From Deltaproteobacteria bacterium (GTDB lineage: Bacteria; Desulfobacterota; Desulfomonilia; UBA1062), in NCBI GenBank assembly GCA_018434685.1, contig JAHDOV010000005.1, positions 64,997 to 128,996 on the forward strand: a DNA stretch of 64,000 nt. Direction: 5' to 3'. A model generated the notes under the pieces. The model was not told the origin of the DNA. It saw nothing but the letters and a program-made list of their open reading frames with translations, and ran no database searches. This document shows, piece after piece, positions 1-64,000 of the stretch. Position numbers and translations under genes: made by a program. Numbering within the stretch: the first letter of the stretch is position 1; the number at the start of each line of letters is the position of its first letter.

Positions 1-21
1 TCATGAGCGTCGCCTCGCTGA

Positions 22-291
22 TTATGATGCCGACTCCCTGTCCAGGGCGGTGTTGCGTACATAGAGAAAGATGTCGATAAGTATCAGAGAACCGTTGAGC
101 CCGTAGAGCAGCACCACCCAGTCGGGATTATAGAACACCTTGTGGAAGATGCCGGCGATGTAGCCGGTAAAGACGATGACGAGAAACACCAGGCTCTTCC
201 CCTTCGATGTCCGCGAATGATAGGACTTGTAGATGGATGACGGCCATGCGGCACCGAAACAGAGAAGCATAATAACCTCGAAGATACTCAT
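22..291 (-). CDS. Small SemiSWEET/PQ-loop-like membrane protein
   Basis: An 89-residue protein with about three predicted membrane helices (roughly residues 5-17, 34-50 and 58-77). A proline in the first helix (AAWPSSIYKSY), a basic serine-rich loop and a glycine-asparagine pair (YGLNGS) in the last helix match the layout of bacterial SemiSWEET/PQ-loop three-helix units, which form dimeric transporters. The classical PQ pair itself is absent, so sugar transport is only a guess. The start is ATG with a GGGG tract about ten bases upstream. It is transcribed in the same direction as the next two genes but about 40 bases beyond them. Confidence 0.6.
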   Translation of the reverse strand: MSIFEVIMLLCFGAAWPSSIYKSYHSRTSKGKSLVFLVIVFTGYIAGIFHKVFYNPDWVVLLYGLNGSLILIDIFLYVRNTALDRESAS

Positions 292-332
292 GGGAGACGT
301 GCCCCTTTTGATGTTTTTCCCATGATGTATCT

Positions 333-2099
333 TCAGAAGGGTAATTGCAAGCCGCCTTTTTTCCCAGGGCTGAAAAGGGAGTCTTTCATGAGTCCATCGG
401 CAAGATCTATGCGGCCGGACAGCTCCCTGCCGATTTCGCTCATCGACCCGGCAGCGGCCTGGAGCGAGTTCAGGGGGGTCTCGATCTTTTCCTGCACGCC
501 TTTTTTCACCTCTTGTGCGAATTGTGTTCCAAGATCCGCCACCAGGGTCTCTATGGCATGTTTTGCTACCCGGTCGAGATCGGAGCGCACCTCGATGGTA
601 TAATCCTCCGCAGTGCCCGCGAGGCGTGCCTTGAGGTTGAAATTGTTGACCTTGGAGAAGGCAGAGGAAAGAGCGGCATATGCCGGGGACTTTTCCGATC
701 CCTCCTGCAGGGAGAATCGGGCAGCGGAAAAAGAACCCGAGATATCCGCGGTGATCTTTTCATTGAGAACTTCTGCTGTCAGGTCGAGGTCTGCCACGGC
801 GTTTTGAAGGGCGAGCGGCAGAGCCGGGGACCCGAGATCCACCCGGGGCATGCGGTAGCCCTTAACGGCCGCCTTGAGTACATCCTTGCCGGTCAGGGGG
901 TCGATGTGATCGAATGTGCCATGGATGTCGATACTCTTGAGGTCGCCAAGCTGCCCAGCCGAGAATGCAAAGGTGAGCGGTTTGCCCAGGACATCCTGGT
1001 CGGGCGTGATATTGTCCAGTGTTCCCTTCACCATGCCCTGATCAAGCGTGATGGAGGCTAAGGTCTTGCGGATGAGGAAATCCGGCAGCGGGGCATATTC
1101 CATGAAGTGTACGTCAACACCGCTGGCGCGGATGGGCTTTGTCACCTTCTTGCCGTTTTCCTCCTGCGTGGAGCGCGCAACAAGCGGTTTTATCCGTTCA
1201 TACCAGGTAAGCGCTCTCTCAATCCATACCCCGATGTTTGAGCCGAACAGCACGGCACTCACGTTCCCGATGCCTTCGGGGGTAGGTCCATATTTCCGGG
1301 TCAGGTGCCGTATATCCTCTGCCGGTGCCTCCTTGACCTGGGCGATCCGTTCATTGATCGACGAGAAGTCCCTGTCGAACTGTGTCTTGGTATCATTGAG
1401 AAGAAGGAGATCCTTGCGGAGATCCTCCTGAAGGGATTTTGCCTCGGCGCCGGCTGAAAGCATGGATTGAACATCTCCCTTGTTCACGGTCTTGAGTTTC
1501 TCCATGCGCACCCGGTATTGCTCAAGGCGGGCCGTGTCGGGAATCTCGCCGAGTCTCTTTTCCCAGAAGGCACTGCGTGTGCTGGTCTCTTCCTGTAGAG
1601 AACGTATCAGCGCGAGGGTCTTGAGGTCCTCCTTCTCCAGGATCTTTTGTATGTCTGCAGGGGAGAAGCTGGGAAGTGTGATGAAATCCCATCCTTTTCC
1701 GGTCCGGGGAACTCTTTCTTCCTTCTCACGTGACTGCACCTTTCCCGGGCGGTCTCTCTTCGTGCCGAGAGCCACACCCTCGACGCCCATCTCCTCGATG
1801 ATGGCCTTTCGGAGAAACAGCCGCATGGTATCGAGAGAGAAGGAGAGGCGCCCTATCTCGACGGCATTCGTCTGGGGATTTTCCGGGTCTGTGACCTGAA
1901 CACCCTCGATCGTGAGCCCCAGAGGTAAAAATCTCAGATCGACATTCCTGATGTTGACCTCTGCCCCGACAAGGCTCGTTGCCGTCTTTTCCATGTTTTT
2001 GCGGGCAATGGTATCGATGAAGAGAAACCAGAAGCAGGAAAATACGACCAGGATGACGATAAATGCCGCAATGCCCTGGAAGCGGAACCATCTCTTCAT
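333..2099 (-). CDS. TIGR03545 family protein, AsmA-like membrane-anchored protein
   Basis: A 588-residue protein with one N-terminal membrane anchor (residues 9-30) followed by a segment (NIRNVDLRFLPLGLTIEGVQV) typical of AsmA/DUF748-like periplasmic proteins. The central part (about 170-250) is rich in charged helices. The length, anchor and following text fit the conserved hypothetical family TIGR03545, normally paired with TIGR03546. The ATG start overlaps the stop of the upstream partner by four bases (ATGA), so the two are translationally coupled. By analogy with AsmA-like proteins it may act in envelope lipid handling, but this is inference; no catalytic residues are recognisable. Confidence 0.8.
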   Translation of the reverse strand: MKRWFRFQGIAAFIVILVVFSCFWFLFIDTIARKNMEKTATSLVGAEVNIRNVDLRFLPLGLTIEGVQVTDPENPQTNAVEIGRLSFSLDTMRLFLRKAIIEEMGVEGVALGTKRDRPGKVQSREKEERVPRTGKGWDFITLPSFSPADIQKILEKEDLKTLALIRSLQEETSTRSAFWEKRLGEIPDTARLEQYRVRMEKLKTVNKGDVQSMLSAGAEAKSLQEDLRKDLLLLNDTKTQFDRDFSSINERIAQVKEAPAEDIRHLTRKYGPTPEGIGNVSAVLFGSNIGVWIERALTWYERIKPLVARSTQEENGKKVTKPIRASGVDVHFMEYAPLPDFLIRKTLASITLDQGMVKGTLDNITPDQDVLGKPLTFAFSAGQLGDLKSIDIHGTFDHIDPLTGKDVLKAAVKGYRMPRVDLGSPALPLALQNAVADLDLTAEVLNEKITADISGSFSAARFSLQEGSEKSPAYAALSSAFSKVNNFNLKARLAGTAEDYTIEVRSDLDRVAKHAIETLVADLGTQFAQEVKKGVQEKIETPLNSLQAAAGSMSEIGRELSGRIDLADGLMKDSLFSPGKKGGLQLPF

Positions 2100-2617
2100 A
2101 CATCACCCCCGATGGTCTTGAAGGAGGTGTAGGCCTGATAGAACTTGCTGAGCTGGATCATCTGCATGACCCTGGTGCTTCTGACCCAGACAAGGACGCT
2201 CTGGCGGTAGCGGATAATCGCCCGGTTCGTCACCAGGTAGAGGGGGAGAAACAGTACGAGGGAGATAAGAAGGCTGCCCATCAACACAGAGTTGTTGAAG
2301 CGCTCGATCCTGAAGAGCGGCATATTGTACAGGGCAGTCCACAGACCCTCAAGGGGTCCGGCCGTCAGGATGGCAAGGCCGGTGACATGGAACAGAGGGT
2401 CCAGCAGGTAGGCCAGCCCGGAGAAGAGTGCCCAGGAGAGGAGAAAGGTCGAGAGGTTCACCCGCAGGACGAAGACGAGGAAGAATACCACGACATTGTG
2501 GAGGCTCATCAGCGGGCTGAAGCCCGCTACCATGGCAAGACACAATGCAAGGCTGATCTGATACGGATCGGTTTCCGAATTAAGGATCCTCAGTGTCTTC
2601 GCGAGGAGTTTTATCAT
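2096..2617 (-). CDS. TIGR03546 family integral membrane protein (DUF2062-like)
   Basis: A 173-residue, strongly hydrophobic protein with about four membrane helices. The N-terminal text (SETDPYQISLALCLAMVAGFSP) is the DUF2062-like signature of TIGR03546. ATG is preceded by GGGAGG at four bases. It is the first gene of a two-gene operon with the TIGR03545 protein, with a sigma-70-like promoter about 50 bases upstream. Function unknown; the fixed pairing suggests a membrane complex with its neighbour. Confidence 0.82.
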   Translation of the reverse strand: MIKLLAKTLRILNSETDPYQISLALCLAMVAGFSPLMSLHNVVVFFLVFVLRVNLSTFLLSWALFSGLAYLLDPLFHVTGLAILTAGPLEGLWTALYNMPLFRIERFNNSVLMGSLLISLVLFLPLYLVTNRAIIRYRQSVLVWVRSTRVMQMIQLSKFYQAYTSFKTIGGDV

Positions 2618-2665
2618 TGAGCCTCCCGTGATGGAATCATTAGAACCTGTGCCTGTCCTGATACT

Positions 2666-2693
2666 AATATATCGTTCATTGTCTGCGGGTCAA
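2666..2693 (-). promoter_or_regulatory. Sigma-70-like promoter of the TIGR03546/TIGR03545 operon
   Basis: Reading on the minus strand, TTGACC, a 16-base spacer and TATATT lie about 50 bases before the ATG of the TIGR03546 gene. Seen by eye only. Confidence 0.55.
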
Positions 2694-2720
2694 TATGCCT
2701 GCCGATAACGGAGACGAGAA

Positions 2721-2755
2721 TTAAAAAGGTCCGGGAGGTGATTACCTCCCGGACC
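2721..2755 (-). terminator. Rho-independent terminator after pilC
   Basis: On the minus strand a perfect 12-base-pair stem (GGTCCGGGAGGT with ACCTCCCGGACC, four-base loop) is followed by TTTTTAATT, 34 bases after the pilC stop. It ends the pilB-pilT-pilC transcript and insulates it from the TIGR03546 promoter downstream. Confidence 0.9.
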
Positions 2756-2788
2756 GTATCCGTACGAATTTTTTATGAGAAGGAATGC

Positions 2789-3982
2789 CTATACGCTGCC
2801 TGCCATCTGGAATATGGGCAGATACATGGCAACGACGACGAAACCGATGATGCCGCCGAGAAAGACCATGAGCATGGGCTCGAGCGCCGAGGTCAGGGCC
2901 TCAACTGCGGTGTCCACCTCCTCGTCGTAGAAGTCCGCGATCTTTGAGAGCATCTGGTCCATGGCACCGGTGGCTTCACCCACCGCTATCATCTGCACCA
3001 CCATGCCGGGGAATATACCGGTCTGTTCGAGCGGCTCCGACATGGATTTACCCTCGCTGATGGCGGTGCGTACGGTCCGGATGGCCTTTTCCACGATTAC
3101 ATTTCCCGATGTCCTGGCGGTAATCTCCAGGCCGTCCATAATGGGGACTCCGGAAGAGATCATCGTGCCGAGGGTCCTGGTGAACTTTGCCACGGCGACC
3201 TTTTTGATGAGTGGTCCGAAGATCGGCAGTCTCAGGGCGACCTTGTCGGTGTAGTATCTCCCCTTCTCCTGTTTCCTCGACCACTTGAAGGCGACAATCA
3301 GCAGGAAGATGGTGGCAATCATCAGGTACCAGTTGTTCCGGAAGAAGAGGCTCAAGTCCACGATGAGCTGGGTCGGTCCGGGCAGAGAAGAACCGAACTG
3401 TTTGAACATGTCCTGGAATGTCGGGATGACAAAGAGCATGAGGATGGCGACAACGCTGAAGGCAACGCACAGCACGATGATGGGATAGGTCATGGCACCC
3501 TTGACCTTGTTCTTCAGGGCCTCGTTCTTTTCCATATACACGGCGAGTCTGTTGAGGACCGTGTCGAGTACGCCGCCGATCTCCCCTGCCGCTACGAGGT
3601 TCACATAGAGGTTGTCGAACACCTTCGGGTGCTTGCCCAGGGCGTCTGCAAAGGTGCTTCCGCCCTCCACATCCTGCTTTATCTGGGCCAATATCTTCTT
3701 GAAGGTCGGGTTGGGCTGCTGGGATGCGAGGATGTCGAGGCACTGCACGAGCGGGAGCCCTGCATTGATCATGGTAGAGAACTGTCTGGTGAAGATGACG
3801 ATCTCTTTTGTCTTGATCTTCTGTTCAAACAGGGTGATCTGCTTTGCCTTGCCTTTGATCTTTATCGGGATGATGCGCTGGCGTTTCAGCAGCATGGTTA
3901 CCGTTGCCTTGGTATCGGCCTCGATTTCGCCCCTCTTGATATTTCCGTTTGCGAGTTTTCCTTCCCATACGAAAACAGGCAT
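2789..3982 (-). CDS. pilC: Type IV pilus inner-membrane platform protein PilC
   Basis: A 397-residue protein with two type II secretion F (T2SSF) domains, about residues 70-192 and 272-394. It has membrane helices near 170-195, 215-235 and 370-395. Landmarks include FTRQFSTMINAGLPLVQCL and FTRTLGTMISSGVPIMDGL, the two domain starts, and GEIGGVLD/GEATGAMD in each domain. PilC is the inner-membrane platform on which the PilB and PilT motors drive pilus extension and retraction. It lies three bases after pilT, so pilB-pilT-pilC form one operon, closed by a strong terminator. No pilin or prepilin peptidase gene lies nearby. Confidence 0.95.
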   Translation of the reverse strand: MPVFVWEGKLANGNIKRGEIEADTKATVTMLLKRQRIIPIKIKGKAKQITLFEQKIKTKEIVIFTRQFSTMINAGLPLVQCLDILASQQPNPTFKKILAQIKQDVEGGSTFADALGKHPKVFDNLYVNLVAAGEIGGVLDTVLNRLAVYMEKNEALKNKVKGAMTYPIIVLCVAFSVVAILMLFVIPTFQDMFKQFGSSLPGPTQLIVDLSLFFRNNWYLMIATIFLLIVAFKWSRKQEKGRYYTDKVALRLPIFGPLIKKVAVAKFTRTLGTMISSGVPIMDGLEITARTSGNVIVEKAIRTVRTAISEGKSMSEPLEQTGIFPGMVVQMIAVGEATGAMDQMLSKIADFYDEEVDTAVEALTSALEPMLMVFLGGIIGFVVVAMYLPIFQMAGSV

Positions 3983-3985
3983 GTC

Positions 3986-5101
3986 CTATCTCCTATCTTT
4001 GGCGTTCATACCCAAATTCCTGGGCTGAGTTGGTGATGCCATCATCTGTCTGAGTTCATCCGGGTCCATTGACCAACCGAGGGCATCGTCCAGGGATATG
4101 AGCTTGCGGGAAAAGAGGTTGAACAGGGCCTGGTTCATCGTCTGCATGCCGTGCTTTGCCTGCCCGACCTGCATCTGGGAATAGATCTGATGGATTTTAT
4201 CTTCCCGGATGAGGTTCCTGATTGCAGGGGTGGATATCATGACCTCGGAGGCGAGCACGCGCCCCTTCCCGTCTGCTCTCGGGATAAGCTGCTGGGCCAG
4301 GACTGCCTCGAGAACGAATGCCATCTGTGCCCGGATCTGGGACTGTTGATGCGCAGGGAATGCATCCACGACGCGGTTCACGGTCTGTACGGCAGAGTTG
4401 GTATGGAGCGTTGCAAAGACGAGGTGGCCGGTTTCTGCTATGGTGAGCGCCGCCTGCATGGTTTCGAGATCCCGCATCTCCCCGATGAATACCACGTCGG
4501 GGTCCTGGCGGAGGATGTATTTGAGAGCCCGGGTGAAGGTCTTGGTGTCTGAGCCCACCTCTCTCTGGTTTACGAGACATCCCTTGTGTTTGTGCACGAA
4601 CTCGATGGGGTCTTCTATGGTGACGATATGGTCCCGTCGCTCGACATTGATTTTGTCGAGAAAGGCTGCAAGGGTGGTTGATTTACCGCTTCCGGTCGGT
4701 CCGGTCACCAGGATGAGACCCCGGGGAAGAGAGGTAAGGTGGTTCACCACAACCGGTAGGCCAAGATTGTCCAGGGGGACTATGTCAAAGGGGATCATCC
4801 TGAAAACCCCGGCCAATGCGCCCCGCTGGAGGAATATATTTGCCCTGAACCGTGCGATTCCCTTTATTCCGAAAGAGAGGTCGAGTTCCTGTTCTTCCTC
4901 AAACTTGTGCTTTTGTGCCTCGGTGAGGATGGAATAGAGGATCTGTCTCGTGGTCTGGGGATCGAGTACCGGTACGTCGAGCGGATAGAGTTGGCCGCGT
5001 ACGCGTATCTGCGGGGGTGATGCGGTGGTGATGTGCAGATCCGATGCCCCTTTTTCTACCATGGTTTTAAGTAGATCATAGATACTGATGTTGTTTTCCA
5101 A
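3986..5101 (-). CDS. pilT: Type IV pilus retraction ATPase PilT
   Basis: A 371-residue GspE/PilT-family hexameric ATPase that powers pilus retraction (twitching). The Walker A motif GPTGSGKS is at residues 134-141, the Asp box is EDPIEF, Walker B lies in DPDVVFIGEMRD, and the His box is in GHLVFATLHTNSA. The AIRNLIR motif near residue 290 is diagnostic of PilT rather than PilB. It starts 12 bases after pilB and ends three bases before pilC. Confidence 0.96.
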   Translation of the reverse strand: MENNISIYDLLKTMVEKGASDLHITTASPPQIRVRGQLYPLDVPVLDPQTTRQILYSILTEAQKHKFEEEQELDLSFGIKGIARFRANIFLQRGALAGVFRMIPFDIVPLDNLGLPVVVNHLTSLPRGLILVTGPTGSGKSTTLAAFLDKINVERRDHIVTIEDPIEFVHKHKGCLVNQREVGSDTKTFTRALKYILRQDPDVVFIGEMRDLETMQAALTIAETGHLVFATLHTNSAVQTVNRVVDAFPAHQQSQIRAQMAFVLEAVLAQQLIPRADGKGRVLASEVMISTPAIRNLIREDKIHQIYSQMQVGQAKHGMQTMNQALFNLFSRKLISLDDALGWSMDPDELRQMMASPTQPRNLGMNAKDRR

Positions 5102-5113
5102 AGAGTCCTCCTG

Positions 5114-6817
5114 TTAATCTGCCATTGTGGTTCTCAGGATCTCGGAGACAGAGGTTACCCCCTCGAGCACCTTGGTGAGGCCGCTCTGTCTCAAACTCTT
5201 CATCCCTTGACTGATCGCCTGATTCTTGACCTCGGTGGATGATGCCCCCATGAGGATCAGCTCCCGGATCTCGTCGCTGATGGGCATGACTTCATACAGG
5301 GCCACTCGACCTTTGAACCCGCTGTTGCCGCACACGGGACACCCCTTTCCTATATGGCAGGTGGCGTTCTGCGCCGTCTCAGGGTCCATGCCCATCTGGA
5401 TGAGCGTCTCGACAGAGACATCGTCTTTTATCTTGCACTCCTGGCAGACCTTGCGTGCGAGCCTCTGGGCTACGATGAGGTTCACCGAGGATGCCACCAG
5501 GAAAGGTTCTATACCCATGTTCAGCAGCCGGTTGATGGTGGACGGCGCATCGTTGGTATGGAGCGTGGACAGTACGAGGTGACCGGTTAATGCAGCCTTT
5601 ATCCCGATCTCTGCGGTTTCGAAGTCACGGATCTCTCCAACGAGGATGATATCAGGGTCCTGCCTCAGGAATGATCTCAGCGATGAGGCAAAGGAAAGCC
5701 CGATCTCTTCGTGCATCTGGACCTGGTTCACCCCGGGAAGGTTAAATTCCACGGGATCTTCTGCTGTCGAGATATTCCGGTCAATCTGGTTCAGTTCAGA
5801 CAGGGCTGAGTAGAGCGTGGTCGTCTTACCGGAACCGGTGGGGCCGGTAACGAGCACCATGCCCCAGGGTTTATAGATGCCGTCCTTGAAGTTCTTGAGT
5901 GCCTGTTCTTCAAAACCGAGCTTTGTCATGTCGAGCTGCAGGTTGGACTTGTCCAGAATTCTCAAGACGACCTTCTCGCCGAAGAGCGTGGGGAGAACGG
6001 ATACCCGGAATTCCACTTCCTTGCCGCCCTGGATTCGCAGTTTAATCCGCCCGTCCTGAGGCAGCCTTCTCTCGGCGATGTCGAGCTTGGCCATGATCTT
6101 CAGTCTTGACACCAGGGCGTTTTTCAGACGCAACGGCGGTTTCATTGCCTCATAGAGCATCCCGTCGATCCTGAACCGTATGCGCATGAACTTTTCGAAC
6201 GGTTCTATGTGAATGTCACTGGCCCCTTTACGGATGGCATCGACAAGCGTGAGATTCACCAGCTTGATGACAGGTGCCTGGTCTGCCTCTTTTTCGAGAT
6301 CCCCGACATTTACATCATCGCCCTCAGATGCCACCTCTACGGAACCCTGTTCATCCTCCATGCTGCTCAGCGCATCATCGAGCGAGGCTGATTGATCATA
6401 GTAATTGTCCAGAGCCCATTTGAGAGATTCTTCCGAAGTGACATATACGTCTATGGAATAGCCGGTGAGGAATTTGAGATCATCGACGGCAAAGATGTTG
6501 GTGGGATCTGTCATGGCCACCTTGAGGGTGGAGCCGTTTCGTCCAAAGGGAATGGCGTGGTATTTCTGCACGACATTGAGCGGGATGAGCTTGATGACAT
6601 CAGGATTCGGGCTCTTGTTTTTCAGGATGACCGACGGCAGCCCATACTGCTTGCCAAGGAAATCCACGAGCTGTTCTTCGGTAAGATGTCCAAGTTTTAC
6701 GAGCTGGGACCCCAGCCTCGTCCCGGAGGTCTTCTGAGCTTTCTGAGCCTCAAGAAGCTGCTCCGGAGTAATAAGGGCATTCTTGATTAATTGATCACCT
6801 ATACGTTCATTTGCCAT
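5114..6817 (-). CDS. pilB: Type IV pilus extension ATPase PilB
   Basis: A 567-residue extension motor ATPase. It has an N-terminal MshEN/GspE-N domain (about 1-135), an acidic linker (145-180) and the ATPase core with Walker A GPTGSGKT at 325-332. An EDPVEF Asp box and DPDIILVGEIRD Walker B follow. A four-cysteine zinc site (CQEC followed later by CPVC) lies near residues 460-495, as in GspE/PilB. MshEN domains bind c-di-GMP in some relatives; whether this one does cannot be read here. It is first in the pilB-pilT-pilC operon. Confidence 0.95.
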   Translation of the reverse strand: MANERIGDQLIKNALITPEQLLEAQKAQKTSGTRLGSQLVKLGHLTEEQLVDFLGKQYGLPSVILKNKSPNPDVIKLIPLNVVQKYHAIPFGRNGSTLKVAMTDPTNIFAVDDLKFLTGYSIDVYVTSEESLKWALDNYYDQSASLDDALSSMEDEQGSVEVASEGDDVNVGDLEKEADQAPVIKLVNLTLVDAIRKGASDIHIEPFEKFMRIRFRIDGMLYEAMKPPLRLKNALVSRLKIMAKLDIAERRLPQDGRIKLRIQGGKEVEFRVSVLPTLFGEKVVLRILDKSNLQLDMTKLGFEEQALKNFKDGIYKPWGMVLVTGPTGSGKTTTLYSALSELNQIDRNISTAEDPVEFNLPGVNQVQMHEEIGLSFASSLRSFLRQDPDIILVGEIRDFETAEIGIKAALTGHLVLSTLHTNDAPSTINRLLNMGIEPFLVASSVNLIVAQRLARKVCQECKIKDDVSVETLIQMGMDPETAQNATCHIGKGCPVCGNSGFKGRVALYEVMPISDEIRELILMGASSTEVKNQAISQGMKSLRQSGLTKVLEGVTSVSEILRTTMAD

Positions 6818-7013
6818 ACAACACCTTGTTTATGACTATCGGCATCCGGATGTCGCGACTTTAGAGAAAGCATGTACCCTGCCTCAATGCTCTTCCTGTC
6901 TGATTCCATGATGTCTGCCGGCGTTATCTTCCGTATATGCAGGTTATGTCTTCCGGTCTGTTATTATGGACTGCCCACACATGATGCATGCATTCTTTTG
7001 TTGTTGACCTTCG

Positions 7014-7358
7014 TCATGAATCTTTATCAGGGGTCTTGTTCTTCTTTTTCTTCCGCATCTGCTCGATCGAGATCACTTCTCCCGGCTCGGACAATGGTTT
7101 TGAGGGGATTTCCCTGACACCGGTCCCCGGTCTGGCCAGAGGGACAATCTTCATGGGGATCTCCTTCATGGTGAAGGGAGACCCATCGAGATAGTCTCTT
7201 TTCAGTATCCAGGTAGTCTCCTGCAGAGGGAAACTCAGGAACAGCAGACGGACCTGAAACCAGTGGGGTTTGATGTCCTGGGTAATCTCTTCAACGCGAG
7301 CATAGACAGAGGGTTTGTCATCGATATAGATTGCTACAACATCCCCGATACCTGTCAT
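7014..7358 (-). CDS. Conserved-looking hypothetical protein upstream of pilB
   Basis: A 114-residue soluble protein with no signal peptide. The first 75 residues look like a small beta-rich domain (DVVAIYIDDKPSVYARVEEI, then HWFQVRLLFLSFPLQETTWI). The C-terminus is basic (QMRKKKKNKTPDKDS). I do not recognise the family. It points towards pilB on the same strand with about 200 bases between, so it may be co-transcribed, but a link to pili is only positional. The start codon is not supported by a strong ribosome binding site. Confidence 0.6.
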   Translation of the reverse strand: MTGIGDVVAIYIDDKPSVYARVEEITQDIKPHWFQVRLLFLSFPLQETTWILKRDYLDGSPFTMKEIPMKIVPLARPGTGVREIPSKPLSEPGEVISIEQMRKKKKNKTPDKDS

Positions 7359-7520
7359 ACGCCGTCTTTAGCATATCTCCTGCCTCAGATCTACCGCGAA
7401 TAATGCTGCCCGGGACGCGGCTGATGTTGTACAAAGGAATCTTCCATGATATCTATTTATTAATGGAACCATGAAATATTCTGTCACGAGGCAGGTGGGA
7501 GACTAATCATTTCCGGCACA

Positions 7521-8492
7521 GTGGACGAAGAAGATACATACATGGACGAACAAATACTCTTTGTCGATGATGAAAGCTTTATCCTGGATATAGCCGAATC
7601 CATCTTTGCAGAAGAGGGGATGAAGATCCTTACGGCCGGCAGCGGAGACGAGGCACTCGAGATAGTGAGAGATAACGAGGTGGCCGTCATGGTATCTGAC
7701 AATCACATGCCGGGCATGATGGGCCTGGATCTCCTGTCCAGGGTAAAGGTCATCTCGCCTGATACGGTGAAGATCCTCATGACCGGCTTTGCCGATCTGG
7801 AGACGGCCATTGACGCCATAAACAGGGTGGAAGTGTTCCGCTTTATCGTGAAGCCCTGGGAGAACACGCAGTTGATCGAGCTGGTAAAGGATGCACTCAA
7901 ACGATACCGGCTTATCAGGTCAATCGTCAGGGGAGATGAATCCACCATGCTTTCCCTGGTCCATGCCCTGGAGTTGAAGGATCCGTATACCAGGGGGCAT
8001 TCGGAGCGGGTTGCAGGGTATGCGCTCAGGATAGCCCAGCACCTCCATCTGCCCCTGCCGGCCAGGGATGCGATACGGTATGGCAGCTGGCTGCATGACT
8101 GCGGCAAGATAGGGGTTTCGGAGAGTATCCTCAACAACGAAGGCCCCCTTGATGATGCAGAGATCCATATCGTGCGGAATCATCCCATGTGGGGGGCCGA
8201 AGTGGCTCGTCAGGCCAGGCTTTCAGAGATCATCGTCAATATCATACTGTCTCACCACGAGCGCTATGACGGTAAGGGATATCCATCGGGGCTCAAGGGG
8301 GAGGAGATCCCCATCGAGGCGCGGATCGTTGCCGTGGCCGATATCTACGATGCCCTCACCACGGAAAGGCCCTACCGGAAGGCCTATGATACGGAAAAGG
8401 CCCTCGAGATGCTCATATCCATGAAGGGAAATGTCCTTGACTCCGAGATGGTGGATGTTTTCTCTGAGATCCTGGAAATATCTGAGCCCTGA
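7521..8492 (+). CDS. Response regulator with HD-GYP phosphodiesterase domain
   Basis: A CheY-like receiver (about residues 8-125; phospho-Asp in MVSDNHMPGM) is followed by an HD-GYP domain (about 145-320). The metal-binding HD pair is in WLHDCGKIG, and HHERYDGKGYPSGL carries the HHE and the GYP hallmark. HD-GYP enzymes hydrolyse c-di-GMP, so this should be a phosphorylation-controlled c-di-GMP phosphodiesterase. The first start is GTG at 7521; an ATG at 7542 (MDEQILFV) is equally possible and fits the receiver domain better. No histidine kinase is adjacent. The next gene, an unknown membrane protein, is 184 bases downstream. Confidence 0.9.
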   Translation: MDEEDTYMDEQILFVDDESFILDIAESIFAEEGMKILTAGSGDEALEIVRDNEVAVMVSDNHMPGMMGLDLLSRVKVISPDTVKILMTGFADLETAIDAINRVEVFRFIVKPWENTQLIELVKDALKRYRLIRSIVRGDESTMLSLVHALELKDPYTRGHSERVAGYALRIAQHLHLPLPARDAIRYGSWLHDCGKIGVSESILNNEGPLDDAEIHIVRNHPMWGAEVARQARLSEIIVNIILSHHERYDGKGYPSGLKGEEIPIEARIVAVADIYDALTTERPYRKAYDTEKALEMLISMKGNVLDSEMVDVFSEILEISEP

Positions 8493-8676
8493 TGCAGCAG
8501 CCCTGCCCGCCAGCAGTCGTCTCCTGCGCCGGGATATCATGAATGTCATGTGGGAAGCACAGAGATGCTCTTCCTCCTTGAACCGGTCTCGAGGATTTTC
8601 CAAAAAAGTCATTGACAACAGAGAGCTCCTATACTCACATGATACTGATAATGAATACATGCTCGGGGTTTGAGCC

Positions 8677-11600
8677 ATGACGCACCCGATATCAAAGATT
8701 CTATTCGACAGAGAGGATCACGAACTTCTCGTAATCGTGAACGAAGTCCTCAACAGGGATGAGTCGCGCAAGTATATCAAGAATCTGCTCAACCCCTATC
8801 TGCACCCTCATGGCATCAAGGAAATGGCGGCATCGAGGGAATTGCGCATAGCCTATGCCGTGGTTGACCTCCTGAATTCCCTTGAAGTGGGTGAAGCCAA
8901 GGACAGGCTCTCAGCGCTGCGTTCGCTGAAGGAAGAGGTGCTGTACAGCGCGCGCAGCCATCTCAGGAAGAATACCGCACGGGTGCTCATACAGATTATG
9001 AAAAGGCTGGTACGTTCCCGGGGCGATTATGAGAGCCGGCTCAAACTGGCCCATGATTTCCGAATGGCTGTATCGGGCAAGCCGAGGATCATCCGCGAGC
9101 AGCTCAAGAGATATCACCTCCTCGAGATGTCGGAACAGTGGAACCAGATCGCTACGGACGATCATGTGCACGATGTGAACACAAAAGGGAGGAAGACACC
9201 CACCCACCTTATCATGGATGCCTGGATCAAAGGAATTCGAAGGCTCAAGGTCATCTACTACAATTACGTGAGAACCGATGCGGCTGCAGAGCTTCTCGAG
9301 GCAGCGGAGATCATGGGTATCAGGGTGCGCATCGGGGTGGAACTTTCGGCGCGTTTCCGCAACCGGTATGTTCAGCTGATCTGGGCGCCCAGAGGTCTGC
9401 TGGATGCGCAGGACTATCTCCGCTTCCTGGAAGAGCCTGCCATTGCAGAGTTTACCTCCATGGGGCAGAAGGTCTCGCAGTACCGGCAGGGGTATGTCTT
9501 TTCAATCCTGCGGGAATTCAACATGAGACATCGAGATACCATCAGGGAGAACTACGGTCTGGATCTGTCGCCGCTGGATGAAACCGAATTTCTCAGATTT
9601 GTAGGCACCGGGCAGGTATCCATACTGCATCTGGCCGAGTTCATTCACTCGAAGATGCTCCCGTTGATGCAGGCCCGCACCAAGGAGCTGCGGCATCGAT
9701 ACAACAGTGTGACCCGCGAAGAACAGTCAGCGATTGAAGGCCTGGTCAAGGAGATGAATTCCCTCGATTCGGAGGCCATCGTTGAAAAATACCTGAGGCC
9801 TTTGAAAAATCCTAACATCCCCGACCCCAACATCCCCCGGAATGACCCCGATGTTCCCGCGTTGCTCAAATTTACGCCCAGGGAGGTTATCGACAGGCTG
9901 GATGAACTCCATTCAGGGTACAGCATTACACTGGGACTGAGCGGCCTGAACATCGAAGATGTCATTGAACTCCTGTACGACTGCAGGGGTATGATAACGC
10001 ATCTGGAGATCTTCAACCTGAAAGACTATGTGCTCGCAAAGAATCTTCACTATGACCAGATCAATAAACTCCAGAGGGCAATAAACGAAGGCAACGTGAT
10101 CGCGCTCAAGAGAATTCTCCGCGATCTGATCGAAAAACTGGAAGGATCCGATCATGCAGACCGCACGGACAGGATAGAGAAACTCACCCATATCCTGCAC
10201 GATATCGAATCGTTTCAGGCGTATTACAAGTACTCGTTCCTCAAGAGTCGGGTCGGGAGCGATTCTGCAGGACGTTCGCATCACCTTCACGGCATGGGGA
10301 TGGTGATAAAAGATACCCTGCCGCTGCGGGCACAGAGAGAAATCGAGAAATCTCCCGCTTCATCACGGCTGACCGTTCCCGTCAATACAGGGGTCTATCT
10401 GCGGGTAAGTTATGTGCCCGGGCCGAAAAGGAATCCCCGGGTGGCTTCCCTGCATCGGCTGGTGGAGCGTCTGCCGGGATTCAGGTTTGTGGGCAAGAAA
10501 TGTCAGGAAGACTGGGAGATGCTGAGGCACTCGACCCTGATTGGTGACCCGGGGAATGTAGTGACCCTCGGTGGGATCGATCAGGAGGGGGCGAATGAGC
10601 TCTATCTCAACCCGCCTGAGCTGCGCAAGAAGAGAAGCGGTATTTCCTGGAGGTATCTCAACAGTGCTTTAAAAAACTGGATCAAGGTTCTGATAGGGTT
10701 TGTGCCCGCCTTTGCCACCTTCTATCTGACCAAGGACTGGTGGCTGCTTGCCTACTTCGGTGCCTTCATATGGTTCGGGATCACCGGACTGCGCAATATC
10801 CTGCAGTCCGTTCTGGGAGGAGGCGGGGTCCGGCGCTCTCCACTCCTGCGGTGGAATGATTATGTGAGCTGGGAGCGACTGACCGATTCCCTCCTCTTTA
10901 CGGGGTTTTCCGTTCCGCTGCTCGATTACATCGTGAAGACCCTCATCCTCGACCGCGTCTTCGGTGTGACGGTGTCCACGGGGCCGGTGGTGCTCTATTC
11001 GGTGATGGCTCTGACAAACGGCATCTACATATCCACCCATAATGCGTTCAGGGGATTGCAGAAGGGGGCCATTTTCGGCAATTTTTTCCGCACCATCCTT
11101 TCCATACCCCTTGCCGTCGGGTTCAATGCAGTTATCGGCGGCATCCTTGCAGGGTTCGAAGTGCCCGGGATCAATCTGATTCTGCAGAAATGGGCGGCCA
11201 TCATATCCAAGGCTGCGTCTGACTGTGTGGCCGGTCTGATCGAGGGCCTGACCGACCGGTACCAGAACATCCGCATCCGGCTGCGGGATTATCACAGCAA
11301 GCTTTCCCAGCTGTTCGAAACGTACTCCCACATGGAGATCCTGTTTCCCGAATCAGACGTGCTCAAGATGCTCGAATCCCCGGAGAAGTTCATCTGCACT
11401 ATCCATAACGAGGCCTCTGATCTGGAAAAGATCATCATAATCAATGCGCTCGATCTTCTGTACATCTGGATGTATCAGCCCAGAGCCCAGAGTGCCCTGC
11501 AGATGGTCGTGAAGGAGATGTCAGAGGATGAACGTCAGATATTCGTCCGCATGCACTCTGTCCTTGAGCGCAATCGTGAGATCAGCCAGCTCTTTGTTGA

Positions 11601-11691
11601 CGGGGTTGTCGGCAAGAACTTTTCACGAGGCCTGTCGTTTTATCTCGACAGGGCACCAGGATACCTGAATACGATCAAGACCATGGTGTAG
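8677..11691 (+). CDS. Large membrane protein with a degenerate PHP-like domain, function unknown
   Basis: A 1004-residue protein I cannot assign to a named family. Residues 1-150 are helical. Residues 160-235 read like the start of a PHP phosphoesterase domain: DDHVHD (H163, H165), then GRKTPTHLIMDAWIKGI, then GVELS (E222). A later VGSDSAG with following histidines (SHHLHGMG, residues 526-540) resembles the terminal PHP motif GSDxH. The usual TDH motif is missing (IYYNY instead), and about 200 residues are inserted. Membrane helices lie near 670-705, 738-755, 766-785 and 805-825, followed by a helical cytoplasmic tail. Membrane topology plus a PHP-like domain is unusual. It meets ugpE tail to tail, eight bases apart. 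Confidence 0.85.
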   Translation: MTHPISKILFDREDHELLVIVNEVLNRDESRKYIKNLLNPYLHPHGIKEMAASRELRIAYAVVDLLNSLEVGEAKDRLSALRSLKEEVLYSARSHLRKNTARVLIQIMKRLVRSRGDYESRLKLAHDFRMAVSGKPRIIREQLKRYHLLEMSEQWNQIATDDHVHDVNTKGRKTPTHLIMDAWIKGIRRLKVIYYNYVRTDAAAELLEAAEIMGIRVRIGVELSARFRNRYVQLIWAPRGLLDAQDYLRFLEEPAIAEFTSMGQKVSQYRQGYVFSILREFNMRHRDTIRENYGLDLSPLDETEFLRFVGTGQVSILHLAEFIHSKMLPLMQARTKELRHRYNSVTREEQSAIEGLVKEMNSLDSEAIVEKYLRPLKNPNIPDPNIPRNDPDVPALLKFTPREVIDRLDELHSGYSITLGLSGLNIEDVIELLYDCRGMITHLEIFNLKDYVLAKNLHYDQINKLQRAINEGNVIALKRILRDLIEKLEGSDHADRTDRIEKLTHILHDIESFQAYYKYSFLKSRVGSDSAGRSHHLHGMGMVIKDTLPLRAQREIEKSPASSRLTVPVNTGVYLRVSYVPGPKRNPRVASLHRLVERLPGFRFVGKKCQEDWEMLRHSTLIGDPGNVVTLGGIDQEGANELYLNPPELRKKRSGISWRYLNSALKNWIKVLIGFVPAFATFYLTKDWWLLAYFGAFIWFGITGLRNILQSVLGGGGVRRSPLLRWNDYVSWERLTDSLLFTGFSVPLLDYIVKTLILDRVFGVTVSTGPVVLYSVMALTNGIYISTHNAFRGLQKGAIFGNFFRTILSIPLAVGFNAVIGGILAGFEVPGINLILQKWAAIISKAASDCVAGLIEGLTDRYQNIRIRLRDYHSKLSQLFETYSHMEILFPESDVLKMLESPEKFICTIHNEASDLEKIIIINALDLLYIWMYQPRAQSALQMVVKEMSEDERQIFVRMHSVLERNREISQLFVDGVVGKNFSRGLSFYLDRAPGYLNTIKTMV

Positions 11692-11699
11692 AGGAACAG

Positions 11700-12620
11700 T
11701 CACTTTTCCGGTTCCACCAGTCCCTTGACAAACCACCGCTGCATGAAGAGGACCACGAGAACCGGCGGCAGCATGACGATCAATGCCCCGGCGAGTGCGA
11801 CATTCCAGTAAGGCAGGTCATCCGCCGCAGGGATGAGGTTCTGGAGGCCGATGACAGCGGTCATCATCTTGGGGTTCGTCGTAATGAGCAGCGGCCAGAG
11901 ATACTGGTTCCATCCATAGACAAACTCGATCACCACCAGGGCGGCTATATTGGTCTTGGACAGCGGCAGGAGAATCTTCCTGAAGAAGGTCATGGCCGAA
12001 GCCCCGTCCATTTTAGCCGCCTCGCAGAGTTCTTCCGGAACGGTGAGGAAAAACTGACGGAAGAGGAAGGTGCAGGTTGCCGAGGCAACCAGGGGCATGA
12101 TCAGCCCGGTGTAGCTGTCGAGCAGAGACCAATCCAGCCTCAGGTCAATGTCATGTCCCACTATCCAGCCCACGATGCCGTTTAAGTGCAGGAGATCCCA
12201 CAACCCCTGGAACGGTCCCATGATGTTTGCAGCCATTTGATAGGTGGGCAGAATCCTGACCTCTACCGGAAGCATGAGCGTGCAGAACACGGACACAAAG
12301 GCCACGGTCCGGAACCGGTAATCGAAATAAACGATGGAGAAGGCCCCCAGCAGGGATACGGTGATTTTCCCGATGGTAATCCCCGATGCCATGATAAATG
12401 AGTTTAACAGGTTTGTCCCGAGGTTGCCGTTGATCCATGCCGCCTTGATGTTTACCAGGAACTCTCTGCCGGGGATAAGCGGCATGGGAACCCGGGAAAC
12501 CTCGTGTATGGGCAGGGTGGCGGCAATCAGTGCATAGATAATGGGGAACCCGACGATCAGGATCCCGATGATCAGGAAAATGTATGTCAACGTGTCTAAG
12601 ATCGGTGTCTTTTCTATCAT
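11700..12620 (-). CDS. ugpE: sn-Glycerol-3-phosphate type ABC importer permease UgpE
   Basis: A 306-residue MalG-type permease with about six membrane helices. The EAA motif (EELCEAAKMDGASAMTFFRK) contacts the ATPase. Text near the C-terminus (MTAVIGLQNLI, then a W-F-V-K-G-L-V ending) matches UgpE. AGGAG precedes the ATG. Relative to the roughly 281-residue E. coli protein it carries about 25 extra residues around HDIDLRLDWSLLDS, in a loop between helices. It is last in ugpB-ugpA-ugpE. The true substrate could be glycerol-3-phosphate or a glycerophosphodiester. Confidence 0.9.
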   Translation of the reverse strand: MIEKTPILDTLTYIFLIIGILIVGFPIIYALIAATLPIHEVSRVPMPLIPGREFLVNIKAAWINGNLGTNLLNSFIMASGITIGKITVSLLGAFSIVYFDYRFRTVAFVSVFCTLMLPVEVRILPTYQMAANIMGPFQGLWDLLHLNGIVGWIVGHDIDLRLDWSLLDSYTGLIMPLVASATCTFLFRQFFLTVPEELCEAAKMDGASAMTFFRKILLPLSKTNIAALVVIEFVYGWNQYLWPLLITTNPKMMTAVIGLQNLIPAADDLPYWNVALAGALIVMLPPVLVVLFMQRWFVKGLVEPEK

Positions 12621-12625
12621 GGCTC

Positions 12626-13516
12626 CTACCCGGTATACTGCACCTTTTTCTCCACATATTTGAACTGTAAAACCGTGATGACGATAATAAGGGTCATGAG
12701 GACGACCGACTGTGATGATGAGGCCCCGAGGTTGAGCCCGATGAAGCCGTCCTGGTAGACCTTATAGACCAGGATGTTCGTTGCCCCGCCGGGTCCCCCC
12801 TGGGTCATGGTGTGTATTACGCCGAAGGTATCGAAGAATGAATAGATAATATTCATGACCGTTACAAAGAACAGGGTCGGTGAGAGCAGGGGAAGCGTTA
12901 TAGTCCAGAACCTCCTGAAAGGACTGGCCCCGTCGATTGCTGCCGCCTCGATCAGGGACTTGGGGATTGCCTGCATGCCGGCAACAAAGAACACGAAATT
13001 ATAACTGATCTCTTTCCAGGCGCTGGCTATGACAACCATGAAGAGGGCGTCGGATCCGCGCAGGAGGGGATTCCAGTCCATACCGAGCCAGTGTTTTATG
13101 GCATAGGAAACGACACCGTAGGAAGGATGGAGCAGGAAGAGCCAGAGAATACCTGAAATGGCCGGCGCCACCGCATAGGGCCAGATAAGCATCGTGCGGA
13201 TCACGGCCTTTGCCTTGAGCGCACGGTTGGCCATGGTGGCGATGAAGAGCCCCAGACAGATCGATACCGCGGCCACACAGGCACTGAAAAAGAACGTAGT
13301 CATGATGGATTTGAGATACAAGGGATCGGTAAAGAGTATGATGAAATTATCGAACCAGATGAAGGTGTTTCTTCCGCCAAAGGGGTTGCTGCGCATGACC
13401 GACTGCATCAGTCCCTGGAGGGCAGGCCAGTAGAAGAAGGTAAGGGTCACAAGGATCTGCGGCAGTATCAGAAGATACGGCAGGGTCCTGGAAGAAAAGA
13501 CTGATCTCTTTATCAT
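12626..13516 (-). CDS. ugpA: sn-Glycerol-3-phosphate type ABC importer permease UgpA
   Basis: A 296-residue MalF-type permease with six predicted helices. The EAA loop is KSLIEAAAIDGASPFRRF, and the later MTQGGPGGATNILVYKVYQ segment is typical of UgpA. It ends five bases before ugpE. Between ugpB and this gene lies a strong hairpin (13534-13570), so its dose relative to the binding protein is probably lower. The ribosome binding site is weak (GAG only). Confidence 0.93.
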   Translation of the reverse strand: MIKRSVFSSRTLPYLLILPQILVTLTFFYWPALQGLMQSVMRSNPFGGRNTFIWFDNFIILFTDPLYLKSIMTTFFFSACVAAVSICLGLFIATMANRALKAKAVIRTMLIWPYAVAPAISGILWLFLLHPSYGVVSYAIKHWLGMDWNPLLRGSDALFMVVIASAWKEISYNFVFFVAGMQAIPKSLIEAAAIDGASPFRRFWTITLPLLSPTLFFVTVMNIIYSFFDTFGVIHTMTQGGPGGATNILVYKVYQDGFIGLNLGASSSQSVVLMTLIIVITVLQFKYVEKKVQYTG

Positions 13517-13533
13517 AATCTCGTTGCCTACAG

Positions 13534-13570
13534 GGTAACGCTTCCCTGCTCGCGCAGGGGAAGCGTTACC
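13534..13570 (-). promoter_or_regulatory. Intercistronic hairpin between ugpB and ugpA
   Basis: An inverted repeat with arms GGTAACGCTTCCCTGC and GCAGGGGAAGCGTTACC, one bulged G and a four-base loop. It sits 20 bases after the ugpB stop and 17 bases before ugpA. No U-tract follows, so it is not a standard terminator. It more likely stabilises the ugpB message or attenuates the permease genes, as hairpins after binding-protein genes do in mal-type operons. Confidence 0.8.
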
Positions 13571-13590
13571 ACTGTTGTTGTCATGAAGCC

Positions 13591-14919
13591 CTACTTATAT
13601 GTTTTCTCAAACTCCCGCAATTGCTGGTTGCTCCTCTTGGTCGCATCGTCCATGGCCTGTTGCGCTGTCTTGGTGCCGTTCCAGACAAGTTCCAGCTCTT
13701 CGTTGATGATGTTGCGTATCTGGATGAAGTATCCCAGACGGAGACCGCGTGACTGCTTGTTCGGATCGCGGCGTGTCAGCTGTTTGATCCCTACTTCCTG
13801 GTAGGGGAATTCTTTGTAGTACCCTTCCTTCTTCAACTGTTCATAAGCGGCCAGCGTGATCGGGAAATATCCGGTCTCCTTGTGCCAGTATACCTGCATC
13901 TCCGGGGTCGCAAGATGTGCCAGCAAAGCCGCAACGCCCTTGTAATCTCCTTTGTTGTGGCCCTTGAATACCCACAGGGAAGCGCCACCAATGATGCTGT
14001 TCTGGGGCTCTTTCATCCATGCCTCCACCGGCATGGGTGCCACATCCCACTGGAAATCCTTGACCGTTGCCTGGAGTTTGGCGATCTGGCTTACTGAATC
14101 GATGTATACCCCAGCATTCTGTGCGGCAAACTCTGCAGATGGTCCCTGGAATTTCTGTCCGCCGTAGAAGAACCGGTTGTCCTTCATCCAGTCCTTGAGC
14201 ATGGCTATGTGCTTTACCACTGTCTCGTTGTTGATGAGGAGTTCGCAATCCAGGCCTTCGTAACCGTTTGCCTTCGAGGCAAACGGGATGTTGTGCATGG
14301 CGCTGTAGTTTTCCACCTGTGTCCAGGACTGCCAGCCGAAGGTCAACCCACCCTGGACCCCTGATTTCACCAGCTTGGCGGTAATCTCACCCATTTCATC
14401 CCAGGTGACGGGCTTTTCCTTGTCGAGCATGGGGATGCCGGCTTTCTTGAAGAGATCCACATTGTAGTACATGACCGGTGTCGAGGAGTTGAAAGGCATG
14501 GACATGAGGTTTCCATCCTTATCCATGTAGTATGACAGGACCGGCTGGAGATATCCCTTCCAGTCGATTTTGTACCCCTCGTCGTTCATGAGTTGGTAGA
14601 CCGGATAGACAGCGCCGGAGAGCATCATGGTCTGGGTGCCCACCTCGAACGACTGGATAAGGTGCGGCTGTTTTTTTGCCCGGTATGCCGCGACACCGGC
14701 ATTGACCGTCTCATCATAGTTTCCCTTGTAGGTTCCCACCACGACGTATTCACTCTGTGAATCGTTGAATGCCTTGATCATGGTGTCGATGACCTTGCCG
14801 CGGGCGCCCTTCATGGCATGCCACCAGTTGATGGTAATAGGTTCAGCCATGACCTGGCCTGATAAAAAGATCGCTGCTACAACAACTGCAAAACACATCG
14901 TTATCTTACGTGTATTCAT
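13591..14919 (-). CDS. ugpB: Periplasmic sn-glycerol-3-phosphate binding protein UgpB
   Basis: A 442-residue extracytoplasmic solute-binding protein. The signal peptide (residues 1-25, ending GQVMAEP) is followed by ITINWWHAMKGARGK, the typical UgpB mature start. I place the start at 14919: GGGAGG lies eight bases upstream, and a good promoter ends at 14994. An upstream in-frame ATG at 14988 would lie only a few bases from the -10 box and before any ribosome binding site. It delivers the ligand to UgpA/UgpE, powered by UgpC encoded divergently. Confidence 0.93.
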   Translation of the reverse strand: MNTRKITMCFAVVVAAIFLSGQVMAEPITINWWHAMKGARGKVIDTMIKAFNDSQSEYVVVGTYKGNYDETVNAGVAAYRAKKQPHLIQSFEVGTQTMMLSGAVYPVYQLMNDEGYKIDWKGYLQPVLSYYMDKDGNLMSMPFNSSTPVMYYNVDLFKKAGIPMLDKEKPVTWDEMGEITAKLVKSGVQGGLTFGWQSWTQVENYSAMHNIPFASKANGYEGLDCELLINNETVVKHIAMLKDWMKDNRFFYGGQKFQGPSAEFAAQNAGVYIDSVSQIAKLQATVKDFQWDVAPMPVEAWMKEPQNSIIGGASLWVFKGHNKGDYKGVAALLAHLATPEMQVYWHKETGYFPITLAAYEQLKKEGYYKEFPYQEVGIKQLTRRDPNKQSRGLRLGYFIQIRNIINEELELVWNGTKTAQQAMDDATKRSNQQLREFEKTYK

Positions 14920-14993
14920 AAACATGTCCTCCCACATGAATTTGTAGAACTGATCTGTGCCGAACATTGAGTCAGGTTGCCTGTTCATTAAGG

Positions 14994-15022
14994 AAAGTAA
15001 CTCTTAGCACCAACTAAGTCAA
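14994..15022 (-). promoter_or_regulatory. Sigma-70-like promoter of ugpB
   Basis: On the minus strand TTGACT, a 17-base spacer and TACTTT lie about 75 bases before the chosen ugpB start. The rest of the 14920-15247 region separates the divergent ugpB and ugpC. A TATACT box near 15160 could serve ugpC, but no matching -35 is clear. Confidence 0.6.
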
Positions 15023-15247
15023 GGTTAAATCTCCAGGGAGAGCGCCGAGATGATGGATAAAAACACTATCATATTAATAGGATATATGGGTTGCAGCCAA
15101 ATTGATCGCGAGGCTCGACGGCAGAGGGTACCAATCAATCCCTTGACGGGCAATGAACTTTATACTAAAAAAATGCAGGATTCCGGTCATCACCATAGTC
15201 GGCGGCACACAGAGACAAGTTCCGGGGTACCCGGGTCGGGATGAAAA

Positions 15248-16345
15248 ATGGCTGATGTATTGATAAGAAACGTAGTGAAACGATTCGGCAAGGTCGAGGT
15301 TGTTCACGGGGTAAATCTCGAATTTTACGATAATGAATTCATCGTCCTGGTAGGCCCCTCAGGGTGCGGCAAGTCAACGATTCTGCGCATGATAGCCGGC
15401 CTGGAAAAGATTACCGAGGGGGAAATTCTCATAGACGGAAAGGTCATCAATGATGTCGCCCCCAAGGACAGGGGCATCGCCATGGTGTTTCAGAACTATG
15501 CCCTCTATCCCCACATGAATGTCTTCAACAACATGTCGTTCGGACTCAAGCTGAGCAAAAAGCCCAAGGAGGAGATTGCGAAGAGGGTCAACGAGGTGGC
15601 GGCAATACTGGAACTCGGAGGCCTGCTGCACAGGAAACCCTATGAGCTCTCCGGCGGGCAGCGCCAGAGGGTAGCCATGGGGAGGGCCATGGTCCGCAAC
15701 CCCTCCATCTTTCTCTTTGACGAACCGCTGTCGAACCTCGATGCGAAACTGAGAACCCAGATGCGCACCGAAATAAAACTGCTCCATCAGAAGGTGCAGT
15801 CGAGCATTATCTATGTCACCCACGACCAGGTTGAGGCCATGACGCTTGCCGACAGGATCGTTGTGATGCACGACGGGTATATCGAGCAGGTGGGGGCGCC
15901 GATAGAACTCTTCGAAAAACCGGCAAACACCTTTGTGGCAGGCTTTATCGGGAGCCCGCCCATGAACCTGGTTCCTGCGAGAATAACCCGTGCAGCCACA
16001 GGCCTCCAACTCGAGTTCAATGATAAACTCAGCATACCCATCCCCGCCAAACCGGGTGCAGAGGTAGCGGACGGCCAGGAGGTCATCATGGGCATACGCA
16101 CCGAAGACTTTGCCATCGACATCACGACCAACGGTTTTCCTGATGAGTGGAAGGTGGAAGGCATTGTCGAGGTGGTGGAACCCCTGGGTGGCGAGACGAA
16201 CATGCACATGGATATGCAGGGCGTGAAGTTCACGGCACGCAGCGAGGGGAGACGGATCATCCGCGTCGGCGAAAAGCTCAGGCTCGCCCTGAACCTCAAT
16301 CATCTGCACATATTTGATGCAGAGACCACACGGTCAATTTATTAG
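15248..16345 (+). CDS. ugpC: ABC importer ATPase UgpC
   Basis: A 365-residue MalK-type ATPase. Walker A GPSGCGKST is near residue 37, the Q-loop is VFQNYALYPHMNVF, the signature is LSGGQRQRVAMGRA, Walker B is FLFDEPLSNLDAKLR, and the H-loop is THDQVEAMT. The C-terminal part (about 240-365) holds the TOBE regulatory domain (GSPPMNLVPA at its start). It is transcribed divergently from ugpB-A-E and completes that importer. MalK-type ATPases can also serve several importers. Confidence 0.93.
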   Translation: MADVLIRNVVKRFGKVEVVHGVNLEFYDNEFIVLVGPSGCGKSTILRMIAGLEKITEGEILIDGKVINDVAPKDRGIAMVFQNYALYPHMNVFNNMSFGLKLSKKPKEEIAKRVNEVAAILELGGLLHRKPYELSGGQRQRVAMGRAMVRNPSIFLFDEPLSNLDAKLRTQMRTEIKLLHQKVQSSIIYVTHDQVEAMTLADRIVVMHDGYIEQVGAPIELFEKPANTFVAGFIGSPPMNLVPARITRAATGLQLEFNDKLSIPIPAKPGAEVADGQEVIMGIRTEDFAIDITTNGFPDEWKVEGIVEVVEPLGGETNMHMDMQGVKFTARSEGRRIIRVGEKLRLALNLNHLHIFDAETTRSIY

Positions 16346-16534
16346 GAGCTGATCCTTGCATGCACAGGGACCGTCTCTAAGTGGCGGTTCATGGGTGATG
16401 ACAGGGTTGCCCCTGTAACCGGATCCTCCCTATCCAGGTCAAACCTTCATCCAGGAGCCTGGGACCTTTTTCTGACCTGATCTTTCACTGTACCCCGACA
16501 GGGAACTCTCTGCGTTGGCACTTTAACCCATGAC

Positions 16535-16565
16535 AAAAAAAAACGGCCACGATTTCTCGCAGCCG
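16535..16565 (-). terminator. Rho-independent terminator of the tRNA-Lys/tRNA-Glu transcript
   Basis: On the minus strand a nine-pair stem (CGGCTGCGA with TCGTGGCCG, two G-U pairs) with a GAAA tetraloop is followed by nine U residues. It starts 16 bases after the tRNA-Glu gene. Confidence 0.9.
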
Positions 16566-16580
16566 CCTTCTGGTGTAAAA

Positions 16581-16655
16581 CGTCCCCAAGGGGATTTGAA
16601 CCCCTGTCGCCGGCGTGAAAGGCCGGTGTCCTGGGCCAGGCTAGACGATGGGGAC
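16581..16655 (-). tRNA. tRNA-Glu (anticodon UUC)
   Basis: A 75-base cloverleaf. The acceptor stem GTCCCCA pairs with TGGGGAC, with discriminator G. The anticodon stem-loop CCGGC-CTTTCAC-GCCGG gives UUC, and the T arm is AGGGGTTCAAATCCCCT. CCA is not encoded. It lies six bases after tRNA-Lys in the same transcript. Confidence 0.95.
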
Positions 16656-16661
16656 CCACAG

Positions 16662-16734
16662 TGAGCCAGGAGGGACTCGAACCCTCGACCACCGGATTAA
16701 AAGTCCGATGCTCTACCAACTGAGCTACTGGCTC
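16662..16734 (-). tRNA. tRNA-Lys (anticodon UUU)
   Basis: A 73-base cloverleaf. The acceptor stem GAGCCAG pairs with CTGGCTC, discriminator A. The D arm is TAGCTCAGTTGGTAGAGC, the anticodon loop CTTTTAA gives UUU, and the T loop is GGTTCGAGTCC. CCA is not encoded. Confidence 0.95.
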
Positions 16735-17048
16735 AATTTGATCCCCCCTATCTCATGGATAGATAAAAAGATCAAGCCTAAAGTACCCGCACAAGTGATC
16801 CGGTTGACCTGCCTGAGGGGAATCTCGTGCCCTGATTGCAAAACTGGGTGATTGTATCCGGACTGCTGTTCCGGTAAACTGAAAAGACCAAAAATACCGG
16901 ATAGCTAACTATTGTTGATCCCCTATGCACCTCCCGTGGGCATGACACTGCGGCTCCATTACGGCAGGAGTCCGGCACGCATGCTTTCACCGAAGTTTAT
17001 CAGTACTGGGGGTTTTATACTGGTCCGGGCTGTGGTATAGCGTATCTC
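16735..17048. other. Intergenic stretch upstream of the tRNA pair
   Basis: About 310 bases with no convincing gene. It should hold the promoter for the leftward tRNA transcript. I see -35-like TTGATC and TTGTGC elements on the minus strand within 100 bases of tRNA-Lys, but no clean -10 partner. Nothing else stands out. Confidence 0.4.
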
Positions 17049-17270
17049 ATGGTTTGGCCGATCCTGTACATCCCTGTTGGTATCTGGCTGAGTGCGAATG
17101 TCGTTTCTCAGCTGAACCTGCTCTCCCTGGGGGGGGTAGCGCTGACCTGTGTCATATTCCTGCTCATCGAACTCAAGCAGGTTTCAGGAGATAAAGCCAG
17201 GTCCAGGCTGCCGTTGTGGGTGATGTGTCTGATGCTGGCAACGCTGGTATCGAGTGTGCTCTTCAGATAG
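17049..17270 (+). CDS. Possible small two-helix membrane protein
   Basis: A 73-residue reading frame with two hydrophobic stretches (about 1-40 and 54-72) separated by a charged loop (ELKQVSGDKARSRL). No ribosome binding site is visible before the ATG and no family is recognised. The layout of two helices and a short basic loop is compatible with a real small membrane protein, but chance is not excluded. Confidence 0.35.
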   Translation: MVWPILYIPVGIWLSANVVSQLNLLSLGGVALTCVIFLLIELKQVSGDKARSRLPLWVMCLMLATLVSSVLFR

Positions 17271-17322
17271 TAAAGGAGCGGGATCGCCCCTGCCGGAGTA
17301 TCACCGGTTGTGATGTTCGCTG

Positions 17323-17601
17323 CTAGAGATCTTCCTGGTAGAAGAAATCGTAGATCTTGACGACCCGGATGCCCTGGATGGAAAAGTAGAACTCGTCGTC
17401 TCTCTCCACGCCTTTCACCTCTGCGAGGCCTGATTCCTGGGCCTGAAAGATCTTGGTGTTTCCGAAATCGAAGATAGGCAGAACCTTTGTCGTGTAGGTC
17501 CAGATGGTCCCGTCATCGGCTATGGTCGAGATGATATACTCCCCCTGCTTCAGCCACTTCTTCAATCCCTGAAACGCGATTTTCGGGTGTTCCCTGTACA
17601 T
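17323..17601 (-). CDS. Small conserved-looking hypothetical protein
   Basis: A 92-residue soluble protein with no signal peptide, beginning MYREHPKIAFQG and with alternating polar and hydrophobic residues suggesting a beta-rich fold. GGAAAAGG lies about seven bases before the ATG. It follows cimA on the same strand after about 65 bases and may be the tail gene of that operon. Family and function are not recognised. Confidence 0.6.
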   Translation of the reverse strand: MYREHPKIAFQGLKKWLKQGEYIISTIADDGTIWTYTTKVLPIFDFGNTKIFQAQESGLAEVKGVERDDEFYFSIQGIRVVKIYDFFYQEDL

Positions 17602-17665
17602 ATCCCAACCTTTTCCTGCCGATGTATTCTTCCAAGGTACTTATCGGTTGGTTGACTGCTGTTCT

Positions 17666-19267
17666 TTACTCTGTGGTCTCCCGGCCGTGTGTCTGTTTCG
17701 AATCCTTGTAGAGTTTGTAGTCCATGCTGTCTACGAGGGCCATCCAGGACGCCTCGATGATATTGGAAGACACCCCCACGGTGTTCCAGTGATCTTTCTT
17801 GTCACCCGATTCAATGAGAACCCGAACCACCGATTCTGTTCCCTGCCGTGATGAGATCACCCGCACTTTATAGTCGAGGAGTTCCACGTCCAGTATGCTC
17901 GGGTAAAATTTCTGCAGGGCCTTCCTGAGGGCCTGGTCGAGCGCATTGACCGGACCGTTGCCCAGGGCTGCGGTATGCTCGACATTTCCATCGACCTCGA
18001 TCATGATCGTTGCCTCGGACATCGGGTCCTGGTCATCGCTGCGCCGTTCCGTATTGACCCGGAAGCCCTTGAGTTTGAAGTAGCGCATGTGGAAGCCCAT
18101 GGCCTTCTGCATGAGGAGTTCCAGGGATGCATCGGCACCCTCGAACTGAAACCCGCAGTTTTCCAGGTCTTTTATTCTCGTGACGATCTTGTTGGCAGCG
18201 GTATCGTCCTTTGTAAGATCCACGTTGAATTCGCGGGCCTTGTAGATGATATTGCTCCTGCCGGACTGGTCGGAAACGAGGACACGCCGCTGGTTCCCCA
18301 CCAGGGAAGGATCTATGTGTTCATAGGTGGTGGGGTCGTTTATGACCGCATTGACATGGACGCCGCCCTTGTGGGCGAATGCGGATTCCCCGACGTAGGG
18401 CTGGTGCTTGTTATGGGACAGGTTCCCGATCTCATCCACAAAGCGTGAGATGTCGTTGAGCATCCGCATGCTGTCTCGGGGTATGGTCTCGTGTCCGAGC
18501 TTCAGGCTGAGGTTGGGGATAATGGAGCAGAGATTGGCATTCCCGCAGCGCTCGCCGATCCCGTTGATGGTCCCCTGGACGTGATCGACCCCGAACTGGA
18601 CTGCGCATATGGAGTTGGCCACCGCCAGGTCCCCGTCATTGTGGCAGTGAATGCCCAGCGGGCAGTCAATCGTTTCCTTGAGGAAGCGGATCACCTTCGT
18701 GATCTCCGATGAAAAGCCGCCGCCGTTCGTGTCACACAGGATGAGCCTGCTGGCTCCGCCCTCCTGGGCTGCCTGCAATGCAGTCAGGGCGTACTCGCTG
18801 TTGTTCTTGAACCCGTCGAAGAAGTGTTCCGCGTCAAAGAACACGACCGGGAACATGGTCTTGAGGTAGGCGATGGTGTCCCTGATAATCCTGAGATTCT
18901 CATCGAGGGTGCACCCGATACCGCCGTCGCCCCGCACGTGTGCGTCCCAGGTCTTTCCGAATATGGTGACTCCGTCCGGCCGTGCATCGACCATCGATTT
19001 GATCAGTCTGTCATTTTCCGGTGCAGCCCCGGGTCTGCAGGTGCTGCCAAAGGCAATGAGCCGGGCATGTTTCAGCCCCATTTCCCGTATCATGGAGAAG
19101 AGGCGGTCGTCCTTGGGATTCGCCCCGGGCCAGCCGGCCTCGATGTAATCCACGCCGAGCTGGTCGAGCTTGTGGGCGATCATGTTCTTGTCGTCCAGAG
19201 AGAAGTTCACGTCTTCAGACTGGGAACCATCCCTGAGAGTTGTGTCGTATATCTCAATCTTTGCCAA
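17666..19267 (-). CDS. cimA: (R)-citramalate synthase CimA
   Basis: A 533-residue enzyme of the alpha-isopropylmalate/homocitrate synthase family (TIGR00977 type). It condenses acetyl-CoA with pyruvate to citramalate for threonine-independent isoleucine synthesis. The N-terminal motif IYDTTLRDGSQSEDVNFS holds the catalytic Arg-Asp, GVHVNAV supplies a metal-site histidine region, and the C-terminal LeuA-type regulatory domain runs from about 395. I choose the TTG start at 19267 with GGGAG five to six bases upstream; the longer frame to 19342 adds a tail not seen in the family. It overlaps lysC by 14 bases, so the pair is translationally coupled. Confidence 0.92.
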   Translation of the reverse strand: MAKIEIYDTTLRDGSQSEDVNFSLDDKNMIAHKLDQLGVDYIEAGWPGANPKDDRLFSMIREMGLKHARLIAFGSTCRPGAAPENDRLIKSMVDARPDGVTIFGKTWDAHVRGDGGIGCTLDENLRIIRDTIAYLKTMFPVVFFDAEHFFDGFKNNSEYALTALQAAQEGGASRLILCDTNGGGFSSEITKVIRFLKETIDCPLGIHCHNDGDLAVANSICAVQFGVDHVQGTINGIGERCGNANLCSIIPNLSLKLGHETIPRDSMRMLNDISRFVDEIGNLSHNKHQPYVGESAFAHKGGVHVNAVINDPTTYEHIDPSLVGNQRRVLVSDQSGRSNIIYKAREFNVDLTKDDTAANKIVTRIKDLENCGFQFEGADASLELLMQKAMGFHMRYFKLKGFRVNTERRSDDQDPMSEATIMIEVDGNVEHTAALGNGPVNALDQALRKALQKFYPSILDVELLDYKVRVISSRQGTESVVRVLIESGDKKDHWNTVGVSSNIIEASWMALVDSMDYKLYKDSKQTHGRETTE

Positions 19268-20495
19268 AATTACTCCCTGGTTTGTCGAGTTCAAATGTCT
19301 CGTGAAGCTGGCGCACACCGAGCTCAACGAACTTTTCGTCAATAACGCACGACACCTTGATCTCGGAGGTGGAGATCATCATGATGTTGATTCCCACACA
19401 GGACAGTGCCTCGAACATCCGTGATGCAACCCCTGCGTGGGACCGCATACCCACGCCCACTATGGAGATCTTTGCTATGGAGGTGTCGCCTGTCACTTCC
19501 CTGGCTCCGAGTTGGGGCGCCTTTTCCCTGACGATCTCCATGGCCTTGTTGAAATCGGTCTTCGTGACCGTAAAGCTCAGATCAGCGAATTTCCCGTCGG
19601 GGGACACGTTCTGAATGATCATGTCCACATTGATGTTCTTCTCGGCAAGACCGGTGAATATGGTGGCAGCTACCCCCGGCCTGTCCTGGACCCCCAGGAG
19701 GGTGATCTTGGCCTCGTTCCTGTCATAGGTAATCCCGGAAACAACCTCTTTTTCCATATCTTCGTCCTCCTTGATCGTCAGAGTGCCACCATTATCAGAA
19801 AAGGTGCTTTTTACGAGTATGGGAACATTGTATTTCTTTGCAAACTCTACGGAGCGTGTCTGGAGAACCTTTGCACCGAGAGAGGCCATCTCGAGCATTT
19901 CGTCATAGGATATCTTGTCGAGCCTGCGTGCCTTGTCGCATATATTCGGATCACAGGTGTATACCCCGTCCACATCCGTATATATCTCGCACACATCAGC
20001 GCCGAGAACCGCTGCAAGCGCTACTGCAGAGGTGTCGGACCCGCCTCTGCCGAGGGTCGTGATGTCGTTTTCAAGCGTTATTCCCTGGAAGCCTGCAACT
20101 ACTGCAACCTCACCCGCATCGAAGACCTTCTTTATGGTCTCCACCCCGACATCGATGATCCGGGCCTTGGTATGGGTATTATCGGTTCTGATGCTGATCT
20201 GGTGCGCGAGGAGCGAGCGGGCCGGCACTCCCAGGTCCCTCAGTGCCATGGCGAGGAGGGAGACGCTTACCTGTTCCCCCGTGGAAATGAGGACATCCAT
20301 CTCCCGGGAATCAGGATTTGCGGACAATTCGTTTGCCAGGGTGATGAGCCGGTCGGTCTCGCCTGCCATGGCGGAAAGCACCACGGCGATCCGATCACCA
20401 TTTTTGTATCGTTGGGCCACTTTTCTGGCGACATTCCTGATCTTTTCCAGGGACCCGACCGATGTGCCGCCATATTTTTGAACGACTATTCCCAT
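19254..20495 (-). CDS. lysC: Aspartate kinase LysC
   Basis: A 413-residue monofunctional aspartokinase, the first step of the Lys/Met/Thr branch. VQKYGGTSVGS at the N-terminus is the kinase signature, GGSDTSAVALAA lies mid-domain, and two ACT domains (about 265-410) give allosteric feedback control, probably by lysine and/or threonine. AGGAGTAAGG precedes the ATG. Its 3' end overlaps cimA. Confidence 0.95.
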   Translation of the reverse strand: MGIVVQKYGGTSVGSLEKIRNVARKVAQRYKNGDRIAVVLSAMAGETDRLITLANELSANPDSREMDVLISTGEQVSVSLLAMALRDLGVPARSLLAHQISIRTDNTHTKARIIDVGVETIKKVFDAGEVAVVAGFQGITLENDITTLGRGGSDTSAVALAAVLGADVCEIYTDVDGVYTCDPNICDKARRLDKISYDEMLEMASLGAKVLQTRSVEFAKKYNVPILVKSTFSDNGGTLTIKEDEDMEKEVVSGITYDRNEAKITLLGVQDRPGVAATIFTGLAEKNINVDMIIQNVSPDGKFADLSFTVTKTDFNKAMEIVREKAPQLGAREVTGDTSIAKISIVGVGMRSHAGVASRMFEALSCVGINIMMISTSEIKVSCVIDEKFVELGVRQLHETFELDKPGSNFGKD

Positions 20496-20569
20496 ATATC
20501 CTTACTCCTCGTCACGTAGCATTCGGCATACCCTTGCGGAACCGGTAAGAGACCCCCTCGATGATTGCC

Positions 20570-21037
20570 CTACGCGACATGAATGCTTTTTCTCAAGATA
20601 TCCCTGAGTCCGGGGTGAGATGTTTCAAAGGAGATCCTTCTGGCCTGTTCTCCCAGATACTCAATGGTTACCTCGAGCACGGTCCCCTTGAAGAATTCCC
20701 TGGCCCGTTCGGCCCATTCGACTATCAGGATATGGTTCTTGTCCATGAAATCTTCTAGTCCCAGTTCGTACACCTCGTCAGAGTTTAGCCTATAGAGATC
20801 TGCATGAATAATGTCAAGCCTCGCCTTGTAGATATTGACCAGGGTGAAGCTCGGACTGACCACCGTGGTGGATCTCTCGATCCCGACACCTTCGGCGATC
20901 CCTTTGGTGAGCAGGGTCTTTCCGGCTCCAAGATCCCCGCTGAGCAGGATGATCTCTCCTCCGGAGAGGAGCTTGCCGATTACAACGCCGAGTTCGAGCG
21001 TCTCTTCGGGTTTATTGCTGATGAGTTCTATGTTCAT
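20570..21037 (-). CDS. tsaE: tRNA threonylcarbamoyladenosine biosynthesis ATPase TsaE
   Basis: A 155-residue protein with the Walker A motif GDLGAGKT near residues 38-45, followed by SPSFTLVNIY, HADLYRL and VEWAERA, all TsaE landmarks. TsaE acts with TsaB and TsaD in forming t6A37 on ANN-decoding tRNAs. It lies 108 bases after acpS. In many bacteria nnrD/nnrE sits in this gap, but no such gene is present here. Confidence 0.93.
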   Translation of the reverse strand: MNIELISNKPEETLELGVVIGKLLSGGEIILLSGDLGAGKTLLTKGIAEGVGIERSTTVVSPSFTLVNIYKARLDIIHADLYRLNSDEVYELGLEDFMDKNHILIVEWAERAREFFKGTVLEVTIEYLGEQARRISFETSHPGLRDILRKSIHVA

Positions 21038-21144
21038 GATAGTTCCTGCATTTTATTTCGTACTGTTTTCGTCTTTTTTTCAGTGAGAAGAGTGCCGTGT
21101 GAGGCTGCCCGGTGCCTGCAGTATCACCGCAGCGTTCAGTTGCC

Positions 21145-21525
21145 TCATGTCGCCGCCTCCATGATGACCAGGGCGACTGCACAACCCCGGTCATGAGAAA
21201 TGCTCAGATGTATCTGTGCCGCACCAAGGCTTTCGGCCATCTCCTGGGCCTTGCTGTGCAGGATAATCCGGGGTGGTCCCGCGTGTTTCACCACTTCGAT
21301 GTCCTTGAAGCCGATGCCGGCCATCAAGCCGGTTCCGAGGGCTTTGGCAGCTGCCTCTTTTGCGGCAAAGCGTCCTGCGAGATGCTGCGCCGCAAAGGTC
21401 CTGGCTGTACAGTACGCGATCTCCCCATCGGTGAAGACCCTCTGCAGGAAGCGGTGGCCGTGTTTCGCCCATAATGATTGTATCCTCGCAATAGCTACTA
21501 TATCGATACCCACGCCACGAATCAT
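21145..21525 (-). CDS. acpS: Holo-[acyl-carrier-protein] synthase AcpS
   Basis: A 126-residue phosphopantetheinyl transferase that activates acyl carrier protein. The N-terminal motif GVGIDIVAIARI carries the metal-binding Asp, and LAGRFAAKEAAAKALGTG contains the catalytic Glu-Lys pair. It overlaps the folP stop by four bases (ATGA). Confidence 0.95.
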   Translation of the reverse strand: MIRGVGIDIVAIARIQSLWAKHGHRFLQRVFTDGEIAYCTARTFAAQHLAGRFAAKEAAAKALGTGLMAGIGFKDIEVVKHAGPPRIILHSKAQEMAESLGAAQIHLSISHDRGCAVALVIMEAAT

Positions 21526-22742
21526 ACACCCTCCAGGATAGAGGTGATCATCGACCGTACCAGGCTGGTACGCTGAACATCATGAACCCTCAGGATGTCG
21601 ACCCTTTTGATGGTTGCCCAGGCACTGATTGCATCGGTTCCTTCCTGCCGCTGGTCCACCGGGGTGTCCAGCACCCCTCCGATAAAGGACTTTCTTGAAT
21701 GGCCGAGCACGACGGGTACCTTGAGTGATCTGAATTCCCCGATGTGCTTGATGAGAAGAAGATTTCCCTGCAGGTCCTTGCCAAAGCCGATACCCGGATC
21801 CACGAGGATGGATGAGGGATCTAGGCCGGCATCGAGGCAGTGCTGGATCCTGCTGCTGAAGAAATCGTAGAGTTCCTTGAGCAGATCGTCGTAGCGGGTA
21901 TCGTGCTGCATGGTTTTGGGTGTCCCCCGCATGTGCATCAATATCAGTCCGGCCCCGGTCTCCTGAGCGACAGAGAGCATATCACGGTCAAGGGACAGCG
22001 CACTGATATCATTGATCAGGCATGCCCCTGCATGGACGGCCGCTCTCGCGACAGCAGACTTCGTGGTGTCGATACTGATGGGTATGTTCACCCGTGCCGC
22101 GAGTTTCCGTATCACCGGGACAACCCGGGCGATCTCTTCCCGGGCATCCACTGTATCCGCACCGGGCCTCGATGATTCTCCCCCGATATCGATAATCCCT
22201 GCACCCTGGGCAATCATTGCCAGGGCATGGTCGAGAGCCTTTTCCTCATCGATAAAGAGGCCGCCGTCCGAGAACGAGTCGGGCGTGGTATTGAGGATTC
22301 CCATGATAACCGGCAACGCGGCCCACTGATGTACTTTGCCACACAGGTGAAGACGAAGGTCCGTTCTGTCCTGGAATACCTGCTCTTCTATGATGGTTGC
22401 CAATGCTGCGAGCCCCGGCTGAAGCCGGAGCTTTTCTACGAGGAGCCGGTAATGCCGGAGATCTCCCATGATAACGCAGTCTGACAGCTCGATCCGGCCG
22501 GAGATCACATGCCGGTGTACGGCGACATCGCCCCCTATGGAGAGCATACTCTGCTTCAATATGTTCGCCGCGTAGAGTCTTACCCCTTCGAGCAGGAGGT
22601 TCTGGTGGGTCAACTTCGGTTTCAGATACGGCAGTGAGGCCGGATCCACCCCGCAGGCAAGGAGCACCTGCTCGTTTGCCTGGGAGAGTATTCTGGCTCT
22701 AGGCAGCTCCTTCCTGGATGATCTGTTCGATCTCTGAGCCAT
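21522..22742 (-). CDS. folP: Dihydropteroate synthase with N-terminal extension
   Basis: The C-terminal 265 residues are a complete dihydropteroate synthase of folate synthesis: [15 protein letters not shown], then [39 protein letters not shown] and GHSRKSF. About 140 residues precede it ([36 protein letters not shown]), an extension seen in some deltaproteobacterial and archaeal-type DHPS. Its role is unknown. I choose ATG at 22742, with AGAAAGAGG seven bases upstream inside ftsH. The overlap with ftsH is 44 bases, so a shorter form with a rarer start codon is possible. Confidence 0.92.
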
Positions 22743-24516
22743 CAAGGACCTCTTTCTCCCGCAGACGCTGGGCGATCTTGTGCAGTATATCGATATTCTC
22801 CTGGATAATCTTCCTGGTTCGGTTATAGCAGCCTATCACGATTGATTTCACTTCCTCGTCAATCTTCTGGGCGGTCAGTTCGCTGTAATCAACCCGTTTC
22901 GAGATCTCCCGTCCGAGGAACATCTCCTGCTCGACCCTTCCGAAGCTCAAGGGGCCCAGGGAGCTCATGCCCCATTCGGTGACCATATGGCGGGCCATAT
23001 CGGTTGCTCTCTCGATATCATTGCCTGCCCCTGTGGTGAGGCTGTCGAGCACGAGTTCTTCTGCCACCCGGCCACCCATGAGCACCGAGATCGTATCGAG
23101 CAGAAACTCCTTCTTGTAGGTATGCCTGTCATCTATGGGGAGCTGCTGCGTGACGCCCATTGCCCTCCCTCTCGGAATGATGCTCACCTTGTAGACAGGG
23201 TCTGCGTTCGGCAGTTTTTTCGCCGCCAGTGCGTGGCCTGCCTCATGGTATGCCGTTGCATTCTTCTCTTCCTCGGAGATGACCATGCTCTTTCGCTCTA
23301 CGCCCATGAGCACCTTGTCTTTTGCCATCTCGAAATCGTCCATGTTCACCCGTGACTGATTTTTGCGGGCTGCGAGAAGGGCTGCCTCATTCACGAGATT
23401 GGAGAGATCTGCGCCAGAGAAGCCCGGCGTTGCCTTTGCAAGGATGGCCATGTCCACGTCGTCACCAAGCGGTATGTTGCGGGAGTGCACCTTCAGTATG
23501 CCTTCTCTGCCTTTCACATCTGGGCTTGCTACGACAACCTGGCGGTCGAACCTGCCGGGCCTGAGGAGGGCAGGGTCCAGGACATCCGGCCTGTTTGTCG
23601 CAGCCATGAGGATGACCCCCTCGTTGGATTCGAACCCGTCCATTTCCACCAGGAGCTGGTTCAGGGTCTGTTCACGCTCGTCATGACCTCCGCCGAGACC
23701 GGCACCCCTGTGCCTTCCCACGGCATCGATCTCATCTATGAAGATGATGCACGGCGCGTGCTGTTTACCCTGTGCGAAGAGGTCACGCACCCTTGATGCT
23801 CCGACCCCCACGAACATCTCCACGAAGTCTGATCCTGACATGCTGAAGAATGGCACACCAGCCTCACCGGCAACTGCCCGGGCAAGCAGGGTTTTTCCTG
23901 TGCCCGGAGGGCCGAGGAGGAGGACTCCTTTGGGGATTCTTCCCCCCAGGGAGGTGAAGCGCTTCGGTTCCTTGAGGAACTCGATGATCTCCTCGAGCTC
24001 TTCCTTGGCTTCATTTACCCCGGCCACATCGGCAAAGGTCACCTTCATCTTGTCCTGAGTCATGAGCTTTGCCTTGCTTCTTCCGAAGCTCATGGCCTTT
24101 GTCCCGCCTGATTGCATCTGTCTCATGAACAAGATCCACACCCCGATGAGCAGTAGCATGGGTATCCACGATATGAGCACGGACATGTACCAGGGCGAAT
24201 CGTCAGTGGGCCTGGCGGAAATGAGCACCTTTTTCTCCATGAGCCGCTCGACGAGTTTCGGATCGTCCGGCGCATAGGTGTCAAAGGGGGTGTCATCGAT
24301 CAGGATGCCCTTGATGTCCCTGCCTTGTATGGTAACCTCTTTTACCTCTCCCTTATCCAGGATCTGGAGGAATTCGCTGAAGGCGTACTTGGTGGTTACG
24401 GATGCGGGCTGGTTGAAGAGGTGGAAGAGCATGACCATGATCAGGGCAATGACCACCCACAGCGCAATATTTTTTATGATGTTATTCCCATTTTTCTGGG
24501 ACTTATTGTTTGGCAT
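22699..24516 (-). CDS. ftsH: ATP-dependent membrane zinc protease FtsH
   Basis: A 605-residue AAA+ metalloprotease that degrades unassembled membrane proteins and short-lived cytosolic regulators. Two membrane helices flank a periplasmic domain (about residues 15-37 and 112-130). Walker A is GPPGTGKT, Walker B is [12 protein letters not shown], the second region of homology is [18 protein letters not shown], and the zinc site is HEAGH. The start at 24516 has GGGGAG seven bases upstream; a longer in-frame start at 24567 adds a non-family tail. It overlaps the upstream YfgM-like gene by 14 bases. Confidence 0.95.
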
Positions 24517-25156
24517 CTGTTGTCTCCCCGGGGTGCTTCTCAAGCATGGCAAGAGATATTTTTGCAAGGTCCTGATAGTTTTGTGATATTTTCACGAGAG
24601 ACTCTCTTGCTTCGTCTCTTCGATCGAGCTTCATCAGCGCCTGGGCGTTATAGAAGAGGGCCTGGTCCCTGATGTTCTCCGGGGCATTCTTGATACAATC
24701 GCTCAGAGGCGGCAGTGCATTCTCCGCGGTATTCTGTTCTATATTGGAGGAGGCGATGATCAGGATCCCCTGCCAGTAAAAGAGATCCTCCTGCCCCCAG
24801 CCGTTGATGAAATCATCGGCATAATTGAGAGCCATTGCATAATCCTTCTGTCCATATGACAGGGATGCCAGGCGCAATTTGGAAAGCTTGCCCGCCTTTG
24901 TATCGGCGTAGTCCTGCATCACCTGCAGGGACATCTGGGTGTTGTTGTATGCAGTATTGTATGCGAGCATGGCATGGTTTTCCCGTTTTGATTTCCAGTA
25001 CGTGAAGCCGAAGCCGCTGGTTATAAGGGTCACTGTAATGACAGTGATGATTGCCAATCTCAAGGGGTTTTCCTTTATCCACTTCAGGACGGTGCTCGTG
25101 GTTGTAACAAACTCGTCCGGGGCATTGAGGAATTCTTTTCTCGTCATCTTCGCCAT
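24503..25156 (-). CDS. YfgM-like membrane-anchored TPR protein
   Basis: A 217-residue protein with one membrane helix (about residues 33-52), a short cytosolic tail and a C-terminal helical-repeat domain ([20 protein letters not shown], then [20 protein letters not shown]) typical of TPR_21/YfgM-like ancillary SecYEG proteins. GGAGG precedes the ATG by about nine bases. It heads the operon, directly coupled to ftsH, which suggests a role in handling proteins leaving the translocon; this is inference from relatives and position. Confidence 0.78.
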
Positions 25157-25184
25157 ATATAAAAACCTCCATATAGATACGTAC

Positions 25185-25214
25185 CATATAGTAACTATCT
25201 CTTGCTAATGTCAA
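25185..25214 (-). promoter_or_regulatory. Sigma-70-like promoter of the ftsH-folP-acpS-tsaE-lysC-cimA operon
   Basis: On the minus strand a perfect TTGACA, an 18-base spacer and TATATG lie about 30 bases before the YfgM-like ATG. A six-base CTATAT in the register above gives a 17-base alternative. Confidence 0.65.
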
Positions 25215-25342
25215 TGCGGATTCTCCCCCTGGTGGTATATTGCCAATCAAATTGGGAGGGTAGGCTGGCATATGAAAGCATATATACACGGGTGCCACAG
25301 AGTGCTTGTCCGGGGAGCGATACTCCCATGCCATAGGGAATG

Positions 25343-25378
25343 AAAAGAGGCCGTGGAGAGCAGGTGCGCTCCACGGCC
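25343..25378 (-). terminator. Rho-independent terminator after pilQ
   Basis: On the minus strand GGCCGTGGAG pairs with CTCCACGGCC across a ten-base loop and is followed by TCTTTTC. It lies about 47 bases after the pilQ stop. Confidence 0.8.
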
Positions 25379-25424
25379 TTCTCTTTCGGAAATCCGAACA
25401 GGTCAGGTGTCCTGTCGCCGGGTA

Positions 25425-27272
25425 TTACTGTTTCATGGTGATCGGTTCGAGCACCTGCGGTGTGATGAAGATGAGGAGCTCCTTCTTGGCGCTCTCGTTT
25501 GTTTTCCCCCTGAAGAGCACACCGATAAACGGGAGATCCCCGAGGAACGGCACCTGGTTGATGCTCTGTCTAGCCTCTTCTTCGATGATTCCGCCGATAA
25601 CTGAGGTCTCGCCGTTCCTCACAAGCACCTCGGTCTGAGCTTCCCTGGACGCGATGCTTGGATCGCCCAGCGAGTTGACGATGGAGCCGATCGCGTTTCT
25701 CTTGACCGATATCTCCATGTTGACACTCCCGTCGAAGGCTATCCGCGGGGTGACCTCCAGGACGAGCTCGATATCCTTGAGTTCTGTTGAGAGCTGGCCT
25801 TCATCGTCGCGAACCACATAGGGATACTTTTCACCCTGACGGATGGTGGCCTTCTTGTTGTCCATGGTGACAATCTTGGGCCGGGCAATCACCTCTGCGC
25901 TCCCGATCGACTCCCCGATATCAAGCCTGAGGTCCAGGTCAAGGGCCGAACCGGCGAGTCTGCCAATGGTAACACCAAAGCCGGCCGCCTGGTTTGTCGG
26001 GAAGTTGACTGCCAATGACGGGGTCGGTACAACACTGGTTGACCAGGTCGGTGTGCCGCCGGCAGTAGTGGTGGTATTGAAGAGATTTGAGGCAGCTCCG
26101 GTATTCACGCCGGAGAGGCCGAAGTGGGACGAGTCTGACTGGTTTCTGTACGAACCTCCCCACTGTACGCCGAGCCCCTTGGTAAAGTCGTTGTCGGCCT
26201 GTACAATACGCGCAGAGATGAGTACCTGGGGTGTGGCCTTATCGAGACGTTTCACCATTGCGGCAATCTCGTCGACGCTTTTCTTGATATCTTTTATGAT
26301 GAGTACATTGGTCCTGTCTTCTGCAGTGATACTTCCCCTCTCGGAAACGAGGCCCACTTCTTTACCCCTGAGGGTGGTAGCAATATCAGAGGCCTTGGCA
26401 AAGTTTACCGGGATTACCGAGGTCAACAGGGGTTCCAACTGCTCTTCGGTCTTCTTGGTGTCAAGTTTCCGTTCCTGTGCCTGTTTGATCTTATCCGCGG
26501 GCGCTATGCGAACAACGTTGCCCATGGCCAGCTTTCCAAGATCCTTGCTTTCGAGAACGACATCGAGTGCCTGATCCCACGGAACATCCTTCAACCTGAT
26601 CGTGATTGTTCCCTTGACCTCATCGGATGTTACTATGTTGAGGCCGCTCACATCGGCGATGATCCGGAGTATATTATGGATATCTGCATTCTGGAAGTCC
26701 AGGGTGATATGCTGTCCGGTGTACTGTGGTTTGGCCAGTGTCTCCTCGATAATGTCATTCTCCTGAGGCAGGGAGGAAGACGCAAAAGCGGTTGCCGGCA
26801 TCTGCACTTCTTTTGTCGCTGCCGTCTCTGCTGCCGGCTGTTTTCCCGGTCCTGAGACTACTTTCACCTCGGGCTTCTTGGCCTCATTCCTGGCCCACTC
26901 GGGTATGTCAAAGTCCATGATGAGCAAGGTGTTGTCCTGAGAAACAAAGTAAGGAACGATCTGTTTCATGGCTATATCGAAGACCACATCGTTTCCGTAC
27001 TGTCTCGGGAGGATCTGCTTGACGGCCGTTTCGAACTCCTCTGTAATAAACGGGCGTGTCAGGTGCTTGGGAATCTTAGCGGCATCTATGCGCAGGATGA
27101 GGTTGTCTCCATCGCGGTTGACATCGAAGGAGGCCTTTCCGTCAAGACCTATCTGAAGCCTGGATTTGCCCTCGACATTCATGAAATCCACGCTCTTTAT
27201 GCTCAATCCGAATACGCAAACAGGTACAACAAAAATCCCGACCAGCACCATTAGGATTATTTTCGTTTTCAT
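25425..27272 (-). CDS. pilQ: Type IV pilus secretin PilQ
   Basis: A 615-residue outer-membrane secretin through which the pilus exits. A signal peptide (about 1-23), an AMIN-like domain (about 25-125), a secretin/TonB short N-terminal domain (ITLDFQNADIHNILRIIADV), an NHN domain and the C-terminal secretin pore domain (VIGGIIEEEARQ, then VPFLGDLPFIGVLFR) are in order. The start at 27272 has GGGGGAG seven bases upstream. It is last in the pilM-N-O-P-Q operon, four bases after pilP. Confidence 0.94.
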   Translation of the reverse strand: MKTKIILMVLVGIFVVPVCVFGLSIKSVDFMNVEGKSRLQIGLDGKASFDVNRDGDNLILRIDAAKIPKHLTRPFITEEFETAVKQILPRQYGNDVVFDIAMKQIVPYFVSQDNTLLIMDFDIPEWARNEAKKPEVKVVSGPGKQPAAETAATKEVQMPATAFASSSLPQENDIIEETLAKPQYTGQHITLDFQNADIHNILRIIADVSGLNIVTSDEVKGTITIRLKDVPWDQALDVVLESKDLGKLAMGNVVRIAPADKIKQAQERKLDTKKTEEQLEPLLTSVIPVNFAKASDIATTLRGKEVGLVSERGSITAEDRTNVLIIKDIKKSVDEIAAMVKRLDKATPQVLISARIVQADNDFTKGLGVQWGGSYRNQSDSSHFGLSGVNTGAASNLFNTTTTAGGTPTWSTSVVPTPSLAVNFPTNQAAGFGVTIGRLAGSALDLDLRLDIGESIGSAEVIARPKIVTMDNKKATIRQGEKYPYVVRDDEGQLSTELKDIELVLEVTPRIAFDGSVNMEISVKRNAIGSIVNSLGDPSIASREAQTEVLVRNGETSVIGGIIEEEARQSINQVPFLGDLPFIGVLFRGKTNESAKKELLIFITPQVLEPITMKQ

Positions 27273-27276
27273 AGTG

Positions 27277-27795
27277 TTACTCCCCCTCTTCCTTCCTAAG
27301 CGACAATACAACTTCTCGTGTATTCACGCGCCCCATGTAATCTTTGAAATGTTGTTTTATCGTGACCCCTGTGAGTGAGATCTTGGTGACGATCCCGGAA
27401 TTCTCTCCGATAAGGGTGCCTTCCGTTATGATGTGCCCCATCCCGGAAGATTCCTGGACAAGTGCCCGATTCTGTTTCCCCATGATAATTCCCACGAGCT
27501 CTATCTGTGAGAGGGAAAGTTTCTGGAGAGGATCTGTTATCTTTTTGGAATCCCCCAGCATATCTGCGGGTACGGATATTTCGTACGGCTGGAAGGGGTC
27601 TCTCGTTCCGGCTACCGTATATTCAGGCTTCTTCTGCTGCTTCTGTTCAAGCACTGGCTCCACCTTTCCCTTTTTCGGGGCAACGGTAGCCTTTGGCGGT
27701 GCTGTCGGTTCCGGGGCCGTACTCTTCTCCCCGGACGAGCAGGATACCAGGCATACAAGAAGCAACATCATGGTTAAGGAGATATATCTTTTCAT
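27277..27795 (-). CDS. pilP: Type IV pilus lipoprotein PilP
   Basis: A 172-residue lipoprotein with signal peptide and lipobox LVSC (Cys near residue 19), then a proline/lysine-rich linker and the PilP beta domain (GTRDPFQPYE, then LSLSQIELVGIIMG). PilP links the inner-membrane PilNO dimer to PilQ. It overlaps pilO by four bases. Confidence 0.92.
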   Translation of the reverse strand: MKRYISLTMMLLLVCLVSCSSGEKSTAPEPTAPPKATVAPKKGKVEPVLEQKQQKKPEYTVAGTRDPFQPYEISVPADMLGDSKKITDPLQKLSLSQIELVGIIMGKQNRALVQESSGMGHIITEGTLIGENSGIVTKISLTGVTIKQHFKDYMGRVNTREVVLSLRKEEGE

Positions 27796-28400
27796 TTCTT
27801 CTCCCCTTTCTTCTTGTCTGCTTCATTCTGTGCAGTCTCGATGAACTTGTAGGTGATCGCATTACACGATGTATTGAGCTTCATGCCGCCGCCCAGGTCT
27901 TTTTTCGGTGCGGTACAGGAGATATTGGCAATGTTGACGATCCGGGGCATCTTCGACACCTTATCAAAGAACATGACAATATCCTTATATTTTCCTTCTA
28001 TCTGTATATCAACAGGAATTTCAGCGTAAAAGTTTTTCGGGACCTCTGCCTTCGGCTTGAAGAGGGTGAACGTCAGTCCCGAGGCCTTTCCCAGGGCGGA
28101 TACGTTCTCGAGCAGCGTCGGGATCTCGCTCTTGTTGGGGAGCTGCTTGAGGGCTACATGGAGTTTCGCCTTGGTCTCTTCGAGCTCGGCCTCATATCTG
28201 GGCTTCTCCTTGACAATATCCCTCTTTGCAGAAAGTTCCGCCTTGAGTGTATTGAGCTCAGGCTCGATGGCCCTGATATCTGCAATTACCGGACGGTAGA
28301 AGAATTGCCAGTAAATGCCGAGAATCGCTGCGAGGATGACTGCAAGGATCAGCACCTTGATCAGCGGCTTTTGTCTCAACAGAATATCAATTACGTTCAT
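27792..28400 (-). CDS. pilO: Type IV pilus alignment protein PilO
   Basis: A 202-residue protein with an N-terminal membrane helix (about 17-33), a coiled coil (to about 100) and a ferredoxin-like periplasmic domain (YAEIPVDIQIEGKYKDIVMF). It pairs with PilN in the inner-membrane alignment complex. It lies eight bases after pilN and overlaps pilP by four bases. Confidence 0.92.
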   Translation of the reverse strand: MNVIDILLRQKPLIKVLILAVILAAILGIYWQFFYRPVIADIRAIEPELNTLKAELSAKRDIVKEKPRYEAELEETKAKLHVALKQLPNKSEIPTLLENVSALGKASGLTFTLFKPKAEVPKNFYAEIPVDIQIEGKYKDIVMFFDKVSKMPRIVNIANISCTAPKKDLGGGMKLNTSCNAITYKFIETAQNEADKKKGEKK

Positions 28401-28408
28401 TTCTCACC

Positions 28409-28942
28409 TCAAACAGGCAGCTTTATCGTGCATGTGATGGTAAACTTATGGTACTCGCCCTGTTTCTGTGCCAGTACGAGCACAACATTGTCAAAATAGG
28501 CGGATGCCTGGAGTTTCTTCATGAAAGTGGCGATCGTGGGATTGTCCACGGCGACGCCTTCAAGTGAAAGGCTGTTCCCGGTATTCTTCAGGGAAGTGAC
28601 CCACGATTTTTCCGGTATGATGAGGCTCAGTTGATCGAGCACCTCTACGGGGCCGGACTTTTTGGTGTTGAGGTCTTGAATGATGTCGAGTTTCCGTTCA
28701 AGTTCCTGTTTCTGCTTCTTGAACTTCTCGATTTCCCCTGCTTCGACGGTCAGCTTCTTGATCTCCAATTTTGTCTGGGCAATCTCCTGTTGGAGCATCT
28801 CCCGCTGGTGATTCACGGATGCCTGGACAAACCAGGAAAGGATAAATACCAGGGTTATGCACAGAACGAGAAGCACGATATGTTCAATAAGGGCCTTCCG
28901 CCTTAATTCCGATTTGATGGGAAGTAGATTGATCTTTACCAT
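28409..28942 (-). CDS. pilN: Type IV pilus alignment protein PilN
   Basis: A 177-residue protein beginning MVKINLLPIKSE, the conserved PilN motif that binds PilM, followed by a membrane helix (about 22-42), a coiled coil and the periplasmic domain. It overlaps pilM by seven bases. Confidence 0.93.
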   Translation of the reverse strand: MVKINLLPIKSELRRKALIEHIVLLVLCITLVFILSWFVQASVNHQREMLQQEIAQTKLEIKKLTVEAGEIEKFKKQKQELERKLDIIQDLNTKKSGPVEVLDQLSLIIPEKSWVTSLKNTGNSLSLEGVAVDNPTIATFMKKLQASAYFDNVVLVLAQKQGEYHKFTITCTIKLPV

Positions 28943-29994
28943 TTATAATCGGCCCTCCTTAACGCAAGTCCTACGGCCACAGCCATCTGGGGGGCTATGT
29001 ATGCCATGTATTCCGGGTCAAAGACCTTGTCGTCCCAGCGTATGTTGTTGAATGAATTTAGCATCTCTACAGGGATATCCATTTGTTTTTCCAGCAGTGA
29101 AACCAGTCCCGGTATTCTGCAGGACCCCCCGGACATGTATATCCTCTCGATATTCTCGTTGACCATGGTCGACAGGAAGAAATCCAGGGTTCTCCGTATC
29201 TCCTGTACATAGGTCTCGGCAGCCATCCTGAATATGTAGTTGATCCTCTCCAGATCGATTCCCTCGATATCGGAACCGGTCTTGATATTCTCAGCCCGCT
29301 CGTAGCTTACGCCGAACTCACGCTGTATCCTCTCGGTCAGCTGCCTCCCGCCCATAGAGATATCCCTGGCAAAGATCGACATGCCATCCTTCAAGATATT
29401 GATGTTGATCATTGAGGCACCGGCATCCACGAGGGCAACAATCGATTCAGGTGCATCGGGATAGTTTACTTCATACATGGTCTCCAGCGCGAAGACATCG
29501 ATATCCATTAGCATGGGCTTCAGGCCTGCATTGCGTACCGCCGATGCATAGTCATCCACGAGGTCCCTCTTCGATGCGACAAAGAGGACATCCATCATGT
29601 CCGAACGCTCGAGGCTTTCCCCCAGGACGAACGAGTCGAGATAGACATCGTTTATATCGAAGGGTATATACTGTTCCGCCTCGATCATGAGGGTCTCCTG
29701 GAGCTCCGCCTCGCTCATCAACGGAAGTTCCGCCTTCTTCACAATGACTGAGTGCCCGGAGATCGCTGTCGCAGAACCCTTTGTACGGATTTTGAGGTTG
29801 TCTCGCAGATTCTTTATGGTATCGACAACAGTCTCCGAATCCATGATGTCCTTGTCCACGATGCATTCCGAAGGTATCAGCCCGAGACCGAGAGACTTGA
29901 GCTCATATCCTCCGCGAACTTTCGCCAGGTCCACCATCTTTATCGATTGTGATCCGATATCCAGGCCCAATAAGGTTTTCTTCTCAAAAAACAT
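28936..29994 (-). CDS. pilM: Type IV pilus cytoplasmic protein PilM
   Basis: A 352-residue actin/FtsA-like ATPase fold protein. LLGLDIGSQSIKMVDL is the phosphate-1 motif, VALVDAGASMINI the phosphate-2 region, and YMSGGSCRIPGL the adenosine motif. PilM docks the cytosolic PilB/PilT side to PilN. The ATG at 29994 has GGGGTGA seven bases upstream; a TTG just before it is less likely. It follows the FtsB-like gene by 15 bases. Confidence 0.93.
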   Translation of the reverse strand: MFFEKKTLLGLDIGSQSIKMVDLAKVRGGYELKSLGLGLIPSECIVDKDIMDSETVVDTIKNLRDNLKIRTKGSATAISGHSVIVKKAELPLMSEAELQETLMIEAEQYIPFDINDVYLDSFVLGESLERSDMMDVLFVASKRDLVDDYASAVRNAGLKPMLMDIDVFALETMYEVNYPDAPESIVALVDAGASMININILKDGMSIFARDISMGGRQLTERIQREFGVSYERAENIKTGSDIEGIDLERINYIFRMAAETYVQEIRRTLDFFLSTMVNENIERIYMSGGSCRIPGLVSLLEKQMDIPVEMLNSFNNIRWDDKVFDPEYMAYIAPQMAVAVGLALRRADYKW

Positions 29995-30009
29995 CAAATC
30001 ACCCCGTGA

Positions 30010-30297
30010 TCATTTCTTGGACTTTTTGAAAACGACTATTAAATCCCCTGGTTTTACGAGATTCATTTCCTGAATAATGACATGCTCTATGTAGGACTTG
30101 TTCTCCCTGAGCATGCAGGCTTCCTGTGTCAATTCCTCGTTCTCTTTCTGCAGGGAAACATTCTGATTCTGAAGGGATGAAAGTTCCTGGTGTAGCTGAT
30201 ATCCCCGGATTAAACCCCGTTCCCCCGGTACGGTGAAGACCAGCAGCAGCGCGATTGTCAAGATACATCCATATGCGATGGGGCGCGAGATATTCAT
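30010..30297 (-). CDS. FtsB/DivIC-like septum formation protein
   Basis: A 95-residue protein with a short cytosolic N-terminus, one membrane helix (about 7-22) and a coiled coil (about 32-66) ending in the conserved YIEHVIIQEMNLVKPGDLI, which matches the FtsB/DivIC family (residues before it in many homologues read as a REEL-type tip). It should act with FtsL and FtsQ in the divisome. It is the first gene before pilM, an unusual but not unknown position. Confidence 0.75.
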   Translation of the reverse strand: MNISRPIAYGCILTIALLLVFTVPGERGLIRGYQLHQELSSLQNQNVSLQKENEELTQEACMLRENKSYIEHVIIQEMNLVKPGDLIVVFKKSKK

Positions 30298-30439
30298 CTC
30301 TTTTATTATATCTTAATGGTAGTGGATAATCATTAAAAATCAAATCTTGTATAAACATAGCCTCTCTATCGGGACAAATTGGAGGATTCTTTAAAAAATA
30401 TTATACGTCGATAAAGTGATCCCTTCTGGAGTCCTCAGA

Positions 30440-31093
30440 TCATCTGAACCACCTCAGGTTTGCCCCTGCAATCAATCCCATGATGAAGCCCCCGATATGT
30501 GAAAACCATGCCACCGTGGTGTGGCTGTGAATGCTCAGATATCCGTTTGCGCCCTGGAGGGTGAACCAGATGAGTATAAAGACGACTGAGGGGATCTCGA
30601 TTACCTCTATGAGAAAGAGCAGGGGAATGATGGTGAGGATTTTCGCCTTCGGGTTGAAGACGAGGTACGCACCCATGACGGCAGCGATGGCGCCCGATGC
30701 CCCCACGACCGGCACTGCGGAGGTGGGATAGAATATGGTGTGGGTGTAGAATGAAACAACGATGGCAACGAGGTAGAAGAGCACGTAGCGGACCATGCCG
30801 ATACGTTTCTCCACTGCAGGTCCGAAAACGGAAAGGAAGATCATGTTGCCGAAGAGGTGGATATACCCTGCATGCATGAACCCCGAGATGAGGATGGACC
30901 GGTGGAGGGCAAGGATGTTCCCGGTGCCTTTTGTCAGGTAGAGATAGATGTCGAGGGGGCTTATGCCGAACAGGCCGAAGATACCCTCTCCGATGTGAAG
31001 TTCCTCGAGGAACATGCCGAAATTGAGGAGGATAATGAGGGCGGTTGCCGGGGCAAAACCACGCGGCATGCTCGTATCCCGCACAGGGATCAT
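30440..31093 (-). CDS. Rhomboid family intramembrane serine protease
   Basis: A 217-residue protein with about six membrane helices. The catalytic Ser is in GASGAIAAVMG and the catalytic His in SHIGGFIMG. The N-terminus MIPVRDTSMPRG and the HLFGNMIFL motif match bacterial rhomboids. Substrates are unknown. It stands alone between a gap of about 140 bases on one side and the divergent DUF2905 gene on the other. Confidence 0.92.
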   Translation of the reverse strand: MIPVRDTSMPRGFAPATALIILLNFGMFLEELHIGEGIFGLFGISPLDIYLYLTKGTGNILALHRSILISGFMHAGYIHLFGNMIFLSVFGPAVEKRIGMVRYVLFYLVAIVVSFYTHTIFYPTSAVPVVGASGAIAAVMGAYLVFNPKAKILTIIPLLFLIEVIEIPSVVFILIWFTLQGANGYLSIHSHTTVAWFSHIGGFIMGLIAGANLRWFR

Positions 31094-31310
31094 GCCTTAT
31101 GATCCCTCAACCGTAGCAGGGAAGTGAAGTGCCCCCATTGTCTTCTCCCATGGCGGAGTTCAACCCAACTCCTGTATTATCAAGGATGAATACCACGGAT
31201 AAACATCGCCATGCAAGCCGTCAATCGAAGGGCCGGTTGTTGGCCAGGATCCGGGTGGGACCGAGTCCTTGACTTGCAGAATTATCGTTTTTGCTCTATA
31301 TCCTCTATGC

Positions 31311-31529
31311 ATGAAGTATGCTGGCGCTGTCCTCATCATGTCAGGAATAGTGGTTGTCCTGGTGGGGGCACTGCTCTATTGCGGCTGCAACCTGTCCTGG
31401 CTCGGTAAACTCCCCGGGGACATTCGGGTGGTTCGACCGGGGTACAGCTTTTATTTTCCGATCACCACCACCCTCGTGGTGAGTGCCGTGATCAGCCTTG
31501 TCTTGTTCCTCATGCGGATATTCAGGTGA
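31311..31529 (+). CDS. DUF2905 family small membrane protein
   Basis: A 72-residue protein with two membrane helices around the conserved loop WLGKLPGDIRVVRPGYSFYFP, the DUF2905 signature. The ATG at 31311 has no visible ribosome binding site. TTGACT at 31269 with a weak -10 near 31295 would put transcription start next to the ATG, hinting at a leaderless message. An upstream TTG in frame at 31269 coincides with the -35 box and is unlikely to be the start. Function unknown. It overlaps nothing and is followed closely by the radical SAM gene. Confidence 0.8.
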   Translation: MKYAGAVLIMSGIVVVLVGALLYCGCNLSWLGKLPGDIRVVRPGYSFYFPITTTLVVSAVISLVLFLMRIFR

Positions 31530-31533
31530 GAGT

Positions 31534-32802
31534 GTGATTGTTGAACGATTCATTACCGCGTTTATGAAGTACAAGGCTGCTCAGTACTTCACGTTCGAAC
31601 ACTGCGGCGACATAGCCTCTCCTGAGGCCCCGCCGGAACCGGTTCATCTCTATGTGCACATCCCCTTCTGCGCACAGCTCTGTCCGTATTGCTCCTTTCA
31701 CCGGGTCGTTTACGACGAGGGGATCACCCGTCAGTATTTTCATGCCCTGAAGAAGGAACTCATGATGTATCATGAGCTGGGATTCCGCTTCTGCGGTGTC
31801 TATATCGGGGGGGGGACACCGACAATCCTCATGGATGAACTGATCGACCTGATAGCCCTCATTCAGAACCAGTTCCAGCCTGATGAGATTTCCGTGGAGA
31901 CGAATCCCGACCGGCTCGATGCGGATACCCTGGCCTGTCTCGCCGACAGCGGGGTCAAGCGGGTCTCTGTGGGCATACAGAGCTTCAATGACGATATCCT
32001 CAAGAGCATCGGCAGGTATGAAAAGTATGGCAGCGGGGCACTCCTGAAGGAGAGGCTGTGCAGCGCCCAGGGCATCGTGGAGACGCTCAACGCCGATATG
32101 ATCTACAATTACCCAGTCCAGAGCGAAGGTATGCTGGCGGCGGACCTGTCGATCCTGAAGGCCATCGGTCCCGATCAGGTCACCTTTTACCCGCTCATGA
32201 TCTCCGATGCTACGAGGAAACAGATGGAGCGGCTCATGGGCAGGGTGAGCTATGCCCAGGAACGACGGTTCTACCAGATGATAACCTCACAGCTCGAGGG
32301 GCTCTATGAGCCGAGCTCTGCATGGTGTTTTTCCCGGAAGGACACCTCCATGATCGATGAATATATCGTGGTGAGCAATGAGTATGCAGGGGTAGGGAGC
32401 GGGGCGTTCGGTCTCGTGAGCGGGGCAATCTATGCCAACACCTTCTCCTTGAAAACCTATATGGACCGGATCGGGCAGGGGCGGCTGCCCCTGTTCTCCA
32501 AAAAGGTCTTCTCCCGCAAGGAGATGGCCAGATATGTATTTCTCATGGAATTGTTCGGGCTTTCACTGGATACGCGAGCGTTCAGAAAGCGCTTCGGGTC
32601 CCCGGTCTTTTCCCTGCTCGCCCTGGAATGCCTCTTCTTCTCCCTTGTCGGCGGGATCCGTCCTGACTCGGGGGGCATTCATCTGACAGGGCGGGGGCAG
32701 TACTACTGGGTTGCCATGATGAGGGAGTTCTTCACCGGGGTGGACAACTTCCGCGATCTCAGCAGAGAGGCTGCCGGTATCGAGATCGAGCAGTTCCGTT
32801 AA
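31534..32802 (+). CDS. HemW-like radical SAM protein (coproporphyrinogen oxidase-like)
   Basis: A 422-residue radical SAM enzyme. The cluster motif is CAQLCPYCSF (CxxxCxxCxF); phenylalanine in place of the fourth cysteine is the HemW rather than HemN pattern. YVHIPFC, GGGTPT and SVGIQSF follow as in this superfamily. HemW-type proteins are heme chaperones; some relatives are radical SAM methyltransferases, so the exact role is open. I place the start at GTG 31534, with AGGTGA just upstream overlapping the DUF2905 stop; a frame running back to 31498 lies inside DUF2905. Confidence 0.82.
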   Translation: MIVERFITAFMKYKAAQYFTFEHCGDIASPEAPPEPVHLYVHIPFCAQLCPYCSFHRVVYDEGITRQYFHALKKELMMYHELGFRFCGVYIGGGTPTILMDELIDLIALIQNQFQPDEISVETNPDRLDADTLACLADSGVKRVSVGIQSFNDDILKSIGRYEKYGSGALLKERLCSAQGIVETLNADMIYNYPVQSEGMLAADLSILKAIGPDQVTFYPLMISDATRKQMERLMGRVSYAQERRFYQMITSQLEGLYEPSSAWCFSRKDTSMIDEYIVVSNEYAGVGSGAFGLVSGAIYANTFSLKTYMDRIGQGRLPLFSKKVFSRKEMARYVFLMELFGLSLDTRAFRKRFGSPVFSLLALECLFFSLVGGIRPDSGGIHLTGRGQYYWVAMMREFFTGVDNFRDLSREAAGIEIEQFR

Positions 32803-32810
32803 GCCCCTTG

Positions 32811-34151
32811 TTACGAGTTCTCGGAATCGAGGCGCTCGATGAGGAAATCGATCTCTCTTTTAACCTTGAGGTTCTGCGTATACATGGTCTCGATGGTCTC
32901 GAGAGAATGGATGATGGACGAGTGCTTCCTGGCGAAGGCATTGCCGATGGTCTGCAGCGGTTCCTTGGTATAACGTCTGCACAGGAAGATGGCCACCTGC
33001 CTGGGGTAGATGACCTCTTTTTTCCTCGAGGGAGAGATCATCTTCTCCTTGGTGATGCCGAAGTTTTTTGCCACAAAATCCTGAATGTAGGGTGTCGTTA
33101 TCCGTTGCTGTTTCTCGAGGGTGCCCTCCAGGAGTTCTTTGGCAAGATCGATGGTCACCTCGCGTTTCATGAGTGAACTCATAGCAGCTATGGTCATGAC
33201 GGCACTCTCGAGTTCCCTGATGCTGTTGTTGATGTTCGTGCAGATGAATTCCACCACATCGTCGGGCAGGTCTATGGCGTTTTTCTGCGCCTTGTGCCGG
33301 ACAATCTTCGCACGGGTCTTGCTGTCCGGTCTCTTGAGGTCGATGACGAGGCCGGAGGAAAACCTGGATCTGAGCCCTTTGTCGATCTGTGTCATGGAGG
33401 TGGGCGGGCGGAAACCGGAAAGGATGACCTGTTTCCCGGAGCTCATGAGGTCGTCCAGGACATGGCACAGTTCCATCTGGGTCTTTTCCTTGTTCTTGAA
33501 GAGATGCACGTCGTCGATAAAGAGGATATCGAGATTTGAGCACGTGTAGGTCTTCTTGAAGCTGTTCATGCAGTTGTTCCACAGGCAGTGGGTGTAGTCC
33601 TGGGAAAAGTCGCGGGCAGTGGTATATTTTACCGTGACCTTTGATTTTGACCGGACCACCTTGTTGCCGATGGCGTGGGCGATATGGCTCTTCCCCAGGC
33701 CGATGTCTGAATAAAAATACAACGGGTTGTATTTCCTGACCTCCTCGTCCGATACGGCAAGCGCCGCCTCATAGGCAAAGGCATTGCACCGGCCAACGAT
33801 GAACTCGTCGAAGGTGAAGTGCGAATTGAGCCCGTTGGCAGCCGAAGGCGAGGTCAGGGCCGGCAGGGTCATCTGGATTGGTGCTTCCGGAGCCTCGAAA
33901 TCTATCAGCGGGGCCGTGTTGGGCCTGACACAAAAATGCACATCCACGGATCGCTGAGTCGTCGAGCTGACGCACTTGGCGATAAGATCCTTGTACTGTC
34001 TGCTCAGGTATTTTTGAGAGAATATGCTCGGGCAGCCAATGATGATTGTCCCGTTTTCCTCTGTAATGTCGATCTGTTCAATTAGTGCTCTTTCTGATGT
34101 TCCCGGAATCATTGACAAAATTGATTCCCTGATTAATTCAACATGACTCAC
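32811..34151 (-). CDS. dnaA: DnaA-family replication initiator, divergent
   Basis: A 446-residue protein with all four DnaA domains: domain I (1-80), a short linker, the AAA+ domain starting HFTFDEFIVGRCNAFAYEAA, and the domain IV helix-turn-helix. Walker B is LDILFIDDVHLF and sensor II lies in GLRSRFSSGLVIDL. Three points are odd. The P-loop reads SDIGLGKS, with Ser replacing the first Gly. The recognition helix reads FARKHSSIIHS instead of FGGRDHTTVLHA, replacing the DNA-contacting Asp by Lys and losing one Gly. There is no dnaN nearby. The start is GTG at 34151, with GGGGG five bases upstream. Confidence 0.88.
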   Translation of the reverse strand: MSHVELIRESILSMIPGTSERALIEQIDITEENGTIIIGCPSIFSQKYLSRQYKDLIAKCVSSTTQRSVDVHFCVRPNTAPLIDFEAPEAPIQMTLPALTSPSAANGLNSHFTFDEFIVGRCNAFAYEAALAVSDEEVRKYNPLYFYSDIGLGKSHIAHAIGNKVVRSKSKVTVKYTTARDFSQDYTHCLWNNCMNSFKKTYTCSNLDILFIDDVHLFKNKEKTQMELCHVLDDLMSSGKQVILSGFRPPTSMTQIDKGLRSRFSSGLVIDLKRPDSKTRAKIVRHKAQKNAIDLPDDVVEFICTNINNSIRELESAVMTIAAMSSLMKREVTIDLAKELLEGTLEKQQRITTPYIQDFVAKNFGITKEKMISPSRKKEVIYPRQVAIFLCRRYTKEPLQTIGNAFARKHSSIIHSLETIETMYTQNLKVKREIDFLIERLDSENS

Positions 34152-34193
34152 ATAAACCCCCAAGAAAAAGAATAATTCAGAATCAACGCGGCC

Positions 34194-34223
34194 TATATTG
34201 GGCTGATTGAAAACAAAGGTCAA
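34194..34223 (-). promoter_or_regulatory. Possible dnaA promoter in an AT-rich gap
   Basis: On the minus strand TTGACC, an 18-base spacer and AATATA lie about 45 bases before the dnaA GTG. The 34152-34409 gap is AT-rich and also holds a six-pair hairpin TCTACA/TGTAGA at 34378-34392, possibly the end of glgA. Confidence 0.4.
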
Positions 34224-34409
34224 ATCCCAATGGCCGCGATTATGGCCATCTTTATTAATTTTACGCAAAGAACAATAAATCCCATAATATCAATATCCTA
34301 AAATGCAAAACCCCATTCGTCCTGCATTTGAAAGACTCTAGGTCAGAGTATGATCTTTCCTTGCTCTTAAATAATTATCTACATTTTGTAGAAAACTATG
34401 GAGCTTGGA

Positions 34410-35834
34410 TTATCTCCGTCTTTCTTTGAAATGTTTGATTTTGGTATAGAGACGGGCATATTCCTGAGCGGATATCTTCCAGTCCACATTTTTCTCCATG
34501 GCGTTACGCTGAAGGGTTTCAAAGAGCTCTTTTTCCCGGGTAAAGATGGCGCAGGCCCGGCGGATGGCAGCCAGAAGGGCATCCCTGCTCGGTGCATTCA
34601 CCCGGAGCCCGCAGGGGTCGTCTCCCTCCCCAAGGGCCACCACCGTATCCTTGAGACCCCCCACCGGGGTAACGATGGGTATGGTCCCGTAGCGCATGCT
34701 GATCATCTGGTTCAGTCCGCAGGGCTCGAATTTCGACGGCATGAGAAAGAAGTCCGAACCCGCCTCGATGATGTGGGCAAGTCCTTCATCGAAACCGATA
34801 TGAACACCGAGCCTTCCCGGGTAGGCGGCGCTCATGGCCTGGAGCTCGTGCTCGTACACGGTCTGCCCGTTCCCGAGGATGACCAGCTGTGCCCCTGCTG
34901 CCAGGAGCTCGGGGATGATGCCGATGACCAGATCGATTCCCTTCTGTTCCACGAGACGTCCGATCATACCGAACACGGGATGATCCCCCGGACTCAGGGA
35001 AAAGTGTTTCCTCAAATCTTGCCGGCACACAGCCTTTCCGGCGGGATCCTCGAGAGAATAGGGCCGGGCGATGAGGGTGTCCGTAGCGGGATCCCACACC
35101 GTGCTGTCAATACCGTTGGCAATCCCGGTGAGCTTATACGAGACAGCCTTGAGGAGGCCGTCGAGGCCGGAGCCGAATTCCGGGGTCTGTATCTCCTGGG
35201 CGTACGAGGGGCTCACCGTGTTCACCATATCGGCAAAGACAATGCCTGCCTTCATGACATTGATACTGCCGAAGTATTCCATGCGGTCCGGCCGGAGATA
35301 CTCCCGGGGGAGCAGAAGCAGCGGCCACTGCGACGGGTCAAACATGCCCTGGTATGCCAGGTTGTGGATGGTGAACAGGGTCGATACCCCTTCGATTCCG
35401 AACGCGTGAAGGTAGGTCGGTATGAGTGCGGACTGCCAGTCGTTGCAGTGGACAATGTCCACCTCGCCCATGACCGCGAGCAATTCCACGCACGCCCTGG
35501 AGTAAAAGGAGAACCGCTCGAGATTATCGGGGAAGTCTTTCCCTCCGTAGGAGTAGAGACCGCTGCGGGAGAAGTAGGTGTCGTTCTCGATGAAATAGGT
35601 ATGTGCACAGGAGAAAACCCGGCAGGATGAGATGCCCTGTCCGGAGAGGAAAGAGATATCGGTGACATGTGTCAGGGGGATTCCCGATTCTCTGATAGAC
35701 CGGTACAGCGGCATGACGACTTCACAGTCGATCCCCTGTTTCCTGAGTTCCTGGGGCAGGGCCGAGCTCACATCTGCAAGGCCACCGGTCTTGGCATACG
35801 GCGCAGCCTCTGATGAGCAGAAAAGAACCTTCAT
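34410..35834 (-). CDS. glgA: Glycogen synthase GlgA
   Basis: A 474-residue GT5 glycosyltransferase that extends alpha-1,4-glucan from ADP-glucose. The N-terminal KTGGLADV (K15) binds the nucleotide sugar, and the C-terminal domain holds EQKGIDLV and the acceptor/nucleotide motif PSKFEPCGLNQMISMRYG. No ribosome binding site is clear, and a good promoter ends at 35842, only seven bases before the ATG, so the message may be leaderless. No other glycogen genes are nearby. Confidence 0.95.
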   Translation of the reverse strand: MKVLFCSSEAAPYAKTGGLADVSSALPQELRKQGIDCEVVMPLYRSIRESGIPLTHVTDISFLSGQGISSCRVFSCAHTYFIENDTYFSRSGLYSYGGKDFPDNLERFSFYSRACVELLAVMGEVDIVHCNDWQSALIPTYLHAFGIEGVSTLFTIHNLAYQGMFDPSQWPLLLLPREYLRPDRMEYFGSINVMKAGIVFADMVNTVSPSYAQEIQTPEFGSGLDGLLKAVSYKLTGIANGIDSTVWDPATDTLIARPYSLEDPAGKAVCRQDLRKHFSLSPGDHPVFGMIGRLVEQKGIDLVIGIIPELLAAGAQLVILGNGQTVYEHELQAMSAAYPGRLGVHIGFDEGLAHIIEAGSDFFLMPSKFEPCGLNQMISMRYGTIPIVTPVGGLKDTVVALGEGDDPCGLRVNAPSRDALLAAIRRACAIFTREKELFETLQRNAMEKNVDWKISAQEYARLYTKIKHFKERRR

Positions 35835-35841
35835 TCTTCAT

Positions 35842-35870
35842 ATAATAGCAGAAGATCACTGCCGGAGCAA
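35842..35870 (-). promoter_or_regulatory. glgA promoter abutting its start codon
   Basis: On the minus strand TTGCTC, a 17-base spacer and TATTAT; the ATG of glgA follows the -10 box by seven bases. Confidence 0.5.
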
Positions 35871-35926
35871 AGCACATACATGAAGATTCCCGATCACGCT
35901 ATCTTTTCGAGCCTGCAGCGAGAGCC

Positions 35927-35954
35927 TTGGTAAACATTGGTTTGCTTTTATATA
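35927..35954 (+). promoter_or_regulatory. Promoter of the PilZ-like gene
   Basis: TTGGTA, a 16-base spacer and TATATA. The predicted start point near 35961 rules out the upstream ATG at 35959 and supports the ATG at 35977. It is divergent from the glgA promoter, about 55 bases away. Confidence 0.5.
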
Positions 35955-35976
35955 AGGGATGCTCTATGGTGAAATC

Positions 35977-36561
35977 ATGACCAGAGAGGACTTCGAGCGT
36001 GCCCTGAAGGATTTCGAGACAGCCGTCAGGAAACGATTGCCTGCCATGATCAATATCTATCTCGCAAACAGGGGCAACCGGGAGCAGGAGACCGCCTTCA
36101 ATCACCTTGTGGAGACGCTTCAGCGACAGAGGAAGGTTCTCCTCAAAGACGTTTCCAGGGGTGCACGGCACGAGCAGAAGATCCGGTATTTCAATGCTGT
36201 CTACAACATGGACTCCCAGCTGAGAAGCATGAGCAATAAAGACACCCTCCAGCGGCACATGAAGTTCCGCAGGCACAGGATCAGCGCACCGGTGGTGTAC
36301 GATGTCGGGGATGGTCCGTCCACGGGTGACCTCCTCAATGTCGATGAGAACGGGATTCTGCTCAAGACCACGCAGAAGGTCTCTCTCGACCGCGAGGTGA
36401 AGATCTCTCTCGCCGGGAAGAACGCCCGGGGCAAGGCCATATGGTCTATTTCCGATGCCGGCGGCACTGCAGAGACCGGGGTAAAGCTCATGGATGCCCC
36501 GGAAGATTTTCTCAGGGAATTGAAGAACCAGTTCGATGACGATACGGATTCTCAGACATAG
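35977..36561 (+). CDS. PilZ-like domain protein with helical N-terminus
   Basis: A 194-residue protein. Residues 1-90 are helical and charged. From about residue 95 the text KFRRHRISAPV, LLNVDENGILLKT and TGVKLMDAPEDFL follows a PilZ domain: the arginine-rich start, the NxxxxG turn and the closing strand. PilZ domains bind c-di-GMP through RxxxR and [D/N]xSxxG; the second motif here lacks the Ser (NVDENG), so binding is uncertain. GGTGA lies four bases before the ATG. It is divergent from glgA. Confidence 0.7.
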   Translation: MTREDFERALKDFETAVRKRLPAMINIYLANRGNREQETAFNHLVETLQRQRKVLLKDVSRGARHEQKIRYFNAVYNMDSQLRSMSNKDTLQRHMKFRRHRISAPVVYDVGDGPSTGDLLNVDENGILLKTTQKVSLDREVKISLAGKNARGKAIWSISDAGGTAETGVKLMDAPEDFLRELKNQFDDDTDSQT

Positions 36562-36658
36562 TATCCGTAGCCAACGGTCCGAATCCTGACGTTTCACGGC
36601 CAGGCAGAGTGCGAAGCCGGATTGACACCGGTTTCCGTGCATAGTATGCCTGAACTAT

Positions 36659-37864
36659 ATGAAATTCGCCCTGACCACCCTTGGCTGCAAGGTAAATCAG
36701 TACGAGAGCCAGCGCATCAGGGAAGCACTCGTTGCGCGCGGCCATACCGAGCAGGCATTCTCACGCCCCGGTGCTGATTGCTACATCATCAATACCTGTA
36801 CGGTAACCCACCGTTCTGATGCCGAGGGGAGAAAGCTGATACGTGCAGCCCTGAGATTCGAGGGCAGGGTCGTGGTTACCGGCTGCCAGGTAGAGGTTTA
36901 TCCTGATGATATCAGAGCGGTTTCCGACCGGATCGAGATAGTCCGCCAGGAGATGATGGCGCCGCATTTCGATGTGCTGCTGCCCCCGGGGATCACCTCC
37001 TTCGGGGGTCATTCCCGGGCGTTCGTGCAGGTTCAGAGCGGGTGTAATAATTTCTGTACGTTCTGTATCGTCGCCCATGCCAGGGGAAACCCGTGGAGCA
37101 GGCCATGGCAGGAAGTCGTGGCAGAGATCGATGCGCTTGAGCGCAGCGGATACAAAGAGGTCGTTCTCTGCGGCATCAATATCGGACTGTATGAGGGCGG
37201 TATCGCCGCGTTGCTGCGGCAGATCCTTGCTCGCACGGCAATACCCAGGGTGCGGATCAGCTCCATCGAACCGTGGACGGTCGGAGACGAATTCGTGGAG
37301 CTTCTCTCACAGGAGCCGCGCGTCTGCAAACACCTGCACCTGCCGCTCCAGAGCGGATCGGACGAGATCCTCCAGAAGATGGGGCGGCCCTATACGGCGG
37401 AGTATTTCAGTGATCTGGTGTACAGGCTCAAGTCTGCCGACAACGGGATCGCCATCGGATCCGATGTCATGGTGGGATTCCCCGGCGAGGAACAGCATCA
37501 CTTCGAAGAAAGTTACTCCCTGCTGGAACGCCTCGATATCACCTACCTGCACGTGTTCCCCTACTCGCCGAGGCCCAAGACAAAGGCCGCTGTCATGCCC
37601 CGTCAGGTGGATGCCGCCACGAAGAGACAGAGGGCACAGGTACTCAGGGACCTGTCTCGGGCGAAGAGGGAAGCCTTTATCCGGTCTCAGATGGGCCGGA
37701 GCGAAGATATCGTGGTGACCCGTACCGATCCGGGATCGTTCGGCGGGATCACGTCAAACTACCTGGCGGTTCGTGTGCAGGGGTCGGCGTGCCTGAACGA
37801 TCTGGTAAGGGTGTGCCTGGTTGACTATGACGGACATGCCGTGGAGGGGATGCCCTGTGGATAA
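36659..37864 (+). CDS. mtaB: tRNA t6A37 methylthiotransferase MtaB-type
   Basis: A 401-residue radical SAM methylthiotransferase. The N-terminal UPF0004 domain begins TTLGCKVNQYESQ and supplies cysteines at GCK, NTCTV and TGCQ for the second cluster. The radical SAM site is CNNFCTFC, and the C-terminal TRAM-like segment ends the protein. MtaB converts t6A37 to ms2t6A37, matching the tsaE gene elsewhere in the window. TTGACA at 36622 with a weak -10 at 36645 would start transcription almost at the ATG; no ribosome binding site is seen. It overlaps polX by eight bases. Confidence 0.9.
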   Translation: MKFALTTLGCKVNQYESQRIREALVARGHTEQAFSRPGADCYIINTCTVTHRSDAEGRKLIRAALRFEGRVVVTGCQVEVYPDDIRAVSDRIEIVRQEMMAPHFDVLLPPGITSFGGHSRAFVQVQSGCNNFCTFCIVAHARGNPWSRPWQEVVAEIDALERSGYKEVVLCGINIGLYEGGIAALLRQILARTAIPRVRISSIEPWTVGDEFVELLSQEPRVCKHLHLPLQSGSDEILQKMGRPYTAEYFSDLVYRLKSADNGIAIGSDVMVGFPGEEQHHFEESYSLLERLDITYLHVFPYSPRPKTKAAVMPRQVDAATKRQRAQVLRDLSRAKREAFIRSQMGRSEDIVVTRTDPGSFGGITSNYLAVRVQGSACLNDLVRVCLVDYDGHAVEGMPCG

Positions 37865-39548
37865 CCGGCAGATCATGGAAGCTCTCCTGGAGCTGGCTGA
37901 CGGGCTTGAATTCCTGGAGGACAATCCCTTCAAGATACGGGCATACCGCAAGGCCGCACAATCGGTCTCCTCGCTCGATGTCCCCGTGGCCGAACTGGTT
38001 TCCCGCGGTGAGACCTCCCGGATAGAAGGGGTGGGCAAGGCAATCGCCGAAAAGATCGAGGCCTGGGTGCTCAGGGGAGACTTTTCCGCCCTGGAGAAGG
38101 TGAGCTCCCGGGTGCCCCGGGGTCTTGACGAGCTCATGAAACTCTCGGGGCTCGGAACAAAGCGGCTGCGGCAGCTCCACGAGGACCTCGGGATAGCCAC
38201 GGTGGATGAACTTCTGAGCGCGTGCAGACAGGGCAGGCTCTCCGGGATGAGGGGCTTTCCCGAAAAGAAGATCCTGAGGCTCGAGGCTGATATCGAGCGG
38301 GTTATCGGATATCGGGGAAAATTTCTCATCGACACCTGCCTCGAATATGCAGGGGAGATCCTGGGGAAACTGAGAGGTTCGGGGCTGAAGGTGGTGCTCA
38401 CCGGGGAATGCCGCAGGACCCTGGAGGTCATGACCGCTGTCGATCTGCTGGTTGAAGAGACACCGGGGGTCCGGGAGATCATCCGCACCTGCATCGGAGA
38501 AGTCCCGGTGGACGAGGACCGTGATGCGCTCACTTTTGCGTCGAACCCGAAGGTGCCCCCCTTGAGGTGCCGTTTCGCCTCTGGAAAGAATTTTGCGATG
38601 GCCCTGTTTCTCACCACCGGCTCGGGAGAACATATCGACCGGATGCGGCGGCAAGCCTCCCTGATGGACGTGACCCTTGGGGAAGAGGGCCTCTTCCGCG
38701 GCGACAGGCGCGTGGAGATCGGCGATGAGCAGGATATTTATCGCCTGCTGGGTGCCCCCTATATCCCTCCCGAGATCCGGGAGGGGGCGTTCGAGCCCCT
38801 GAAGGGCCCAATGCCTGCGCTCCTGCGCTCGGAACACCTCAAGGGAACCATCCACAATCACACGACATTCAGTGACGGAAAATCTCCCCTGCGGGAGCTG
38901 GTCCTGAAGGCCCGCGAAATGGGTTACTCCTGGATCGGGGTCTCGGACCACTCCAAGAGCGCCTACTATGCCGGCGGCATGGATATGGACGATCTCAGGA
39001 GGCAGCAGAGGGAGATCGATGAGCTCAATGGGAGCCTCGACGGGATCACCGTGCTGAAGGGAATCGAATGTGATATTCTCCCGGACGGGTCTCTCGATTA
39101 TCCCGACGAGGTGCTCGAGACCTTTGATTTTGTCATAGCGAGCGTACACTCCCATATGGATATGGACAGGAAGTCCATGACCGGGCGGATTGTCCGGGCG
39201 CTCAAGAACCCCTTCACGACGATCCTGGCGCATCCGACAGGCAGGCTGCTCCTCTCCCGGGATCCTTACGAGGTGGACATGGCTGTTGTCCTGGAGGAGG
39301 CGATCCGTCACTCGGTAGCCGTAGAACTCAATGCCAATCCCATGAGGCTCGATATCGACTGGCGGCTCATCCCGGGATTCACCGCAGCAGGGGGAAAGAT
39401 TGCCATCGGTCCCGATGCCCACTCGGCCCGGGGGCTGCTCGATATGAACTATGGGGTCATGATGGCCCGTAAAGGGCTCCTCGCGCCTGATAACACTCTG
39501 AACACCCTTGATTTGTCGGAGATAAGGAGAGCAGTGAAGCATCCATGA
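37857..39548 (+). CDS. polX: PolX family protein, polymerase site degenerate, PHP nuclease site intact
   Basis: A 563-residue protein with the bacterial PolX layout: helix-hairpin-helix domain (about 1-90 and following), polymerase-beta palm and C-terminal PHP domain. The PHP site is intact: IHNHTTFSDGKSPL, GVSDHSKSA, KGIECDILPDGSLD, ASVHSHM, LAHPTGRLL and GPDAHS. The polymerase site is not: the usual DxD reads AVD (Ala codon 38436-38438), and the third Asp (in VDxR) is replaced in PPLRCRF near 38565. Two of three metal-binding aspartates are therefore gone. The GTG start has GGAGGGG eight bases upstream. It overlaps mtaB by eight bases and the next gene by four. Confidence 0.92.
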   Translation: MDNRQIMEALLELADGLEFLEDNPFKIRAYRKAAQSVSSLDVPVAELVSRGETSRIEGVGKAIAEKIEAWVLRGDFSALEKVSSRVPRGLDELMKLSGLGTKRLRQLHEDLGIATVDELLSACRQGRLSGMRGFPEKKILRLEADIERVIGYRGKFLIDTCLEYAGEILGKLRGSGLKVVLTGECRRTLEVMTAVDLLVEETPGVREIIRTCIGEVPVDEDRDALTFASNPKVPPLRCRFASGKNFAMALFLTTGSGEHIDRMRRQASLMDVTLGEEGLFRGDRRVEIGDEQDIYRLLGAPYIPPEIREGAFEPLKGPMPALLRSEHLKGTIHNHTTFSDGKSPLRELVLKAREMGYSWIGVSDHSKSAYYAGGMDMDDLRRQQREIDELNGSLDGITVLKGIECDILPDGSLDYPDEVLETFDFVIASVHSHMDMDRKSMTGRIVRALKNPFTTILAHPTGRLLLSRDPYEVDMAVVLEEAIRHSVAVELNANPMRLDIDWRLIPGFTAAGGKIAIGPDAHSARGLLDMNYGVMMARKGLLAPDNTLNTLDLSEIRRAVKHP

Positions 39549-40393
39549 AGATCGAGTGCCGCAATGTATCATACCTCTACGATGTGCCCGGAGACGGATG
39601 GGCGCTCACGGATATCGGCCTTACCATAACCCAGGGAGAGAAGATCGCCGTGGTTGGCCCGGCAGGTTCCGGCAAGACGACACTGATCCAGTTGCTCGAT
39701 GCACTGATCCTCCCGACGAAAGGCGATGTGCTCTATGACGGCATGAGTGTCAGGGTCCTTTCCCGTTCGAAGCGGCTCCCCTCCATACGCAGGCGTATAG
39801 GGGTCTTGTTCCAGTTTCCGGAACATCAGTTCTTCCACGAGAGTGCCTATGAGGAGCTGACCTTTGCCATGAGGAATCTCGTCTCTGCCGGGTCAACCGA
39901 GATCGATGCCCGGGCTCGGTCCATGACCGACCGCTTTCAGCTGGATATGGATGCGCTCAAGGGCATGTCGCCGTTCAATCTGAGTTCCGGGGAAAAGAGG
40001 AAGCTTGCCCTGGCATCGGCACTGATGACCTCTCCCGAGGTGCTTATCCTGGATGAGCCGACGGCAGGCATGGACGCCCTGGGAAGAAAAGAGCTCATCC
40101 ACATCATTTCCACGCTCAAAGACACCACGGTCATCCTCGTCACCCATAATCAGGAAGATTTTCTCGGTATCGTGGATCGGGTAATCGGCATATCGAAAGG
40201 GGCGATGGTCATCGATGCGAGCCGGGATGTCCTGATCGATCACCTCGCAACCATGAACGAAGCCGGGATCACCCCGCCCCTGGTCCTGACGGTGCAGCAC
40301 TGGTTGAAGGCATGCGGCTGCGGCCTCGACCGCAAGTTCTTTGACATGAAGGACCTGATCGGCTACCTCTCGGCACAGGCCCGCCGGACATGA
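39545..40393 (+). CDS. ECF-type (EcfA/CbiO-like) ABC transporter ATPase
   Basis: A 282-residue ATPase. Walker A GPAGSGKTT is near residue 38, the Q-loop FQFPEHQFFHESAYEELTF is typical of energy-coupling-factor ATPases, the signature is NLSSGEKRKLALASAL, Walker B is VLILDEPTAGMD, and the H-loop is VTHN. Such ATPases work in pairs with a T component and a substrate-binding S component. None is encoded nearby. It overlaps polX by four bases (ATGA), an unexpected coupling. Confidence 0.88.
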   Translation: MKIECRNVSYLYDVPGDGWALTDIGLTITQGEKIAVVGPAGSGKTTLIQLLDALILPTKGDVLYDGMSVRVLSRSKRLPSIRRRIGVLFQFPEHQFFHESAYEELTFAMRNLVSAGSTEIDARARSMTDRFQLDMDALKGMSPFNLSSGEKRKLALASALMTSPEVLILDEPTAGMDALGRKELIHIISTLKDTTVILVTHNQEDFLGIVDRVIGISKGAMVIDASRDVLIDHLATMNEAGITPPLVLTVQHWLKACGCGLDRKFFDMKDLIGYLSAQARRT

Positions 40394-40428
40394 GCCCGGC
40401 AGGTGCGCTCCCCGGCTGATCCGGGCTC
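40392..40428 (+). terminator. Possible terminator after the ECF ATPase gene
   Basis: GAGCCCGG pairs with CCGGGCTC across a 21-base loop starting at the stop codon. Only a weak T stretch (ACTTTTAG) follows ten bases later. Confidence 0.4.
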
Positions 40429-40456
40429 TGCCACACACTTTTAGAGCTTTCCCGTA

Positions 40457-40485
40457 TTGACTATTATCCGGCAGGGTCTTACTGT
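40457..40485 (+). promoter_or_regulatory. Promoter of the bifunctional nuclease gene
   Basis: TTGACT, a 17-base spacer and TACTGT, about 20 bases before the ATG, which has AGGAGGAAAG upstream. Confidence 0.55.
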
Positions 40486-40506
40486 TATGAGTAGGAGGAA
40501 AGATTC

Positions 40507-41025
40507 ATGACAACCTTCATGGAGATGAAAGTGGCGGGGATCGCCCTGGATCCCACCAATAATGCCCCCATTGTTGTACTGAGAGATCTGGAAGGTAAAT
40601 ACGTCCTCCCGATATGGATCGGCATTATGGAGGCAAGTGCCATTGCTGCAGCCATCGAAGGCATTCACTACTCCAGACCCATGACCCACGACCTCTTCAA
40701 GTCCCTGGTGGAAACCATTGGAGCTACTATCGAGAGAATAGAGGTGGTTGATATCAAGGATAACGTGTTCTATGCCATAATCACGATCGAATACAATGGG
40801 ACGCAGCATAAAATCGATGCACGTCCCTCTGATGCCATTGCCATCGCCCTGAGAACGCAGTCGGGAATATTTGTCGCAAGCCACGTGATCAAGGATGCGA
40901 TACGGGTGGACGCGAGCAAGGATTCATCGGGAAAGGTGATGGTGGGCTTCGAACAGGATAAAGACAAGCTCAAGGAGATCTTGGAGAAGATGAATCCCGA
41001 GGATTTCGGTAAGTTCAAGGCCTGA
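40507..41025 (+). CDS. Bifunctional nuclease family protein (DUF151)
   Basis: A 172-residue protein. The BFN/DUF151 domain spans residues 1-135: VVLRDLEGKYVLPIWIGIMEA, then RPMTHDLFKSLVE and IDARPSDAIAIALR, all highly conserved. Plant and archaeal members show nuclease activity, but the bacterial role is unclear. The C-terminus (about 140-172) is charged. It is probably a single-gene unit. Confidence 0.93.
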   Translation: MTTFMEMKVAGIALDPTNNAPIVVLRDLEGKYVLPIWIGIMEASAIAAAIEGIHYSRPMTHDLFKSLVETIGATIERIEVVDIKDNVFYAIITIEYNGTQHKIDARPSDAIAIALRTQSGIFVASHVIKDAIRVDASKDSSGKVMVGFEQDKDKLKEILEKMNPEDFGKFKA

Positions 41026-41205
41026 GCGTCTCTCCTGAGATCATCGTGCCCCTGCGGGCCACCCTGTCATTTGCCGAGATATCGAGCTGTCTCTGACAGG
41101 GGTAGAGTGCCTTCTCGTCAATCTGACACTGTCTGTAGTCCCTGTAGCCTCGCCTGTAAGACTTTAATTGGACCCTTTTTTTTATCGAACCGGGGTTATT
41201 CGAGA

Positions 41206-41244
41206 AAAAAACTCCTATCATAAAGCAGTTCTGAAGAGTTTTTT
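41206..41244 (+). terminator. Possible weak terminator after the bifunctional nuclease gene
   Basis: AAAAAACTC pairs with GAGTTTTTT across a 21-base loop, and the right arm supplies its own U-tract. The low GC content and long loop make it weak. Confidence 0.35.
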
Positions 41245-41286
41245 GGTTGATAGATTACCGCTCATTGTGTAACGTTTGTAAGACAT

Positions 41287-43581
41287 ATGCATCCTCAACC
41301 AGCAACACATACGAAGGCGAAGAAGATTAGCAAGGCCATATTCCAGACCATGGTGGAAAAGGCCAGCGACGGTATCTTTGTCTACCAGGACCACCGGTTC
41401 TACTATGTAAACCCGGCCTTTGAGAAGATACTGGGCTATGACCAGCGCGAACTAGAACACATGGGGCTTACGGATGTCGTGCATCCCGAGACTGCCGAGA
41501 CGATCGAGCAGCGGTACAACAGGCGGATACGCGGCGAGAATGAACCGGACAGATATGATGTCATCTTCCTGACCAGCAACAGGGAGGAACGGATCATCTC
41601 CCTTTCCCCCTCGGTCATCACCCTGGGCGGCAAACCTGCAACGCTCAATATCGCCAGGGACATTACGGAAAGGATGCGCATGCTGGATCATCTCGAGTCG
41701 TCCAACCAGTTCCTCAAAGGGTTGATCGAGAACTCCAGTGATGCCATCATTGCCACCGACTTCAATGGAAATCCCCTCATCTTCAACAGGGCTGCCGAAG
41801 AGATTACCGGCTACACCGCGGACGAGATGATCTCCCGGAAGATCTCCATGGACGGATTCATGGGCAGGGGCGAACGCAGGAGGATCATCACGCTTCTCAA
41901 CAAGGGTACGGCGGACAATCCCTGCCGGCTCGTTGCAGAAGAGACCTCCCTGTACGTCAAAGACGGCACCCTCATACCCATATCGCTGTCGGCATCATAC
42001 GTGTATCAGGGCGCCAAGCCCGTGGCAGGAATAAGCATTTTCCGTGACCTGCGCCCCATAAAGGAGGTGCAGGAACGGCTCAAGGCCTCTGAGCAGAAAT
42101 ACCGGATCCTCGTGGAGAACGCCAATGACGGCATCTTTGTCTACCAGGATCACCGGATCAAATATGCGAACCGGAAGTTCAGGGAGATGCTCGGGTATAC
42201 CGAGGAGGAGCTCGCCCACATGGGCTTCAAGGACCTTGTCCGCCCGGAACTTGCCAGTCTCATAGAGGGGCGGTATGTAAAACGGATACGGGGCGAGGCG
42301 GTCCCGGAACAGTATGAGATCGCCCTTTTAGGCAAGGATGGTGTGTGGAGAGCCTTCGAGTTCAATCCCTCGATTATCGAGTACGAGGGAAGGGTAGCCA
42401 CGCAGAACATCATTCGCGATATCACTCAGAAAAGAAAGGCACAGAAGGCGCTGAGGGCTTCCGAGGCAAAATACCGGACCACGGTCGAACATACCGGCAC
42501 GGCCATCATGCTCCTGGAGGAGAACCGGATTATTTCGCTGGTGAACAGGCAGATGGAAAAGCTGAGCGGGTACCGGCGGGAGGAGATGGAAGGCAAGATG
42601 CCGTTCACCCAGATCGTGCACGCGGACGACCATGACCGCATGGTGGGGTACCACAAGGCCCGCAGAGAACGGATGAAAGATGTCCCGTCCGAATACGAAT
42701 TCAGGTTTGTCGACAAACAGGGGCATGTCAAAGACTCGTTCATCACCATAGGCATGATCCCGGGAACGAAGCAGAGCATCGTCTCCATCATGGACATCAC
42801 CGAGATGAAGCAGATGGAGCAGGAACTCGAGAAGACCCGGAAGATGGCCCTGCTGGGGGAGATGTCGGCACACGTGGCCCATGAGGTGAGGAATCCCCTC
42901 CAGCAGATCAAGACCGGGGTTGAGTTGCTGCTCCAGTCCACCCCGCCGGACGACCGGCAGAAAAAGCTCTTTGAAGGGATTACCAGCGGGATCGACAACC
43001 TCGAGGCCTTTGTGACCCAGATCCTTGAATGGACGCGCTCGGGCAAGATCAGACCCAAACCCTACAGTGTCAGGAATATTATCGATGGCCTGATCTTCAA
43101 CCGCACCGAGCGGTTAGCGCGGCAGTCCGTGTCGGTCGAGACCTCGTTTGACGTGGATCACGATACCGTCACTGTCGATGGCATCCAGCTCAGACAGCTC
43201 ATGGAGAACCTCATAGACAATGCGCTGGATGCTATGCCCGAGGGTGGATCTCTGACCATCTCCACCTCGTGCCTCGCAGGGTATACCTTTGCCGGGGCAA
43301 CGGGAGGGGCCGCCACCGACGCCTTTGAGCTGCGCATCGAAGACACCGGGTGCGGCATCGAAGAGGAAGACCTCCATCGCATCTTTCAGCCGTTTTTCAC
43401 GAAGAAGTCTCGGGGGACCGGGCTCGGGCTGGCGCTGGTCCAGAAGATCGTAGATATGCATCGGGGAGAAATTGATGTGAAGAGCAGGGCAGGAATCGGG
43501 ACGGAATTTGTCATACGGATCCCCGTGGAGCAGACCTCCTCGCAGGGTGAACCTGCAGAGGATCGAGGGCAGAGGCCATGA
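41287..43581 (+). CDS. Cytosolic multi-PAS sensor histidine kinase
   Basis: A 764-residue kinase without membrane helices. Four PAS domains (about 15-130, 140-260, 270-385 and 395-515) precede the HisKA domain, whose phospho-His is in AHVAHEVRNPLQQIK. The HATPase domain has LMENLIDNALDA (N box), IEDTGCGIEEED (G1) and GTGLGLALVQKIV (G2). PAS1 and PAS3 share GIFVYQDHR and much flanking text, so one arose by duplication. It overlaps the sigma-54 regulator gene by four bases, making a coupled two-component pair. The signal is unknown. Confidence 0.93.
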   Translation: MHPQPATHTKAKKISKAIFQTMVEKASDGIFVYQDHRFYYVNPAFEKILGYDQRELEHMGLTDVVHPETAETIEQRYNRRIRGENEPDRYDVIFLTSNREERIISLSPSVITLGGKPATLNIARDITERMRMLDHLESSNQFLKGLIENSSDAIIATDFNGNPLIFNRAAEEITGYTADEMISRKISMDGFMGRGERRRIITLLNKGTADNPCRLVAEETSLYVKDGTLIPISLSASYVYQGAKPVAGISIFRDLRPIKEVQERLKASEQKYRILVENANDGIFVYQDHRIKYANRKFREMLGYTEEELAHMGFKDLVRPELASLIEGRYVKRIRGEAVPEQYEIALLGKDGVWRAFEFNPSIIEYEGRVATQNIIRDITQKRKAQKALRASEAKYRTTVEHTGTAIMLLEENRIISLVNRQMEKLSGYRREEMEGKMPFTQIVHADDHDRMVGYHKARRERMKDVPSEYEFRFVDKQGHVKDSFITIGMIPGTKQSIVSIMDITEMKQMEQELEKTRKMALLGEMSAHVAHEVRNPLQQIKTGVELLLQSTPPDDRQKKLFEGITSGIDNLEAFVTQILEWTRSGKIRPKPYSVRNIIDGLIFNRTERLARQSVSVETSFDVDHDTVTVDGIQLRQLMENLIDNALDAMPEGGSLTISTSCLAGYTFAGATGGAATDAFELRIEDTGCGIEEEDLHRIFQPFFTKKSRGTGLGLALVQKIVDMHRGEIDVKSRAGIGTEFVIRIPVEQTSSQGEPAEDRGQRP

Positions 43582-45065
43582 CGGAAAACCGCCGGATGGT
43601 CGATGCAGATGCGGGGAGGTTCGCGGACAACCGGAAGACCATCTTGATTGTAGATGACGAGCAGGTGTTTCTCGAGCAGTTGAAGGATGCACTCGAACAT
43701 TCGAGCCTCGAGCTGCACATCGATACGGCGCATGACGGCATAGAGGCCCTGGAGCGGCTTCGTGAGACTCACCATGATATCGTGATCACCGACCTCAAGA
43801 TGCCCCGGATGGACGGATACGAGCTCCTCAAAGAGATCCAGAAGAAGTACCCCTCCGTATATGTCGTGGTCATCACCGCTTTCGGGAGCGTGTCGGGGGC
43901 GGTCGAGGCAATGAGATACGGCGCCTACGATTTCCTGGAAAAACCCTTTAACATGGATACGCTGGAATTGTCTCTCGCCAAGATCGTACGGCAGCAGGAA
44001 ATCTTGAGAGAGAACATAGAGTTGAAGGGCCAGATCAGGCAGTACGCCGAAGGGCTGGATCAGATGGTCGGGTCCAATCCGAAGATGCAGAGGCTCTACG
44101 ACCAGATCATAACCGCTGCCGATACCGATCTCACCGTGCTCATTCTCGGTGAGACGGGTACGGGCAAGGAACTGGTGGCACGATCCGTTCACTCCCGGAG
44201 CGACAGGCGGTCAAAGCCTTTCGTGACGATCAACTGCGCTGCCGTTCCGGAGAATCTGCTGGAGTCGGAATTCTTCGGCCACGAGAAGGGGGCATTCAGC
44301 GGCGCCATCAGCCAGCGGATCGGAAAATTCGAAAAGGCCCATACGGGCACGCTGTTCCTGGACGAGATCGGCGATATCCCCCTTGAGCTGCAGGCAAAGA
44401 TCCTGCGGGTCATTGAAGACGGAAAGATAACGCGTCTCGGGAGCAACCGGGAGATAGAGCTGGATTTCCGGGTGATCTGTGCAACAAACCGCCCCATACA
44501 GGAGATGATCCGCAAAGAGCTGTTTCGCGAGGATCTCTACTACCGGATAAGTGTCCTGCCCATCATCATCCCCTCGCTGCGGGAGAGGAAGGATGATATT
44601 TCGCTGCTGGTGAGCCACTTCATAAAGAAATATGCACGGAAGCTCAACTCGAATGTCAAAGGGGTGTCACATGAGGCCATGCAGCAGCTCCTCGCATATT
44701 CCTGGCCGGGCAACGTACGGGAGATCGAGAATCTCATCCAGCGGGCCATGGTATCCACCCGCCTGGAGGTCATAGATTATTTCCCGGGCCTGGGAAGTGC
44801 CGGGCAGCAGGACGAAGTAGCGCCGATGGGCATCATGAATGACGAGCCGACAATCTGGGTGGATGTCGGTGAGGGGGCGGACTATCACTCCATAAAACAG
44901 TTCATCCTCGAACAGTTTGAGAAAAAATATCTTGCCCACCTGCTGAAGAAGCACAACGGTGTTATCGCCGAGGCAGCGCGGGAATCCGGACTGAATTACA
45001 AGACGTTTTACCTGAAGGCCGAGAAATACAGGCTGTCCAGGAAGAGGTCCACAGAGAACGCGTAG
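43578..45065 (+). CDS. Sigma-54-dependent response regulator (NtrC family)
   Basis: A 495-residue regulator: receiver (about 22-140, phospho-Asp in IVITDLKMPRM), sigma-54 AAA+ domain (Walker A GETGTGKE, sigma-54 loop GAFSGA in place of GAFTGA, Walker B in LFLDEIGD), and a Fis-type helix-turn-helix (EAARESGLNYKTFYLKAEK). It should activate RpoN promoters when phosphorylated by the kinase encoded just upstream. Its target genes are not visible here. Confidence 0.95.
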   Translation: MTENRRMVDADAGRFADNRKTILIVDDEQVFLEQLKDALEHSSLELHIDTAHDGIEALERLRETHHDIVITDLKMPRMDGYELLKEIQKKYPSVYVVVITAFGSVSGAVEAMRYGAYDFLEKPFNMDTLELSLAKIVRQQEILRENIELKGQIRQYAEGLDQMVGSNPKMQRLYDQIITAADTDLTVLILGETGTGKELVARSVHSRSDRRSKPFVTINCAAVPENLLESEFFGHEKGAFSGAISQRIGKFEKAHTGTLFLDEIGDIPLELQAKILRVIEDGKITRLGSNREIELDFRVICATNRPIQEMIRKELFREDLYYRISVLPIIIPSLRERKDDISLLVSHFIKKYARKLNSNVKGVSHEAMQQLLAYSWPGNVREIENLIQRAMVSTRLEVIDYFPGLGSAGQQDEVAPMGIMNDEPTIWVDVGEGADYHSIKQFILEQFEKKYLAHLLKKHNGVIAEAARESGLNYKTFYLKAEKYRLSRKRSTENA

Positions 45066-45158
45066 CAGAGGTGATCAGGAAACACGAGACAGGCAGCAGG
45101 ATACCTGCAAGGCGAGGGATCGTTTCCGTGGAAACTTACCGGGAGAGAGGAGATGATC

Positions 45159-45845
45159 ATGAACTACCGTGACATCCACTATGAGCTTTGGGCGGCCGTG
45201 GGACCACAGGATGCACTCCTTGTCGTCGACCTGCAGAATGATTTCATGCCCGGCGGGGCCCTGCCGGTTCCGGAGGGGGACACCATCGTAGGCGGGGTGA
45301 ATGCCGTGATGGAACTCTTCAGTGCGGCCAGACTACCAGTGGTGTTCACCCAGGACTGGCATCCTGCAGGCCACGGATCCTTTGCGTCGGCCCATGAAGG
45401 CAGAAAGCCCTTTGATCCGTGCGTCGCCGAGGGACTGGGACCTGTGCTCTGGCCGGATCACTGTGTCCAGGGCACCTGGGGCGCTGATTTTCATCAGGAC
45501 CTCAAGGAGGGATTCGCCCAGGCGATTATCCGCAAGGGGTATCATGGCCATATCGACAGCTATTCCGGCATCTATGAGAACGACAGGAAGACCCCCACGG
45601 GGCTCGATGGCTATCTGAGAGAAAGACTGGTCCGCAGGCTTTTCCTGTGCGGTCTTGCCCTTGATTATTGCGTGTTCTTTACCGCGGCTGATGCCTTGAA
45701 CAGGGGCTATGAGGTGTATGTAATCCTGGATTTGACCAGGGCGGTGGCCGCACCCGAAGACAGTGTTTCGCATGCCCTCGAGACGCTCACCACTGCCGGC
45801 GCCGGATTCATCCATTCCCGGGTGCTGGGGCTGCGCACCCCGTGA
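45159..45845 (+). CDS. pncA: Nicotinamidase/isochorismatase family protein (PncA-like)
   Basis: A 228-residue cysteine hydrolase that most likely converts nicotinamide to nicotinate for NAD salvage. The catalytic Asp is in LLVVDLQNDFMPGGAL, the metal histidines in DWHPAGHGSF, the Lys in IIRKGYH, and the Cys in CGLALDYCVFF. I choose the second ATG (45159), six bases after GAGGAG; the first at 45153 is too close. It is tail to tail with the receiver gene that ends the chemotaxis cluster. Confidence 0.9.
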   Translation: MNYRDIHYELWAAVGPQDALLVVDLQNDFMPGGALPVPEGDTIVGGVNAVMELFSAARLPVVFTQDWHPAGHGSFASAHEGRKPFDPCVAEGLGPVLWPDHCVQGTWGADFHQDLKEGFAQAIIRKGYHGHIDSYSGIYENDRKTPTGLDGYLRERLVRRLFLCGLALDYCVFFTAADALNRGYEVYVILDLTRAVAAPEDSVSHALETLTTAGAGFIHSRVLGLRTP

Positions 45846-45893
45846 GGCCTGGTGTTCTCTGAGCCGTTACGAGGCACTGAAAGGCCGCAGGGG

Positions 45894-46271
45894 TTACGAG
45901 CCGGCTGACGCCAACAGGGTGTCCACCTCATCGATCAGGCTCTGCCTGCTGAAGGGTTTGCTCAATTCGCTCAGTGCGCCGAGCTTGCCGGCCAGACAGA
46001 GGTAATGATCGGCACCGATGCGGCCGCCTCCTGATATGGCGAGTATCCTGACACCGGGAGACTCGCGTCTGAGCTGCCTGATGGTCTCTATCCCGTCCAT
46101 GCCGGGCATGAGAATATCGGTGATGACAATGTCCGCACCTCTTTGGCGGTACAGCTCGATCCCCGAAGAGCCACCGGATGCGACATCGACTTCGTGGCCT
46201 GCCTGCTCGAGCATCTTCCGGAGCAGCAGCCGTACGGGTTCTTCATCGTCTATGACAAGAATTCGCGACAT
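45894..46271 (-). CDS. Single-domain response regulator
   Basis: A 125-residue stand-alone receiver. The acidic pair is in VIDDEEP, the phospho-Asp in VITDILMPGMDG, and the Lys in LSKPFSR. I choose ATG at 46271 (MSRILVIDD); an ATG three codons earlier (46280) is possible. It is last in the chemotaxis operon, 45 bases after cheA. It differs enough from the CheY here to be a phosphate sink or a second output. Confidence 0.88.
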   Translation of the reverse strand: MSRILVIDDEEPVRLLLRKMLEQAGHEVDVASGGSSGIELYRQRGADIVITDILMPGMDGIETIRQLRRESPGVRILAISGGGRIGADHYLCLAGKLGALSELSKPFSRQSLIDEVDTLLASAGS

Positions 46272-46316
46272 TGCCTGCACCCCCTTCCGATTACTGTCTG
46301 CTCCGAGGCCATCATG

Positions 46317-48443
46317 CTACTGATTGACAGCGCTCCTTCTCCCGAAGCTGGTTATTTCATCAACCTCTGCACGCAGGGTGAGCCTGTTGATATCGAGGAT
46401 GAGGGCTACCGTGCCGTCACCCATGATGGTGGCACCGGAGACCCCCTCGATATTCTTGAGGACCTTGCCCATGTTCTTGATGACGGTCTGGTGACTTCCG
46501 ATGACCTTGTCCACGACAAAGCCCACGCGGTGGTCGCCGCTCTCGGTAATGACGATCTGCTCGATCGGCGGGTGCGCTGCGGTGATGGCAAAGACCTCCC
46601 GCAGGGGGATGTAGGGAACGATCTCTTCCCGCACCTTGACGATATGGCGGCCGTGTGCGTTGCGTTTGTCTCTTGCTGAAAGCTCCACGCATTCCACCAC
46701 CGATCCCAGGGGGATCACGAAATAATCACCCCCGATGGTTACGAGCAGGCCGTCGATAATAGCGAGTGTCAGGGGAAGCTTCAGGGTGATGGTGGTTCCA
46801 GAGCCTTTCTGGCTGCTGATTTCCACTGACCCGCCGAAGGACTCGATACTGCTCGTAACGACGTCCATGCCCACGCCCCTGCCGGAGACGCTCGTGACAT
46901 TCTTTGCCGTGGAGAATCCGGGGGTGAGGATGAGATCGAAGAGCTCCTTCTCGCTCAAGCATGCATCGCGCGAGATCAGACCCCTCTCGAGAGCCTTTGC
47001 ACGGATGGCATCGCTGTCGAGCCCGGCACCGTCATCCCGTATGGATACGAGTACCTGTGCCCCGGAGTGCACTGCAGAGAGATGGATGGTCCCTTCGGAG
47101 GGTTTGTCCGCGGCTCTGCGTACCTCGGGCGGTTCGATGCCGTGGTCCAGGCTGTTCCGGATGAGGTGCACGAGTGGGTCGCTCAGTTTCTCGATGACGG
47201 TCTTGTCGAGCTCGGTCTCCGCTCCTTCCGTTGTAAAGGCAACTTCCTTGCCCAGCTGGGTGGAGAGGTCGCGGACCAGGCGTTTGAACTTGGCGAAGGT
47301 CGTGCCGATGGGCAGCATCCTGATGCCCATGGTGTTGTCGCGGAGTTCTGCGCTCAGTCGCTCTACCTCCTCTGCTATGGCGGTCAGGTCCGGGCTGTTC
47401 TGTGTTGCGGAAAACTGCGTCAGCCGGGCCTGGACCGTTACCAGCTCTCCCACCAGGTTCACCAGGGAATCGAGCTTGTCCGAGGCGACCCTGATGCTCG
47501 AGGTGCCTTCCCCCATACCCCGGTTTTTCCGGATTGACCTGACGTGTTCCTGTTCAACGAGCGCCGATGTCACCTCCGACTGCTGTACCACGCCGGAATC
47601 GATGAAGATTTCGCCGATCCGTTTCTGCTTGCCGAGCATGCCCTCAAGCTCGGTCAGGCTGATATCGCCCCGGTCGAACAGGATTTCGCCGATGCGCAGG
47701 TAGTCTTCATCCTCACAGTCACCCAGGTCTATCACGTCGATGGTGATATCGCTGAGGTCCTCGACAAAGATGAAGACATCGCGGATATCGTTCAGAGGGG
47801 CTGCTGTCGTGAGAATGATATCCCACGATACATAGCATGCCTCGGGGTCCATCTCCCTGAGGTCCGGCAGCTTGTCGAGGTGAGCGATGATCCTGCTTTG
47901 CCCGAACCCCCGCAGTTCGTTCAGCAGCAGGATAGGGTTGGTGCCGTTCTCAAAGAGATTCAGGTGAGGTATGAACCGGATGCGGTAGGTTACCTCACGG
48001 TCATGATCGGTGTCGTTCCGGCCGGGATCTGACACACCGGTCTTTTTCGGGGAATCAGGTCCGTTATTTTTGCTGATAAGTTTCTGGAACGCCGCGGTGA
48101 TGCGGGCAAGTTCGGATTCATCCACGGTTGCCTGGTCCTGGGAGGCGGCCAGCAGGTCCTTGATCTGATCGCATGCCGACAGCGTGAGGCTCACGAGATC
48201 CCCGTCTACCTTCAAGGAGTCTTCCCTGATGCAGTCATAGACGGTCTCGATTGTGTGGGTGAAGCTGGCTACCGCATCGAAACCGAACATGGCCCCTGAG
48301 CCCTTGATGGTGTGCATTGCGCGGAAGATCCTGTCGATGAGGCCCCTGTCGTCCGGACGCTGTTCCAGTTCGATAAGGGAATTTTCAAGGTCTGCCAGAA
48401 GCTCATAGGCTTCTTCCAGATAAAGCTGTTTGTTCGGGTCCAT
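46317..48443 (-). CDS. cheA: Chemotaxis histidine kinase CheA
   Basis: A 708-residue CheA. The HPt domain carries the phospho-His at about residue 44 (AMHTIKGSGAMFGF). A roughly 130-residue insert (about 145-270) holds RFIPHLNLFENGTNP, FIFVEDLSD and the paired RIGEILFDRG/RIGEIFIDSG helices, as in other deltaproteobacterial CheA. Then follow the dimerisation domain, the HATPase (VHLIRNSLDHGIE, SIRDDGAGLD, GRGVGMDVV) and a CheW-like domain. It is the signal output of the receptor arrays encoded upstream. Confidence 0.95.
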   Translation of the reverse strand: MDPNKQLYLEEAYELLADLENSLIELEQRPDDRGLIDRIFRAMHTIKGSGAMFGFDAVASFTHTIETVYDCIREDSLKVDGDLVSLTLSACDQIKDLLAASQDQATVDESELARITAAFQKLISKNNGPDSPKKTGVSDPGRNDTDHDREVTYRIRFIPHLNLFENGTNPILLLNELRGFGQSRIIAHLDKLPDLREMDPEACYVSWDIILTTAAPLNDIRDVFIFVEDLSDITIDVIDLGDCEDEDYLRIGEILFDRGDISLTELEGMLGKQKRIGEIFIDSGVVQQSEVTSALVEQEHVRSIRKNRGMGEGTSSIRVASDKLDSLVNLVGELVTVQARLTQFSATQNSPDLTAIAEEVERLSAELRDNTMGIRMLPIGTTFAKFKRLVRDLSTQLGKEVAFTTEGAETELDKTVIEKLSDPLVHLIRNSLDHGIEPPEVRRAADKPSEGTIHLSAVHSGAQVLVSIRDDGAGLDSDAIRAKALERGLISRDACLSEKELFDLILTPGFSTAKNVTSVSGRGVGMDVVTSSIESFGGSVEISSQKGSGTTITLKLPLTLAIIDGLLVTIGGDYFVIPLGSVVECVELSARDKRNAHGRHIVKVREEIVPYIPLREVFAITAAHPPIEQIVITESGDHRVGFVVDKVIGSHQTVIKNMGKVLKNIEGVSGATIMGDGTVALILDINRLTLRAEVDEITSFGRRSAVNQ

Positions 48444-48467
48444 AACCTTATTCCTCCGGTCTGGGTA

Positions 48468-48833
48468 TTATCCCAGAAGTCTTTTCACCACAGCCACAAG
48501 CTGTTCCGGCTTGAAGGGTTTCACGATCCATCCGGTTGCACCTGCCTGACGTCCCTCGTCTTTCTTGCCCGAGTGGGATTCCGTTGTCAGCATGACAATG
48601 GGGGTGAACTTGAACGAGGAGTTCGCCCGCAGCGCCCTGATAAGGCCGATACCGTCAAGGTTCGGCATGTGCAGGTCCGTTATGACCATGTCAATGGCGC
48701 CCCCCTGGATCTTTGCCAGTGCGTCCTTGCCGTCACAGGCCTCGATAACCTCATAACCCTCCTTCTTGAGGGTAAAGGATACCATCTGCCGGATACTTGC
48801 AGAATCATCGACGCTTAAAATCTTCTTGGCCAT
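48468..48833 (-). CDS. cheY: Chemotaxis response regulator CheY
   Basis: A 121-residue receiver. The acidic pair is in SVDDSAS, the phospho-Asp in VITDLHMPNLDG, Thr in MLTTES, and Lys in IVKPFKPEQ. The start at 48833 has AGGAGG six to seven bases upstream; the frame is open further up without support. It lies 25 bases before cheA, as expected of its phosphate donor. Confidence 0.93.
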   Translation of the reverse strand: MAKKILSVDDSASIRQMVSFTLKKEGYEVIEACDGKDALAKIQGGAIDMVITDLHMPNLDGIGLIRALRANSSFKFTPIVMLTTESHSGKKDEGRQAGATGWIVKPFKPEQLVAVVKRLLG

Positions 48834-48856
48834 CGTAGTCCTCCTGTCGTCCACGA

Positions 48857-49177
48857 TCATTCAATATGAAACACCATTGCTTGTGTTGATTGGTCCAGGG
48901 CGATATCAGAGAGGTTTTTCCTGAATGTCGCCGGCAGTCCTTCCTGAATGCTCATGCGTTTGTGCGCTTTAAGAAAGGTCTTGTGTGCCGCACAGAGAAC
49001 CTGAACGCATGCAAGATCAACCGGGGCGGCCTTTTTCAGATCGATGGACACGTCATCTTCAGTCTCCAGCACCTTCAGGAGCATATCTTTGAGGGAACCT
49101 GCCTGCTCAATAGTGAGGCTGCCCTCGATATGGAGTATCTTTCCCTGTGCCGAATCTTCGAGCCGGAATTGTTCCAT
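48857..49177 (-). CDS. STAS domain protein lacking the phosphorylatable serine
   Basis: A 106-residue single STAS domain. The conserved region reads PVDLACVQVLCAAHKTF where anti-sigma-factor antagonists have DSSGL; the phospho-Ser is missing. STAS proteins of this kind are common inside che operons. AAGGAG lies eight bases before the ATG. It sits between the receptor-like gene and cheY, and may act as a structural adaptor. Confidence 0.85.
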   Translation of the reverse strand: MEQFRLEDSAQGKILHIEGSLTIEQAGSLKDMLLKVLETEDDVSIDLKKAAPVDLACVQVLCAAHKTFLKAHKRMSIQEGLPATFRKNLSDIALDQSTQAMVFHIE

Positions 49178-49213
49178 AGTCAATCTCCTTGTTTCTTCAC
49201 CTGTTATCACGGT

Positions 49214-51043
49214 CTAGAACAGCTCCACGTTATCACCGAGTTCGTCCGGAGAATCCCCCTGGGCATCATGGGGGTCCGGGACGCCGGCATTTTCCATATG
49301 CCTGAAGTGTATCTCCCGCTCGCTCTTCATGGTGTAGAGCTTGTCGAAATCTTTCAGATACGATTTGTCTCTGTCTGCGGGCGCACCAGGGTTCAGCAGT
49401 GAGGCCTCGGATATCAGAGAGTTCATGCTTTCCTGCGCTTCATGGAGAATCCCTTCTATTTCCTTCTGGATGGTGATCTCTTTCGTCGCAGTATGAATAT
49501 CCACCACGAGCGACTCTGCCAGGGAATTCATCCTCGTGATGATCGAGAGGACATTTTCGTTCAACCCGTGGAGTGAATCGATGATGCCGTGTAGATTTTC
49601 CACCATGTTTCCTACCTGTTCTTTCTGAGAGCCCTGGATAAGGGCAAGATCGGAATCAAAGCCCTGGGCCGTGCTGACGATTGCCCCAAGCATATCCGAG
49701 AGGGTTTTGGTGTCGTTGCGGGAGTTTTTCGAAAGCTCGTATATGCCGCCTGAGATGGTGTCGAGCGCTGCCCCCTCGTGGCCGATATGAGCTGCCTTGA
49801 TCCGGGCATTGAGCGCTATGAGCTGAAGATTCTGCCCCATGTGCTCGATCTCCTGGATGAAAAGAGACATCTCGGATACCATCTCGCTTACCGATGCCAC
49901 GGTATCTGTCAGTCGCACCTGTTGTGCGATATTCTCATCGAGGCTCCTGATCATGGTTGTGATCCCCTTATCGATCTCTTCCATGAATCCCAGGCCATCG
50001 ATATCCGAGGCCCAGGCTACTTTCTCTGTCTCTGTGACAATCTCTGAAATGCCCTGGATCAGGTTGTTCAGGTTGTCGATGATGTTCGTTGCAGCAGAGG
50101 AAAGCTCGCTGCGCGATTGATCCAGCTGTGCGCCCTGGAGTGTGCACACATCGGCCACGATCATGGCCTTTTCTCCGGTGGAATATTCCATGCCGCCGAT
50201 GATCGAGATGAGCTTGTCAAATACTTCCTTGACATGCTCGATCTGCTGGCGGGTGATGTCGTGGAACTGCAGGGACGAGACGATATCCCCGATGTTCTGG
50301 GTGACATCGAGTGACTTGGCTGCAATGCGTTGTGCACACTGAGTTGCCGAGTCATGCTTCTGTTCGAGGATCCTCTGGTTCGAGACCGTGTTTTCGAGCA
50401 TGGAGCGTGCATGCTCTTTCTGGCTTCTCTGCGTGAGGGCGACCTCCGAGATGGCCTGATCGATGATCTCGATGAGCGCCCGGGATCTCGACTTGATGTG
50501 TGACGACTTCTCATTGATGCTCTGGGACAGCTTCTTCACATCATCGGTCAGGCTCGCGAACCCGGTATCGCTGCTGAAGACATGGGCATTCTCCACCCGG
50601 GTGAGAAAGCCCAGCATGCTCAGGTTCAGAACGAGCATCCTCAATTCATCGAGGTTTGAGCCCGCCCTTCTCAAGGTGTCCAGATACTGGGTAAGGATAT
50701 CCGAGATCCGGGTGAAATCCCCTTCAGATTCACCCAGATGATGCTTGAGTCCCTCGAGGATCGCGGTGAGTCCCTGCGTCGATTCTGCGATCTCCCCTCC
50801 GGTCATGAGATCAACGACATGGGACGAGATCTCGGACATGTCCTGTGCCCGGCTGTAGAAGCCCTGGAGTTTTTCACCGATGTGCAGAAACTCCTGTTCT
50901 GTTGAACGGTTCAGTACATCGAGCCGATCCATGATTTCCACAAGGCTCTGTATCCAGCCCTCGGTGAGTTCGGGAGCGTCCTTGTCGCCGGCCTTGCGGC
51001 GAGAGCCCCTGATGATCTTGTCAATCCAATGAGAAATGCTCAT
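49214..51043 (-). CDS. Soluble, divergent chemoreceptor-like protein
   Basis: A 609-residue protein without membrane helices, almost entirely coiled coil. The region NLQLIALNARIKAAHIGHEGA (about 415-435) aligns with the receptor hairpin tip ([18 protein letters not shown]), but the core Glu is Lys, the trimer-contact Arg is His, and the rest of the tip is not conserved. It lies inside the chemotaxis operon between cheB and the STAS gene. It may be an adaptor or decoy receptor that no longer couples directly to CheA. No ligand-binding domain is recognised. Confidence 0.75.
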   Translation of the reverse strand: MSISHWIDKIIRGSRRKAGDKDAPELTEGWIQSLVEIMDRLDVLNRSTEQEFLHIGEKLQGFYSRAQDMSEISSHVVDLMTGGEIAESTQGLTAILEGLKHHLGESEGDFTRISDILTQYLDTLRRAGSNLDELRMLVLNLSMLGFLTRVENAHVFSSDTGFASLTDDVKKLSQSINEKSSHIKSRSRALIEIIDQAISEVALTQRSQKEHARSMLENTVSNQRILEQKHDSATQCAQRIAAKSLDVTQNIGDIVSSLQFHDITRQQIEHVKEVFDKLISIIGGMEYSTGEKAMIVADVCTLQGAQLDQSRSELSSAATNIIDNLNNLIQGISEIVTETEKVAWASDIDGLGFMEEIDKGITTMIRSLDENIAQQVRLTDTVASVSEMVSEMSLFIQEIEHMGQNLQLIALNARIKAAHIGHEGAALDTISGGIYELSKNSRNDTKTLSDMLGAIVSTAQGFDSDLALIQGSQKEQVGNMVENLHGIIDSLHGLNENVLSIITRMNSLAESLVVDIHTATKEITIQKEIEGILHEAQESMNSLISEASLLNPGAPADRDKSYLKDFDKLYTMKSEREIHFRHMENAGVPDPHDAQGDSPDELGDNVELF

Positions 51044-51059
51044 GCTGTGATGTCCATGG

Positions 51060-52130
51060 CTATCGCCTGGTATATTCCATCATGATCTCGCGTGAAATAA
51101 CCTCGAGACCGATCACCTTGTCTACACTGCCGAGTTTGATTGCCTCTGCAGGCATGCCGAATACGATACAGCTCTTTTCGTCCTGTGCAATGGTATAGGC
51201 ACCGGCCTCATGCATCTCCTGCATCCCCTTTGCCCCGTCATCTCCCATGCCGGTCATGATGACGCCGATGGCGTTTCTCCCGGCATAGCGTGCGGCGGAG
51301 CGGAACAGAACATCCACGGACGGGCGGTGGCGCGAGACCAGCGGGCCGTCCTTGACCTCGACATAGTACCGGGCACCGCTGCGTTTCAGGAGCAGGTGAC
51401 GGTTCCCCGGGGCAATGAGGGCATGGCCCGGAAGCACGGTGTCGTTGTCCGACGCCTCCTTCACCGTGACCTGGCACAGACCGTCGAGGCGCTTGGAGAA
51501 GGCGGCGGTGAAACCCTCCGGCATGTGCTGGACGATGACGATGCCCGGGCAGTCTGCGGGCAGTGCCTCGAGAAATATCCGCAATGCCTCGGTTCCGCCC
51601 GTTGATGCGCCGACCACGACCACCTTCTCGGTTGTCTGGAGAACCTTGTCGTGCTGGGGTTTTGCAATCACTGCATCCGCACTGAGCTTTGGCGTCACCA
51701 GCAGGGGCTCGGCGACTTTCCGTTTCGTCTGAACCCGTGAAGCAGCCACCACCGCATCGCAGATGATGGTTTTCGATTCCTGGAGCATCTGTTTTGTCCC
51801 CAGCGAAGGCTTGTGAATCACCTCGACAGCCCCGTATTCCAGGGCCTTCATGGCGGTCTCCGTGCCTTTTCCCGCAAGGGACGAGCAGATGACCACGGGG
51901 ATGGGGTGTTGGGTCATGATCTTTTTCAGAAACGTCAGCCCGTCCATCCGGGGCATCTCCACATCCAGCGTGATGACATCCGGGATGTCATGCCTCATCT
52001 TCTCTGCGGCGGCATACGGATCGGATGCCAGCCCCATTACCTCGATCCTCGTATCCGAGGACAGGATCTCAGACAGTGTCTGACGTACGAGAGCCGAGTC
52101 ATCGACAATCAGTGCCTTGACCTTCCTCAT
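51060..52130 (-). CDS. cheB: Chemotaxis methylesterase/response regulator CheB
   Basis: A 356-residue protein with a receiver (phospho-Asp in [13 protein letters not shown]) and a methylesterase domain with Ser in [10 protein letters not shown], His in [12 protein letters not shown] and Asp in [11 protein letters not shown]. It removes methyl groups from, or deamidates, receptor glutamates. It overlaps cheD by four bases. Confidence 0.95.
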
Positions 52131-52672
52131 TTTTCTCTCCCATAATCCACCAGTGTCATGGTGTTATCAGCCCTGTTGACGTACTTGGCGAAGACCTCGC
52201 CTGTCAGGGTATTGAAGATCACCTTCCGGCCCTTTTTCCCGCCGATATTCCATGCCGTGAGCTTCAGCCGGTTCATCTCGATGGTCCTGAGCGCCACCTC
52301 GATATTCTTGTTTCCCACGGAGACGGGGCTGCTGCCGGCCGTGGCGTCGGTAAACATCTCGGCCCCGCCGAACATCTTGACCTCGATGTCATGGCGTTTG
52401 ATCCCCTTGATCTCAAACTGTTGGACCATCCACTCAACCGAGGAGTCTACATATTGAAATATATCACGATGATCATCATACTTTTTGGATGATCTGATTG
52501 CAGAGGGCATGACGGCATGACAGATGGCGGCAAGCCTCGTGTGTTTGTGGAACATGGTCACGCACAGGCACGAACCGAGTATGGTTGTGACCATGGCCGG
52601 TGTGCTCGTGAGGTGGATTTCTCCGGGCTTGAGGTAGTACGCAGGGAGCGGGGCGTTGCCTGAAGGATTCAC
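52127..52672 (-). CDS. cheD: Chemoreceptor glutamine deamidase CheD
   Basis: A 181-residue CheD. The catalytic Cys is in [13 protein letters not shown], His in AICHAVMPS, and the later KMFGGAEMF is family-specific. It starts directly after the cheR stop and overlaps cheB by four bases. Confidence 0.93.
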
Positions 52673-53536
52673 CTACAACCTCCTCGAAACCGTATTCGCT
52701 ACGGTCTCCAGCGGTACATCCATGCCGCACAAGGTCTCGGAGTGGCCGGTGAAGAGGTACCCTCCGGGCCTCAGATGGTTGCACAGCCGGTTGATCACCT
52801 TCTCCTGGGTCGTCTTGTCGAAATAGATGAGAACGTTCCGGCAGAAGATTACATCCATTTTTTCCCGCATCCCGAAATCTCCCGCCATGAAGTTCAATCT
52901 CCTGTAGCTCACCTGTGCCCTGAGTTCGGGAACGATCCGGACCTGCCGCATGGCCCTGTCCCTGCTCTTCATGAGGTATCTCTTCCTGAGTTCGAAGGGG
53001 ACCGGGTGAGTCCTCTCCTCATCGTAGATGGCCTCGCGGGCCTTGTCGAGCATGCGGGTCGAGATGTCCGTGCCGAGCACCTGATAGTGGAAGCCGGGGG
53101 CCCTCATGGAGAACTGGTCGAGGATCATGGCCAGGGTGTAGGGCTCTTCCCCTGACGAGCAGGCTGCGGACCAGATCATGAACGGCCTGCGCATGCCGCA
53201 GCCGGTGGTGTTGATGAGTTCGGGCAGGGCGTGTTCCACGAGATATTCGAAGTGCTGCGGTTCCCTAAAGAAATCGGTCTTGTTCGTGGTAACGACGTCG
53301 ATCATGTGAACCAGTTCGTTGGCAACACCCTCGGGACTGAAGAGATAATTGCAATATTCCCCGAACGAGCTGACTCCCAGAGTTCGCAGTCTTTTCTGGA
53401 GCCTGGCCTCGAGCATGGTCTTCTTTGACAGCGGCATCTTGATGCCGCTCTCGGTATAGATGAACTCGCTCAGACGGTTGAAGAGCTCGATGTTCATCTC
53501 TGCTCGAATGTAGTTTCGTTCGCTCGTGTTATCCAT
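52673..53536 (-). CDS. cheR: Chemoreceptor methyltransferase CheR
   Basis: A 287-residue SAM-dependent methyltransferase. The N-terminal helical domain precedes the SAM site IWSAACSSGEEPYTLAMI, and VIFCRNVLIYFDKTTQ lies in the core. No clear ribosome binding site precedes the ATG at 53536; an internal ATG (MNIELFNRL) is an alternative. A long hairpin lies between cheW and this gene. Confidence 0.94.
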   Translation of the reverse strand: MDNTSERNYIRAEMNIELFNRLSEFIYTESGIKMPLSKKTMLEARLQKRLRTLGVSSFGEYCNYLFSPEGVANELVHMIDVVTTNKTDFFREPQHFEYLVEHALPELINTTGCGMRRPFMIWSAACSSGEEPYTLAMILDQFSMRAPGFHYQVLGTDISTRMLDKAREAIYDEERTHPVPFELRKRYLMKSRDRAMRQVRIVPELRAQVSYRRLNFMAGDFGMREKMDVIFCRNVLIYFDKTTQEKVINRLCNHLRPGGYLFTGHSETLCGMDVPLETVANTVSRRL

Positions 53537-53561
53537 CGTGGTGTTTTTCTGTATCTCTCAT

Positions 53562-53609
53562 CGGCATTCAGTCGCAGAATCTTGCGGCAGATTCTGCGAC
53601 CGAATGCCG
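53562..53609 (-). promoter_or_regulatory. Long intercistronic hairpin between cheW and cheR
   Basis: Two 20-base arms, CGGCATTCAGTCGCAGAATC and GATTCTGCGACCGAATGCCG, with an eight-base loop. In the minus-strand RNA the single mismatch becomes a G-U pair, so all 20 pairs form. No U-tract follows. It sits 13 bases after the cheW stop and 26 bases before cheR, and probably controls message stability or differential translation. Confidence 0.85.
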
Positions 53610-53621
53610 GAAATCGTTATT

Positions 53622-54164
53622 TTATATCGAGAGTTGCTCCTCATGTTCGCATGCGCACGCATGGTCCCTGCCTGCCGGGGCCTGGCCTGCCTGGCTGAAG
53701 ACGGCCAGTTCATCGGCGGAGAACACCTTGTCGATGTCGAGGATCATGATGAATTCCTCTTCGCGCTTGCCCATGCCCCGGATGAACTCGGTGTTGAGGC
53801 GTGTGCCGATCTTGGGGGCAGGCTCGATATTTTCCGGCTCGAGCTCGATCACCTCGTGTACCGAGTCCGCAAGCACCCCGAGGATGGTCTCTTCTCCATC
53901 GACCTCGATCTCCCCGATTATGATGCGGGTGTTGACGGTCTTCTCCGTGTCCTTGATCCCGAATTTCATGTTCAGGTCCACGACCGGTACCACGGATCCC
54001 CGCAGATTGATGACCCCCCTCATAAAGCCGGGTGTCTGGGGAACCCTGGTTATCTTCGTAAAGTCGAGGACCTCCCGTACCTTGGAAATATCCAGGGCAA
54101 ATTCCTCTCCATCGAGCTTGAACGAGAGGTATTGAGTGGTCTGGGTTATTCCTGTTGTGATCAT
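53622..54164 (-). CDS. cheW: Chemotaxis coupling protein CheW
   Basis: A 180-residue CheW with an acidic/basic C-terminal extension (HACACEHEEQ). FKLDGEEFALDISKVREVLD, TPGFMRGVINLRGSVVPVVDL and GVLADSVHEVIEL are the domain landmarks. The ATG at 54164 has CAGGGAGA seven bases upstream. It couples the receptor upstream to CheA. Confidence 0.94.
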   Translation of the reverse strand: MITTGITQTTQYLSFKLDGEEFALDISKVREVLDFTKITRVPQTPGFMRGVINLRGSVVPVVDLNMKFGIKDTEKTVNTRIIIGEIEVDGEETILGVLADSVHEVIELEPENIEPAPKIGTRLNTEFIRGMGKREEEFIMILDIDKVFSADELAVFSQAGQAPAGRDHACACEHEEQLSI

Positions 54165-54213
54165 ACTGTTCTCCCTGTTTTGTTCATCTCTGCCGTACAC
54201 GTTACCGATGCCG

Positions 54214-54279
54214 GGTATGAGGTGTAAGGGGCGAGCGTGGCCAATATGCTCCACGGTCATGTGCCTTACACCCGATACC
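54214..54279 (-). repeat. Nested imperfect inverted repeat between the receptor gene and cheW
   Basis: GGTATGAGGTGTAAGG and CCTTACACCCGATACC form an outer stem with two mismatches; an inner five-pair CGTGG/CCACG lies between. It is about 50 bases upstream of cheW and 35 bases after the receptor stop. It could be a terminator-like or attenuating structure, or an operator. Confidence 0.5.
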
Positions 54280-54313
54280 TTGCACCGTTTATTCCTTTCG
54301 CCGATTCTTGAGG

Positions 54314-56344
54314 TTAATATCGCTCGAACTCTTCATCCCTGGTATCTCCCTTGCTGCTCTCATCATTGAGATCGATGAGGACCCCTGAGGGTTTTGCAGT
54401 GTTTTTCGGCGCGCTCACGGATGTCCCTCGTGCTGTCTCGCTACGAACGATCTGTTTCGCGTCTGTGGATGATGGCTTGAACTGTTTTGCCTTCACCATG
54501 GAAGATCTCCTGGTGCTGCCGTCTTTTATCTTGAAGAACTGGATGGTTTCCTGGAGCTGGACGGCCTGGGACGAGAGTTCTTCTGAGGTGGAGGACATCT
54601 CTTCGGAAGCGGATGCGTTCTGCTGGACCACCTGGTTGAGCTGCTGGATTGCGGAGTTGATCTGCTCGGCGCCGGTGTTCTGCTCATTGCTTGCAGCGGT
54701 AATCTCCTGCACCAGCTGGGCGGTCTTCTGGATATCGGGCACGATCTGGATCAGGAGAGATCCTGCCTTTTCGGCCACCTCGACGCTGCTCACCGAGAGC
54801 TTGCTGATCTCACCTGCAGCCTCTGCCGAGCGTTCTGCAAGCCTCCGCACTGCTGCGGCCACAACGGCAAATCCCTTGCCGTGTTCTCCGGCACGGGCAG
54901 CCTCGATGGCGGCATTGAGCGCCAGCAGGTCGGTCTGGCGGGCGATCTCCTCGACAATGGCGATCTTCTCGGCTATGGTCTTCATGGCTGCCACGGTCTC
55001 TTCCACTGCCTTGCCTCCCTCACGGGCGTCCTCGGCAGATTTTATGGCAATCTTTTCCGTCTGCTGTGCATTGTCGGCGTTCTGCCGGATGTTGGCCGCC
55101 ATCTGCTCCATGGAAGAGGAGGCCTCTTCTGCTGCGGAAGCCTGCTCGCTCGCACCCTGGGACATCTGCTCAGCCGTGGAGCTCATCTCCTCGCTGCCCG
55201 CTGCCACATTGTCGGCCGCGCTGTGCACCTCGGCGACGATGGTGCGGAGCTTGTCCATCATGTTCCTCAGCGCATCGGCGAGCTGGCCGATCTCATCTTT
55301 CTGGTCGATGTCGATCTCCGCGGTGAGATCTCCCTCAGCCACCCTGGAAGCGAGGTCAACTCCCTTGTTCAGTGCCTTGGTGATGCTCCGGGCAAAGAAA
55401 AAGAAGATCACAAAGGAGATGAGGAAGAAGACGATCGCCGAGCCGATCACAAGATTGCGCACCGCATGGGCAGGGGCCAGGAACTCAACATCCGGGAGAG
55501 ACAGCCCGATGCTCCAGCCGGTCAACCGTACCGGGGCGTAGCCGCCGGTTTTCGCTATTCCATCGAAGACATATTCATCAACGCCGGCATTTCCTGCCAC
55601 CATCTTTGCCGTTATCTCCTCCATGCCCTTCAACTCGGCGGCATTGACCTTGAGGATATTCTCTTTCTTAGGGTGTGCAATGAACCTGCCGGATTTATCG
55701 ATCATGTAGGCGTATCCGGTACTGCCGATCTTCGTATCGGCTACCAGGTTGCCCAGGAAGGCGATGTCGAGGAGGTTTGCCACGACGCCCACGACTGCGC
55801 CCTGACTAGAATAAATGGGCGCTGCCACGGGGACAAAGGGGGTATTGGTGACCTTGTTGAGGTCGGCCATGCCGATGTTTTCCTGGCCGGCGATGGCATC
55901 CTTGAAGTACTGCCGGTTTGCCACGGATACCCCGATATACTTTTCATCCGATGCGGCAAAGCAGATGCCGTCGCGACCTATTGTCGCGACCACCTGCGAA
56001 TTGTCCCGCAACCCATTGGTCTGGCTGAAGACCTGGAGTTTGTGGTCCAGTGTCGCGATCTCTTTCTGGGCTTTCCCAGCGCCCTTTTCAGCCACTGCGG
56101 CTGCAGCGTCGATGGTTGTATCCCCCACCGAGAGATCCAGCACCACCTTCAGCTCGCCCCTCAGTGCGTTTTCCACCCCCTCTGCAAGGGCCCTGGTGGT
56201 TCCGGCCAGCTGCTCGTCCTCCAGCAATGCAAGACCTTCAGAAGCCTTGGAAACCGCCATGTACCCGATAAGTGACAGGGGTATCAACAGGATGATCGAT
56301 CCCACCAGAATGAGTTTTGTCCCTAATTTCAAATTCTTGAACAT
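54314..56344 (-). CDS. Membrane chemoreceptor (methyl-accepting chemotaxis protein) with Cache domain
   Basis: A 676-residue receptor: membrane helix 1 (about 12-32), periplasmic double-Cache sensor (about 40-290; [10 protein letters not shown], then [16 protein letters not shown]), helix 2 (about 298-322), HAMP (about 322-376) and the cytoplasmic signalling coiled coil. The hairpin tip [20 protein letters not shown] is canonical, though the next helix reads VVAAAVRRL where E is usual. The C-terminus ends EEFERY without a typical CheR-docking pentapeptide. dCache domains often bind small organic acids or amino acids. It is first in the che cluster. Confidence 0.94.
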
Positions 56345-56458
56345 GCTATAGCCTCCTATTCGGAATATTTTTTCTGGAACGCCGGCGCCCGCAGGGTGCG
56401 TCCTCCAGAAGTATGGCCTGTATAGTGAGCCCGTGTTTAGATCCCTTCGTGGACATCT

Positions 56459-56890
56459 CTATGAATTCCTTTTTCTGTCCCGCTGCAGGCCCCGAAAACC
56501 TCTGCGGATCACTGCAGCGTCTGGTTTTTTGCCTGGAACAGCCTCTTCCCGCCGGTCGGGTAAGTTCTCGAGGGTGAACTCGATGAGTGCCTGGGCCTGG
56601 TTCCTGCCGAGCAGGATCCCCCGGAGCTCTCCGTTCACGATGATGAGAAAGGTCGGGGTGCCGCTCACCCCGTAGCGGCCGGCGAAATATGCCAGGAGTT
56701 CGTCGAGATGAAAGCATACCCTGAGCGTGTCCCCGAAGAATGTCGCCAGGTCCTGCAGGTGCATGAGGTCTTCGTGGAAGTCTTTGTCTTTGCGCAGACA
56801 CGCGATAAACAGGGGCTGGTTTTGCTCCTGGAGGACATCCCCGATATTGTCGAGCCCTAGTTGTGTGACTCTCTTCGTTGCCTGCATCAA
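56459..56890 (-). CDS. Thioredoxin-fold protein without the CxxC site
   Basis: A protein of about 143 residues. LATFFGDTLRVCFHLDELL, then YGVSGTPTFLIIVNGE with the cis-proline, and the closing helix fit a thioredoxin fold. No CxxC motif is present, so disulfide chemistry is unlikely; binding or scaffolding is possible. The C-terminal 40 residues are basic. GGAGG lies eight bases before TTG at 56890; ATG at 56887 is an alternative. It lies just upstream of the chemoreceptor on the same strand. Confidence 0.7.
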   Translation of the reverse strand: MMQATKRVTQLGLDNIGDVLQEQNQPLFIACLRKDKDFHEDLMHLQDLATFFGDTLRVCFHLDELLAYFAGRYGVSGTPTFLIIVNGELRGILLGRNQAQALIEFTLENLPDRREEAVPGKKPDAAVIRRGFRGLQRDRKRNS

Positions 56891-57056
56891 GCTCAATACC
56901 TCCGTGCTGCTGGAAAAACATGCAGTTGCAGCAGGGGTAAGATCAAGAACTGTGCCATTCAGGGAGAAGTTTTCCGGTAGCTGAAAATGAAGAGCAGTAA
57001 CAAGTAGTTATGAATAGAACTAGTAATTACAGAGAAGTAACCGTGCCGTGAAAATA

Positions 57057-57104
57057 TGTAACATGTTATAGGGTGTCACAGATACAGAAGTGTCACATGT
57101 TACA
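57057..57104. repeat. Inverted repeat with nested direct repeats at the end of the sigma-54 regulator gene
   Basis: TGTAACATGT (57057-57066) and ACATGTTACA (57095-57104) are perfect inverted arms, 28 bases apart. Between and overlapping them, GTGTCACA occurs twice. The right arm covers the stop codon of the leftward regulator gene. No U-tract, so a terminator is doubtful; a regulator binding site is equally likely. Confidence 0.6.
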
Positions 57105-58833
57105 CATCATCCTGGCTGTTACGGATATGGTACTCGTGGACTTTCCGGTAGATCGTCTGGCGGCTGAAACCGAGAAGGCGCGCTGCTTTTGCCTTGTTCC
57201 ACCCTGTCTGATCAAGGGCATCGATGATCTCATCCTTCTCGGAATGGGCGGTCCTGGCCGGGGCTGTACCGGGAAGGGGAACCTCACGGATCTCCGGGGG
57301 CAGGTCCTTTATCTCGATCGCAGGCTTCCTGCTCACCACGAAGGCATGTTCCAGGACATGGACGAGTTCCCTGACATTGCCGGGCCAGGCATATTCCATG
57401 AAGAGCTTCTCGACGTCTGTCGATACCCCCATGACGTGCTTGTTGAACCGCTGGTTGAATACCGAGATGTAGTGGTTCACCAGCAGGGGGATGTCGTCTC
57501 TCCTCTGTGAGCGCGGCGCAAGCTTGATCTCCACCACCTTGAGGCGGTAGTAGAGGTCCTCGCGGAATTCTCCCGCTCTGACCCTTTCCCTGAGATCCCG
57601 GTTGGTGGCGGTTATGATCTGCACGTCCATCTTGATCGGGGTGGAATCACCCACACGCTCGAATTCCTTTGTCTCAAGGACCCTCAGCAGCTTGAGCTGG
57701 ATCCTCGGGGAGATGTCCCCGATCTCATCGAGAAAGATGGTGCCGTGGTTGGCCAGCTGAAAACGCCCTGTTTTGTCTTTTATGGCCCCGGTGAACGCAC
57801 CCTTGACATGGCCGAAGAGTTCGCTCTCCAGGAGATTCTCCGCCAGGGCAGAGCAGTTTACCACGACAAACGGGCTGGCCGAACGTGAGCCGTTGAAGTG
57901 AAGGGCCTGGGCAATGAGCTCCTTGCCGGTCCCGCTCGGGCCGGTGATGAGAACCGTGGTGTCCATGTCCCTGAGATCATCGAGCAGGGAAAAGATTTCC
58001 TGCATCCTCTTGTTCCTGCCGATGATGTGGTGAAACTGGTGCCGGTCCTGGAGCTGTTTCTCCAGGGTGTACAGGCGCGTTACATCCCTGATGACCGCCA
58101 CTGCGCCGATATCCTTATCAGTGCTGTCTTTCAGCGGTGAGATGTTCATGATCACGACCTGCTTCGGGCGTTTCGGGTGGGCACATTCGATCATGAATTC
58201 CCGAATGCTCCGCTTTGTTTCCATGGCTTCTTCCAGGACCTTCCAGCACTGCCGGCAGCATGCGCTGCCGATGTCCGCTATCCGCTCTCCAAAGAGGTTG
58301 CCCGGGCTTATTCCGCAGATTCTCTCCAGTGCATCGTTGGCCTGAATGACGCGCATATCTGGATCCACCGTTATAAGGGCATCGGTCACGCTCCTGAATA
58401 TGGCTTCAAGGTGGGTCTGGTACTGTTCTTTTTCCCGCTCGATGATGGTCTTTTCGTCCAGGAGTGCCTTGTGCTGCAGGGCATGTTTGGTTACGCGCAC
58501 CAGGGTCTCCTTGTTGATGGGTTTGGAGAGGTAGTCGAATGCCCCGAGGCGCACCGAGGCGGCAGCGGTTTCAATGTCCGGGGCACCGGTGATCATGATT
58601 ACAGGGCACAGATACCCCTGCGCCTTGATCTCCTTGAGGATGTCCACCCCTGAGTGCTGCCCGAGCAGGATGTCGGTGAACACCAGGTCACAGGGACCCT
58701 CTTTCAGCAGTTCGATGGCCGAACCGTAGTCTGAGGCAATGGCTGTGGTATAGCCTTCCTTTTTCAGGAAGGCACTGAAGGTTTTCCTGATGCTCTCTTC
58801 ATCATCGATTATGAGTATGTGAGCGTCGTACAC
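57100..58833 (-). CDS. Orphan sigma-54-dependent response regulator with PAS domain
   Basis: A 577-residue protein: receiver (about 1-118, phospho-Asp in [11 protein letters not shown]), a PAS domain (about 150-265, starting [17 protein letters not shown]), sigma-54 AAA+ domain ([20 protein letters not shown]), and a Fis-type helix-turn-helix ([20 protein letters not shown]). The PAS domain between receiver and ATPase suggests a second sensory input. The GTG start at 58833 has AAAGGAGA eight bases upstream. No partner kinase is adjacent; the interrupted hybrid kinase at 59866-62679 is the nearest. Confidence 0.93.
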
Positions 58834-59172
58834 GATGCGGTCTCCTTTCGGATAATCTTGGTGCAGTACGGTCGAAGAACGAGTTCGAGAAGGATAATTT
58901 CCAATGCTGTGAGTCTCACGAAGATTGTACCCGTTTCTTGTAACTGTTAAAGAGCTGACCCTCGATGGTCCTTTCATAGCATATGATTATAGGCGAGGGG
59001 TAATAAGAAAAGTGTGAAATCAGAGGTGGCAGCACCGAAGGTTGTCCGGCGCGCCCCCCAAGGCTGATAATCGGCATTTCTGGCGTGTGCCGACACTGAT
59101 CCCTTCTCGTTACGGGCGGTTGAAGGTGCCGGGAAGGGTAGTGCCTGGCAGACAAGGTGCTGCGATGTTCGC

Positions 59173-59679
59173 TCAGTCTGTTTTGATGGGAATTCTTCTC
59201 CTGGAAAGGCGCTCATTCTTCAGCCTTGGCAGGGAGATCCTCAGAATCCCGTTGTTGAATGATGCCTCGGCCAGGTCTGAATCTACCCAGGACGGGAGGG
59301 TCAGCACCCGTTGGAAGGACCCGAAGGAGCGTTCCCGGTAGAGACACCCCGGTGATGGATCTTCGCTCGACTGCCGCTTGTGTCCCTTTACCGTCAGCGT
59401 GTTTCTGCTCAGGGTAAGCTCGATATCGTCCTGGGTCATTCCGGGCAGCTCCGCCGTGATTGTAAGCCCTGTCTCATCCTGTTCCATATCGATTCTGGGG
59501 GTGAATATGGACTTGTCTTCAAAGACACTCAAGCCCACAAGATCGAAGTTCGTGAAGAAATCATCAATGAGCCGGTTCATTGCCTCCTGGAACGATTCGA
59601 CACAGTGGTCCATCTCACTGCGGGAGACAGGCAGATCTTTGCCGGTTGTTTTTCCTTCATCAATGGATTTCCTGCCCAT
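59173..59679 (-). CDS. Small heat-shock protein, Hsp20 family
   Basis: A 168-residue alpha-crystallin-type chaperone. The domain runs from about residue 60 (FTPRIDMEQDETGLTITAELPGM) through GSFQRVLTLPSWVD to the C-terminal NNGILRISLPRL. Residues 1-58 are the variable N-terminal arm. The IxI-type tail is RIPIKTD. The start at 59679 has GGAGGG seven bases upstream. A good promoter with a roughly 85-base leader precedes it, suggesting its own control. Confidence 0.93.
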   Translation of the reverse strand: MGRKSIDEGKTTGKDLPVSRSEMDHCVESFQEAMNRLIDDFFTNFDLVGLSVFEDKSIFTPRIDMEQDETGLTITAELPGMTQDDIELTLSRNTLTVKGHKRQSSEDPSPGCLYRERSFGSFQRVLTLPSWVDSDLAEASFNNGILRISLPRLKNERLSRRRIPIKTD

Positions 59680-59771
59680 GGATATACCCTCCGAGAGCCT
59701 TGCTGTTTCGCTGCATGAACCGGGATCGACCCGGCCCCTGCCATGGAAAATATTCGGCATATTTTTATCAA

Positions 59772-59800
59772 AATATAGGGCCGATCCCGGCCAAATTCAA
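59772..59800 (-). promoter_or_regulatory. Sigma-70-like promoter of the Hsp20 gene
   Basis: On the minus strand TTGAAT, a 17-base spacer and TATATT. The spacer contains GGCC twice around a short centre, a possible operator. Confidence 0.6.
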
Positions 59801-59865
59801 GGATGAGTCTGGCCGGGCATGAAGGGGGCTGCCGGCGCAGGGCGAGGTGTTATTGATGATGCCGT

Positions 59866-62679
<2,814 letters not shown>

Positions 62680-62725
62680 GGTGCATCATCTCTCTGTTGA
62701 AGGAGGATTCCTGTTCGTTGCCCCT

Positions 62726-62754
62726 ATAGTGTATGCACCGGAATGCTTAGTCAA
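62726..62754 (-). promoter_or_regulatory. Possible promoter of the interrupted hybrid kinase
   Basis: On the minus strand TTGACT, a 17-base spacer and CACTAT (TACACT two bases earlier), about 45 bases before the ATG. Confidence 0.4.
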
Positions 62755-62830
62755 CACCTTTTGTCTAGGCAGCTTTTCGGCTTCCTTCTTTGCCGTGAGC
62801 GCCTCCGGCAGAAAAATGGGGGCAGAGAGC

Positions 62831-63346
62831 TCAGTGCATGACCGGGCGGACATCCCTGAGAGGGGAATAGAGTTCCTGGCATGAGAACCTGTCCCACAAC
62901 TCCTTGAGGTCAGGGTGCGGCAGAAATCCGCGGTTGAGGTCCTTGATGCGCGCGAGCTCGACGCAGATTGTCTGTGATGCCCGTTTCACAGCCGTATCGA
63001 TGTCTCGGACAGACCCGTTCCCGCAGTCTCTGATGAGCCGGGAGACTGCCCGTGCCATGTTGTCTCTGAGCAGGACAAGAACGTTTTCATTGATGACGCG
63101 GCGAACGAACTGGAATGAGGGCGGATCTGACTTGCCCAGATCGGTATTCCTGAGAGAGGACAGCAATGCGTGTAGGGGAACGATGGCAAAGGCGGCAGCA
63201 GAGGCCTCTTCAACGAGATCCTCCATGTCCGGGGCCGACAGCAGCATGCCTGCCTTCTTTGCTTCTGCAACCTTCTCGATCAGATATGCAAGCGGCTCAA
63301 TATGTACAAGATATTCCTGCACGATAGCATCGATCAGTTCTTCCAT
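62831..63346 (-). CDS. Hypothetical helical protein downstream of glnS
   Basis: A 171-residue soluble, mainly helical protein (EELIDAIVQEYL at the start, then VRRVINENVLVLLRDNMARAV). No family recognised. The chosen start is MEELIDAI at 63346, ten bases after the glnS stop; the ribosome binding site is weak (AAAGAG). Probably co-transcribed with glnS. Confidence 0.6.
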   Translation of the reverse strand: MEELIDAIVQEYLVHIEPLAYLIEKVAEAKKAGMLLSAPDMEDLVEEASAAAFAIVPLHALLSSLRNTDLGKSDPPSFQFVRRVINENVLVLLRDNMARAVSRLIRDCGNGSVRDIDTAVKRASQTICVELARIKDLNRGFLPHPDLKELWDRFSCQELYSPLRDVRPVMH

Positions 63347-63356
63347 TGTATGCTCT

Positions 63357-64000
63357 TTATGACACCTTGTCTCCAGGCTGAAGGCTGCCTTCAAAGGTTG
63401 CAATGCTTATCTTCTCGTCATCGTAGCCGGCAAGGATCATGCCCTCGGAGAGGCCGAACTTCATCTGCCTGGGTTTCAGGTTCGCCACGACGATGACCTT
63501 GTGTCCCACGAGGTCATCGACCTTTGGATAACCGGGACGGATGCCGGCAAATATCTGTCGGAGGCGCCCTTCTCCCAGGTCGACCATGAGCCTGATCAGC
63601 TTCGATGAACCCTCCACCACCGAGGCCTCGCGGACGATCCCCACGCGGAGGTCGAGTTTTGCGAAGTCTTCGATGGTAACCTCATCCTTTCCGGGCAGGG
63701 ATGGCGCAGGAGCTTCCCTGCGGGATTGCTCACGGGCATCCCCTATATCCTTTTTTCCACCCTCGATAGATTTCTCGATCTTTGCCCACGAGTCACGCAG
63801 GGTAACCGTCCGGTTGAATACCTTATGAGCACCGGAAGAGTCCCTGGCATCCACGCAGAAGTATCCGAGCCGCTCGAACTGGAACTTTTCTCCCGGTTTC
63901 GCATCGTTGAGAGACCATTCCACACGGCATGCCCTGAGGGTCGAGAGTGATTCCGGGTTGAGGTATGCCTTGAAGTCCGGACCTTCCTTGTCACCGCCTG
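63357..64000 (-). CDS. glnS: Glutaminyl-tRNA synthetase, 3' part, fused to a tRNA-binding domain (partial)
   Basis: The frame is open to the window edge, so only the C-terminal 214 codons are present. The first 70 residues are the GlnRS anticodon-binding end: YLNPESLSTLRAC, then FQFERLGYFCVDARDSSGAH and VFNRTVTLRDSWAKIE. After a charged linker (about 40 residues) comes a Trbp111/MetRS-beta type OB-fold domain: DFAKLDLRVGIVREASVV, then KLIRLMVDLGEG, RQIFAGIRPGY and ANLKPRQMKFGLSEGMILA. That domain binds tRNA generically and is more usual on MetRS or alone; on GlnRS it would raise tRNA affinity. The 5' catalytic part lies beyond the window. Confidence 0.9.
   Translation of the reverse strand, partial: GGDKEGPDFKAYLNPESLSTLRACRVEWSLNDAKPGEKFQFERLGYFCVDARDSSGAHKVFNRTVTLRDSWAKIEKSIEGGKKDIGDAREQSRREAPAPSLPGKDEVTIEDFAKLDLRVGIVREASVVEGSSKLIRLMVDLGEGRLRQIFAGIRPGYPKVDDLVGHKVIVVANLKPRQMKFGLSEGMILAGYDDEKISIATFEGSLQPGDKVS

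Follow-up and report, generated by a model that had tools for sequence, protein, structure and literature searches.

PHP domains that bind metal do so through nine coordinating positions, occupied in order by H, H, D/H, H, E, H, C/H, D/N and H (PMC3666897, Table 1). Where the set is full, as in the PHP domain of M. tuberculosis DnaE1, mutation of a single Asp ligand is enough to lose exonuclease activity (PMC5636811). The PHP domain of E. coli DNA polymerase III (Pol III) is a "variant", with five of the nine ligands replaced and with basic residues substituting for metal and phosphate ions in the cleft (PMC3666897).

The protein that we describe here is closest to the group formed by TrpH, RNase AM (Rnm, YciV) and 3',5'-nucleotide bisphosphate phosphatase (structures 3o0f, 9etk and 2yb1). 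It shares with them the fold and strand order and the positions of HxH, GxE and GSD; its helical insert, like theirs, contains a segment resembling GRPHIAR (here GQxSxLHLA). In contrast to that group, five of its nine metal ligands are replaced, about 200 extra residues lie within the domain, and N-terminal helical, six-transmembrane (TM) and C-terminal helical domains are fused to it. The Pol III alpha subunit likewise keeps the PHP fold with several ligands replaced, some by basic residues; our protein differs in having no polymerase, in being a membrane protein, in keeping a different subset of positions (1, 2, 5 and 8), and in its added invariant residues, which suggest an active ligand pocket.

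A conserved membrane protein family without a curated model

The window, a 64,000-nucleotide stretch of a deltaproteobacterial genome, contains the gene as one open frame of 1004 codons, as originally predicted. Its domains are as follows.

8677..11691, + strand: whole gene, membrane protein of 1004 aa with six TM helices and a variant PHP domain (open reading frame and alignment of relatives)
8677..9141, + strand: N-terminal all-helical domain, residues 1-155 (DSSP on the model)
9142..9405, + strand: PHP fold, part one, residues 156-243 (profile comparison, model, structure alignment, conservation)
9406..9873, + strand: helical insert, residues 244-399 (profile comparison, model, conservation)
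9874..10311, + strand: rest of the PHP fold, residues 400-545 (model, structure alignment, conservation)
10312..10641, + strand: poorly conserved beta-containing linker, residues 546-655 (model, comparison with the distant clade)
10642..11271, + strand: six-TM domain, residues 656-865, predicted N-in/C-in (model, conservation, loop charge)
11272..11688, + strand: C-terminal cytosolic helical domain, residues 866-1004, as modelled

The gene is conserved end to end: 82 full-length relatives align over its whole length, and 79 of them are 51-75% identical to the window protein (alignment A1). No curated model used here, from Pfam or NCBIfam, names the 1004-aa protein. Pfam gave no family at E <= 1 for it, PHP (PF02811) included, and the PHP match was likewise absent in seven other family members that we checked. 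Searching the solved structures by sequence with the window protein returned nothing credible, PADLOC gave no match to anti-phage defence, and the open-access literature, which leaves subscription papers mostly outside, describes no membrane-fused PHP family. The family is undescribed in the searchable literature and in the curated family libraries used here.

About 400 relatives are present in GTDB genomes (401 confirmed stretches in contigs). Among the best 80 of these, which we examined, almost all are from Desulfobacterota; the others include one record from candidate division CSSED10-310, around which 2 of 60 genomes had a match, and one labelled Myxococcota. The family thus looks rare outside Desulfobacterota. 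When the phylum was sampled with the main protein as query, 35 of the 297 genomes had a match, four of them weak (E > 1e-4) and at least three of those four being ordinary PHP proteins; with a distant homologue as query, matches were found in 150 of the 291 genomes from one class of Desulfobacterota, a few of them weak. Two or three copies occur in some Desulfovibrio-type genomes. The N-terminal extension of one relative (L099, 1218 aa) appears to come from a spurious reading frame upstream. The family is common in sulfate-reducing bacteria and their relatives, and unstudied.

A PHP fold of the TrpH/RNase AM branch

The motifs that first suggested a PHP domain are borne by the translated frame, with small corrections. 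HVH lies at residues 163-165 and GRKTPTHLIMDAWIKGI at 171-187, as read originally, and the TDH motif is indeed absent. GVELS is present one residue earlier than claimed (220-224, not 221-225). VGSDSAG (526-532) and HHLHG (535-539) are also there, but the histidines of the latter vary and only the G that starts GMG is kept. The insertion of about 200 residues is real as extra length relative to PHP proteins, yet it is divided between the helical insert (~244-399) and a second helical stretch (~456-516).

That the order of these motifs resembles a PHP domain beyond chance is supported by an NCBIfam scan, a translated genome search, profile-profile comparison, and an AlphaFold2 model with structure comparison. 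The unbiased NCBIfam scan matched two PHP models to residues 159-235 at E 0.003 and 0.14, far under their cut-offs: 16.7 of 400 bits for NF041577 (3',5'-nucleoside bisphosphate phosphatase) and 11.4 of 375 bits for NF047791 (RNase RNM). The translated genome search with the window protein also reached ordinary PHP proteins of ~300 aa, over residues 153-231. A profile of 79 family members matched one of 33 TrpH-like PHP proteins at E 1.1e-4 (residues 157-462), improving to E 5.1e-6 when one distant homologue was added to the family profile. This alignment is colinear to residue 325 and places GQxSxLHLA over GRPHIAR, the arrangement that marks the TrpH/RNase AM branch.

The AlphaFold2 model of the window protein (pLDDT 83.9, pTM 0.80) finds PHP enzymes as its top Foldseek matches: 3o0f (E 6.5e-6), RNase AM 9etk and 2yb1, up to E 2.6e-4. 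When re-aligned, 3o0f, 9etk and 2yb1 gave Z 18.9, 17.1 and 17.3 over model residues ~157-621; in the Z 18.9 row 257 of 287 residues are aligned at rmsd 2.9, and the first non-PHP row falls at Z 6.6. In the viral structure library the top rows are mostly polymerase PHP domains, at E 0.006 or above. The three agreeing lines (genome search, profile-profile comparison and model) thus speak against a fold unrelated to the PHP barrel. As modelled, residues ~157-621 are of the PHP superfamily fold, nearest to TrpH/RNase AM-type enzymes.

A remodelled metal centre

We scored the metal positions in 121 members of the main family against the published nine (PMC3666897). Position 1 (H163) is kept in 100%, position 2 (H165) in 94%, position 5 (E222) in 94% and position 8 (D529) in 93%, so that the four residues on which the original prediction turned do not vary freely. 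We take these four to be the alpha-metal ligands of the amidohydrolase/PHP fold. The remaining five positions are lost. Position 3 is K170 in 95% of members, and position 9 is T/A531, with no conserved H or C. Position 4 shows no conserved His, position 6 is the variable Q233 and position 7 is L421 in 93%, these three being placed less surely by the alignments because the surrounding sequence is divergent. The main family therefore keeps four of the nine ligands of an active phosphoesterase, and metal-dependent phosphoesterase activity is not to be assumed.

Even the kept ligands are replaced in places. H165 is Tyr in 7 of the 121 members and D529 is Ser in 5 (Desulfovibrio-type copies), which suggests that metal binding is not universal and makes catalysis at the PHP site doubtful. 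In the Desulfovibrio-type relatives L102-L108, HVY replaces HVH and Ser or Asn replaces D529; two genomes of the same genus (L117 and L118) have a second copy with the usual residues. In another subset (L016-L020 and L036) E222 is Ser, giving GVS for GVE, with HVHD, GRK and GSD retained. A distant clade (L113/L151-L157) keeps positions 1, 2, 5 and 6; it has Glu at position 3, mostly Arg at position 7 (but His in L113/L151), and Ala instead of Asp at position 8.

Other residues hardly vary. Like H163, D166 and G171-R172-K173 are invariant throughout the 121 members of the main family and also in the distant clade, and D161, D181, K185, Q313, H318, E444, N447 and G539-M540-G541 are, like D166 and G171-R172-K173, invariant or nearly so in both. 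They fall in recognisable segments: D161-x-H163-V-H165-D166, T169-K170-G171-R172-K173, D181, K185 and E222 in residues 156-243; GQxSxLHLA (Q313, H318), colinear with the GRPHIAR of TrpH-type PHP proteins, in the insert; and E444-x-F-N447, GSDSxG at 527-532 (D529) and G539-M540-G541 in residues 400-545. With its incomplete and sometimes further depleted ligand set, the family resembles the variant PHP domains of E. coli Pol III, sharing with them the PHP fold, the gaps in the ligand set and the basic replacements (PMC3666897).

A six-helix domain obligately fused to the PHP part

The "four or more" membrane helices expected after the PHP part are there, and number six in the AlphaFold2 model (~663-685, 689-715, 732-761, 770-791, 796-826 and 832-862). 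Mean K+R counts per loop are 2.8, 1.9 and 4.5 inside and 0.6, 0 and 0 outside; from the model and the positive-inside rule, both termini are predicted to be cytosolic. The outer loops, just 3-8 residues long, leave no periplasmic sensor segment.

Membrane linkage was correctly anticipated, but the domain is more than an anchor, being itself a functional unit with strong conservation. Of the 91 residues shared with the distant clade it holds 35, a larger number than in any other segment (the N-terminal helical domain holds 18). By predicted depth, the cytosolic half contains 19 of the 21 polar TM residues conserved in 95% or more of members, as against 10 of the 29 conserved nonpolar ones. The invariant polar residues are R706, N707, S738, T742, H788, N789, R792, N802 and R805, together with K845, S848, D849 and E856. 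When 247 genomes were searched with a profile of the TM region, no copy lacked the PHP part: the two form an obligate fusion.

Modelled alone (pLDDT 81.5), the TM domain met no solved structure at better than E 0.6 in Foldseek, and no re-aligned row exceeded Z 5.8; it has no clear structural match, a missing match being no proof of a new fold. Bestrophin-like channels gave weak rows only (Z 4.0-4.8, rmsd up to 10). We also considered the Lipocone superfamily, which has a four-helix core with His, Glu and Asp in the membrane (PMC12419801). SpecificRecomb (PF10136) was tried as a family for the domain and rejected: comparison with a Comamonas member by hhalign gave E 0.29, with 24 columns aligned, that member having been located with a consensus-like fragment used for that purpose only, and 11 C-terminal regions of the family gave no match to PF10136.

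A reading almost as likely as the one that we prefer below, though itself more likely wrong than right, is that the PHP domain is non-catalytic, like the metal-free one of E. coli Pol III: a structural or a phosphate- or ligand-sensing module that regulates a membrane domain doing the real work in transport, lipid chemistry or signalling. The four kept residues, presumed alpha-metal ligands, argue against it, since they persist in more than 90% of members, beyond structural need. Conversely, it would fit the concentration of shared invariant residues in the TM domain, the paralogues that have lost H165 and D529 and still retain GRK and the TM domain, the Lys at position 3, and the loss of five of nine ligands, the number that is replaced in E. 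coli Pol III too (PMC3666897). Rather unlikely, in our estimate, is a further reading in which the TM domain is a new inner-leaflet catalytic or transport class acting on lipid head groups that bear phosphate, and in which a PHP-derived domain with a single metal, packed against the cytosolic face of the TM domain, controls or completes it.

Gene neighbourhood

No gene order is conserved across relatives, and in most genomes the gene stands alone. Its surroundings in the window are these.

2789..6817, - strand: type IV pilus-like set (pilC-, pilT- and pilB-like, from translations)
7521..8492, + strand: REC-HD-GYP response regulator, just upstream
11700..14988, - strand: ugpE, ugpA and ugpB, glycerol-3-phosphate ABC importer (NCBIfam, above cut-off)
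15248..16345, + strand: ugpC, ATPase of the glycerol-3-phosphate importer (NCBIfam, above cut-off)

The HD-GYP gene, whose best NCBIfam match is the exception model for NosR-family c-di-GMP phosphodiesterases (252.9 bits, below the cut-off of 400), had been proposed as a possible partner. This link was rejected. The HD-GYP gene is the immediate upstream neighbour only in the window genome. Almost every relative has different neighbours, and in L007, at 75% identity, the adjacency is lost as it is in other clades. A c-di-GMP-linked sensor paired with this regulator would draw on that single upstream position; set against the lost adjacency and the missing periplasmic segment, we consider it highly improbable.

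Phosphate-related neighbours recur in several clades. The ugpE-ugpA-ugpB genes are convergent with the PHP-membrane gene across a 9 bp gap, an arrangement repeated in close relatives. In a sister group (L011-L013 and L015) a GDPD gene in the same orientation lies directly downstream, either overlapping or separated by 20-86 bp; in the distant clade (L113, L157) one lies directly upstream. In L113 (2925-6560) the GDPD gene ends one base before the start of the distant homologue, in the same frame, a near-fusion. A DUF47 (PhoU-like) gene precedes the homologue in L020 and L041, and in L041 a gene resembling Pit phosphate transporters comes ahead of the DUF47 gene. Altogether, 8 of 52 close same-strand neighbours in the first locus set were phosphate-related, over four clades. 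Nevertheless, when 40 further loci were checked, none of their 75 immediate neighbours belonged to GDPD, DUF47, Pit or Ugp. About 31-33 of these loci were new, and at least 7 overlapped with the first set. We therefore regard phosphate metabolism as a clade-level hint and do not extend it to the whole family. Among 53 test neighbours, the commonest of the families listed (25 of 110) were histidine-kinase parts and acyl-CoA synthetase-type CoA-binding domains, with 3-4 each. In one Desulfosarcina-like clade (L058, L070, L071, L078, L191 and L192) the gene has a DUF4136 lipoprotein gene upstream of it, in most cases as its direct neighbour.

The GDPD/Ugp glycerophosphodiester pathway is thus adjacent in the window clade and, independently, in the distant clade; it is a neighbour only, not homologous to our protein and not adjacent in most members. 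Such neighbours, together with the TrpH/RNase AM-group fold and the conserved, presumed alpha-site residues, could point to a true metal-dependent phosphoesterase with an altered centre, membrane-tethered and acting for example on glycerophosphodiesters or nucleotides. We find this improbable. Characterised PHP phosphoesterases are trinuclear, and one mutated Asp ligand inactivates the DnaE1 PHP exonuclease (PMC5636811), whereas here positions 3, 4, 6, 7 and 9 are lost and the phosphate context is not general.

Discussion

The original prediction of a membrane-linked PHP-derived enzyme or sensor was right about the PHP fold and about four kept ligands, but did not foresee that the other five of the nine are lost. 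The protein probably represents a new type of membrane enzyme, or of membrane sensor, directed at molecules that bear phosphate. The reading that we tentatively prefer, while holding it somewhat more likely to be wrong than right, is an inner-membrane, cytosol-facing protein that binds, and perhaps processes, a phosphate-bearing and possibly lipid-linked ligand, with the PHP and TM sites cooperating. The PHP fold, the loss of metal ligands, the conservation pattern, the predicted topology and the obligate fusion are computed results, and from them we infer the class of ligand, the cooperation of two sites and any catalysis.

The large N-terminal part of the protein would lie in the cytosol, with the protein anchored in the inner membrane. 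Its PHP barrel, of the TrpH/RNase AM branch, would have a remodelled trinuclear centre in which HxH, E and D probably hold at most one metal. K170, R172, K173, K185 and N447, all invariant or nearly so, may stand in for the lost ligands; a basic and polar set in their place is as expected of a pocket that grips a phosphate-bearing ligand. This pocket would sit above a six-helix domain whose invariant polar residues are predicted to face the cytosol. It may bind or hydrolyse the phosphate moiety of a substrate, possibly membrane-bound, at the inner leaflet, while the membrane pocket may hold, move or process a lipid or co-substrate jointly with the PHP site.

Cooperation of the two sites is consistent with the PHP fold and the invariance of H163, D166 and GRK, with the 35 of 91 shared residues that lie in the TM segment and their bias of polar residues towards the cytosolic side, with a PHP-TM fusion that is obligate in the 247 genomes, and with the phosphate-related neighbours of several clades. 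It is weakened by a phosphate neighbourhood that was not replicated, by the loss of metal ligands in some Desulfovibrio-type copies, and by a membrane domain to which no solved structure shows a clear resemblance and whose topology and depth are predicted, with the help of the positive-inside rule.

The family is an addition to the PHP superfamily, and its membrane domain may turn out to be the more novel of the two parts. Several hundred proteins in many sulfate-reducing and syntrophic bacteria belong to it without a curated model. By joining a remodelled PHP domain to a TM domain of unrecognised fold, they extend the PHP superfamily into the membrane. Moreover, with metal ligands exchanged for invariant basic residues, the family can serve to test how a trinuclear hydrolase may become a one-metal enzyme or a ligand sensor, and the conserved polar TM residues, predicted to face the cytosol, point to an uncharacterised membrane activity in these bacteria.
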